Source: Okeania sp. KiyG1
GTDB taxonomy: Bacteria > Cyanobacteriota > Cyanobacteriia > Cyanobacteriales > Microcoleaceae
DNA: 42,687 bases
NCBI RefSeq assembly: GCF_014132355.1
Contig: NZ_BLZO01000104.1
Coordinates: 1-42,687 of the forward strand
Direction: 5' to 3'
Numbering within the stretch: position 1 is the first letter of the stretch; each line of letters opens with the position of its first letter. This document shows positions 1 to 42,687 of the stretch, one piece after another. The notes beneath the pieces were generated by a model, which saw only the letters and a list, made by a program, of their open reading frames with translations, did no database searches and was not told where the DNA came from. The position numbers were made by a program, and so were the translations under genes.

Positions 1-32
1 TTAATGGTATGTATAAATTGTAAGTATTAAAC

Positions 33-434
33 ATGAAAATGTTGAGAGATATAATACCAATTCCCAAAAATAATGCTATACTTCCAATCAGTAAATCAAT
101 TAACGATGCTGGATGGGGTAAATTTCTAACTATTTTGACTATCAAAGCTGTTAGCGCAGCTCCGACCCAGGAGGCAAATGCTGGACAAAAGACTACAACA
201 GTAAACCCCAAAAATACTAGCCAAGATTGCTCAAACTGCGGGGAAAAAGTCCCTAAAAAATTATCACAAAGAACTCATTCTTGCCCACATTGCGGAATTG
301 TAATAGAGCGCGACTTGAATGCAGCGATAAATATCAAAAACAGGGCGGCATGGCATTCCGTCCTTAAAGCTCGTGGAGCCAGACGGAATACCGGGGCTGC
401 GAAACGAGAAGCCCACACTATAGCGCCAGCTTAG
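33..434 (+). pseudogene. TnpB (IS200/IS605-type) C-terminal fragment
   Basis: This is the C-terminal part of a TnpB RNA-guided nuclease. It shows the zinc-finger pattern CSNCG followed by CPHCG, then RDLNAAINI, which carries the last RuvC aspartate. The first 30 or so residues only loosely match the usual DLNVxGM / SxSDAGW region, and nothing upstream supplies the first two RuvC motifs, so as it stands this is a remnant; the window edge prevents saying whether a longer decayed gene lies to the left. Its stop codon sits inside the right-end hairpin at 412-440. No nuclease activity is expected from this piece. The family assignment is firm; the subgroup is not determined. Confidence 0.8.
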
Positions 435-450
435 TGTGGGAGTATGTCAC
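412..450 (+). other. Right-end hairpin of IS200/IS605 element / omegaRNA 3' end
   Basis: A perfect 9-bp stem (CCCACACTA / TAGTGTGGG, 412-420 and 432-440) with an 11-nt loop is followed by GAGTATGTCA. The same arrangement (GC-rich hairpin, then GG-A-G-x-ATGTCA) ends the other tnpB elements in this window at 41964-41994 and, on the minus strand, near 28693. In this family the right end also forms the 3' part of the guide RNA. The element end therefore reaches about position 450 and includes the ATG at 444. Confidence 0.65.
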
Positions 451-473
451 AAATCCTGACATCGGCAGAGATA

Positions 474-1943
474 ATGTCGCGACTTTTGTCAGTCTTTCTG
501 CTGATTACTATTAATGCCTTTTTTGTAGTAGCAGAATTTTCTATAGTTTCTGTGCGTAGATCCCGCATTAATCAATTAGTAGATGCAGGTGATGTTCAAG
601 CCAAAATTGTTCAAAAACTTCAAAAAAATATAGACAGACTACTCTCAACAACTCAGTTAGGCATTACTTTGTCTAGTTTAGCTTTGGGTTGGATAGGTGA
701 AGGAACTATAGCCATGATTGTTAAAGCTGCAATAGTTGAACTACCGCTTTCTATTCATGTTAGTCAAGCGATCGCTCACTCCCTAGCTATCCCAATTGTC
801 ACCTTTTTTATTTTGGCTTACCTGCAAATTGTACTAGGAGAATTATGCCCAAAGTCAGTAGCAATATTGTATTCAGAAAAGTTATCTAGATTATTCGGTC
901 CTTTGAGTCTAGCTATATCTCGCTTCTTTAATCCATTTATTTGGGTCTTAAATCAATCTACTCGTTGGTTATTACGACTGATAGGAATTAAATACACTGA
1001 TAATGTCTGGAAAACACCAGTTACCCCTGAAGAATTACAGTTAATTATCTCTACTTCTACTGAATCAACTGGTTTAGAAGCGGAAGAACGACAGTTACTT
1101 AGTAATGTCTTTGAATTTGGGGAGGTATCAGCTTTAGAAGTCATGGTTCCACGCACTAATATAGATGCTATTTCTAGTACGGCTACTTTTAAAAATTTGT
1201 TGGATGAAATTAAGGTATCTGGTCATTCTCGTTACCCTGTAGTTGGTGAGTCCATAGATGATATTCAGGGTATTATAGATTTTAAAGAATTGGCCCAACC
1301 TTTAGCCAAAGGTTTATTATCCCCACAAACCTTAATTAGTTCTTGGGTTCGCCCTGTAAGGTTTGTATCTGAACAAATGTATTTGAGCGAGTTATTATCA
1401 TTGATGCAAAGAATGCGTCAAATCCCAAATAGTCGTCAGCACCCAGAAATGGTAATAGTAGTAGATGAATTTGGTGGTACTGCTGGATTAATTACGCGAG
1501 AGGATTTGATTGCTGAAATTATCGGTGGTAATAGTTATGAAGTAACTGGTACTGAAGAGTTTACTCTGCAAATGTTGGACGATCAAACTTTCATTGTGCA
1601 GGCCCAGTTAAGTGTAGAAGAAGTTAATGAATTATTGAATTTGGATTTACCTCTAACTGAGGATTATCAAACTTTGGGAGGATTTTTGATTTATCAGTTA
1701 CAAAAAATACCTACTACTGGAGAAAAGTTATGGTATGACCATCTTGAATTTACTGTTATTTCTGCTGAAGGCCCACGTCTAGATCAAATTAAGATTACTC
1801 AATTGGAAGAGTTAGAAAATGAGCAAATTGTTAATGCATTTTTAGAGTATGAAGAAGAAGAAAAAGTTAATCAAACTGCATCAGATGAACTAATTGATAG
1901 TTCAGTTACTCAGGCGGAAATTGACCCTCAAGATATTAACTAA
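474..1943 (+). CDS. CNNM/CorC-HlyC family membrane protein with CBS pair
   Basis: The protein is about 489 aa. Order of parts: an N-terminal DUF21/CNNM membrane domain with about four hydrophobic helices (first begins LLSVFLLITINAFFVVAEF), then a pair of CBS domains (residues ~210-345), including the hallmark VVDEFGGTAGLITREDLIAE. A CorC/HlyC C-terminal domain follows (TLGGFLIYQL), then an acidic tail. Members of this family are divalent-cation (Mg2+/Co2+) transport-related proteins; many are still annotated hemolysin. An in-frame ATG at 444 would add ten residues, but it lies in the end of the adjacent tnpB element with a poorly spaced GGGAG. I therefore prefer 474, which matches the usual start of the first helix. 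It is probably monocistronic. The substrate is not readable from the sequence. Confidence 0.88.
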   Translation: MSRLLSVFLLITINAFFVVAEFSIVSVRRSRINQLVDAGDVQAKIVQKLQKNIDRLLSTTQLGITLSSLALGWIGEGTIAMIVKAAIVELPLSIHVSQAIAHSLAIPIVTFFILAYLQIVLGELCPKSVAILYSEKLSRLFGPLSLAISRFFNPFIWVLNQSTRWLLRLIGIKYTDNVWKTPVTPEELQLIISTSTESTGLEAEERQLLSNVFEFGEVSALEVMVPRTNIDAISSTATFKNLLDEIKVSGHSRYPVVGESIDDIQGIIDFKELAQPLAKGLLSPQTLISSWVRPVRFVSEQMYLSELLSLMQRMRQIPNSRQHPEMVIVVDEFGGTAGLITREDLIAEIIGGNSYEVTGTEEFTLQMLDDQTFIVQAQLSVEEVNELLNLDLPLTEDYQTLGGFLIYQLQKIPTTGEKLWYDHLEFTVISAEGPRLDQIKITQLEELENEQIVNAFLEYEEEEKVNQTASDELIDSSVTQAEIDPQDIN

Positions 1944-2754
1944 AAGCGCTATTAAAGTAACTTTTATTGTTCTAAAAGTAAGCATTTCCTGCGGAATGCT
2001 GCGCAAACAGCCATCAGCTATTGCTTTTAGTTTTAGATAAAAGCTTTACTAATTGAGTCAGAATTTATACTTAGGGCTTGCTGAATAAAGCTAAAAGTAT
2101 TGACATATAAAGGCTTTAGCGTTTTAGAATTGAAAAAAGTACCAGCTTTTCGGTGGCAAGAGCTGCAAAAAGCTAGTATATTGGGACGATTATGGCAGAA
2201 AAATTGAGAGACAATTCTTACTCCTACCTCCTCGCCCATTCCCCGTTCCTCCTGTCTTCCCCTCCCCTCCACGGTCGGGGCGAGGGGTGGGTTGTCTCCT
2301 GTCTCCTACAAAGAGCAAAAAGACTTTCCATAAGCAAACCCTACTTACGCCTAAAAGCTGATTTTAAAGTCTATATTCATTAAAGCCCCGTCATTATTAT
2401 GGGTGAAAAATGTAGTATAAGTTATATCATGTCCGTTGGGGCGCGTTTGTGTATAGGGGCAAGGCAACAGCTCCGGAAAACAATAGGCAACAGGGAAATA
2501 CATTTGGGTTTGCTGCTTCTATTCATGTCAAACACCTTAATGCCTAGGGCTATAAAAGCTAGGGAAATATCTACGATATTTAAGGTTTTTCCTTCTTATT
2601 TCTTCCTTATTCCTTCTTCCTTAATTTAGTTATACAATACCGATACTACCTGACATGATATTAAACAAATTTTTACTTCATTCATTAAAAAGCTGTTTGC
2701 GCAGCATGACCTAGGAATAGCTCACCGCTAATAGCTGAATGCTTAATAATATGA
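1944..2754. other. Intergenic: mini-repeat and family A MITE
   Basis: No convincing gene. A mini-repeat (GCATTTCCTGCGGAATGC...) lies at 1982-2011, a MITE at 2073-2342, and a partial GCAACAGG-type repeat near 2465-2500. The short ORFs here are low-complexity and run through the repeats. Confidence 0.6.
2073..2342. mobile_element. MITE family A (IS5-type ends), copy 1
   Basis: A 270-bp element with ends AGGGCTTGCTGA... and ...AAGCAAACCCT, flanked by the 4-bp duplication ACTT (2069-2072 and 2343-2346). It has no coding capacity. Internal sequence around TATTGACATATAAAGGCTTT is shared with the copies at 16764-17013 and 25604-25899. The end sequence matches the outer end of the IS5-type transposon at 42156, so this is probably its non-autonomous derivative. 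It carries an inserted GC-rich repeat near 2250-2290. Confidence 0.75.
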
Positions 2755-3189
2755 TTACTTCTCTAAATTTTCTTTATGATGTTCCACTTCAATAGTAGTA
2801 TGAACATTTCCTCGTGGATAAAAATTAGCTTTTATTTTTACTTCTAAAGGGTCACAAGCTGCTACAAAATCATCTAAGATTTTATTCGCTGATTCTTCAT
2901 GAGAAATATAGCGATCGCGATAACTGTTAATATACAATTTCAGCGCTTTTAATTCTACTACTCGTTCATTTGGAACATATTTTACGTCAATTGTGGCAAA
3001 ATCTGGATAACCAGAAAAGGGGCATTTACAAGTAAATTCTGGTAAAGTAATATTAATCTCATAACGTCGTCCAATACGAGGATTAGGAAAAGTAATTAAC
3101 TCTCCTTCTAATATATTTCGTTCTCCATATTTAGGTTCTTTTGTACTAAAATCTTGAGAAAGTTCATGGTTAGTTTCAGAATAATTCAT
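2755..3189 (-). CDS. queF: NADPH-dependent 7-cyano-7-deazaguanine reductase
   Basis: QueF reduces preQ0 to preQ1 in the pathway to queuosine-modified tRNA; it is cytosolic. The 144-aa length fits the short type I (YkvM-like) enzymes. Visible features: the nucleophile Cys56 in CKCPFSGYPDFATI with Asp63 after it; the QueF signature VELKALKLY (residues ~78-86) that binds NADPH; His97/Glu98 in YISHEES for substrate recognition; and FYPRGNVHTTI near the C-terminus. The start is an ATG about 120 bp from the divergent gene at 3311. No other queuosine gene is nearby. Confidence 0.95.
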   Translation of the reverse strand: MNYSETNHELSQDFSTKEPKYGERNILEGELITFPNPRIGRRYEINITLPEFTCKCPFSGYPDFATIDVKYVPNERVVELKALKLYINSYRDRYISHEESANKILDDFVAACDPLEVKIKANFYPRGNVHTTIEVEHHKENLEK

Positions 3190-3310
3190 AGATATTAATT
3201 AAATAATCAATAATATAAAGATGTCTATTTGTATAAGTAAATATTTTTCTTTGATAGTGACTTGACGAATTATTATATTATAGGTCTAATTTCACTAATT
3301 ATCCGCCATA

Positions 3311-3931
3311 ATGATTGAAAAATATCATAATAGTAAAATAATGCAAAATATTAGCGCATCTAATCAGATGGGACATAAACCCGAAAATAACTACTCTCCA
3401 TCTGTACCTATTTCTGTATATAGAGAAGCTACTGCGGAGCTACAAGCAACTCAAATCAAGTTAGAATCACTCAAAGTTCATAATGAGCAGTTAATCCAGC
3501 AAAATCAAAAACTCAGAAGAGAATTTGAAAAAGTTATTCAGTCTGCGACACAGTTACAAGAAACTCTGAATTCTTCCATGCTAGTAACTCAAGTAACTCA
3601 ACCTCAAGTGTCTTCTTTTCCCCACTCTGAACTTAAGGTAGATACTTTTAGGGATAACTCCTTTAATTCTGATTTTGAGGTAGATTCTCCTGAAACATCA
3701 TCTGCCTCACCTTCTCTACCATTTACCGAGTCTAAAAAAATAGACGATCCAGATTCTCCAGAGTATCTATTTACAGAAGAACCAGATAGAAGTCGCTACA
3801 GTAGAACTTTTAATTCCAGGCAAGTATCTGAACTGAATGGAATTTGGTTAATAGTTGCTATTTGTTTGATTGTAATTGCTGCATTTGGTGCTGGATACTG
3901 GGTTGTACGCCCTATTTTAAATCAACGATAA
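3311..3931 (+). CDS. Coiled-coil protein with C-terminal membrane anchor
   Basis: A hypothetical protein of 206 aa. Residues ~30-90 form a predicted coiled coil (YREATAELQATQIKLESL..., then repeated QN/LRRE heptads). Residues ~95-165 are Ser/Glu/Asp-rich and probably disordered. A single hydrophobic helix (IWLIVAICLIVIAAFGAGYWVV) lies close to the C-terminus. This layout suggests a tail-anchored inner-membrane or thylakoid protein. The PISVYREATAELQATQ segment resembles conserved hypotheticals I know from other cyanobacteria, but I cannot assign a function. The first ATG is taken; Met11 or Met20 are possible alternatives. Confidence 0.72.
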   Translation: MIEKYHNSKIMQNISASNQMGHKPENNYSPSVPISVYREATAELQATQIKLESLKVHNEQLIQQNQKLRREFEKVIQSATQLQETLNSSMLVTQVTQPQVSSFPHSELKVDTFRDNSFNSDFEVDSPETSSASPSLPFTESKKIDDPDSPEYLFTEEPDRSRYSRTFNSRQVSELNGIWLIVAICLIVIAAFGAGYWVVRPILNQR

Positions 3932-4409
3932 CGCTTCGCTGTGCCACTGCAATAATAAATTCTCATATCTAAGAATTTACAAAAAAAACGTGCAGTTGAA
4001 AGCCAAGTGGCTTTAGCCCTTGGATGAAAACAAGTTGTGGCAATTTATTCCCAAGTATCCCACATTTTGGGATATAGCGCTACGCGCTAGGCAATAGGCA
4101 ACAGGCAACAGGCAACAGTAAACTGTGAGTGGGTTTGGTGGGTTTAGGAATGTCCTAACCTAAACTTGTAGCGCTATAATACTAATGAATACGAGTAGGA
4201 ACAAGGTTTGTCCCATAGACTCAATGCTTGTAGGGGTGAAACTCCCGCCAGTAAGAAACTAGTAGCACTGTTCTATCAAGACAGTTGGCACAGGCAAATA
4301 GGAAGCAGACATAGGGATTTATGGCTCTGACTTGAGTAAAACCACTCTGAAAATAAAATTAAAAAAGTAAAGGCAATGTATGTGGCATTTTTGTCAGCAG
4401 ATCTGAGTC

Positions 4410-4545
4410 TGTAGGTGGTTTTTGACTACCACCACTGGGATTAAGTCCAGTGACAGCTAGTAGGTGTGACGAATCGTGTTTTTAAACCGATTTGGAACAA
4501 CTCCTTAGAATCACCCGTACTTCAGTCGGGTGAGAAGTCAAAGAC
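4410..4545 (+). ncRNA. Solo tnpB right end / omegaRNA-like hairpin chain
   Basis: Three hairpins in a row: GGTGGT/ACCACC (4414-4433), ACTGG/CCAGT (4434-4451) and CACCCG/CGGGTG (4512-4532). The last is followed by AGAAGTCAA. The end pattern GAATC-hairpin-GAG-x-GTCAA is the same as at the right ends of the tnpB elements at 440 and 41990, so this looks like an orphan right end without its gene. Whether it is transcribed is unknown. Confidence 0.4.
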
Positions 4546-4572
4546 TCAAAATACATTATGATAATTTATAAC

Positions 4573-4592
4573 CCCACGGCTTGGGTCGTGGG
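4573..4592 (-). terminator. Candidate terminator hairpin downstream of speD
   Basis: A 6-bp GC-rich stem (CCCACG/CGTGGG) with an 8-nt loop. On the minus strand it is followed by an A/T-rich stretch, 40 bp past the speD stop. It could equally be another IS605-type hairpin. Confidence 0.35.
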
Positions 4593-4634
4593 ATTATTAA
4601 CTCAAACCAAACATATTATGTACTTTAATTGCAA

Positions 4635-5075
4635 TTAATTTAGATTGGTTGTTAATCCTCTAGCTAAACTTGTTTGCGCCAAATTGTTAACATTACAATC
4701 TTTTGTAGAAGTATCTTGGACTCCCATCCCAGGGTCAAAACCGCGCTCGATCTCAGTCAATTTTATTTGTTTAGCTTGGAGAGCGGTTTCTATAATCTCT
4801 ACAGCTTTATGGGGATTTCCACGACCACAAAAGAATAAGTCAGCAGCAAAATAACCTAACTCAGGCCATGTATGGATGGCAATATGAGACTCTGCCAGTG
4901 TTGCTGTCGCAGTTACTCCATGAGGACTAAACTGATGAACACATAAGTCTATGAGAGTTGCTCCCCCTGCTGTAATTGCATCAATTAAACAGCGACGGAT
5001 ACGTTCAGGGTCGTTGAGCAGCTCCGCAGGGGACTGCCAGGCATCAACGACTAGATGGGTTCCCAATTGTTTCAT
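4635..5075 (-). CDS. speD: S-adenosylmethionine decarboxylase proenzyme
   Basis: SpeD makes decarboxylated AdoMet, the aminopropyl donor for spermidine. The proenzyme self-cleaves to give a pyruvoyl group. The cleavage motif is LAESHIAIHTWPE: Glu62-Ser63, with Ser63 becoming the pyruvoyl residue. His68 and Cys83 (in FFCGRG) are the processing and proton-donor residues. These positions match the small prokaryotic class 1B enzymes such as that of Thermotoga. The 146 aa include about 25 extra C-terminal residues (DTSTKDCNVNN...) that look dispensable. A GGAGGT lies about 13 nt before the ATG. No speE is adjacent. Confidence 0.95.
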   Translation of the reverse strand: MKQLGTHLVVDAWQSPAELLNDPERIRRCLIDAITAGGATLIDLCVHQFSPHGVTATATLAESHIAIHTWPELGYFAADLFFCGRGNPHKAVEIIETALQAKQIKLTEIERGFDPGMGVQDTSTKDCNVNNLAQTSLARGLTTNLN

Positions 5076-5236
5076 TCTGCGCGGTTATACCTCCACCCGA
5101 TTAAGGTCTCCAATTTTTTAGTTTATCACAAAATTTTGGAATTTTTGAATTATGAGTGATTAATGTAACCATTTTTGGAGAATTTAGCTCTTTAGCCAGA
5201 CTTACTCCATATATCTATTTTAACTATATTTTAACT

Positions 5237-6292
5237 CTATCTGTGAGTTGAACCATTCGGCATAATTGCTTCTTTTAAGCAAACATCCTGAAGAGCAGAA
5301 ATATTTAAACTAGACCCAATCAAGTTAGCACGACACAAACAAGCTTCTTTCAAGTCAGCACCTTTAAGAGATACTAGCAATAAACCAGCACCACAAAGAT
5401 TAGCTTTCTGTAAGTTAGCACCTCGCAGATCGGCTTCTAATAAATTTGCTCCTGAGAGATTAGCAGCTTTCAAGTTAGCACCTCTTAAGTTAGCTTTACT
5501 CAAGTCAACGGCTCGCAGGTCTGCTTGTTGAAGATTAACACTATTGAGATTAGTATTGCTAAGATTTGCTCCTTGTAAATTAACTCCACTCAAATTTGCT
5601 CCACTTAGATTAGCATTGCTGAGGTTTGCCCCTTGTAAGTCTGCCTCAGTTAAGTCAACAGCACAAAGGTTTGCCTCTGTCAAGGTTGCTTCTGTTAAAT
5701 CTGCCTTAATTAATTTTGCACCACTGAGATTTCCTCGTTGTAGATAAGCTCGAATTAGACTTGCCTCATTTAATAAAGTGCCACTTAGGTCTACCTCACT
5801 CATAATTGCCCGATTTAAAGTGGCCTTAGTTAAGTCTGCGCCACTGAGAATAGCACGGCTGAGGGTAGCTCCTGTTAGGTTAGCTTGAGTCAGTTTTGAG
5901 CCATTCAGCAAACAAGTTCCGACCATGCTAGTGCCAATCAGAATAGCTTCTGTTAAATCTGCTTCTGAAAAAATAGCCCCACTCAAAATTACTCCAGTTA
6001 AGTCGGCTTCAATAAGAGTAGTTTTAGTAAAGCTCGTAGCGCTCAAATTAGCTTCAATTAATTTAGCTTCAGAGAGATTAGCATTACTAAAATCTGCACC
6101 AACTAGATTCGCTCCAATTAGTTTAGTTTTAGATAGGTAAGAATCTTTGAAACTAGCATTACTTAAATTACTGCGATTAAGGTTAGCTGCACCTAAATTC
6201 ACTGCAACTAGGTTAGCTCCTTGAAAATTTCTTTCTCCTTTGGAGTGTCTAATTAATAGTTCATTTGCGCTTAAAAGCTCGCTGACATTCAT
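5237..6292 (-). CDS. Pentapeptide-repeat protein
   Basis: 351 aa, nearly all of it A(N/D)Lxx pentapeptides (e.g. GANLSGANLSNANL, EADLRGANLQKANL), which fold into a right-handed quadrilateral beta helix. There are roughly 60 repeats from residue ~20 to ~340. A short N-terminal segment (MNVSELLSANELLIRHSKGERNF) precedes them; a similar cap with an xLL..Y/HxxGxRxF motif is common in cyanobacterial members. No signal peptide or membrane segment is visible, so it is probably cytosolic. The molecular role of most such proteins is unknown. It lies 160 bp upstream of speD on the same strand and could be co-transcribed. Confidence 0.85.
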   Translation of the reverse strand: MNVSELLSANELLIRHSKGERNFQGANLVAVNLGAANLNRSNLSNASFKDSYLSKTKLIGANLVGADFSNANLSEAKLIEANLSATSFTKTTLIEADLTGVILSGAIFSEADLTEAILIGTSMVGTCLLNGSKLTQANLTGATLSRAILSGADLTKATLNRAIMSEVDLSGTLLNEASLIRAYLQRGNLSGAKLIKADLTEATLTEANLCAVDLTEADLQGANLSNANLSGANLSGVNLQGANLSNTNLNSVNLQQADLRAVDLSKANLRGANLKAANLSGANLLEADLRGANLQKANLCGAGLLLVSLKGADLKEACLCRANLIGSSLNISALQDVCLKEAIMPNGSTHR

Positions 6293-7070
6293 AAAATAAA
6301 TCTGTTAATTTATCTAGATTTGTGTTGATTTGCTGAATTTCATCTGAATTGCTAATTAATTGCCAAATACTAAGTTTAAAGGATTCTATATTTGGTTAAA
6401 ATTTCAACAGAAGTTATTTTTTGTTAATGCTAAACAAAGTTAGTCGGCGCAGCCCTCATCTGGGATGTCCTAGTTTAAATAGATTCATAAGTGTTGGAGA
6501 ATAGAACTTTACTCCATTACTAATTACTATTTGTTGTATCGATCTAATTACAGGAGTTAATTACTGACATCCTTAGCAGTCTAGAGACCCTTGTGTGGCT
6601 GCGGGCCTGTTCAGCTAGTGTCACCCCCCTGATAGTTCGTGGGACAACTAGATTGCAGGTTGTGATTAAGCTGCACAATAATTAAGCTACCAGGTTCGTC
6701 TGAAGCTGAACCTTGAGTATCTGATGTTCTTACACTGCATTTATTGCTTATATCTATTTGATCCATCAGTGCCTAATTTTTGGGAAATTGGCTGCGTAAA
6801 AATGATAGCTGACAGTTAATTATTAGACAAATTTTTGTTAAATAAGCCTGAATCTTTAACTTCAATTATTTTAATCGATCAAAATACTTTTTTATGATGT
6901 GCGCCATACTTTTTCATACTTGCTTGAAAGTGTAGCTCATATAATAGAGTTGTTGGGAAATCAAAATAGACGAGGAAGTTTGTTAAAAAGCAACAAAAAG
7001 TGTTATTATAAAGGTTTTTCAGAAGAACGTAGACGTAACTGCAAAAGTTGAGTTAGGGTTTTAATTAACT
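6293..7070. other. Intergenic holding a structured RNA
   Basis: Apart from the RNA candidate at 6560-6735, the segment is A/T-rich with no ORF of note. The last 200 bp should include the promoter of the CHAD gene; I cannot pick out its boxes. Confidence 0.5.
6560..6735 (+). ncRNA. ssrS: Structured RNA, best fit 6S RNA
   Basis: Seen by base pairing: closing contacts ACATC/GATGT (6567-6571 with 6723-6727); a 10-bp stem TTGTGTGGCT/AGCTGCACAA (6591-6600 with 6669-6678, two G-U pairs). An asymmetric bubble follows (GCGGG opposite about nine bases). Then a terminal hairpin: CCTG/CAGG, CAG/TTG, CTAGT/ACTAG (6606-6659). A side hairpin GGTTC/GAACC lies at 6693-6712. A long rod with a central bubble and paired ends of about 180 nt is the layout of 6S RNA, the regulator that binds sigma70 RNA polymerase. 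There is no SRP, tmRNA or RNase P signature. Identity is an inference from structure; strand is assigned by the same reasoning. Confidence 0.45.
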
Positions 7071-7712
7071 ATGACAACACAAGTATTGCCGAAAGTAAAT
7101 AGTCTTGGAGACTGGGCATCCTTAGCTTTTGAAAAGCATTTTCAGAAAACCCTCAGACATGAACCAGAGGTACTCAAAGATCGAGACCCAGAGGAACTAC
7201 ATCAAATGCGTGTGGGTATGCGACGCTTGCGCTCTGCTGCTCAAGGTTTCAGGCCAGTTGTCACTTTGCCGAAAGCAGCTCAAGATCGAAAGATTGGTAA
7301 AATTGCTCGTTGTTTAGGGGGTTTAAGAGATTTAGATGTTCTTTTAGAGGCGCTTCAAAATCGCTATCAACCAAATTTACCTCCTCAAGAACAAGCAGAG
7401 TTAGAAAAGGTTATGCAGCGGTTACGAAAACAACGTCGTCAAGCTTTTAAAAAAGTACGAGGAATACTTGGAAATAAGAGTTATTTAATGTTGAAGCAGA
7501 AATTGCAGGAATGGTTGGATAACCCAATTTATACAAGTATTTCTCGCCTGCCCATTCAAGAGGTATTACCAGATTTATTATTACCTGAAGTTAGTCAATT
7601 ACTGCTTCATCCTGGTTGGTTGGTTGGTGTTGAAGCAGAGGATTTAGAAACAAGTGATAATCATGATTTTTTACTACAAAAACTAATTCCAAGCATCAAG
7701 TTGTCAAAATAA
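7071..7712 (+). CDS. CHAD domain protein, N-terminal part (frameshifted)
   Basis: CHAD domains are alpha-helical, histidine-rich modules that bind inorganic polyphosphate. The first conserved helix is clear: EELHQMRVGMRRLRSA (residues ~43-58), with the H-x3-R-x3-R pattern, followed by LGGLRDLDVLLEAL. Reading stops after IKLSK, where the second half of the domain should begin. The missing half is read one frame back (see 7802-8086) and the two together would give about 338 aa, the usual size of cyanobacterial CHAD proteins. The frames swap around T6 at 7667-7672. Confidence 0.8.
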   Translation: MTTQVLPKVNSLGDWASLAFEKHFQKTLRHEPEVLKDRDPEELHQMRVGMRRLRSAAQGFRPVVTLPKAAQDRKIGKIARCLGGLRDLDVLLEALQNRYQPNLPPQEQAELEKVMQRLRKQRRQAFKKVRGILGNKSYLMLKQKLQEWLDNPIYTSISRLPIQEVLPDLLLPEVSQLLLHPGWLVGVEAEDLETSDNHDFLLQKLIPSIKLSK

Positions 7713-7801
7713 ATAATGATGTTTCTTTTATAAGTATTAGCGATCTAGATGAGGAAAATCTACATAGTCTGCGTAAGGAAGTAAAACGGGTTCGTTACCA
7801 G

Positions 7802-8086
7802 ATGAGTTTATTTACAGAATTTTATGGTCCGACTTATGAAGCTTATTTAAAAGATATGAAAGAAATTCAGGAATATCTCGGCGATATTCAAGATGGTGTT
7901 GTTTTAAGAGGATTTTTGGAAAATGTTTTGCAATCTAAAATTGACAAAGTTCTTCCTACTTTAGAGAAGCAACTACAACAAAGTTGGCATCAAGCATGGC
8001 GAAAATGGCAGGTGTTGCAAAGGCGATATCTTAATATTCAAGTTAGACAAAATTTCCGTTCTGAATTATTACGACCTACGGTCTGA
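7802..8086 (+). CDS. CHAD domain protein, C-terminal part (frameshifted)
   Basis: This frame is the continuation of the CHAD gene at 7071. Translated upstream of its ATG it reads TNSKHQVVKINNDVSF, then ENLHSLRKEVKRVRYQM, the second conserved H-x3-R-x3-R helix, before entering the annotated piece. So the ATG at 7802 is not a real start. One added T in the T6 run at 7667-7672 restores a single ORF from 7071 to 8086. As given, the piece has no start or ribosome binding site of its own. Confidence 0.7.
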   Translation: MSLFTEFYGPTYEAYLKDMKEIQEYLGDIQDGVVLRGFLENVLQSKIDKVLPTLEKQLQQSWHQAWRKWQVLQRRYLNIQVRQNFRSELLRPTV

Positions 8087-8103
8087 ATCTTGGTATATTA
8101 TAC

Positions 8104-8345
8104 TTCTTTGTAGAGGTCATTTCAGTTATCAGTTATCAGTTATCAGTTATCAGTTATCAGTACCTCTCTCTGCCTGTTTGCGTAGCATTCCGCAGGAAAG
8201 TCAGAGGCTTGAAATATTGAACTTGATTTTCTCTTGGTCGATTAGATATGGCGAGGTTTCCTCGCCATCTCTCGACCGCTTTTTTATCCCCTTGTAGAGC
8301 GGTAGCTCGCGGCGCAGCCAAGGGGAGGCTTCAGACCTTATTTTT
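8104..8345 (+). repeat. Long interspersed repeat, copy 1 (inverted copy at 12600-12870)
   Basis: The order CAGTTAT units, AGGCTTGA, TTGGTCGATTAGATATGGCGAGG, CATCTCTCGACCGCTTTTTTATCCCC, GGGGAGG recurs in reverse orientation at 12600-12870. The two copies differ mainly by small palindromic repeats inserted at different internal points. Confidence 0.6.
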
Positions 8346-8524
8346 TGGTAACAGAAAAAACAAAAAAATAAGTGAATATTTAATTTTTACTTTTGCAAGA
8401 GGTTTATTTCTCCAGAATTTGGTAGTAGGCAAAAATTTAGTAAAAAACAGAAAATATATATAGCAGTTGAAGCAAAGTTTAGGACGTATATAAATATTAA
8501 AGCTCAGACGATGTAAGATTTTTC

Positions 8525-8866
8525 GGTTGTGCAGAGCGTAAAGTGTGGGATAAGTAAGTAGGGCAGACCTATATAATCTAAAAGAACTGAGATTATATTG
8601 CCTTAGCGCATTTTTGTCGCGAAGGGGGTGCAAATTTTTCAGCCTTTAAGACTAAAAAGTTAGGACGGGTCAGAGACACTTCCCAAAAAGATACAGGTAC
8701 AATTATTCCTCCTACTTTCGAGCGTCTTCTCACAGGAACCAACTTCCCACCCTCCCCACACTTCCTTGACGCACTACCAATTATTCCTCCTACTTTCTCA
8801 GCTCTCCCCACCCTCCCCACACGAACCACCCTCCCCACACGAACCACACTTTCTTGACGCACAACC
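8525..8866 (-). mobile_element. MITE family B, copy 1
   Basis: Ends GGTTGTGCAGAGCGTAAAGTG... and ...CACTTTCTTGACGCACAACC form terminal inverted repeats. A perfect 8-bp target duplication GATTTTTC flanks it (8517-8524 and 8867-8874). The core (GCGCATTTTTGTCGCGAAGG..., pyrimidine-rich CCTCCCCAC blocks) matches the copies at 34703-34957 and 35320-35552 in opposite orientation. No coding capacity. Confidence 0.8.
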
Positions 8867-9166
8867 GATTTTTCTCTGCTTAGGTCCTTCCTGCTTCCTT
8901 CTGGGATAAAATTTATCTCATCTAAAAAAATTATGCTTGTGTCTACTGTCTTCCTGAGTGGCGTAGAATAATGATTAAAAAGCGTTTCCGTTCCGGAATG
9001 CTACGCAAACAGATACCATTATCTATCTTTATTAGGCTGATAGCTGAAGCGCTAGTTAAAAAAGTTTAACCTATTACTAATCTTTTAATTACCTAATCTT
9101 TACTTTATGAGGATATTCTGAATACTATGTATTTAAAACCAGTATAGTAAGCTGGAATGTATAAAT

Positions 9167-9823
9167 ATGGCTCAAACTTCTAGAGCAACTATAGAAACTA
9201 ATAATTATAATAAGAGTTCTGAACGTCATCTACACTTTTTTAATAAAGGAGAAACAATACCTTTAATGTCGCAAGGTATTTGGCAAATTTGTCAGGGTTT
9301 AGTGCGACTAAGTACTCTTTATCCAGTAGGCGAAGAAGGTCTACTCGGATGGTGTGGACCTTCTATGTGCTTTGGTAGTTGTTTTTCCCACTTGCAGACT
9401 TATCGGGCAAATGCTTTGTCAGATGTTTGTCTCATGTGGTACACAATGATCGAGATAGAGGCTTCTCCAAAATTAGCTCAAGAATTGTTACCTCAATTAG
9501 GAAGACGGTTTCGGCAAACAGAGGCTTTATTAGCGATCGCCGGACAACGACGAGTAGAGGACCGTCTCCATCAACTGTTACTATTATTGAAGCAAGAATT
9601 TGGCCAGCCTGTGAATGATGGTACTCGGTTAAATATTCGCTTGACTCATCAAGATATTGCTGGTGCAATTTGTACAACGCGAGTGACTGTCACGAGAATT
9701 CTGGGGAAATTACAACAGCAAGGATGGATCGATAGAGATAAAGACCGTCATCTGATATTAAAAAATGAAGCTTTTGCATACTCATCAGATTTGTTTGGAT
9801 TTGTCAGTAACAATAATCACTAA
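9167..9823 (+). CDS. Crp/Fnr family transcriptional regulator
   Basis: 218 aa. Residues ~20-110 form a degenerate cyclic-nucleotide-binding beta roll (HFFNKGETIPL..., GLVRLSTLYPVGEEGLLGW) without the cAMP-binding phosphate cassette (no G-E-x-A-L...R-S/T-A). Residues ~130-155 are the dimer helix, and ~160-200 the winged helix-turn-helix. The recognition stretch LTHQDIAGAICTTRVTVTRILGKLQQQGWI is very like that of NtcA, so a GTA-N8-TAC-like operator is possible. The effector is unknown. A hairpin ~110 bp downstream could end the transcript. I do not call it NtcA itself because the N-terminal domain diverges. Confidence 0.85.
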   Translation: MAQTSRATIETNNYNKSSERHLHFFNKGETIPLMSQGIWQICQGLVRLSTLYPVGEEGLLGWCGPSMCFGSCFSHLQTYRANALSDVCLMWYTMIEIEASPKLAQELLPQLGRRFRQTEALLAIAGQRRVEDRLHQLLLLLKQEFGQPVNDGTRLNIRLTHQDIAGAICTTRVTVTRILGKLQQQGWIDRDKDRHLILKNEAFAYSSDLFGFVSNNNH

Positions 9824-9931
9824 ACTTACTCAAATAAATTTTTGGTATGAATTTGAAGAAGGCAGAAGGAAAAATTGCTTATGGATAGTCAACGACCTGC
9901 CACTTCGTGTCTACAAACTCCAAACAATTTT

Positions 9932-9995
9932 AAGCACCCCCGTTGACGGTGGGGTATTAAACCTGCAAAAGAAAAGATAAGAAAAATTATTAAAC
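9932..9995 (+). repeat. Hairpin-headed repeat, copy 1 (second copy near 19455-19530)
   Basis: A hairpin (ACCCCCG...GTGGGGT) followed by ATTAAACC and an A-rich AAAAGATAAGAAAAATTATT tail. The reverse complement of 19455-19530 has the same order and about 55 similar bases. It may act as a terminator for the regulator at 9167. Confidence 0.45.
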
Positions 9996-10215
9996 ATCTC
10001 CACAAACCAAAAAATTCAATCTATTCCTATCCATACATTATCAATTATTTTTCTATTTCTCCTTGTTTCCTAAATCTGGTTTTCCCTCTCTTCTGGAGAT
10101 GTCTATTAGAAATCACCAATAATAAAAAATAAAATCAATTATCCCACTCTTATTTATCAATTTTTTCCCACTACTCTCTACTCCCTACTCCCTACTCCCT
10201 CTTTTCCGGAGATGT
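9990..10215. mobile_element. Two adjacent family C MITEs
   Basis: Ends AACATCTCC / GGAGATGTCTA occur at 9993, 10091-10106 and 10203-10215, bounding two short A/T-rich elements back to back. The second has the internal AAAATAAAATCAATTATC also seen at 26035-26060, plus tandem CTCCCTA units. The right end touches the end of ftsW. No coding capacity. Confidence 0.55.
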
Positions 10216-11397
10216 CTATTGCACATAGCGTTGCCTTCTCAAGCGACGTTCTTTAAAGATTAAAACATCTGCCTGATTTTCTTCTCTGGCTACTCTAACT
10301 AACAACCCAGCTAGCAACAAACTACCAATCATTGAACTACCGCCATAACTAAACATTGGTAATGGTAAACCTGTAGTTGGCAGTATCCCAGTCGCAACAC
10401 CTATATTCAAGAAAGACTGACCGACTAAAGCTATCATTACTCCAATAGCTACAAGTTGATTTTCCATTCTAGTAGCTTTTAAAGCCACTCTCAAAGCAAT
10501 AATACTGTATGTAGCTAATAAAAGTAACAGTAATAAGGCTCCCACAAAACCAAACTCTTCAGCATAAACAGAAAATATAAAGTCACTATATGGAATAGGA
10601 AGAAAATGTAGCTTTTGCTGAGATAACCCGAAACCACTACCCCAAATATCTCCAGAAGCGACTGCTAGTAAACTTTGAATTAACTGATAACCGTCCCCCA
10701 TTGAATCTGCCCAAGGATTTGTAAAAGAAAGAACTCGCCTCCTCTGATAATCATTAATGCTGACGCTAATGGTAGCTAAAAGAAATCCAGCTAAAGCAAT
10801 ACCTCCCAGATAAAAGTAAGGTAGTCCTGCAGCAAAGGCAATAAACCATAGAATCATGCCACATAAGGCGGTGGTACTTAAGTTTGGTTGTAGTAAGATG
10901 GATGCTAGGATTAGAGAAAAAGTACATAACCAAATTATTCTCACTAACCAAGTCAAGCGACTCCATCTGCTATACAAATGAGCTGCTTGTAGCACCAAAA
11001 AAGGTTTCATTAGTTCAGATGGTTGAATAACTACTGGACCTAATGATATCCAGCGAGTTGCACCATTAATTGTGGTTCCTATTCCTGGTATCAGGGTGAG
11101 AAGTAGTAGAGTGAGTATCAGAATTAAACCTATTTTGGCAGTTTGCAGCATAGTGGATAAGCGGGTATAAACAATTATATTAAATCCCACCATTCCTGCT
11201 AAGGCCCATATTAATTGTCGTTTAAAAAAGTATAGACCGTCTCCATATTCTGTTGCACCACTGGGATAGGAGGCGGAAAATAATACTACTAAACCAATAA
11301 ATAACCAGAGGAATGTTAACCATCGCAATAGTCTAGCTTCTATAGCCCATGTTTGGACTTTGGGGTCGAAAAAGGGAATGAGATAACGTAAATCCAT
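10216..11397 (-). CDS. ftsW: Cell-division peptidoglycan polymerase FtsW
   Basis: A SEDS-family integral membrane protein, 393 aa, with about ten transmembrane helices. It polymerises lipid II glycan strands at the septum together with its cognate class B PBP. Seen: the cyanobacterial N-terminus (LIPFFDPKVQTWAIEARLLRWLTFLWL), GATRWISLGPVVIQPSELMK, the extracellular loop SQQKLHFLPIPYSDFIFSVYAEEFG holding the conserved catalytic Asp, and LPTTGLPLPMFSYGGSSM near the end. RodA is the paralogue to exclude; the N-terminus and the ATEYGDGLYFFKRQ loop favour FtsW. The ATG is the only plausible start. No div or mur genes are adjacent. Confidence 0.9.
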   Translation of the reverse strand: MDLRYLIPFFDPKVQTWAIEARLLRWLTFLWLFIGLVVLFSASYPSGATEYGDGLYFFKRQLIWALAGMVGFNIIVYTRLSTMLQTAKIGLILILTLLLLTLIPGIGTTINGATRWISLGPVVIQPSELMKPFLVLQAAHLYSRWSRLTWLVRIIWLCTFSLILASILLQPNLSTTALCGMILWFIAFAAGLPYFYLGGIALAGFLLATISVSINDYQRRRVLSFTNPWADSMGDGYQLIQSLLAVASGDIWGSGFGLSQQKLHFLPIPYSDFIFSVYAEEFGFVGALLLLLLLATYSIIALRVALKATRMENQLVAIGVMIALVGQSFLNIGVATGILPTTGLPLPMFSYGGSSMIGSLLLAGLLVRVAREENQADVLIFKERRLRRQRYVQ

Positions 11398-11867
11398 ATT
11401 ATTAGGTAGTAGGTTATAGGTGTTAGGTGTTATAGCTGATTTATAAAGTAAATATTAAGAGGCTGAATTTCTCGCTATACTTAGGCTTGGCGAGTTATCA
11501 TCCTGTATACCCCAAATTCCTGAAAGCTAGGTGATGTAATACTTTTAACTAAGTTTATAAATCAGCTCTTAGGTGGTAGGTGGTAGGTGTTAGGTGGTAG
11601 GTAAACTTTTCTCAACTACGACTACTAGCGTGTCTAGCTTTAGAATGTGGGTAAAGCAATTGCGGCAGAAGGCAGTAAATTCAATATTATCAGCCTGTAT
11701 TTACCCACAATTTTAGTCTGGACGAGCTACTACAACCTTCTTCAATATTAACAGGAGTTACCCAGGGACTCTACATATAGCAAGGGCGAATGCCATTTGC
11801 GCTCCGCAAAGCTCCGAATGGCGCCCCTACAGATGGTGCTTCAAAGGTCAATTTGTCTAAGTCCCGA
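11398..11867. other. Intergenic: TAGGTGGTAGG units and small palindromic elements
   Basis: Short TAGGTG(G/T)TAGG tandem units (11400-11430, 11570-11605) flank an inverted-repeat element at 11434-11567. An inverted pair GTGGGTAAA/TTTACCCAC spans 11647-11712, and a mini-repeat lies at 11790-11827. No gene seen. Confidence 0.5.
11434..11567. mobile_element. Short inverted-repeat element (MITE-like)
   Basis: Perfect 14-bp terminal inverted repeats AGCTGATTTATAAA (11434-11447) and TTTATAAATCAGCT (11554-11567) enclose about 105 bp without an ORF. No clear target duplication, because both flanks are TAGGTG repeats. Only this copy is in the window. Confidence 0.5.
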
Positions 11868-12367
11868 TTAATTTACTGTTTCTTTTGTGTCTAGAATTTT
11901 TTGATAAATGCGATCGCAACGCTTGGTTTCTACACCAGTTGTTAATTGATAACCGTTATTTTCATATAATTTAACAGCTTCTTGTAATACTGTTGCTGTT
12001 TCTATCCAAATTTCTTGAAATTTACATTCTATAATTCTGTTTTCTAATTCTTTTAATAAAAATTTTCCTAAACCTTGGTTTCTGACTTCTGGCAATAAGT
12101 ACATTTTTCTAATTTCGACTGCTTTATTACCTCGTGAAATTGGATAATATGCGGCAGTGCCTAATATTTTTTCTTGTTTTTCTACTACCCAAAATTCTCC
12201 TCCTACATTTTGATAAAATTTTTCTACTTGCAAGACATCTCGATCTGCATCTTCGGGTTCCCAGTTTAAATTATATTCTGCCAGAACAGAACCGATAATA
12301 TTTGCTACTATTTGACGGTCATCTGGTTGCCAGTTTCTAATTACAAAATCACGATAATATTTTTCAT
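11868..12367 (-). pseudogene. GNAT N-acetyltransferase, start codon out of frame
   Basis: A Gcn5-related acetyltransferase. The acetyl-CoA-binding motif A is clear (VEIRKMYLLPEVRNQGLGKFLLKELE), as is the C-terminal KLYENNGYQ. The good reading frame continues upstream of the TTG at 12233, giving YYRDFVIRNWQPDDRQ and VLAEYNLNWEPEDAD, typical of this subfamily. The only suitable ATG (12365-12367) is one base out of frame: ATG-A5-TATTATCG reads properly only with six A. So the gene is either inactivated at codon 2-3 or the homopolymer is under-called. The intact product would be ~165 aa. Substrate unknown. Confidence 0.75.
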
Positions 12368-13025
12368 AATTTAAGCAGGTTTTAGGTAGTAGATTAAAGC
12401 TTTTATCTTTATCAGAAAAAGGTTATGTAGCAATCTTATTTGAGTTGTGAGATATTGTAGATTTTAAGGAAAAGGGAACACCGAAGCAAATTATCACAAA
12501 TGATTTAGAATTGCTATATATAAATCCCAAATAATTTGTAAAAAATCAAAGGATATATATAGACTCTGAAACTTTTACCTCCTCAACAATTTTGTTTACC
12601 GAAAAATTCTGGGTATGCGCCTCCCCTTTTAAGGGGATAAAAAGCGGTCGAGAGATGGCGTTTGCTACCGCAAAGCTTTCCGTTCCGGAATGCTACCGCA
12701 AACGCTAACAGCGGAGCGGCTCTGATAAGAGCGGGTTTCCTCGCCATATCTAATTGACCAAAAGAAAAGAGCATATTCCTTATGTCAAGCCTCCTTATTG
12801 CAGAGGTACTGTTAGCGTAGCTCCTCCGGAGGAGGCTAACTGATAACTGATAACTGAAATGACCCAGAGCTATAAAATCTGATAACTTATAGCTGATATA
12901 GAATCCGGTTATATATATGTTCATAATTCTATACTAGACTTCAAGCCTCAAATCTCCCCATCTCCCTATCTTCCCATCCTCCTCAAATATACAATTAAGT
13001 GTTTAGCCTGATTTTATATGAGGGT
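12368..13025. other. Intergenic: repeat cluster before the 118-bp array
   Basis: No gene. Contains the inverted copy of the 8104-8345 repeat (12600-12870), nested mini-repeats (12658-12745 and 12822-12846), and a family F repeat start (ATAGAATCCGGTTATATA, from 12897). An ORF over 12583-12924 is an artefact of these repeats. Confidence 0.6.
12600..12870 (-). repeat. Long interspersed repeat, copy 2, with nested mini-repeats
   Basis: Reverse-orientation relative of 8104-8345. Inside its palindrome (GGCGA...TCGCC) an extra ~75 bp is present, made of mini-repeats (GCTTTCCGTTCCGGAATGC, GCTAACAGCGGAGCGGC). A second, GTTAGCGTAGCTCCTCCGG, sits at 12822-12846. The palindromes appear to be where the small repeats insert. 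Confidence 0.55.
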
Positions 13026-14376
13026 TTGGAGACCAAATGAAGGGTCAGACCCTAAACTGCAACGTTGTAGTTATTATCAGGGGTCAGACCCTGAACTGCA
13101 ACGTTATAGTTCTGGAAATTTTTGGATGATATAGAATCTGGCGATCGGGACTAAATGAGGGGTCAGACCCTGAACTGCAACGTTGTAGTTATTATCAGGG
13201 GTCAGACCCTGAACTGCAACGTTATAGTTCTGGAAATTTTTGGATGATATAGAATCTGGTGATAGAGACTAAATGAGGGGTCAGACCCTAAACTGCAACG
13301 TTGTAGTTATTATCAGGGGTCAGACCCTGAACTGCAACGTTATAGTTCTGGAAATTTTTGGATGATATAGAATCTGGCGATCGGGACTAAATGAGGGGTC
13401 AGACCCTGAACTGCAACGTTGTAGTTATTATCAGGGGTCAGACCCTGAACTGCAACGTTATAGTTCTGGAAATTTTTGGATGATATAGAATCTGGTGATA
13501 GAGACTAAATGAGGGGTCAGACCCTAAACTGCAACGTTGTAGTTATTATCAGGGGTCAGACCCTGAACTGCAACGTTATAGTTCTGGAAATTTTTGGATG
13601 ATATAGAATCTGGTGATAGAGACCAAATGAGGGGTCAGACCCTGAACTGCAACGTTGTAGTTATTATCAGGGTCAGACCCTGAACTGCAACGTTATAGTT
13701 CTGGAAATTTTTGGATGATATAGAATCTGGCGATCGGGACTAAATGAGGGGTCAGACCCTAAACTGCAACGTTGTAGTTATTATCAGGGGTCAGACCCTG
13801 AACTGCAACGTTATAGTTATGGAAATTTTTGGATGATATAGAATCTGGTGATAGAGACCAAATGAGGGGTCAGACCCTGAACTGCAACGTTGTAGTTATT
13901 ATCAGGGGTCAGACCCTGAACTGCAACGTTATAGTTCTGGAAATTTTTGGATGATATAGAATCTGGCGATCGGGACTAAATGAGGGGTCAGACCCTGAAC
14001 TGCAACGTTGTAGTTATTATCAGGGGTCAGACCCTGAACTGCAACGTTATAGTTCTGGAAATTTTTGGATGATATAGAATCTGGCGATCGGGACTAAATG
14101 AGGGGTCAGACCCTAAACTGCAACGTTGTAGTTATTATCAGGGGTCAGACCCTGAACTGCAACGTTATAGTTATGGAAATTTTTGGATGATATAGAATCT
14201 GGTGATAGAGACCAAATGAGGGGTCAGACCCTAAACTGCAACGTTGTAGTTATTATCAGGGGTTAGACCTTGAACTGCAACGTTATAGTTATGGAAATTT
14301 TTGGATGATATAGAATCTGGTGATCGGGACTAAATGAGGGGTCAGACCCTAAACTGCAACGTTGTAGTTATTATCA
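13026..14376 (+). repeat. 118-bp tandem array, about 11.4 units
   Basis: GGTCAGACCC of successive units starts at 13043, 13161, 13279, 13397, 13515, 13633, 13750, 13868, 13986, 14104, 14222 and 14340, a 118-bp period with one 117-bp unit. Each unit holds the palindrome GGGTCAGACCC twice and a near-palindrome AACTGCAACGTTRTAGTT twice, then CTGGAAATTTTTGGATGATATAG. Units differ at only a few positions (GATCGGGAC / GATAGAGAC, TGAACTG / TAAACTG). No ORF runs through it. The array stops at TTATCA (14376) and resumes at 16571. Confidence 0.95.
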
Positions 14377-14438
14377 TATCAAATCCGGTGGGGTTGCACA
14401 TAGAATCCGGTTATATAATATCTATTTATAATTTCTTA

Positions 14439-15542
14439 CAGCAGTTTTCATATGAATAAACCAGAATGTTCAAACCAACCCATGGCATCATCTTCAGTAA
14501 TTTGAGCGATACGGCTGACGCCACGCTCCGCGAACGCGCTTACTAATAACTCGATCCAATTGTTCTGAAGTTCGAGGCTGATAAGAACGGAGGAAATTTT
14601 TAAATTTTGACTCTTCAAATTCGGGCTTGTGACAAATCTGGAGAGTAGGCTGGTAAGAATATTAATTCGGCTCCTGCCCTTGTTAATTAATTCTTCAATT
14701 ATTAGCCCTCCCGTGAATACTTAAATTATCCATCAATACAATTGCTTAAGCGCCATAATTGAGGTACTAAAATTTGCTCTACATATGTTTCAAATACATT
14801 TTTATTTGTACTACCAATTACCGTCATTGATGCTATTAAACCATCCAAGCTTAAGGCTCCTAAGACACTTGTGTTTCTACCTTTATTTCTAGGAGCATTG
14901 CTGACTACTCTCTCTCCTACTTTTCAAAAGGCCATAAAGACGAGTCATTCCTAAATTTACTCCTGATTCATCCACAAAAACCAAATTATTTATGTCTACG
15001 CGCATCCAGCCATTTTCGATACTCATAACGTTTTTGCTTAATATCTTCTCTCTCTTGTTCGGAAGCGCAAATACTTTTTTTTCTACTTATATTGATTTTT
15101 TTAAAATTCTATACATTGTTGATAGACTGACTTTGACTCCTGTTCTAATTTCGCTCATATTCCCATAGCTCACAAAGCATGCATATCTGGTTGTTGTTGA
15201 ATTTTCTGCGCTCATTAAAGAATCAAAATTAGCCTCACATTTAGGTAATGGTCCTCCTCCACGTTGCTTTGGATTCACAGTTCCTGTGGTTCGATAATGC
15301 CGCTCTGAAATTACGGACAAAAGTTAAACGTTCCTTGAAACCTTTGTGCTATTTGACGTTGAGAACCTTCTTGGTTTTGATAGGCCCTAAGCACAGGTCG
15401 GCCTAAATTTTGTGAATATGGTCTGGCCATTTTTGTGGTTTGGCGTTCGCGGAGCGTGGCGTCAGCCGTATCGCTCTAGATCACTATTTTGGTCTTTAGT
15501 CACATTTTACACTTTTGTGGTTCATTCATATGAAAAGCGCTG
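14439..15542 (-). mobile_element. IS630-family insertion sequence, decayed
   Basis: Terminal inverted repeats CAGCRSTTTTCATATGAATRAACCA (14439 onward and, inverted, ending at 15542) are flanked by TA on both sides, the target duplication typical of IS630/Tc1-type elements. The element is 1,104 bp. A 34-bp sequence (GCGTTCGCGGAGCGTGGCGT...) lies perfectly inverted at 14504-14537 and 15443-15476, about 65 bp in from each end; it is a dispersed mini-repeat rather than part of the transposon ends. Confidence 0.85.
14448..15430 (-). pseudogene. IS630-family transposase, multiple frameshifts
   Basis: Start MARPYSQNLGRPVLRAYQN at 15430, then RTTGTVNPKQRGGGPLP, TGVKVSLSTMYRILKK, NNLVFVDESGVNLG (first catalytic Asp of the DDE core) and LGALSLDGLIASMTVIG. 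It ends DDAMGWFEHSGLFI at 14448. These pieces lie in different frames with several indels, so no full protein is made. The C-terminal third carries a mini-repeat of about 31 bp at 14504-14537 between SK and AQITEDD. Length without indels would be about 325 aa, normal for the family. Confidence 0.8.
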
Positions 15543-15729
15543 TAAATTACTTCAATATTAGACATCTCCTTCATGCATAGTAGGGACGCCCTTATGCAAC
15601 GTCCCTACAGGGAAATAATTGATAATTTCTGTACGATAATACGATCATAGATTTTTTATTATTGAAGATGTCTATTTTATCTCCCCTACTCCCCCACTCC
15701 CCTGCTCTCAACTATATAATAAGTATTCA

Positions 15730-16559
15730 GTTACAGTCGATGGGGGTATCGCTACCCCTCACCTCTGTTTCAAAACCGTGCATGAGAGTTTCCAGCTCAC
15801 ACGGCTCCTAACATTGCAGGATTCTTCAAGGTTGGTTACACCTATTCTCGCACCTATATTTCAAGGTTTGTCAACCCTTGGAGCGCTTCGGTTTTCGCTA
15901 CTCTTCGGCTTGGATACCTGGAGATTTTTCACGGGCATGAGTCTCCTACTCTCGATTTGAGCCTACTTACCCCGGCAGCGTGCGTTTTGGCTTAATACAA
16001 TTTCGGTTTCACGCCTAAGAGCAATGCCTCCCCACGTCTGCTCATCCTAGAAATTACTCCAGGCTTGCTTCTTGGGGAATCCTTATCCCTAATAGCCATT
16101 GGTTAAGTTTTTCCTACTCTTTGAGAGAGGCTAAAAGGGGTTACTTCGTTTCCTAGTTACATTTGATGTTCCACAAAGAATTCCAGGTTTTAGTCCGACT
16201 CCTGTTAGGTTCAGCATTGAGAATCCGGTCATCTCAAGCAACATTGGAGTGTGCCTTTTGGCCAAGGTGTATCAGCCTAATTTCACCTTTCTATCATAAC
16301 GAACCGATAACCTGATTCACTGTAGGTTAATCATATGGAACTTCTCTAGCATGAGAACGGATTTTTGGCTATCTGTCCTCATTACATTAGACCCATGCAC
16401 CGGGAGACATATTTGTTAAATATGAAACCTGAGTCTTGAAGTCAGCCCGAACCCTGGACGAGAGGAATTTAACCTCTATGTTAACTAGAATTATCTCGAT
16501 CTGAGACTAACCTGCCTTAATAACCATTAAGATTATTTCAGAGGTTAAACGAATCGCAC
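15730..16559 (-). ncRNA. ORF-less group II intron
   Basis: Read on the minus strand: a 5' end GTGCG (from 16559) and 3' end AC (15730) fit group II consensus. Domain V is a 34-nt hairpin at 15774-15807 beginning GAGCCGTGTGAG with the AGC triad and closing GCACGGTT. Domain VI follows (GGGGTAGCGATACCCC). The 5' exon ends ATCCGGT (16560-16566), and a 7-nt perfect complement ACCGGAT sits in a GAGA...TCTC hairpin loop (16223-16229), the expected EBS1. At 830 nt there is no reverse transcriptase ORF, so mobility would need a maturase in trans. The empty target occurs at 16738/16739, where ATTCA is directly followed by ACCGGATTT. Confidence 0.85.
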
Positions 16560-16570
16560 ACCGGATTTGA

Positions 16571-16640
16571 TATCAGGGGTCAGACCCTGAACTGCAACGT
16601 TATAGTTATGGAAATTTTTGGATGATATAGAATCTGGTGA
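16571..16640 (+). repeat. Displaced last part of the 118-bp array
   Basis: Continues the unit cut at 14376: TATCAGGGGTCAGACCCTGAA, AACGTTATAGTTATGGAAATT and GGATGATATAGAATCTGG, then merges into a family F repeat. Confidence 0.85.
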
Positions 16641-16756
16641 TGTAATATCTGTTCATAATTCTATCTAGACTTCAAGCCTTCAATCTACCCTACTCTCCCA
16701 CTTCCCTACTGCCCAAACTATATAATAAGTAGTATTCAACCGGATTTAATATGATA
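16625..16756 (+). mobile_element. Family F repeat (CCGGTT ends), intact copy
   Basis: Runs from ATAGAATCTGGTGATGTAATA to TATTCAACCGGATTTAATATGATA, with TTCATAATTCTAT, AGACTTCAAGCC and pyrimidine-rich CTCCCACTTCCCTACT inside. Related starts lie at 12897, 14398 and 34671. The right end is the intron's target sequence without the intron. Confidence 0.55.
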
Positions 16757-16763
16757 GCTAGTT

Positions 16764-17013
16764 ATTGCTCTACCGATCTAATCTCAAAGCATTGACTGAT
16801 ATTAGCCAAAGCCTTTTTTTGGTTGAAAAAAGTGCTAGATTTTCAGCCCAAAATCCTCAAAAAGTTAGCATCAAAGGCAGAATAATTGCAGAAAAATCAC
16901 TCTGACAAATATATCCGACTAGCTCCTAATTAAATTCTATTCTCTCTTCCTCCTAACTACTCTCCACTCCCCCACTCCCCTACTCGTTAAAAAAGACTTT
17001 TTCAGCAAACCCT
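16764..17013. mobile_element. MITE family A, copy 2
   Basis: The right end TTTTTCAGCAAACCCT (to 17013) is intact; the left end (ATTGCTCT...) has lost GGGC. AGTT flanks both sides (16760-16763 and 17014-17017). The internal sequence (GCATTGACTGATATTAG..., GGTTGAAAAAAGTGCTAG) matches copy 1. The right-hand target duplication overlaps the miaE stop codon, which is preserved. Confidence 0.65.
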
Positions 17014-17015
17014 AG

Positions 17016-17615
17016 TTAACTATGGATGCGTGGTTCTGGATGTAAATTGCTCAGAATTTCACTTTCAAATATTGCTAATTCCTCTAATCTTTCTTCTACT
17101 TTTTCTTGTTCAAAATAAGTTGTAGCTAAAACCCAATATATTCCATAATGTCTGGCTTCAGACGCCATTAAACTACGATAAAATTTTGCTAGCTCTGGTT
17201 CTGGGCAGTAATCTGCAAGTAAGCCTAAACGTTCGTGACTTCGAGCTTCAATTAAACAGTAAACTAATAATAAATCTAACATTCTTTCCGGTTCATTCCG
17301 CCGCACTTTACTATTTAAAGCTGCTCCATAAGGAGGAGAATTTAGAGGAGCTAATGGAATATTACGGCGTTCTAACCATTGGTTTACTTGGTCAAAATGT
17401 TCTAATTCTTCCCTAGCAATAGCTGTTAATTTTTTGATAAGTTTCGTGCTTGAAGGATAGCGAAACATTAAATTTAAAGCTACTCCTGCTGCTTTTCGTT
17501 CACAGTGGGAATGGTCTAATAATATCGTGTCTAGATTAGCGATCGCTTGTTCTATCCAAGCTTGGGAAGTTGGTTGTTTAATATATTTAATAGTTGGTGT
17601 TTTTGATAGTTGCAT
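17016..17615 (-). CDS. miaE: tRNA-(ms2io6A)-hydroxylase MiaE
   Basis: MiaE is a ferritin-like diiron enzyme that hydroxylates ms2i6A at position 37 of tRNAs reading UNN codons. Seen: Glu/His iron ligands in HCERKAAGVALNLMFRYP, AREELEHFDQVNQWL (E-x2-H), LIEARSHERLGLLA and ASEARHYGIYWVLA. Length 199 aa is normal. The ATG lies 2 nt after the restored stop of the K+ channel gene, so translational coupling is likely. The stop TAA overlaps the target duplication of a MITE inserted right behind the gene. Confidence 0.93.
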   Translation of the reverse strand: MQLSKTPTIKYIKQPTSQAWIEQAIANLDTILLDHSHCERKAAGVALNLMFRYPSSTKLIKKLTAIAREELEHFDQVNQWLERRNIPLAPLNSPPYGAALNSKVRRNEPERMLDLLLVYCLIEARSHERLGLLADYCPEPELAKFYRSLMASEARHYGIYWVLATTYFEQEKVEERLEELAIFESEILSNLHPEPRIHS

Positions 17616-17617
17616 AT

Positions 17618-18972
17618 TTATTTTTTGTGTTCATTTTCATAACGTTCTTTTGCTGTTTTTTTAACATTAGCTGCAAAGTCTGGATAATTTTCTAACACTT
17701 TTTAAAGTCATCTTTTTCTAAAATAAATAATTCACAGTAAGTCAATGTGATGATTGATGCAGTACGTCGTTGTTCATATATTAGAGCAATTTCTCCAAAA
17801 AATGTACCTGCACCCATATTCCTGTATATATTACCAGTTTTTTCTGAGAAGGCTTGTACTAAACCACGTTTAATAAAGTACATTTCATGACCCCAATGTC
17901 CTTCTCGAATTATATATTCATTAGGTGGTAATATTTCAGGCTTTAAAGCCATTACTATTTCTTCAAAAAAATGTGTAGTTGCTCCTTGAAGAATAGGGAC
18001 TTTTTCAATTACTTCTTTGTGCAGTTCTAATGCTAATTTCATTCTTAAAGGCTCTGGCAATTCATCTAGTATGTGGTAATCTCTAATATCCTGATTTTCA
18101 ATCCATCTATATTGATAGTAATCTCTAATTTTTTGTTGTAACTCAGGGGAAATTTTGTTGTCCCGCATATATGTTTGAATTTCTCCTAACTTTCCTCTAT
18201 ATCTGGCTTTTGTAGCATCTAGGTTAGAAATTAATGAAGATGCATTGGCAATAATATAGGCATACATAGATATTCCTAAGAACATGACTACCAAAGTAAA
18301 CATTATTTCAATTTCAGTAGTGGGAGTAATATCTCCATATCCGACAGTAGTAAGAGTTGTAATTGCCCAATAAAGGGAATTAATATATTGAGTTGTTATA
18401 GTTGCTGATTGTAGGGAATTGCTAATCAACCAAGAATTTTCAGCATTAGATTCCCAACTGCCGATCATAAACCAGATACAAGCTACCCAATGAGTAATTA
18501 AAATAATTACTATGACTAATTTACCCATTCTAATTAAGGTAGGGTTAAAATTTATGTTAGTTTCCCACCTGTTAAAAATTCGATAAAATTGAGGTAGTCT
18601 GAATAAACGAGGGAATCTTAATAAGGCAATAGTAAATAGTGAGTTTGGTGTAATTATTCTGACAATTATATCTCCAGGAAAACTAGCTAATAAATGCCTT
18701 AAAAATAGTCGATTTCGATAATGTTGAGCGATCTTTTTTTTGTCTTGAATATATTCTCCGTACTCAAAGTAGCCAAGATGAAATCGAATAAATATGTCAA
18801 TAATTAAAATTACATCTCCTATAATATCTAATACAATCCAGATACCATCAAATTTATTTTTAAAAGCAATTCTAAAGGGGATTATGAAAGCATTATAAAT
18901 AGTAATGGATACAATTAATACTTGCCATAATCTAATAGGTTTACTATCGGGATGAAGTGTGGGAATTTTCAC
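17618..18972 (-). CDS. Cyclic-nucleotide-gated potassium channel (3'-end frameshift)
   Basis: Six transmembrane segments (residues ~15-240) with the K+ selectivity filter TTLTTVGYGDITP (~190-205), a C-linker (RGKLGEIQTYMRDNKI...) and a cNMP-binding domain (~310-425). Its phosphate-binding cassette FFGEIALIYEQRRTASI keeps Gly, Glu and Arg, so cAMP or cGMP binding is likely. As given, the frame ends early at DFKKC (stop 17692-17694). Adding one A to A5 (plus-strand T5, 17699-17703) gives DFKKVLENYPDFAANVKKTAKERYEN and a stop at 17618-17620, just before miaE. I give the restored end. The start is GTG without an obvious Shine-Dalgarno. Confidence 0.85.
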
Positions 18973-19606
18973 TTTATTCTTATTGAGTAATTATAGGAGG
19001 GAACAAGGAACAGGAAACAGGCAACAGGCAACAGTGGGAAAAATATTTCCCTGTCTAAGGTTTATTATCCACATAAGTTCTAGTACCGTTTCACTTAAAG
19101 TCAGAAGTAATATTTTAGGTAGTTAAAATTTCTACTATACAGTAATTTCAGCGTAAGTATTTCAGTTTATAGTAGTTTAACTGAAAAATGAGACGTTTTT
19201 TCGTCTGAAATTCCCTCATAGCAAGAACGCTTTGTCTCAATCTCAAGTTAAATGACTATATTATTTGACTTGATCAGTTACCAACTATTTGTGACACTTT
19301 TTAAGTTAATTGGTATAACTAACCCATTATTTTATACAGTAAAATTAATTAGTGAATAAGGCAATAGACAGAAGAGAGTAATATCTTAGAGGCATTAAAT
19401 TTTCTACCAATTGCCAGCTAGCAAATTTTCATGTTGCTGGGGATTTTAATTAGCTAGAATAAAATAATTTTTTATCTTTTTATTTTGGGTTTAATACCCC
19501 AACGTCTACAGGGTGTTGACAATTGGTTGAGGTGAGTCCCCATCCACTTCTTCCTTCTTCAACTATTTTCATTGACTTTTTTTATATCCAACAAATGAAA
19601 TAAGTA
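18973..19606. other. Intergenic between the OGT-type gene and the channel gene
   Basis: Contains GGCAACA units at ~19015-19035, a small hairpin AGACGTTTTTTCGTCT (~19192), and the second copy of the hairpin-headed repeat (19455-19530, minus orientation). No ORF of note. It should hold the promoter of the channel-miaE pair near 18980-19150. Confidence 0.5.
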
Positions 19607-21769
19607 TCATAATTTTCCGATGGTATTATACATATCTTGAGCAAATTTTTTCGGGTTCCATAATGGCGCTAAATTTTCTGGCTCCTTAGATGTAACTAAT
19701 TGATCGATAAATTCCTGACGTAAATGAGGATTTTGACCTAATTTTACACCCCAATCAATATATTCATTCCATGACCATGCCACACCTAATTTAATATCTA
19801 AACTTTGTAAAAAAGAATAACCCATTCTAGATAAAAATTGTTCTCCGGCAAGGGTAACAACTGGTAAATTAAACCATAAAGCTTCTAAGGTATGAGTACC
19901 ACCATTATATGGATAAGAATCAAGCATAATATCTGCTAAAGAATAGATGCTTCTATGTTCTTCTTCTGTGGGAAATCTTTCTATAAATTTAATCCGATGA
20001 ATACTTACACCCTCAGCTTTACAAGCTTGATGATAAGCAGCTTGAAATACTTCTATATCTCCTAATGCTTTATGAATTAATATACTATTAGGAACTTGCT
20101 TCAAGATAGCAATTTGTGCTTTGACTAAATCTCGATTAAATTTTCTCCCTGGTGCTAAACAAAGATAAACAATTTGGTCTAAACCTATCCTATGAGACTT
20201 TCTTAAATTAGCTCTATTTGTTTCTATTCTTTGAAAACCAGAAGTTGCTACAAAGGAATTTGGCATCCTCACTAATTTTTCCATATAGTATTTGTCTCTG
20301 TCTTGAGGGTGGGTATGTAAATCGCATAGAAAATAATTATTCTCAGATATGTAAGGAGCATCAAATCCTAACCAAGACATACAAACAGGTGCAGGTTTAT
20401 TACTTAAAATTTGTGTATTAATTGGTAAGCTCAAAGAATCTAAATCTATCAATACATCTATTTTATCTTGCTGAATTTCGGTAATAATTTCTCTGATATC
20501 AACGCTTCCTTGAGGATATTTTTTCGGTACATATAATTTAGTAACAGCTTGGCTAAATTTCTGAGTTTGGTCATCTGCTTTGAGACGTTCTGTTGAATAT
20601 AAATATATTTCTGTATTTAATTTTCCTAACTCTCGAATAATATCAAGGCTACACCAACCGACGGAATGTCGATTAAAATGACTAGATATGAAGCCAATTT
20701 TTAATAGATTTTTATTGTCAAAATTAGCAGGATTAGAAAAATTATTATTTTGAGGTTTGAGGACAAATTGTCTATAAACTTTCGAGACCGATTTGTAGAG
20801 ATTCGAGTTAGCTTGAATATCATCTCTTAAGTAAGGAACGCTGAAAAGAAAATTTCCGTATAAAGCTTTCATATCGACTACTTTTTTGACAATAGTCATA
20901 TCTTCTTTCAGTTTAGCTTCAAGGTCAAAAAATCTATCCTTAGCAATTTCATTTAAGCCAGATATTTGATAAGTGCTAATCAAATATATCCCAGTCATAA
21001 TCGGATCTATTTCCCCACATTCCTGATAATAATTAGACACTGCTTGCCTGGCAACTGCATAATTATTACCATCCCGAAGAATGCCACATAAATGTTGATG
21101 TGCTGTAGCATAATTAGGCCGAACTTCAATCGCTTTTTTCAGATACTTAATAGCCTCATAAAACTTACCTTGACTTCTCAAAATTATGCCAATTTGACTA
21201 TAAGCTTCCGCTAAATTTGGGTTAACTGTAATTGCCCTTTGCCAACTATCAATAGCTTCATCTAATTTTCCCTCTTCAGCTAACTTATATCCCTGGTTTA
21301 AATTAACCTCAACCCCACCCAAATTAGGATTTAATTTTAATGCCTTTTCTTGTGAAGCGATCGCTTCATCTAACTTACCCACTTGCTGCCAAACTTTGGC
21401 CAAATTCCAATAAGCGGGGGCCATATCTGGTCGTAGTTGAATCGCCTTCCTGTAACAAGCGATCGCCTCATCCAGCTTTCCCTGACGATAAAACATACTG
21501 CCCAAGTTAACATGAGCCTGGGATAACTCAGGATTAAGTTCTATGGCTCGATAGTATAAATTAATTGCTTCCGAAATTTTACCTTGGGCTTGGATAATAT
21601 TTGCTAGGGTGACATAAGTAGAGGCCCAATTTGGTTGTATATTTAAAGACTGGCGACAACAAGCGATCGCCTCTGATAACTGCCCCTGAGCATAATAAAT
21701 TTCAGCTTGTGCTGTTAATGCCTGAAAATTTGGGGTTTGTGAATGGGGAAGACTCGAAGAAATATTCAT
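19607..21769 (-). CDS. TPR-OGT (SPINDLY-like) glycosyltransferase
   Basis: 720 aa. Residues ~15-240 are at least six TPR units (e.g. AHVNLGSMFYRQGKLDEAIACYRKAI). Residues ~350-715 are the GT41 catalytic region: IGFISSHFNRHSVGW, PVCMSWLGFD, VYLCLAPGRKFNRDLV, the nucleotide-sugar binding stretch IMLDSYPYNGGTHTLEALW, and LPVVTLAGEQFLSRMGYSFL. Such bacterial proteins transfer a sugar to protein Ser/Thr; the donor and targets here are unknown. No signal peptide, so it is cytosolic. The reading frame is intact. Several GCGATCGC sites fall in the TPR part. It stands alone. Confidence 0.9.
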   Translation of the reverse strand: MNISSSLPHSQTPNFQALTAQAEIYYAQGQLSEAIACCRQSLNIQPNWASTYVTLANIIQAQGKISEAINLYYRAIELNPELSQAHVNLGSMFYRQGKLDEAIACYRKAIQLRPDMAPAYWNLAKVWQQVGKLDEAIASQEKALKLNPNLGGVEVNLNQGYKLAEEGKLDEAIDSWQRAITVNPNLAEAYSQIGIILRSQGKFYEAIKYLKKAIEVRPNYATAHQHLCGILRDGNNYAVARQAVSNYYQECGEIDPIMTGIYLISTYQISGLNEIAKDRFFDLEAKLKEDMTIVKKVVDMKALYGNFLFSVPYLRDDIQANSNLYKSVSKVYRQFVLKPQNNNFSNPANFDNKNLLKIGFISSHFNRHSVGWCSLDIIRELGKLNTEIYLYSTERLKADDQTQKFSQAVTKLYVPKKYPQGSVDIREIITEIQQDKIDVLIDLDSLSLPINTQILSNKPAPVCMSWLGFDAPYISENNYFLCDLHTHPQDRDKYYMEKLVRMPNSFVATSGFQRIETNRANLRKSHRIGLDQIVYLCLAPGRKFNRDLVKAQIAILKQVPNSILIHKALGDIEVFQAAYHQACKAEGVSIHRIKFIERFPTEEEHRSIYSLADIMLDSYPYNGGTHTLEALWFNLPVVTLAGEQFLSRMGYSFLQSLDIKLGVAWSWNEYIDWGVKLGQNPHLRQEFIDQLVTSKEPENLAPLWNPKKFAQDMYNTIGKL

Positions 21770-21998
21770 TGGAACAAAAGTTTATGCTATCTAATTAAAG
21801 GTTAAAATTTATCATATTTTGTACCTGAGTAGGACAAGAGAATATAGGTCTTTCCTCTAAGGTGCAATATTTGAGTTATCCTATGTTTAGTTTTGGGTAA
21901 AAATATTTGATATAGCTATAAGTATTTCCTACGAAATGCTCCACAAACAGCTATTAGCTAGCCTCCTATCGGAGGAACTGCGTTATCAGATAGAATCA
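21770..21998. other. Upstream region of the OGT-type gene
   Basis: A/T-rich, with a mini-repeat cluster (TTTCCTACGAAATGCTCC and CCTCCTATCGGAGG, 21928-21985), next to the start of the leader array. Confidence 0.4.
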
Positions 21999-24879
21999 AA
22001 ATTTTTAACTGTAATGTTTTGAAGTTTCTTAGCTTTCCTAATCTTAATGCGTAGTGCTATAACTAATATGAAATAGGTTAATTTTGCTACAGATAATTTA
22101 TCAAGAGATAGATAGATAGGAAGATAGGGAAAGTCATAAATAGCATAATTACTTGTATTTTATATAAACTTGCTATTTTACTATTTCGCTCAAATTTCAG
22201 CCCCAAAGCTGATAATAAATGTAGTATTTTTTTGGTATTTAATATTAAACAAGAAAGATTTCAATGATTGGAAAAAAATTGCATCAACTTCAACCAAAAA
22301 TTAAATTTAAATCTCAAATAATTCTGGGAATTGTTTCATTAATTTTGATATAGCTATCAGCATTCAGCATTCAGCATTCAGCTATGCTCAAAACTTTTAA
22401 CTGTAATTTTTTGAAGTTTCTTAGCTTTCCTAATTTTAATGCGTAGTACTATAACTAATATGAAATAGCTTAATCTTTACTACAGATAATGTAAGCATTT
22501 CCTGCGGAATGCTTACCAGATAATTCATCAAGAGATAGAGAGATGGAGATATCTGGAAAGTCTTAAATAGCAGAATTACTTGTATTTCATATCAACTTGC
22601 TCTGTTACTATTTCCCTCAACTTTCAGCCCTAAAGCTGATAATAAATGTAGTATTATTTTTTGTATTTAATATTAAACAAGGAAGATTTCAATGATTGGA
22701 AAAAAATGTGTCAACTTCAAGCAAAAATTAAATTTAAACCTCAAATAATTCCCAGAATTATTTCATTAATTTTGATATGGCTATCAGCATTCAGCATTCA
22801 GCTAGGTTCAAAACTTTTAACTGTCAGGACTCTTTACAATGATAGAAAAAAATTGCACCAACTTCAAGCAAAAATTAAATTTAAACCTCAAATAATTCCC
22901 AGAATTATTTCATTAATTTTGATATGGCTATCAGCATTCAGCATTCAGCATTCAGCATTCAGCATTCAGCTATAGTTAAAACTTTTAACTGTAATGTTTT
23001 GAAATTTCTTAGGTTTCCTAATCTGAATGGGTAGTGCTATAACTAATATGAAATAGATAATCGATCAAGAGATAGAGAGATGGGGATATCTGGAAAGTCT
23101 TAAATAGCAGAATTACTTGTATTTCATATCAACTTGCTCTGTTACTATTTTCCTCAACTTTCAGCACCAAAGCTGATAATAAATGTAGTATTATTTTTGT
23201 ATTTAATATTAAACAAGGAAGATTTCAATGATTGGAAAAAAATGTGTCAACTTCAAGCAAAAATTAAATTTAAACCTCAAATAATTCCCAGAATTATTTC
23301 ATTAATTTTGATATAGCATTCAGCATTCAGCATTCAGCTATAGACAAAACTTTTAACTGTAATGTTTTGAAATTTCTTAGGTTTCCTAATCTGAATGGGT
23401 AGTGCTATAACTAATATGAAATAGATAATCGATCAAGAGATAGAGAGATGGGGATATCTGGAAAGTCTTAAATAGCAGAATTACTTGTATTTCATATCAA
23501 CTTGCTCTGTTACTATTTTCCTCAACTTTCAGCCCTAAAGCTGATAATAAATGTAGTATTATTTTTTGTATTTAATATTAAACAAGGAAGATTTCAATGA
23601 TTGGAAAAAAAATGTGTCAACTTCGAGCAAAAATTAAATTTAAACCTCAAATAATTCCCAGAATTATTTCATTAATTTTGATATAGCATTCAGCATTCAG
23701 CATTCAGCTAGGTTCAAAACTTTTAACTGTCAGGACTCTTTACAATGATAGAAAAAAATTGCACCAACTTCAAGCAAAAATTAAATTTAAACCTCAAATA
23801 ATTCCCAGAATTATTTCATTAATTTTGATATAGCATTCAGCATTCAGCATTCAGCTATAGACAAAACTTTTAACTGTAATGTTTTGAAATTTCTTAGGTT
23901 TCCTAATCTGAATGGGTAGTGCTATAACTAATATGAAATAGATAATCGATCAAGAGATAGAGAGATGGGGATATCTGGAAAGTCTTAAATAGCAGAATTA
24001 CTTGTATTTCATATCAACTTGCTCTGTTACTATTTCCCTCAACTTTCAGCCCTAAAGCTGATAATAAATGTAGTATTATTTTTTGTATTTAATATTAAAC
24101 AAGGAAGATTTCAATGATTGGAAAAAAATGTGTCAACTTCAAGCAAAAATTAAATTTAAACCTCAAATAATTCCCAGAATTATTTCATTAATTTTGATCT
24201 AGCTATCAGCATTCAGCATTCAGCATTCAGCATTCAGCTATAGACAAAACTTTTAACTGTAATGTTTTGAAATTTCTTAGGTTTCCTAATCTGAATGGGT
24301 AGTGCTATAACTAATATAAAATAGATAATCGATCAAGAGATAGAGAGATGGGGATATCTGGAAAGTCTTAAATAGCAGAATTACTTGTATTTCATATCAA
24401 CTTTTTCTGTTACTATTTTCCTCAACTTTCAGCACCAAAGCTGATAATAAATGTAGTATTATTTTTTGTATTTAATATTAAACAAGGAAGATTTCAATGA
24501 TTGGAAAAAAATGTGTCAACTTCAAGCAAAAATTAAATTTAAACCTCAAATAATTCCCAGAATTATTTCATTAATTTTGATCTAGCTATCAGCATTCAGC
24601 ATTCAGCATTCAGCATTCAGCTATAGACAAAACTTTTAACTGTAATGTTTTGAAATTTCTTAGGTTTCCTAATCTGAATGGGTAGTGCTATAACTAATAT
24701 AAAATAGATAATCGATCAAGAGATAGAGAGATGGGGATATCTGGAAAGTCTTAAATAGCAGAATTACTTGTATTTCATATCAACTTGCTCTGTTACTATT
24801 TCCCTCAACTTTCAGCCCTAAAGCTGATAATAAATGTAGTATTATTTTTTGTATTTAATATTAAACAAGGAAGATTTCA
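21999..24879 (+). repeat. Tandem copies of the muramidase leader and first codons
   Basis: Each unit holds AACTGTAATGTTTTGAA, GTAGTGCTATAACTAATAT, GAGATAGAGAGATGGGG, AATAAATGTAGTATT, the Shine-Dalgarno AAGGAAG, then ATGATTGGAAAAAA and about 30 codons of the gene at 24849. It is cut by a stop and ATTCAGC micro-repeats (2-5 copies). The leader ATGs are at 22264, 22692, 23228, 23597, 24114, 24497 and finally 24880 (real gene), spaced 369-536 bp. Two diverged extra leaders sit at ~22840 and ~23744. The units are nearly identical in the last six copies, so recent amplification is likely. Confidence 0.92.
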
Positions 24880-25556
24880 ATGATTGGAAAAAATTGCGTC
24901 AACTTCAAGCAAAAATTAAATTTAAACCTCAAATAATTTTGGGAATTATTTCATTAATTTTGACAGTAGGAATCCCGATTTTTATCGATAATAAAATTCC
25001 TGCTCAAGCACAAACAGAACAAAAATACGAAGAAAAATTATTTGAAACAGCTCTAGCTTTTACTCTATATTTTGAAGGTGGATTTAGTAATCATCCAGCA
25101 GATAAAGGTGGTCGAACTTATAAAGGAATTTTGCAAACTGAGTATAATGCTTATAGACGAAGACGTGGTTTACCAACCTTAGATGTTACACAAATGTCTG
25201 ATACTGAACTAATGGAAATTTATCAAGGTTATTGGGATAATAGTAAGTCAGCTACAATGCATCCTGCTCTAGCTGTAGTTATGTTTGATACTGCAGTTAA
25301 TTTTGGTATTAATAACTCAGTAACTTTTCTTCAGCAAGCTTTAGGATTACCACAAACAGGTATATTTGATGCTGTTACTAAATCAGCATTAGCAGAAGGT
25401 AATAATCGAAATACAGCTCTTCAAATGATTAATGAAAGAATTATTTATCGTTATAAAAGAGTGCAGGAAGATGCAAGTCAAATGGCTTTTTTTCATGGTT
25501 GGTTAGCTCGTGATTATAGTTTGTGGGGCTATGTAGAAAAGCTCAAAGATCGTTGA
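24849..25556 (+). CDS. GH108-type N-acetylmuramidase, membrane-anchored or secreted
   Basis: A peptidoglycan-cleaving enzyme. After an N-terminal hydrophobic stretch (IILGIISLILTVGIPIFI, then PAQAQ, a likely signal peptide or anchor) comes the GH108 core YFEGGFSNHPADKGGRTYKGI with the catalytic Glu. The PG-binding-3 region follows (FDTAVNFGINNSVTFLQQALG...). With the open frame read from a TTG at 24849 it is 235 aa. The natural start is probably the ATG at 24880 with AAGGAAG 8 nt before it, but that ATG is out of frame unless the A6 run (24888-24893) has seven A. The upstream array repeats exactly this leader. Role: wall turnover or attack on other cells, not determined. Confidence 0.85.
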   Translation: MYLILNKEDFNDWKKLRQLQAKIKFKPQIILGIISLILTVGIPIFIDNKIPAQAQTEQKYEEKLFETALAFTLYFEGGFSNHPADKGGRTYKGILQTEYNAYRRRRGLPTLDVTQMSDTELMEIYQGYWDNSKSATMHPALAVVMFDTAVNFGINNSVTFLQQALGLPQTGIFDAVTKSALAEGNNRNTALQMINERIIYRYKRVQEDASQMAFFHGWLARDYSLWGYVEKLKDR

Positions 25557-25603
25557 AGAAGGAAGTTAATTAATGGATAATGGATAATGGATAATGGATA
25601 ATT

Positions 25604-25899
25604 AGGGTTTGCTGAAAAAGTCTTTTAACCCACCCCTAGCGCCTCCCAGGAGGGGAAGGTAGGAGACAACCCAACCCTAGCCCCTCCCCCTCCCAGGAGG
25701 GGAAAACAGGAGACAGGAAGAACGGGGAATGAGCGAGGAGGTAGGAGTAACAATTGTCAGAATGATTTTTCTGCCCAACTATGAGTATAAAATACTAACT
25801 TTTTGAGCGTTTTAGACTGAAATAGGCGCACTTTTTAAAGGCCCCAAAAAGACACTTGTCTTTGTATGTCAATACTTTTAGATTTAATCAGCAAACCCC
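25604..25899. mobile_element. MITE family A, copy 3
   Basis: Ends AGGGTTTGCTGAAAAAGTC (25604) and AATCAGCAAACCCC (25899). Inverted relative to copy 1: the TATTGACATA-like sequence reads TATGTCAATACTTTTAG near the right end. Carries two GC-rich CCTCCCAGGAGGGG inserts. No clear target duplication. Confidence 0.65.
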
Positions 25900-26012
25900 A
25901 AGTATTTAACCAGACATGATATAGCAATCAGGAATCAGATGTGAGAATTGAGGTTTTCCTTTAAAGCATAGAATATAGCAGTTTTCTTATTCTTATATAT
26001 TCGTTTTTTCCC

Positions 26013-26154
26013 TATTAGACATCTGGTAAAAATCAAAAATAAAATCAATTATCACACATAAATTATCAATTATTTCCCCTCCCAGGAGGGGTTAGGGGTG
26101 GGTTCCCTACTGCCTACTGCCTACTGCCTACTCCCTCTTTTCTGGAGATGTTTA
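26013..26154. mobile_element. MITE family C copy
   Basis: Ends TTAGACATCTGG and CTGGAGATGTTTA, with the AAAATAAAATCAATTATC segment found also at 10125-10142. Holds an inserted CCTCCCAGGAGGGG repeat and CTGCCTA units. Confidence 0.55.
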
Positions 26155-26298
26155 TTCCCTATTCCCTCCATACCTATTCCCTATTCCCTCCATACCTAAA
26201 ACAAAAGTCTCCAATATCTCACAACTAAAATCTAATTCCATCAGTAAAAAGAATTAAAATCATCAAATTTATCTGTATTTTTTACCTGAAAACTAAAA

Positions 26299-27867
26299 TT
26301 ATGAATTTAAGGACACAGGAACATTATGATGAGTAGTATTATTACCATTACCACTATTACTATTATTTAATTTGACATAATGACTAATAAGCTGAGTGAG
26401 ATGAATGAAAGTCTGAATATCAATTTGACGTGATAATAACATTTCTCGATATTTCTCTTCTAAATTTTCCAGCTTACCCTTAACTTCTTCTGGGCATACT
26501 TCCGACATAGATTGCCATTCATCAATTAATGCTATGGTATTTTGAATATCTTTCTGATTTTGTTTTTCTTGCAAATTTCGGCATTCTTCTACAAGCACCT
26601 TTGTCATTTCTTCTAACTTTTCATAAGCTTCTTTAGGTAAGTCTCCCTCAATCAACATTGACCTATGTTGCTGCCTTAATTCTTCTACTTCTTTAAGAGC
26701 TTGAATTGGATTTTCTTCTAAATTTAAACTAATGTCACTGAGAGCTAAACGGCTATTTTTAATCATATTGAGACACTGTTTATGACGCCACATTCGCAAC
26801 AAAAATCCGAGAATACCTGTAGATATAACAATAATTATACCTGCCTGTAAATCTTGGTTTTCCTCCAAGTAGCGCATCCAAATTTGTCTGGGATCGCCTT
26901 TCTCAAATGCTTTTTGGGAACCAGGATGAAGATATACCAATCCACTCTGTAATAAAGAGCGAGCATTTCCGTTAGCAAGTTCTGGGTAAAATAATGAGTA
27001 TTGCCGAGAAGATGAGATAATTGACCAAGTTAAAAGAGCAATTTTATCTTTACTGACATCAGGACGAGTTACTAAAGCAGCAGCAGTAGAAATAGTAGGC
27101 AAATCTTCTTTAGGTATTGGTGGTAGAGGAATATAACTACCTTTCGGCATGGTTGCACTTTGATATGATTCTGGAAATTGAATAGTTAAGTAGTTAATAA
27201 AGGCAGTTGATATCGGAACTAACCTGAGCAAGGGAGGTGTTGCTAGTTCTGCTTGAACTTTTTTACTGCTTCCCACCGGACCAACATAGACGAAAGCATC
27301 TATTTCTTTCTGTTTCAGTTTATCCAATCCTTCTCTGATATCAATATCCGCTTCAATAATGTTTAGATTTGTGGCACTAAATAGTCGTCTAGCAGTGAAG
27401 TAAATACCGCTTTGCGGAGCGCCAAAAACGACTCGCTTTCCGTCAAGGTCGGTAAAAGTCTCGATCTCTGAGTCAGATTGTGTAATTAGGTGTAGATATT
27501 CATGGGCAAGAACAGCTATTGCTTGGACCTTGCCCATTTTCATTGCTTCACTGGCGACATCTAGTTGAACTAGGGCAAGGTCCGCTTCTCCATCTAGTAG
27601 GCGTTTGAGGTTTTGTTGCGAACCGTAGGAATCATAATTATCGCGGACTTTTATTTTTCCTACTTCACGAGCTGAAGTTACTATTTGTCTACCTATCTTT
27701 TCATAAGCACCTCCATTAGCACCACTAGACAGAGTGAGACTGTAGCGTTGAGTAGTGCAACTCGTTAATGCGATCGCCCATAAAAATATACCTCCTATTC
27801 CGATTAATTTACTAGGTAGCTTGTGATGAGGATATATAGCAGTTGATAATTTAGTAAATATATGCAA
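26299..27867 (-). CDS. TAXI-family solute-binding lipoprotein with C-terminal TM and coiled coil
   Basis: 522 aa. The N-terminal signal ends in a lipobox-like LTSC (Cys ~37). Residues ~40-310 are a TAXI domain, the periplasmic binding protein type of TRAP transporters (LTLSSGANGGAYEKIG, DNYDSYGSQQNLKRLLDGEADLALVQ, KRVVFGAPQSGIYFTARRL). A transmembrane helix follows (AGIIIVISTGILGFLLRMW, ~345-363), then a ~150-residue Glu/Lys/Gln-rich cytoplasmic coiled coil and an Asn-rich tail. No TRAP permease genes are nearby, so a sensing role is possible. The start is a TTG preceded by AAGGAG at good spacing; no ATG is available in the first 90 codons. Confidence 0.82.
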   Translation of the reverse strand: MHIFTKLSTAIYPHHKLPSKLIGIGGIFLWAIALTSCTTQRYSLTLSSGANGGAYEKIGRQIVTSAREVGKIKVRDNYDSYGSQQNLKRLLDGEADLALVQLDVASEAMKMGKVQAIAVLAHEYLHLITQSDSEIETFTDLDGKRVVFGAPQSGIYFTARRLFSATNLNIIEADIDIREGLDKLKQKEIDAFVYVGPVGSSKKVQAELATPPLLRLVPISTAFINYLTIQFPESYQSATMPKGSYIPLPPIPKEDLPTISTAAALVTRPDVSKDKIALLTWSIISSSRQYSLFYPELANGNARSLLQSGLVYLHPGSQKAFEKGDPRQIWMRYLEENQDLQAGIIIVISTGILGFLLRMWRHKQCLNMIKNSRLALSDISLNLEENPIQALKEVEELRQQHRSMLIEGDLPKEAYEKLEEMTKVLVEECRNLQEKQNQKDIQNTIALIDEWQSMSEVCPEEVKGKLENLEEKYREMLLSRQIDIQTFIHLTQLISHYVKLNNSNSGNGNNTTHHNVPVSLNS

Positions 27868-28382
27868 TTTATTATCTCCTTAAAAGGAAAAATGTTATGC
27901 CTAGTGCCGCTACGCGGAAGTCAAAAGTCAAAAGTCAAAAGTTAAAATTTAAAAGTTAAAATTTGTAATTGTTTTAGGATTTTTAACTGGTCAGTTATTT
28001 CCGCCATTCTGTACTAGGATAATGCAATGATTTGTAGCATAAATGAAGAAGGAAGGACTGAAAAATATTAAATTGTCTCTTACATTGTCTGAGTTTACAG
28101 CTTTTGATATATTCGCGCCCTTTCCTTGGACTGGTATAATATTTTCTTTATGGCTTTCCTCTACCTCCTGACTCCTAACTCTTGGCAAAAAAACTGAATC
28201 GCCGACAAAGATACTGTAATGGTCCTATAAAAAAAAAGTAGAACTTTACATCCTACTTTACAGTACTGTTGGCGATTTCTGACCTCACGTCACAACAAAA
28301 ATCTTGTAGGGGCGGCATTCGGCAGCTTTGCGTTAGCATAAGGCCATTTGCCCCTACTGTTGTCTACCGAAATGAAAACTGT
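27868..28382. other. Intergenic: AAAAGTC units and an inverted-repeat element
   Basis: AAAAGT(C/T) tandem units (27918-27965), an inverted-repeat element at 28197-28277, and a mini-repeat (28312-28350). No gene seen. Confidence 0.5.
28197..28277. repeat. Palindromic element 3' of rpmA
   Basis: AATCGCCGACA...ACTGTAA pairs with TTACAGT...TGTTGGCGATT around a short A-rich centre; an 81-bp near-hairpin lying ~105 bp after the rpmA stop. It could act as a terminator or mRNA stabiliser, or be a tiny MITE. Confidence 0.5.
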
Positions 28383-28670
28383 TTAAGCCTCAGCAACTGC
28401 GACATTAGCTTCTTGAGTTACTGGATAAACGCTCACTTTTTTCCGACTTTTACCTTTTCTTTCAAAAGTCACAACACCCTCAACTAAAGCAAATAAAGTA
28501 TAGTCAGTACCGACACCAACATTATTACCTGGATGGAATTTGGTACCACGTTGCCTAACAAGAATATTACCTGCTTTAACAACTTGACCACCAAAACGTT
28601 TCACACCTAATCTCTGGGAATTAGAGTCGCGACCGTTACGAGTACTACCAGTACCTTTCTTATGAGCCAT
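28383..28670 (-). CDS. rpmA: 50S ribosomal protein L27
   Basis: 95 aa. L27 reaches the peptidyl-transferase centre with its N-terminus. It starts [24 protein letters not shown], the bacterial L27 signature, with GGAGG 8 nt before this ATG; a longer reading from upstream is not supported. [24 protein letters not shown] follows. There is no Staphylococcus-type N-terminal cleavage extension. The C-terminal tail [12 protein letters not shown] is slightly long. It normally follows rplU directly; here a tnpB relic of about 500 bp lies between. Confidence 0.96.
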
Positions 28671-28689
28671 AATTTCCTCCAAATTTTAT

Positions 28690-29203
28690 TATTTGACATC
28701 TTCTCCGGCCTAAAAGCACAGAGATTTCTACCGAGCCGTAGCTCCTCAGTGAATTGACATCTCACAGGCTGCTGCACCCACCCCTCTTGCTCCCCTCCCG
28801 GGAGGGGATGGGGGTGGGTTACACTTGCCTCCACGTCCGTTTAGAGTCTCAGAATGCTGTTCTTAGAAACCTACGATTATCTCTAAAAATCTATTATTTT
28901 CTATAAATAATCTGTTCTATTCCTGCTTCAACCTGGCAACGTCGGCGTTATCCAGTCCACAGACTGTCACGGTCGTTCGCGGAACGCGGAGCGTAGCTCT
29001 CACTGACCGCCATAGCTAAATTTAATGCTGCATTTAAGTCTCGTTCGCAGCTAAACTTGTTCTGCTCTCAACTGAAGGAATTTCGACCTAATCTTCTCTT
29101 CTACAGTATTTATGAGACAAGGTGGGTATATAACCAATTTCATTATAGCATAGTATAGAAAGTCGCCCTAGAAGGGCGAGGCTTTAAACCCAATTTTTCG
29201 GTA
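28690..29203 (-). mobile_element. Internally deleted IS200/IS605-type tnpB element inside rplU-rpmA
   Basis: Minus strand. The left end CCGAAAAATTGGGTTTAAAGCC and hairpin TCGCCCT/AGGGCGA (29163-29179) match the left end of the element at 40588. A short tnpB 5' piece (ATGAAATTGGTTATATACCC) follows. Next comes the C-terminal piece CERDLNAALNLAMAV with the third RuvC Asp, DSLWTG and SETLNGRGGK. The right end CTGAGGAGCTACGGCTCGG...GGCCGGAGAAGATGTCAA (to ~28693) matches 41938-41994. Mini-repeats have inserted at ~28972-29000 and ~28775-28815. No protein can be made. Confidence 0.75.
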
Positions 29204-29217
29204 AATAACTTCTGTAA

Positions 29218-29730
29218 TTATTCTGCCTGATTTTCTGGTTTTTCTTCAGATACATTTTCAACTTCTGCTGTAGTTTCTGAAGCTTGATCGCTCATAGTTT
29301 CTACTGACTCTTGAATTTCTGTAGCTTCAATTGCCGTTTCTGTGCCAGTTTCACTTGCTTCTGGAGTTACTTCTGTAACCGAAGTCTGAGATTCTTCTGC
29401 TGCTAATACTTTGCCATTAATACTTATGGAGTCAATCATTAGACGAGTAAGTTCTTGGCGATGTCCCCTTTTCTTACGAGTTTTCTTTTTAGGCCGCATT
29501 TTGTAGACAATAATTTTTTTGCCCCGCAAGTGTCTCATCACCGTGCCTTCGACAAGAGCACCTTCTACAAGAGGTTGACCAATATGAACATCTCCCTCAT
29601 GTTGAACTAGAAGCACATTATCCAGAGAAACTTGATCTCCCTCTGCTGCTTGTAGAAGGTCAATATCGTAAAAGCGACCTGCTTCTACCCTCAGTTGTTT
29701 TCCACCTGTTTCAATAATTGCGTAAGTCAT
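29218..29730 (-). CDS. rplU: 50S ribosomal protein L21 with long acidic tail
   Basis: 170 aa. Residues 1-103 are a normal L21 ([49 protein letters not shown]). The remaining ~65 residues are an extra tail rich in Glu, Thr and Ser with no Lys/Arg until near the end, likely disordered. E. coli L21 is 103 aa. The tail is in frame and free of mini-repeats. It heads the rplU-rpmA pair; the start ATG has no strong Shine-Dalgarno. Confidence 0.95.
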
Positions 29731-30128
29731 TAGTTTGTGTTTATAGGTTTGCCGTACAGGTAGCTGGTTCTAACACTAATACCTTAAATTGGTATTTTAG
29801 TTAGTTAAAATGGGCAAATGCCTTGATTTATTTACCAGCTTTTATTATGTCTGAACCTGGTCCGAGCAGGATTTAGACACACAATCTCTAATTATCTCTG
29901 ACCAACATAGTTTTTGTCAAGTAGGGAAATAGGCAACAGGTAACAGGCAACAGGCAACAGGCAACAGGGAAGAAAAAATTATCTATCTATCTGTGTAATT
30001 TCCGGAGATGTCTAATTTAGAAAAAGGTAGAAAAATGCTCCTCCACTCCCCTACTCCCCTACTCCCCCACTCCCCCACTCCCTCACTCCCTACTCCCTAC
30101 TCCCTACTCCCTAAGAAGAGATGTCTAA
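29731..30128. other. Intergenic: GGCAACA array and family C-like element
   Basis: GGCAACA units (29934-29968), then a family C-like element with GGAGATGTCTAA (30003-30014) and GAGATGTCTAATC (30117-30129) and tandem CTCCCTA/CTCCCC units between. The right element end abuts the stop of the CheA-type gene. Confidence 0.5.
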
Positions 30129-32789
30129 TCAATGACCACCACCGCTAAATACTTCTCCAACAGCTTTACCTTCTAGTATATTAACCGCCCCTTCTAATAG
30201 CTTCTCCTCAATATATGGCTTGGTAAAGTACCCCTTTGCCCCCAACTCAAATGCCATTTCCATGTGTTTTTTTGCACCACGAGATGTCAACATCGCCACA
30301 GGTAAAGTATTCAAATGAGCATCTTTTTGCATCCGAGATAATAACTCAAAGCCATCCATCCGAGGCATTTCAATGTCACAGAATACCAAATCACACGGTA
30401 AACCTGCACGCATTTTTTCCCAGGCATCCTTACCATCCCTTGCCTGTTCAACTCGGTAACCAGCTTTACTAAATGTCATTGATAACAATTCACGGACTGT
30501 AATTGAGTCATCAACAATTAATACTGTTAACTCACTCTTTTGATGCATAGGCAAAGATGCATCATCTTCTTCGGTAGATGACCAAATATTACCCTCATCT
30601 CGCCGTAGTCTTCCTGTTGCTAAGTTAATTAATTCAATGACATCTGCGATCGCCACAATATTACCATCCCCTAAAACTGTTGCTCCAGCAATACCTACAG
30701 GTTTAGGTATAGGCCCCTCTAGTTGTTTAATTACAATTTCCTTCTGTTGTTCTAAAACTTGATCGACTTGCACCGCCAAAAATATACCAGCAGAAGCAGA
30801 GCGCAAAACAACAATTGAAATCATATCTTCTTCGGCATTAATACCATACACATTACCGCGACGGAGATGACGATTATAAACAAGCAGCTCTCGTAAGTGA
30901 CGGAAAGGCAACTTTGAGCCACGCCATTCTATATAATTTTCCTGATTTTCTCCTATTTTCACATCCTCCTTAGACACTTTAATCATATCTTCTACCCCAT
31001 CCATAGGAAAAGCAATCCAGGAGCGATCGCTAATACAACATAATGCTTTTGAAATACTCAAAGTCAGAGGTAAGCGAATTGTAAACATCGTACCCTTACC
31101 AATAGCAGAGTCAATAGAAATAGTACCTCGAATTTCAGTTAAATTAGTCTTCACCACATCTAACCCAACTCCACGACCTGAAAAATTATCAGCCTTATCT
31201 TTTGTACTAAAACCCGGATGAAAGAGCAGATCATAAACATCAATGTTAGTCATCCCTTGAGCTTGTTGTGGAGTAATTACACCTTTTTCTATCGCTTTCT
31301 GCTTGACTTTTTCGGGATTAATTCCCGCTCCATTATCTGCCACCGAAATCACTGTTTGATTACCTTGGTGAAAAGCACGAATTGTGATTTGACCCTTAGA
31401 AGACTTACCTGCTGCTAAACGTTGTTGAGGTGTTTCAACTCCATGAGTTATTGCATTATTAATTAGATGTTTCATTGGGTCAGAAAGCTTATCCTGAATC
31501 ATTTTATCAATTAAGGTTTCTTTGCCTTCTACCTGTAGATCCACCTCTTTACCACATTCCATCGAAATGTCTCGCACAGCACGAGGTAATAGTTGTACTG
31601 TCTGAGAAAAGGGTATCATTCTCGACCTAGTTAACCCTTCTTGCAGTTGAGTTGTCACTTGTCGTAGCTGACGGGTTACTTGTTCTGCGTCATCAACCAG
31701 AAATTCAATGTCAGAAGAAGACTCTCGTACTCGGACAATATATTCTATGGTTTCCTGAGCCAATAAATGGAAAGGAGTGAAATTTTCTACCCGGTCAAGA
31801 TCGAGAGAGTCATCAAATTTTCTTTTTCCACTTGTATTTTCGGTGGCTGTATCACCTAAATTAGGGGTCTGAGTATGATGTCCTTGACGACTGTCCCAAA
31901 TTGCTCTTTCTAAAAGGGTTTTTTCGTACAAGTCGTGCATTCGTTGTCCAGCATCACTAAGTAGCATTACCTGATGGAGCAGGTTATCTAGAAACTGGCG
32001 CATTCGTTCTTGACCTTGTTCTAAACTATTACGATTGACTACTAGCTCGCCTACTAAGTTACTGAGATTATCTAGTTGTTTTGCAGGTACTTTAACTGTT
32101 TGTTCTGGAGCGCGTCTATTTCGGCGAGGACTATTAGTGGTAGAAGCTCCACTAGATTTATAAGTATCTATGTTAGGAGTTTCTAATAATTTATCTAAGT
32201 CACTAAATGGATCTTCTTCTGGTGGTTGTTTTGTTATATTGGCAGCTTCATTGGTAGGGGTAGTCTTTTCTACAACTGCTGTATTTGATTTGAGTTTTGA
32301 ATTAATTTCTGTACCATTTAATAGTTTTTCTAGTTGTACAAAAATATTATAATTTTCTAATTTTTCTCCTTTTAGTATTGCTTCTAATTCAATAAATTCA
32401 TAGTCTTCTGATTCTATTTGATTTTTAGCTGTTAATTGTTGATTTTTTTCTGATTCTACAGAAGTTGTTTTGTTGACTACATCAAATTCTAACAGCTCAT
32501 TTAAGTCTACAGTTTCATCTACAGTTTCAGGGTTTTCTACGGTAGGCCACAAATCTTCTATGTTGACTAAAAGTTCTGAATTTTCTTGAGGTTCATTACC
32601 GTTCTCAATTAAATCATCTAATGATTCATTAGAGTCTATGTTAATAAAATCTAGATTTGGATCGTCGAATAAACTATTTAGATCGCTGGGATTATCTTCC
32701 CAATTTTCCTGCTCCACATTGATTGATTTTTGTGAGTCTGATAATCCTAAATCTTCTTGATCGAATATTTGGGAAAAACTAGATGTCAA
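30129..32789 (-). CDS. CheA-type hybrid histidine kinase, C-terminal part (frameshifted)
   Basis: 886 aa: an acidic linker (1-215) with repeated DLxxLF motifs, then the P3 dimerisation region (~220-390). The P4 ATPase follows with N-box LINNAITHGVE, G1 VADNGAGI and G2 GRGVGLDVV (~400-560). A CheW-like P5 domain comes next (~580-720). A REC domain ends it (LTVLIVDDSITVRE, acceptor Asp in VFCDIEMPRMDG, Lys in YFTKPY). It lacks the phosphorylated Hpt domain, which is in the upstream frame (32986-34542). The natural gene is one ORF of ~1,470 aa, and the Met at 32789 is not a real start. It corresponds to PilL / HmpE-type kinases of the pilus chemotaxis system. Confidence 0.88.
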   Translation of the reverse strand: MTSSFSQIFDQEDLGLSDSQKSINVEQENWEDNPSDLNSLFDDPNLDFINIDSNESLDDLIENGNEPQENSELLVNIEDLWPTVENPETVDETVDLNELLEFDVVNKTTSVESEKNQQLTAKNQIESEDYEFIELEAILKGEKLENYNIFVQLEKLLNGTEINSKLKSNTAVVEKTTPTNEAANITKQPPEEDPFSDLDKLLETPNIDTYKSSGASTTNSPRRNRRAPEQTVKVPAKQLDNLSNLVGELVVNRNSLEQGQERMRQFLDNLLHQVMLLSDAGQRMHDLYEKTLLERAIWDSRQGHHTQTPNLGDTATENTSGKRKFDDSLDLDRVENFTPFHLLAQETIEYIVRVRESSSDIEFLVDDAEQVTRQLRQVTTQLQEGLTRSRMIPFSQTVQLLPRAVRDISMECGKEVDLQVEGKETLIDKMIQDKLSDPMKHLINNAITHGVETPQQRLAAGKSSKGQITIRAFHQGNQTVISVADNGAGINPEKVKQKAIEKGVITPQQAQGMTNIDVYDLLFHPGFSTKDKADNFSGRGVGLDVVKTNLTEIRGTISIDSAIGKGTMFTIRLPLTLSISKALCCISDRSWIAFPMDGVEDMIKVSKEDVKIGENQENYIEWRGSKLPFRHLRELLVYNRHLRRGNVYGINAEEDMISIVVLRSASAGIFLAVQVDQVLEQQKEIVIKQLEGPIPKPVGIAGATVLGDGNIVAIADVIELINLATGRLRRDEGNIWSSTEEDDASLPMHQKSELTVLIVDDSITVRELLSMTFSKAGYRVEQARDGKDAWEKMRAGLPCDLVFCDIEMPRMDGFELLSRMQKDAHLNTLPVAMLTSRGAKKHMEMAFELGAKGYFTKPYIEEKLLEGAVNILEGKAVGEVFSGGGH

Positions 32790-32985
32790 TTCCTCTGATT
32801 CTATTTGATTTTCTTGTTTTTCATTTACTGTTTCTGAGTCTTCAAATAGTGCTTCTAAGTCTGCTACTTTTGAGTTTAAATCATTTTTAGTTTGATTTTG
32901 ATTTTGATTTTTTCTATTTTGACATCATTTTTAATTTCTTTTTCTTCATCTTGAATTGCCAATAAATCACTAAAATCTTCATCTA

Positions 32986-34542
32986 TCATGTCTTTTTGTT
33001 TGTATTTTTGGGGATTGATTTTATATTTTCTTGCGGATTTTTTTTGGGCAAATCTACTTGTAAATTCCAGTGATTATCGGAGTTTTCTACTTCTTCTAAT
33101 GCTGCTAAATCTCCCTCATTTATAGCATTGAATAAATCCTCCAAATCTTCGGTCTGTTTTGCTTTACTATTATCTAGTTGTAAATCAGTATTTTGCTTGT
33201 TAGTATTACTCTGATTTTGTACTGTATTTTCTGTATTTTTATCAAACAAATCTGACAAATCTTCGTCTACTGGATTTAAAATTTTCAATTCATTGTAATT
33301 TTTGATTTTGGAAGATTGTACAACTTCATTAATATCAAATAATAAGTCAGACAAATCACCAGAATCATCGCTCTCAATTTCAGATATTTTTAACTCTTTT
33401 GTTTCGCCATTACCTCGATCTAGTATTTCTTCTTCTTCCCAACTATAATCTAGCTCTGGTGCTTCTCCTTCAAATAAATCTGCTAAACTATTTAGTTCTG
33501 TTAATCCAACTTCTGGTCCTTGTCTTATTTCTTGTTTATCTCCTATTAAGTCATAGTTATTATTATCTGTATCCGTAGCTTCTAAGCTATTAAACCAGTC
33601 ATCTATAGAATCTCCTGTTTGAATTATTGTCTCATTTTTGTTGTCGAACGCCTCATTAATTTTAGTTTGATTTTGTTGATTATTTCTTTCATTTAACATA
33701 TCTATTTCACCTATATTATTATTAATTTTTTCTGCATTATTTGTTAAAGATTTTAAATTTTCATCTACTACTATTTCTTGCTCTTTATTATCTATGATTA
33801 ATTCTTGAGCTTGTTTCAAATTTTTAATTATGTTATGAGCAAGAGTATAATACGTATTTTCGGTATTAGCTATCGCTTTTTTGAACGCTTCTACTAATTC
33901 TAACCAATTTAATGACAGATGATTTTGCCTGCCTTCATCTGCCAAAAAATCGCATATATTTTTCAATTCACTCCTTGTTTTAGCATCATCATTTTGCTTG
34001 AATAAAAACAACATTTCTCGCATTTTTTCTGATACTTCTGCGATAAAAAAACTTTGTTTTTCACCACTTAATTCTGGTATTTTTCCTATAGTTATTCCGT
34101 GAGTTTCTCCTGTCAAATCATCTAGATGTACTTCTAGCTCTTGAAATACTGGTTCTAATTTTTCTATTTGAATTTTTTCTTCTTTTTCTGTTAGACCAGA
34201 GTTGGAAAGTTGTTCTAATAAGTATTGTAAAACATCTAAAACATTTAAAAATAAGGACTCTAATTTATTATCCACCTCAATGGAAGTTTCTCTCAAGATT
34301 TTGAAGCTATCTTCTAATCTATGAGAAATATTTCGCAGACTATTAATTCCTAACATAGCAGCCCCACCTTTAACAGAATGAGCAGCTCTAAATAATTCAC
34401 TTAATAGTTCTCGATCTGCTATAGTATTTGGTAAGTTTAATATTCCATGTTCTATAGTATTGAAGTGGTCTTTTGCCTCCTCAATAAAATAGCGCATAAT
34501 TTTTTCTGTTTGTTCTGTTTGTTCTGTTTGTTCTGTTTGCAT
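32986..34542 (-). CDS. CheA-type hybrid histidine kinase, N-terminal Hpt part (frameshifted)
   Basis: Starts MQTEQTEQTEQTEKIMRYFIEEAKDHF; an upstream TTG adds 13 unlikely residues. The 9-bp tandem CTGTTTGTT gives the TEQ repeats. Hpt domain at ~15-115 with the phosphorylated His in FRAAHSVKGGAAMLG. A second helical region at ~150-260 ends in a long acidic linker carrying LADLFEGE, LSDLLFD, LSDLFDK and LEDLFNA. The frame ends at NTNKKT; one added A (A5 near 32992-32996) gives KDMIDEDFSDLLAIQ, and one more (A6 near 32908-32913) joins it to the kinase part. First or second enzyme of the operon cannot be told apart from its partner MCP by position alone. Confidence 0.85.
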   Translation of the reverse strand: MQTEQTEQTEQTEKIMRYFIEEAKDHFNTIEHGILNLPNTIADRELLSELFRAAHSVKGGAAMLGINSLRNISHRLEDSFKILRETSIEVDNKLESLFLNVLDVLQYLLEQLSNSGLTEKEEKIQIEKLEPVFQELEVHLDDLTGETHGITIGKIPELSGEKQSFFIAEVSEKMREMLFLFKQNDDAKTRSELKNICDFLADEGRQNHLSLNWLELVEAFKKAIANTENTYYTLAHNIIKNLKQAQELIIDNKEQEIVVDENLKSLTNNAEKINNNIGEIDMLNERNNQQNQTKINEAFDNKNETIIQTGDSIDDWFNSLEATDTDNNNYDLIGDKQEIRQGPEVGLTELNSLADLFEGEAPELDYSWEEEEILDRGNGETKELKISEIESDDSGDLSDLLFDINEVVQSSKIKNYNELKILNPVDEDLSDLFDKNTENTVQNQSNTNKQNTDLQLDNSKAKQTEDLEDLFNAINEGDLAALEEVENSDNHWNLQVDLPKKNPQENIKSIPKNTNKKT

Positions 34543-34702
34543 ATTTTTTATAGTTCTGGGTTTAACAGTATATCTTTTCAACTACTAACTTTTGTTTTGC
34601 ATCCATTGAAAAATATGCCGATCGCTTATTCGTTCAAATATCATCCATTAAATTTTAACTTTATTATATAGAATCCGGTTATATAGTATATGTTGATAAT
34701 TC

Positions 34703-34957
34703 GGTTGTGCGTCAAGAAAGTGTGGGAAGTGTGGGGAGGGTGGGAAGTGTGGGAAGTGTGGGGAGGGTGGGGAGACGTCCGAAAGTAGGAGGAATAATTC
34801 TACCTGTATCTTTTCCTAAATTTTTGGTCCAAGAAGCTTAAATATTTGCACCCCCTTCGCGACCAAAATGCGCTCAACCTTTATATCTCAGTGCTTTTAG
34901 ATTAGATTCGCCAGCTATACTTACTTATCCCACACATTACGCGCTCTGCACAACCGA
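34703..34957 (+). mobile_element. MITE family B, copy 2
   Basis: Ends GGTTGTGCGTCAAGAAAGTG and ...GCGCTCTGCACAACC, with a perfect 8-bp duplication GATAATTC (34695-34702 and 34958-34965). Inserted into a family F repeat. Internal GTGTGGGAAGTGTGGGGAGG units vary in number between copies. Confidence 0.85.
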
Positions 34958-35319
34958 TAATTCTATAATCACTTCAATCTCCCCTACTCCCTGCTCCCCT
35001 ACTCCCTACTCTCTCTTTTGGTGGAGATGTCTAATGCCATTTCTCACGCAAGAATGCTGTGTATGATTGGGTGGGGACCCACCCTCGCCCCTCCCCCGAC
35101 CGTGGAGGGGAAGTTGGTTCGTGTGGGAGGTGGGGGGAGGTGTTAAAAGTAGGAAAAATAATTACTAACCGACTAAATAATTGTCAAAAAAAGACTTTGA
35201 ATCTTGGTGAATATTTGACTGTTGAAGTATAACTGAAGTATAGCATTACTTTTGGGAACTGGTATAATACCAAGCGTGAAAAAAGAATGTTACAAATAAT
35301 AAGCAGTATTAAAATAATT

Positions 35320-35552
35320 GGTTGTGCGTCAAGAAAGTGTGGTTCGTGTGGTTCGTGTGGTTCGTGTGGGGAGAGCTGAGAAAGTAGGAGGAATAATTCT
35401 ACCTGTATCTTTTCCTAACTTTTTGGTCCAAGAAGCTTAAATATTTGCACCCCCTTCGCGACCAAAATGCGCTCAACCTTTATATCTCAGTGCTTTTAGA
35501 TTAGATTCGCCAGTCATACTTACTTATCCCACACTTTACGCTCTGCACAACA
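35320..35552 (+). mobile_element. MITE family B, copy 3
   Basis: Nearly identical to copy 2 from CCTGTATCTTTTCCTAA to CTCTGCACAAC. The duplication is AAATAATT (35312-35319 and 35553-35560); the last element base is changed C to A. The variable part here is GTGTGGTTC repeats. Confidence 0.85.
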
Positions 35553-35822
35553 AAATAATTTGTAGGAAATATCTATTGGACGAAAAAGATAAATTACTAC
35601 ATAATAAACGGTATCCTATTAATTATGACTCGGTCCTCCTGTCTTCCCCTCCTGGGAGGGGTTAGGGGTGGGTTGACTCCTAAGCAGTAACCTAAATATT
35701 TGTAGCAAAGATTTATCAAACTGGTATAATTAATATTTTGACTTTATCAAACAGGATTGGGTCGCGCAACCCCGCCTTTTAAGGTGTCAAATCCCCGTTA
35801 CAAAAATAACTTCTGTACGGGC

Positions 35823-35881
35823 GATTTCCGTTCCGGAATGCTCCTAATTACGCGTTTGCGGAGCATTCCGTAGGAAATCGC
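35823..35881. repeat. Inverted pair of mini-repeats
   Basis: GATTTCCGTTCCGGAATGCTCC and GGAGCATTCCGTAGGAAATC face each other across ~14 bp and could form a strong hairpin just downstream of the MCP gene. Same family as the copies at 1982, 8176, 8984 and 22497. Confidence 0.65.
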
Positions 35882-35923
35882 ACCTACTGACTTCTGACTT
35901 CTAACTTCTGACTTCTGACTTCA

Positions 35924-38110
35924 TTATTGTTCTGCTGGGTCTACCCGGAAACGCTCTACTGAAGTTAATAGATCGCGAGCAACACCCACTAAATTTTGTA
36001 GCGAACTATAAACTCGTTGAGATTCTTGAGAAGTTTCTTGAGCAGTCAACTCTACTGCCTGCATCACCTTTGAAACTGATTGAGCCACCTCATTTTGTTC
36101 TACCGTATCTGCAGCAATAGAACGTACTAACACATCAATTCTGGTTGTAACTTGAACAATATCTTCCAGAGATTGCTTTGCTTCTTCTGCCAACTCCGTT
36201 CCTTTAATAACGTGCTGAGTTGCTTCTTCCATTCCAGTCATCACCCCTCCTGTTTCAGTTTGAATTTGCATCACTGTATGTTCGATGTTCTTAGATTCCT
36301 TAGCTGATTTATCTGCCAACTGTCGGACTTCATCAGCCACAACTGCAAATCCCTTGCCCGCTTCTCCTGCCCTAGCTGCTTCAATACTAGCATTCAAAGC
36401 CAACAAGTTTGTGCGAGAGGCAATACTAGAAATCGAACCTACAATCTTAGAAATTTCCTGAGTAAACTCTGATAAGCGCTTAACTCTTCGAGTTGCATCT
36501 GCCACACCCTCTCTGATTTGGAGAATACCAGCTACAGTACGGTCTACTGTCTCCCCTCCTTTCAAAGCTAAAGCTGCTGCCGACCTTGCTACATCTTCAG
36601 TTTCGCGAGCATTTTCAGCCACCCTTTGAATAGCATCAGTCATTACTTGCACAGACTGTAGAGTTGCTGCCAACTCTTCTGCTTGTCGCAAAGCATCTGT
36701 AGATAAACCTTGAGCAAAACTCGCACTATCCATAGAACCCCTACTCACCTTCTGAGCTGCCTCTTTTACCTGATGTACAATTTCCCGTAAATTTTGAATT
36801 GTTAAATTAAAGGAATCTGCTACCGCTCCCAAAACATCAGCGGTAACTTCTGCACTAACAGTTAAATCTCCACGAGCGGCCCCTTCTACATCATCCAGTA
36901 AACGAATTACTTGCCTTTGTAAATCTTCTTTAGCTTGTTCATTTTCTTCTGCCTTCCTTTGAGCATCGGTGTAAGTTGCTTGAATCACCTTAGCCATGTG
37001 GTTAAACTTAGCAGCCAGTTTACCAAATTCATCCTCTGAATAAACCGTTGCTCTAGCTTTTAAGTTCCCGTCAGAAATAATATCGAATTGAGTATGTAAA
37101 TCTTTGTTAGCTCTTTCTATTTGTTTAGTTGTCAGACTGCCAAGACCATAAGCAGTTAAAAAGCTACTAACTCCTGCAATACCAGTCATAATCCAACCAG
37201 TGCCACGCAAATAAGAAATTACTTCTGTTTTTTGGTCTTGATACGCTCTGTAGGAAACAACATTACTGACAAGAGCTACCGCAATTAATGATACTAATCC
37301 TGTTCCTATAGCTGTGTACAGTTGTTTTGTAGATAGAGAAGCATTTTCCCAGAATGCCAACCCACCTTGTTCAACCATTACAGTTGTATCTACGGCCTCT
37401 CCTTTAATTTTACTAAAAGTTGGGAGTTGATTATCTATGGGGATAGTTTCTTCATTATCAATCGCACTAGCATCGGTTCTGTTGTCAAACAAGGCTCCTG
37501 TTGTAGCACCTACCACCATTCCTGTGTCCATTGCTTCTATATTTGATGCTGGAGTATTCATATCGGGAGCAGTCATATCGGTCGGCATTTCCATCTCATC
37601 AGTTAGGGAGCCATACTCTTCAAAATCACCAAATTCATCATCTTCTAGGAAACCATTTGGTTTTCTACCTTCTATATTTCCTTCTTCATCTATCTCAAAA
37701 GCTTCACTGAATGCTGATTCATCAAATTCATCGATCTCAAAACTCTCCAACTTTTCTGTTGCTCCTGTACCTACATCTTCTATATCTTCTATATTATTCC
37801 ATTGATTGTATAATCCGTCCTCTAATTCATCTATTCCATCACTTAATTCATCAATGTCTTCTGTTTCTTCCCATCCAAAGCCATTATTATTTCCCGTCAA
37901 CACAGTTTTATCTAAATCTGAAAAATTACGGTTATGGTTTTTCTCTTCCGTTTCTGGAGTCATTTGTAAATGAGAATTACTGCTTTTTATACTATTTGTT
38001 TGTTCAGTAATTATCCCTTCTGAACTATCTAAAATTTCATCTATTACGTTCTCAAAATCATCATTAAGTTCATCTAAGTCTAACTCTTCTATTGGATGGT
38101 CTTTTGCCAA
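35924..38110 (-). CDS. Methyl-accepting chemotaxis protein (PilJ/HmpD type), main part
   Basis: 728 aa: an acidic, disordered N-terminal third, two transmembrane helices (~268-290 and ~305-328) with a very short periplasmic loop, then HAMP (~330-385 and a second ~405-455). The MCP signalling domain follows with the hairpin tip [35 protein letters not shown]. With so short a loop the sensor is probably the cytoplasmic TPR part. The Met at 38110 is a TTG inside the gene, not a start: one added A in A5 (around 38132) fuses this to the TPR piece at 38089-39051, giving a ~1,050-aa protein. It is the receptor of the pilus chemotaxis array. Confidence 0.9.
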
Positions 38111-39051
38111 ATTTGAACTGACTGTATTATTTTTATATCTTCATACTCTGTTTTGTCATTTTCTGCTATTTCTTCTTCTTTAAATAATTCTTCTTGTTGC
38201 TTTTTCCAGATTTCATCTAAATCCTCATTCAAACTAAAATCTGAGATTTTCCCAGATATACTGTCCAGGCCATTACTACCATTTAAAACAGCATCGTCTA
38301 GCAATTCTTCTGTGTATTTATTATTTTTTATTGGTAACTTATATTCTGATTCTTGTTCATCTTCACCAAAAGGTTCTTCGTATTTTGTGAAATCAGATAA
38401 CTCTCCTAAATCTTCATATTCTTGATGACCAGGATTACCATTTGTGCTAAAAGGGTTATTCTCTCCATCTACTCCATCTGTCAGTTCTAAATCATCTAAA
38501 TCTTCTAAATCTAATTTATCCAATCGATCAAACTCAAAATTTTCTGTTATTAATTCATCGTTATTTTCTTCCTGAAATAGTTCTTTATCCGTAATATTTT
38601 CCAAATCTTTTGTATCTAGTTCCAGGCTATTTTCATCCAGAAATAATTCTTTGTCTGCTATAGATTCTTGAGAGCTATAAATCTCTTCTTCCATACCCAC
38701 TCCATCCAGAGCTTCATCAAAGTTAATATCTTCTAGAAATTCTTCTGACTCACTAGCAGCAGGATTATTTGTAATAAATTGTTCGCTATCACTTATACCT
38801 TGTTGAGCATAATTAATCAAATCTGGGTCATCAGTTAGGTCCAATACCGAATTATATTGTTCTGTTGCCACGTCATATTGATGGAGTCCATAACAATATA
38901 TATGACCACAAAGAAGACGAGCACTAGGGTCTTCTGGATAATCCTGAATTAAGTTATAAACTAAAGCTGCTGCTTCTTCATAATTACCCTGACTGTAGGC
39001 ATCTTCTACTTTTTGATAATCTTGTAAAAAGTCTGTGCTGGATGATGTCAT
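38089..39051 (-). CDS. MCP N-terminal TPR part (frameshifted from the main part)
   Basis: Residues ~5-110 are TPR-like ([28 protein letters not shown]..., [23 protein letters not shown]), the N-terminus typical of cyanobacterial PilJ-type receptors. Residues ~115-300 are Asp/Glu-rich linker. The frame ends [13 protein letters not shown], overlapping the next piece by 22 bp; with one more A the reading is [19 protein letters not shown], continuing into the MCP. The ATG at 39051 has GAGGGA upstream and is the true start of the fused gene. Confidence 0.8.
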
Positions 39052-39197
39052 GCTGTCCCTCTCTCAATATAATTTTATTATTTTTTAGTTTTTTAATTTT
39101 ATTGTTTACGGAATTGGGAATCAGCCTCAGTCAGAAATTTGAATATATAAATAACTCAATCAAACAATTATGTTGACTTACCAATTTTGACTTTTAT

Positions 39198-39716
39198 TTA
39201 GGCTGCCCATCGAGCAGAACGAATAATTGCTTCTTGATCCAGTAATCTGAGAACCTGTTCTCCCTTTTCATCAAAAATCCACTCTCCTTTTAAAAAGGGA
39301 GCCATACCATCTGCAATATTTGTGGACATTTTTAGCTTCTTTTCGTCAAGCCACTCCATTTCCACGATTCGTTCAACTGCTAATCCTAATATAGTGTCTT
39401 GGTCTTCTACTGCAATTACGGGAATCTCAGATTTATCTGCATTGATTGGGACTTGATCTCCGAGGAATTGACCTAAATCGGCTACCCAAATTACTCGTCC
39501 CCTTAAATTTATCGTACCTAATAGTAAAGGAGAAACATTTGGAATTGCTGTAATACCTTCTGGAGATTGAGAAATCACCTCTCGAATATCCATTGCTGGT
39601 AAAGCAAACTCATTGCCTGAAGGTAAATAAAACCGCAGATGAAGTTCACCTTCAGGATTTTCTAGTTCCTGAATCCCTGTACCTTGGCCTGGTAAAAAGT
39701 CTTGATTTCCTACCAT
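39198..39716 (-). CDS. CheW-like adaptor (PilI/HmpC type)
   Basis: 172 aa from the ATG at 39716 (a TTG at 39728 would add four residues). A single CheW domain: LHLRFYLPSGNEFALPAMDIREVI, ITAIPNVSPLLLGTINLRGRVIWVADLGQFLG, ILGLAVERIVEM. It couples the MCP to the CheA kinase. It begins about 16 nt after the response-regulator stop and lies 147 bp before the MCP gene, consistent with one operon. Confidence 0.92.
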   Translation of the reverse strand: MVGNQDFLPGQGTGIQELENPEGELHLRFYLPSGNEFALPAMDIREVISQSPEGITAIPNVSPLLLGTINLRGRVIWVADLGQFLGDQVPINADKSEIPVIAVEDQDTILGLAVERIVEMEWLDEKKLKMSTNIADGMAPFLKGEWIFDEKGEQVLRLLDQEAIIRSARWAA

Positions 39717-39732
39717 AGTCTTGAACAATTTC

Positions 39733-40098
39733 CTATCTTCTTAACAATTGTTTAACTGTTCCCACCAGTTCTGTCGGCTGAAATGGTTTAGCAATGTAAG
39801 CATCTGCACCTTGCTTTAAGCCCCAGTAACGGTCAAACTCTTCTCCCTTAGAAGAACACATAACCACTGGAATATTCTTGGTTTTAGGATCGGATTTTAT
39901 CCTCCTACAAACTTCATAGCCATTCATTCTTGGCATCACGATATCTAGTACCACTATATCTGGTTTAGTATTCTTAAGTCGTCCCAAAGCTTCTACTCCA
40001 TCATTAGCTACAGTAACTGCTAATCCACTATTTTTGAGAAGCTGGGAAATCATTTCTCTTTGGGTAACGCTATCTTCTACAACTAGAACTTTACTCAT
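39733..40098 (-). CDS. Single-domain response regulator (PilH/HmpB, CheY-like)
   Basis: 121 aa REC domain: acidic pocket VVEDS, phospho-acceptor Asp52 in IVVLDIVMPRMNGYEVC, Ser in VVMCSSKGE, conserved Lys in AYIAKPFQP. It has no output domain, so it acts by docking to the pilus motor regulators. It is the first gene of the cluster on the minus strand. Upstream, where a PilG/PatA-like second regulator often sits in cyanobacteria, there is only a ~490-bp gap and a tnpB element. Confidence 0.93.
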   Translation of the reverse strand: MSKVLVVEDSVTQREMISQLLKNSGLAVTVANDGVEALGRLKNTKPDIVVLDIVMPRMNGYEVCRRIKSDPKTKNIPVVMCSSKGEEFDRYWGLKQGADAYIAKPFQPTELVGTVKQLLRR

Positions 40099-40587
40099 TT
40101 TTTTCTACCTGATAGCTTGGGTTTGGATTTATTGATAATTAAAAATATATATTTATTAACTATTTTTCTAGATTGGCTTTTTGCCCTAGCTCAATTAATT
40201 TAGATTGAGAACCAGCAATAAATATCTATTTAGTTCAAAATTTAACTTTCTGGTAAATCTGCTTTATGATAGCAGTATTAGTCTTTATTAAGTGGTTTTA
40301 TCTACTTAACAGGTGATTTTTTTACTATAGTAATCATCAAGATAGGTGTATATTTAGCCATGATAGTTATATATAAAATTCAACATATACTAGATCGCAT
40401 ACTATCTATTTGTTGCTTTAATTTGACAACTGAATAGTGGACAATTCATCATTATCCTCTTGAGCTTAATATATAGTTTACCCAGAAATTTTGTCTGCAT
40501 TCAATTCAAATATCCTGGATTTTGGCCCACTTACTAAAAATCAGATGTTAGCTAATAGTCTTTAAAAATAATATTATATTTTCTCTT
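40099..40587. other. Promoter region of the chemotaxis operon
   Basis: A/T-rich with no ORF and few repeats, in contrast to other gaps. The operon promoter and leader should be here. I cannot identify a reliable -10/-35 pair. Confidence 0.5.
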
Positions 40588-41996
40588 GACCGAAAAATGG
40601 GTCTCAAGCCTCGCCCTAGAAGGGCGACTTTTTAGTTGATTTTTTCAATAAATATGTTATAGTCTTGTTAGTTTGAAAGTCAAGTTATGAAAGCTAGATT
40701 TAAGTACCGTATATATCCAACGCCGGGACAAAATACCGATTAGCCAAGCTATTTGGCTGTGTCCGTGTGGCGAGTGAATGATAGTCTAGCTTGCTCCCAA
40801 CAGAAGTATAAATCAGCAGAAAAGAAACCTGACTTATCAGAACTACAAAAGCTTTTTATTACATCTGCTAAAAAGACTGAAGAAAGAGAATGGTTGTCAG
40901 AGGTTTCTAACATACCATTGCAGCAATCATTGAATGATTTAAACCAGGCGTTGCTCTAACTTTTTTAAATCAACTCAAGGCCAGAGAAAAGGTAGACCTG
41001 TTAGACCTCCTAAATTTAAAAGTAGAAAGTCAAAGCAAACTGCTAGGTTTACAAAGGGAGGGTTTAAACTTGGTCAACATAAAGTATATTTAGCCAAGAT
41101 AGGAAAGCTGAAAATAGTTTCGCCTGTGAGAGTTACCTGCTGCTCCATCATCAGTAACAGTAATTAAAGATTGCGATTTCGCGGAATGCTGCGCAAACGT
41201 AATCGCCCCTAGATATTTCTTGAGTTTTGTAGTAGAAATACAACCAGAAATCTTACCTCAAACTGATAATTCAGTAGATATAGATTTAGGTATCAAAACC
41301 TTTGCTACATTTAGCGATGGTACAAAAGTTGATGCTCCTAAACCACTCAAAAAACGAATTAAGAAGTTAAGAAAGTTAAGTAAGTCATTATCTCATAAAA
41401 CCAAAGGCTCTAAAAGGTATGAAAAAGCACGGGTTAGAGTAGCTAAATTCCATGCCAAGCTGAAAGATACGCTTAACAGATTTTCTGCATAAATTATCTA
41501 CTAAAATAATTCGTGAAAACCAAACAGTTGTTTTAGAAGATTTAAACGTTTCTGGTATGATTAAGAACCGTAAATTATCTAGAGCAATATCTGATTTAGG
41601 TTGGCGACAATTCAGAACCTTCTTAGAAGGGAAAGCTGAGAAATACGGTCGTGATTTTAGAGTTATTGATAGATGGGAGCCAACTACAAGTAAATGCTCT
41701 TGTTGTGGTTTCAAAGGTGCTAAGTTAGACCTTCAGGTGCAAGAGTGGAAGTGTCTAAACTGTGGCAGCAAACACGTTCTTAGACGAAAACGCAGCGATA
41801 AATATATTAGTCGCGGGCCCTCCGGAGGAACTACGCTAACGGAGACGAAAAACGGACGTAGAGGCAAGCGTCAGACTAGCGTCAAGGTAGCAGCAGCCAA
41901 TGTTAGCGGAGCTTTGCGCCAGCAAAACGTCAACCCGCTGAGGAGTTACAGCTCGGTAGGAATCCCCGCGCCTTTAGGCCGGGGAGGATGTCAAAA
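40588..41996 (+). mobile_element. IS200/IS605-type tnpB-only element, decayed
   Basis: Left end with CCGAAAAATGGG and hairpin TCGCCCT/AGGGCGA (40611-40627). The tnpB gene follows, then the right end with hairpin CCCCG...CGGGG (41964-41984) and GGATGTCAA. No tnpA. The same left and right ends bound the relic at 28690-29203, so the two belong to one family. Confidence 0.85.
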
Positions 41997-42012
41997 TCTT
42001 CTTTCTATATAA
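40687..42012 (+). pseudogene. TnpB, broken by frameshifts and mini-repeat inserts
   Basis: Starts MKARFKYRIYPTPGQ. Pieces in changing frames: YRLAKLFGCVRV, EREWLSEVSNIPLQQSLNDLNQA, ARFTKGGFKLGQHKVYLAKIGKLKI, VDIDLGIKTFATFSDG (RuvC-I Asp), VVLEDLNVSGM (RuvC-II Glu), CSCCGFKG...CLNCGS (zinc finger) and DENAAINI (RuvC-III Asp, frame-shifted). At least five indels. Three mini-repeats lie inside: 41172-41206, in frame between KDC and RYFLSFVVE; 41815-41842; and ~41897-41917. No full nuclease can be made; the right-end RNA could still be transcribed. Confidence 0.85.
41936..41996 (+). ncRNA. omegaRNA 3' region / right end of tnpB element
   Basis: GCTGAGGAGTTACAGCTCGG (a hairpin-forming stretch) followed by AATCCCCGCGCCTTTAGGCCGGGG and AGGATGTCAA. 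The minus-strand relic at 28693-28755 keeps the same order with compensated changes in the hairpin. The guide would be the DNA right after ~41996. Confidence 0.5.
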
Positions 42013-42155
42013 CAGAAGGAAAACCGAAGGAGCCAAAAATCTTGCTTTATCTGAGTTTTAAGCTTTTAACCTGCCCGTGCCCTTTATTTAGACTTGTATA
42101 AAATATAGCAATGTGCGCTGGCTTATATACAAATTACAAGAACTGTCCAATAACT

Positions 42156-42687
42156 AGGGCTTGCTGAAAAAATCTGAAAACGGTTGATTTGTTATTCAAA
42201 GAAAAGGTGATTATAATTTTTTATTATCATCATTAACTAAATCATAAGTTTAAATCATTAAATAGACCGCAAAAACAGTTTTTTCTCCAAAAAGGTATAA
42301 AAAAGAGAAAAAGCCTCTTCCGGTGAGGGTAGAAAGGTTGATTACTAAAAAGTAATTGCGATCGCGCAGCGGAACGGAGTTCTATGGCAGTTGTGGAAGT
42401 TTCAGAAAGTTTAGCCATTACTTTTCCCAAACTAAATCCTCTTTTTGCTTGCCCGAATTTGCCCTCAATATGGTTCCGTAATCTTTCATCTAATTGAGTT
42501 TGTTTTTTCTGCTCTTTATCAATATTTTTTGATGGTCTTCCCAAAGGAGGACCACTCATTCTAATACCTTTCTCTTTACAGATTTTTCGGTTTTCTCTAG
42601 TTCTATAAATCTGGTCTGCATGAACTGACTCTGGGTAATGACCTGTGTAATTTTTAAAATCTTCAACTTGAGCTTTTAAATCTACTG
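42156..42687 (-). mobile_element. IS5-type insertion sequence, right part (runs out of window)
   Basis: Outer end AGGGCTTGCTGAAAAAATC at 42156, preceded by AACT. The transposase reads leftward from beyond the window. The end sequence is that of the family A MITEs. Confidence 0.75.
42242..42687 (-). pseudogene. IS5-type transposase, C-terminal part, disrupted
   Basis: Enters from the right edge: VDLKAQVEDFKNYTGHYPESVHADQIY (second catalytic Asp region), IRMSGPPLGRPSKN, then RNHIEGKFGQAKRGFSLGKVMAKL with the catalytic Glu, and LSETSTTAI. There a ~23-bp mini-repeat (GAACTCCGTTCCGCTGCGCGATC, reversed at ~42358-42385) has inserted and shifts the frame. Behind it AITF...VINL can be seen if T5 is read as T6. 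The annotated tail FSNQPFYPHRKRLF is therefore not native. Confidence 0.75.

Follow-up and report, generated by a model that had tools for sequence, protein, structure and literature searches.

An Okeania ORF-less group II intron inserted in a MITE-like terminal inverted repeat, and its relatives, mostly at repeats

Introduction

The group II intron RmInt1 of Sinorhizobium meliloti encodes its own protein and has ISRm2011-2 as its main target. ORF-less introns that depend on others are described for TeI3 of Thermosynechococcus elongatus, where, according to the available part of the report, they form EBS-defined families served by driver IEPs in trans, one of which (F4) lies in an IS200-type element (PMC2882425). 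In T. erythraeum, 10 of the 17 introns with documented splicing have no ORF, and Tr.e.I7, the host intron of the Tery_4732 twintron, starts with GUGCGAUUC and is classed as IIB2; the available sections give this twintron as found only in Trichodesmium (PMC4649490). More generally, a 2015 review, in the portion available, describes ORF-less group II introns as uncommon among bacteria and as almost invariably found together with related introns, the proteins of which may act on them; it knew of a single intron in bacteria whose RT is degenerate (PMC4424553).

The window analysed here is the whole 42,687-nt stretch of contig NZ_BLZO01000104.1 from Okeania sp. KiyG1 (genome G000), and it contains an 830-nt element of this general kind. 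The element is very probably a genuine ORF-less group II intron that arrived by EBS1-guided reverse splicing with the help of a protein acting in trans, and that belongs to a family persisting through repeats and domain exchange.

Results

The intron has ends reading GTGCGA...TGTAAC and the structural parts listed in Table 1. The covariance search that the first-pass annotation had named beforehand as a refuting test of the intron reading found domains V and VI (DV-DVI) at 15809-15730 with 46.4 bits against Rfam RF00029 (curated cut-off 40), and the reading stood. The consensus fold, computed with RNAalifold from 15 of the 19 family copies described below (all except C127, C58, L187 and L219), comprises 145 pairs picked by the program itself, 65 of which have changes on both sides; the whole-strand fold gave a z of -2.7 and is not counted as evidence. 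The domain VI-like hairpin seen earlier is recovered in this fold, with an unpaired A at the eighth base from the intron 3' end, the branch-point position. For domain V, the hairpin and its AGC triad, which we take to be the motif of this domain, are present as first described, whereas the length had been put at 34 nt and is 37 nt by the consensus fold. EBS1 sits in a 9-nt loop atop a 6-bp stem, and its proposed complementarity to the last 7 nt of the 5' exon is exact at 7/7 positions, or 8 bp counting the next base. In the sense orientation no frame stays open for more than 46 codons, leaving no intron-encoded protein, and no ORF of at least 80 aa was found between 12925 and 17015. Together with the ends, the EBS1 and the Rfam score, this bears out the initial description of a complete-looking ORF-less group II intron, and the GUGCGAUUC start suggests a IIB-like assignment.

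Table 1 Features of the intron, its host element and related insertions. Positions refer to the window unless a contig is given.
Feature	Position	Strand	Basis
ORF-less group II intron, 830 nt	15730..16559	-	RF00029 match, empty-site boundaries, 15-sequence consensus fold
Domain I, intron nt 1-418	16142..16559	-	consensus fold
Domains II-III as one unit, nt 419-531	16029..16141	-	consensus fold
Domain IV, nt 532-750, 219 nt	15810..16028	-	15-copy alignment; 205-219 nt across aligned copies
Domain V, nt 752-788, 37 nt	15772..15808	-	RF00029 and consensus fold
Domain VI, nt 792-827, unpaired A at 15737	15733..15768	-	consensus fold
EBS1 ACCGGAT, hairpin loop	16223..16229	-	EBS1/IBS1 pairing scan
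IBS1 ATCCGGT, 5' exon end, within terminal inverted repeat	16560..16566	-	pairing with EBS1
Left terminal inverted repeat TATCAAATCCGGT of intron-bearing element, TGA (16575-16573) ahead	16560..16572	-	sequence
Right terminal inverted repeat ACCGGATTTGATA, then TGA (14376-14374)	14377..14389	-	sequence
Empty target AATCCGGTTGAATAC in neighbouring repeat copy	16732..16746	-	identical to intron-excised junction
ORF-less introns in tnpB-like genes (G000)	C31:43333, C60:100421, C109:139580, C142:17302, C171:92924

The boundaries are fixed by an empty copy of the target. Specifically, excising the intron in silico yields AATCCGGT^TGAATAC, so that the matching empty site reported 180 bp away proves to be an exact 15-mer identity with a neighbouring repeat copy; beyond the junction, the two copies differ by three bases. 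The intron-bearing element is 2.2 kb long, ends in TATCAAATCCGGT...ACCGGATTTGATA and is flanked by TGA at either side, and its left inverted repeat is interrupted by the intron after base 13. A decayed, presumably IS630-like transposase gene lies inside this element (window 14436-15545, minus strand) with inverted repeats of its own at 15545-15525 and 14456-14436; as these lie within the element, a derivation of the MITE-like repeat from this remnant was considered and rejected. A tandem array of 11.4 units of 118 bp (13031-14376) stops where the intron-bearing element starts and sequence resembling one unit recurs at its left, so the element seems to have entered the array.

Across the 10.98-Mb genome, the empty-site 15-mer AATCCGGTTGAATAC reads through at 113 places with at most one mismatch (2 for the reversed control), which argues against the 830 bp being an ancestral part of the repeat; just two MITE places are occupied against these 113 empty ones. 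The exact 14-mer AATCCGGTTGAATA occurs 84 times in G000 and is present in 12 of 18 chosen genomes. Of 30 loci, 17 have the MITE ends AATCCGGTT/AACCGGATT at a spacing of 113-402 bp, marking a short element with terminal inverted repeats and many copies, and a TNA target-site duplication was recognised by eye in 12 of the 17 measured copies and was absent in five. The view that the target is a dispersed, non-coding repeat of MITE type therefore holds on the number of places, the inverted repeats and the TGA duplication. Occupied junctions, AATCCGGT followed by GTGCG, number seven in 4 of 13 genomes (control 0), and a complete intron follows in four of them: C104 (the 830-nt intron) and C172 in G000, one in G044 and one in G057. 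The suggested search for the intron beside other repeat copies thus turned up relatives of it. The other three junctions carry short 5' stubs identified by profile matches: 67 and 46 nt on two G058 contigs that share one flank, and 17 nt in G044 (E 0.31). The MITE copies concerned are G058:C1119, G058:C1397 and G044:C325. Since their 3' loss is unlike the product of incomplete reverse transcription, later deletion is the likely origin of these stubs.

The 830-nt intron has 18 matches in its own genome. Within the GTDB family, 62 genomes were searched and at least 24 matched at E 1e-10, with up to eight candidates scored per genome. From the fetched stretches of matching genomes, 19 full-length relatives of 746-1053 nt, the 830-nt intron counted, were delimited in five genomes (G000 7, G044 7, G057 3, G040 1, G001 1). 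Their longest sense frames span 36-88 codons, and the most distant members, C58 and L219, are 54 and 56% identical to C104. The 3' end is AAC in four copies, including the 830-nt intron, ATC in 13 and ACC in two, so that most members depart from the AY expected at a group II 3' end, to which the 830-nt intron conforms, as it does to GUGYG at the 5' end; the ATC end is backed by empty repeat sites in C172, L191, C79, C127 and L189.

Other repeat families besides the MITE also house these introns. Assigned by eye from the flanks and supported by site counts, 16 of the 19 copies sit in recognisable repeats: four in the MITE (C104, C172, L191, L199), five in GGAAGAA tandem repeats (C109, C127, C79, L189 and, on the 5' side only, L187), four in the GTAGGTTGGGTT repeat (L188, L192, L195, L197) and one each in an AATTAAC tandem repeat (L219) and two dispersed repeats (C121, C58), with L190, L204 and L205 in no repeat nameable by eye. 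GTAGGTTGGGTTGAGC-like sites number 177 in G000, 107 in G040, 197 in G044 and 259 in G057, and further joined sites in G000 amount to at least 11 for C121 and at least six for C58. Heptamer 16-mers, which overlap within arrays, number 1185 in G000, a count for which the reversed control is uninformative because the pattern reads the same backwards. Nearly identical copies occupy different places: C109 and C127 differ at one of 833 alignment columns, and C172 and L191 are 97% alike, yet their MITE flanks differ and they belong to two genomes.

Each intron carries an address that fits its site. When six EBS1 bases were compared with the six bases ahead of GTGCG, the copy's own EBS1 and IBS1 paired at 6/6 positions (G-U counted) in all 17 scored copies against 10 of 252 swapped pairings; the set holds 11 distinct EBS1 and 12 distinct EBS1/IBS1 combinations, and none of 20,000 permutations was equally good. 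The register for this scoring was set by hand after inspection of an unaided pairing scan, which in seven copies favoured a pairing 4 nt upstream, as a tie in C109, C127 and L187 and with 7 bp versus 6 in L188, L192, L195 and L197. Two copies were excluded from the scoring: L189, in which the unaided scan found no EBS1 loop and TTCTTC pairs with GAAGAA by eye, and L204, which by eye pairs CATAAG with CTTATG one loop base earlier. At the identical MITE position, EBS1 reads ACCGGAT in C104 and ACTGGA in C172, L191 and L199, and these sequences indicate that two intron lineages reached the same spot with different EBS1.

The domains of these introns tell conflicting histories. In 60-nt windows, C104 and C109 are 40-68% alike in domain I (DI) and 70-97% elsewhere; C172 and L199 reach 77-92% in DI and 30-56% in three windows inside domain IV (DIV), and L188 and L195 reach 70-98% in DI and 42-63% in DIV. 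The DI tree groups C172 and L191 with C121, L199, L204 and L205 (UFBoot 99) and L188 and L192 with L195 and L197 (UFBoot 100), whereas the DIV tree splits C121, L195, L197, L199, L204 and L205 off from the rest (100); support in the DII-III and DV-VI trees is mostly low. The AU test gives p 8e-33 for the DIV split when scored on DI and p 0.015 for the DI groups when scored on DIV, rejecting both. Given this conflict, the introns look mosaic, with DI and DIV parts apparently swapped between members. The pattern would be accounted for by two exchanges, or by three if the DI of C104 did not simply evolve fast, with homologous recombination and template switching as candidate mechanisms.

A related maturase-bearing intron, which the first-pass annotation had suggested looking for, did not emerge in close form among the loci searched: only DV-DVI, and once DI, resemble the 830-nt intron. 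Domain profiles were run on 67 loci, namely 40 G000 intron regions and 27 maturase loci mostly from other genomes, covering the RT places in part as whole fetched regions and including seven loci too short on the 5' side for DI; the comparison as displayed leaves out six family loci. Family-type DIV gave nothing above noise in these 67 loci, DV-DVI matched in many, and full-length DI matched, among the matches listed, only in C58, which is of the same kind, and C24. A maturase-bearing parent may have been lost or have diverged. Possible helpers include the R[YF][AGS]DD frames listed from G000, 11 of 16 of which exceed 450 aa from stop to stop. By DV-DVI, the nearest maturase introns in relatives encode proteins of the C93 type (C93 itself has 573 aa with RT, maturase and HNH domains). 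Such proteins occur at 74% aa identity or more in G000, G041 (for which a TAA is reported), G004, G057, G044 (broken by TAG) and G056, and the best matches reach only 57-60% in G040, G042, G059 and G060, which also carry intron relatives. With C93-type proteins at that level not found in four intron-carrying genomes, no single partner is indicated, and an obligatory role for this type is unsupported.

C24 (G000:C24:67937-70221(-), locus L117; relatives L254-L262) is the only maturase intron of G000 that matches DI end to end among the matches listed. Its 477-aa frame has RT and maturase domains, with YGSS where YADD is expected, and gave no hit for an HNH domain. The frame is kept with YGSS in all six genus genomes (dN/dS 0.18-0.49 over 15 pairs), and the 5' exon of a host gene lies upstream of it in five of them, G040 showing the 3' exon only. 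C24-like frames of 55-58% identity, likewise RT-degenerate, read YGGN in G058, YAGD in G057 and YAGN in both G060 and G059. Of these genomes, G057 and G058 also show that 5' exon, which is absent from the stretches fetched from the other two. The 3' exon, ILWQLERVD, matches the C terminus of the Tery_4732 product as given in the available part of the publication (PMC4649490). C24 thus appears orthologous to Tr.e.I7, the host intron of Tery_4732 in Trichodesmium, and on this sequence evidence an intron of that type is seen beyond Trichodesmium. An RT-dead maturase of this kind could provide splicing and not mobility; that the C24 protein serves the ORF-less family is a guess.

Other introns of the genome provide a background for the site counts. 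Thirteen RT-bearing sites were compared in G000; for 12 of them the scored places yielded halves and no additional joined copy (the 3' half of the C93 site recurs at least ten times, that of the C88 site at least once). For the RT-bearing C61, the site recurs joined at least once. C84, an intron of 2.2 kb that gave no RT match, has at least two full and one partial further copies. These joined-site counts are lower bounds, with 40 of 1151 and 40 of 164 first-look candidates scored; C152 was left out of both searches, C109, C127 and C79 were left out of the first for low complexity, and C61 and C84 were covered by the first only. The RT-bearing C152 has the heptamer repeat as its 3' flank, which indicates that RT-bearing introns too can lie at repeats. 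Five more introns lack an ORF; they are 878-879 nt long, share an identical DV-DVI and lie in genes that we take to be tnpB-like (Table 1); at least 14 other joined copies of their site were scored, and their 5' end resembles that of the C152 intron. At G000:C47:848-4137, introns lie end to end, with a GTGCG start one base past another intron's 3' end.

Discussion

The data favour a model in which EBS1 directed the intron, by reverse splicing, into a terminal inverted repeat belonging to a MITE copy and reverse transcription then completed the insertion, one of the maturases of the host providing the protein in trans. The family would persist by aiming at high-copy non-coding repeats, while DI, which sets the target, and DIV would be exchanged between introns of the same cells. 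The early suggestion that such an intron could spread without harm to genes, using a maturase in trans, is plausible.

Whether the intron is still active, or is the dead relic of a past insertion that lost splicing and mobility and was kept only through its non-coding location, bears on this model. No host gene selects for splicing at the site and the DI of C104 has diverged far from that of C109 (40-68% in 60-nt windows), yet the EBS1/IBS1 match is intact, as are the stem at the base of DI, DV, and DVI, which keeps its unpaired A, and a dead intron appears unlikely. Somewhat easier to entertain, though still doubtful, is a passive preference, in which introns land widely and those in genes are eliminated, leaving intergenic DNA of which repeats make up a large part. 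G000 is indeed repeat-rich, judging by the counts of GTAGGTTGGGTTGAGC-like sites (177) and of heptamer 16-mers (1185, with overlaps); however, the RT-bearing introns without a second joined copy at 12 of 13 sites in the places scored show that introns do persist at unique sites, and every repeat-borne copy has a matching EBS1.

The mosaic could in turn be an artefact of aligning unlike DIV or of uneven rates, without any exchange. Cross-type homology in DIV is weak, the types being only 30-63% alike in windows, and the low support in the DII-III and DV-VI trees would fit such an artefact; but the two DIV types are discrete, close DI relatives carry different ones (C172 and L191 versus L199; L188 and L192 versus L195 and L197) and DI rejects the DIV grouping very strongly (p 8e-33), which leaves this explanation highly improbable. 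Exchange between targeted, trans-served introns thus stays the preferred reading. A bolder extension of it, which we hold to be unlikely, sees a protein-free retroelement lineage of exchangeable RNA cassettes, in which DI is an address tuned to any repeat that happens to be abundant and DIV a docking site for different host maturases, splicing being provided by a vertically kept, RT-dead MatK-like maturase and mobility by active ones.

A diverse ORF-less family without evident parent, located in repeats and seemingly swapping address and DIV modules, presents a bacterial parallel to many introns relying on one machinery, a step proposed towards spliceosomal introns. The family furthermore offers natural EBS1/IBS1 sets for retargeting and for maturase-docking tests. 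In the open-access literature searched, no account of group II intron homing into MITEs was found, in part as judged by title, and the family's overall pattern was not met.

Like RmInt1, the 830-nt intron is a group II intron in a multicopy mobile element; unlike RmInt1, which targets an IS, it is ORF-less and interrupts an inverted repeat at the end of a short element. Like TeI3, as far as the available text describes it, the family consists of ORF-less group II introns of cyanobacteria that recur at sites matching their EBS; there, however, 17 introns have a common ORF deletion, ORF remnants and closely related maturase introns, whereas the Okeania family has a DIV found in no maturase locus searched, a DI/DIV conflict and MITE, tandem and dispersed-repeat targets (PMC2882425). 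The Trichodesmium introns belong to related hosts, and C24, the apparent Tr.e.I7 ortholog, resembles the family in DI; in the available sections those introns are described in protein genes, whereas the Okeania family lies mainly in non-coding repeats (PMC4649490). Insertion at recurring non-coding motifs is also known from group IIC introns, at terminators and attC sites, but these are described, in the portion of the review available, as inserting at such motifs in the DNA and not at a homing site of 20-35 bp, whereas here an EBS1/IBS1 match varies by copy (PMC4424553). Taken together, the family's pattern, with mainly non-coding repeats, matching addresses and apparently mosaic domains, is a variant of known ORF-less introns mobilised in trans and of introns in mobile elements.
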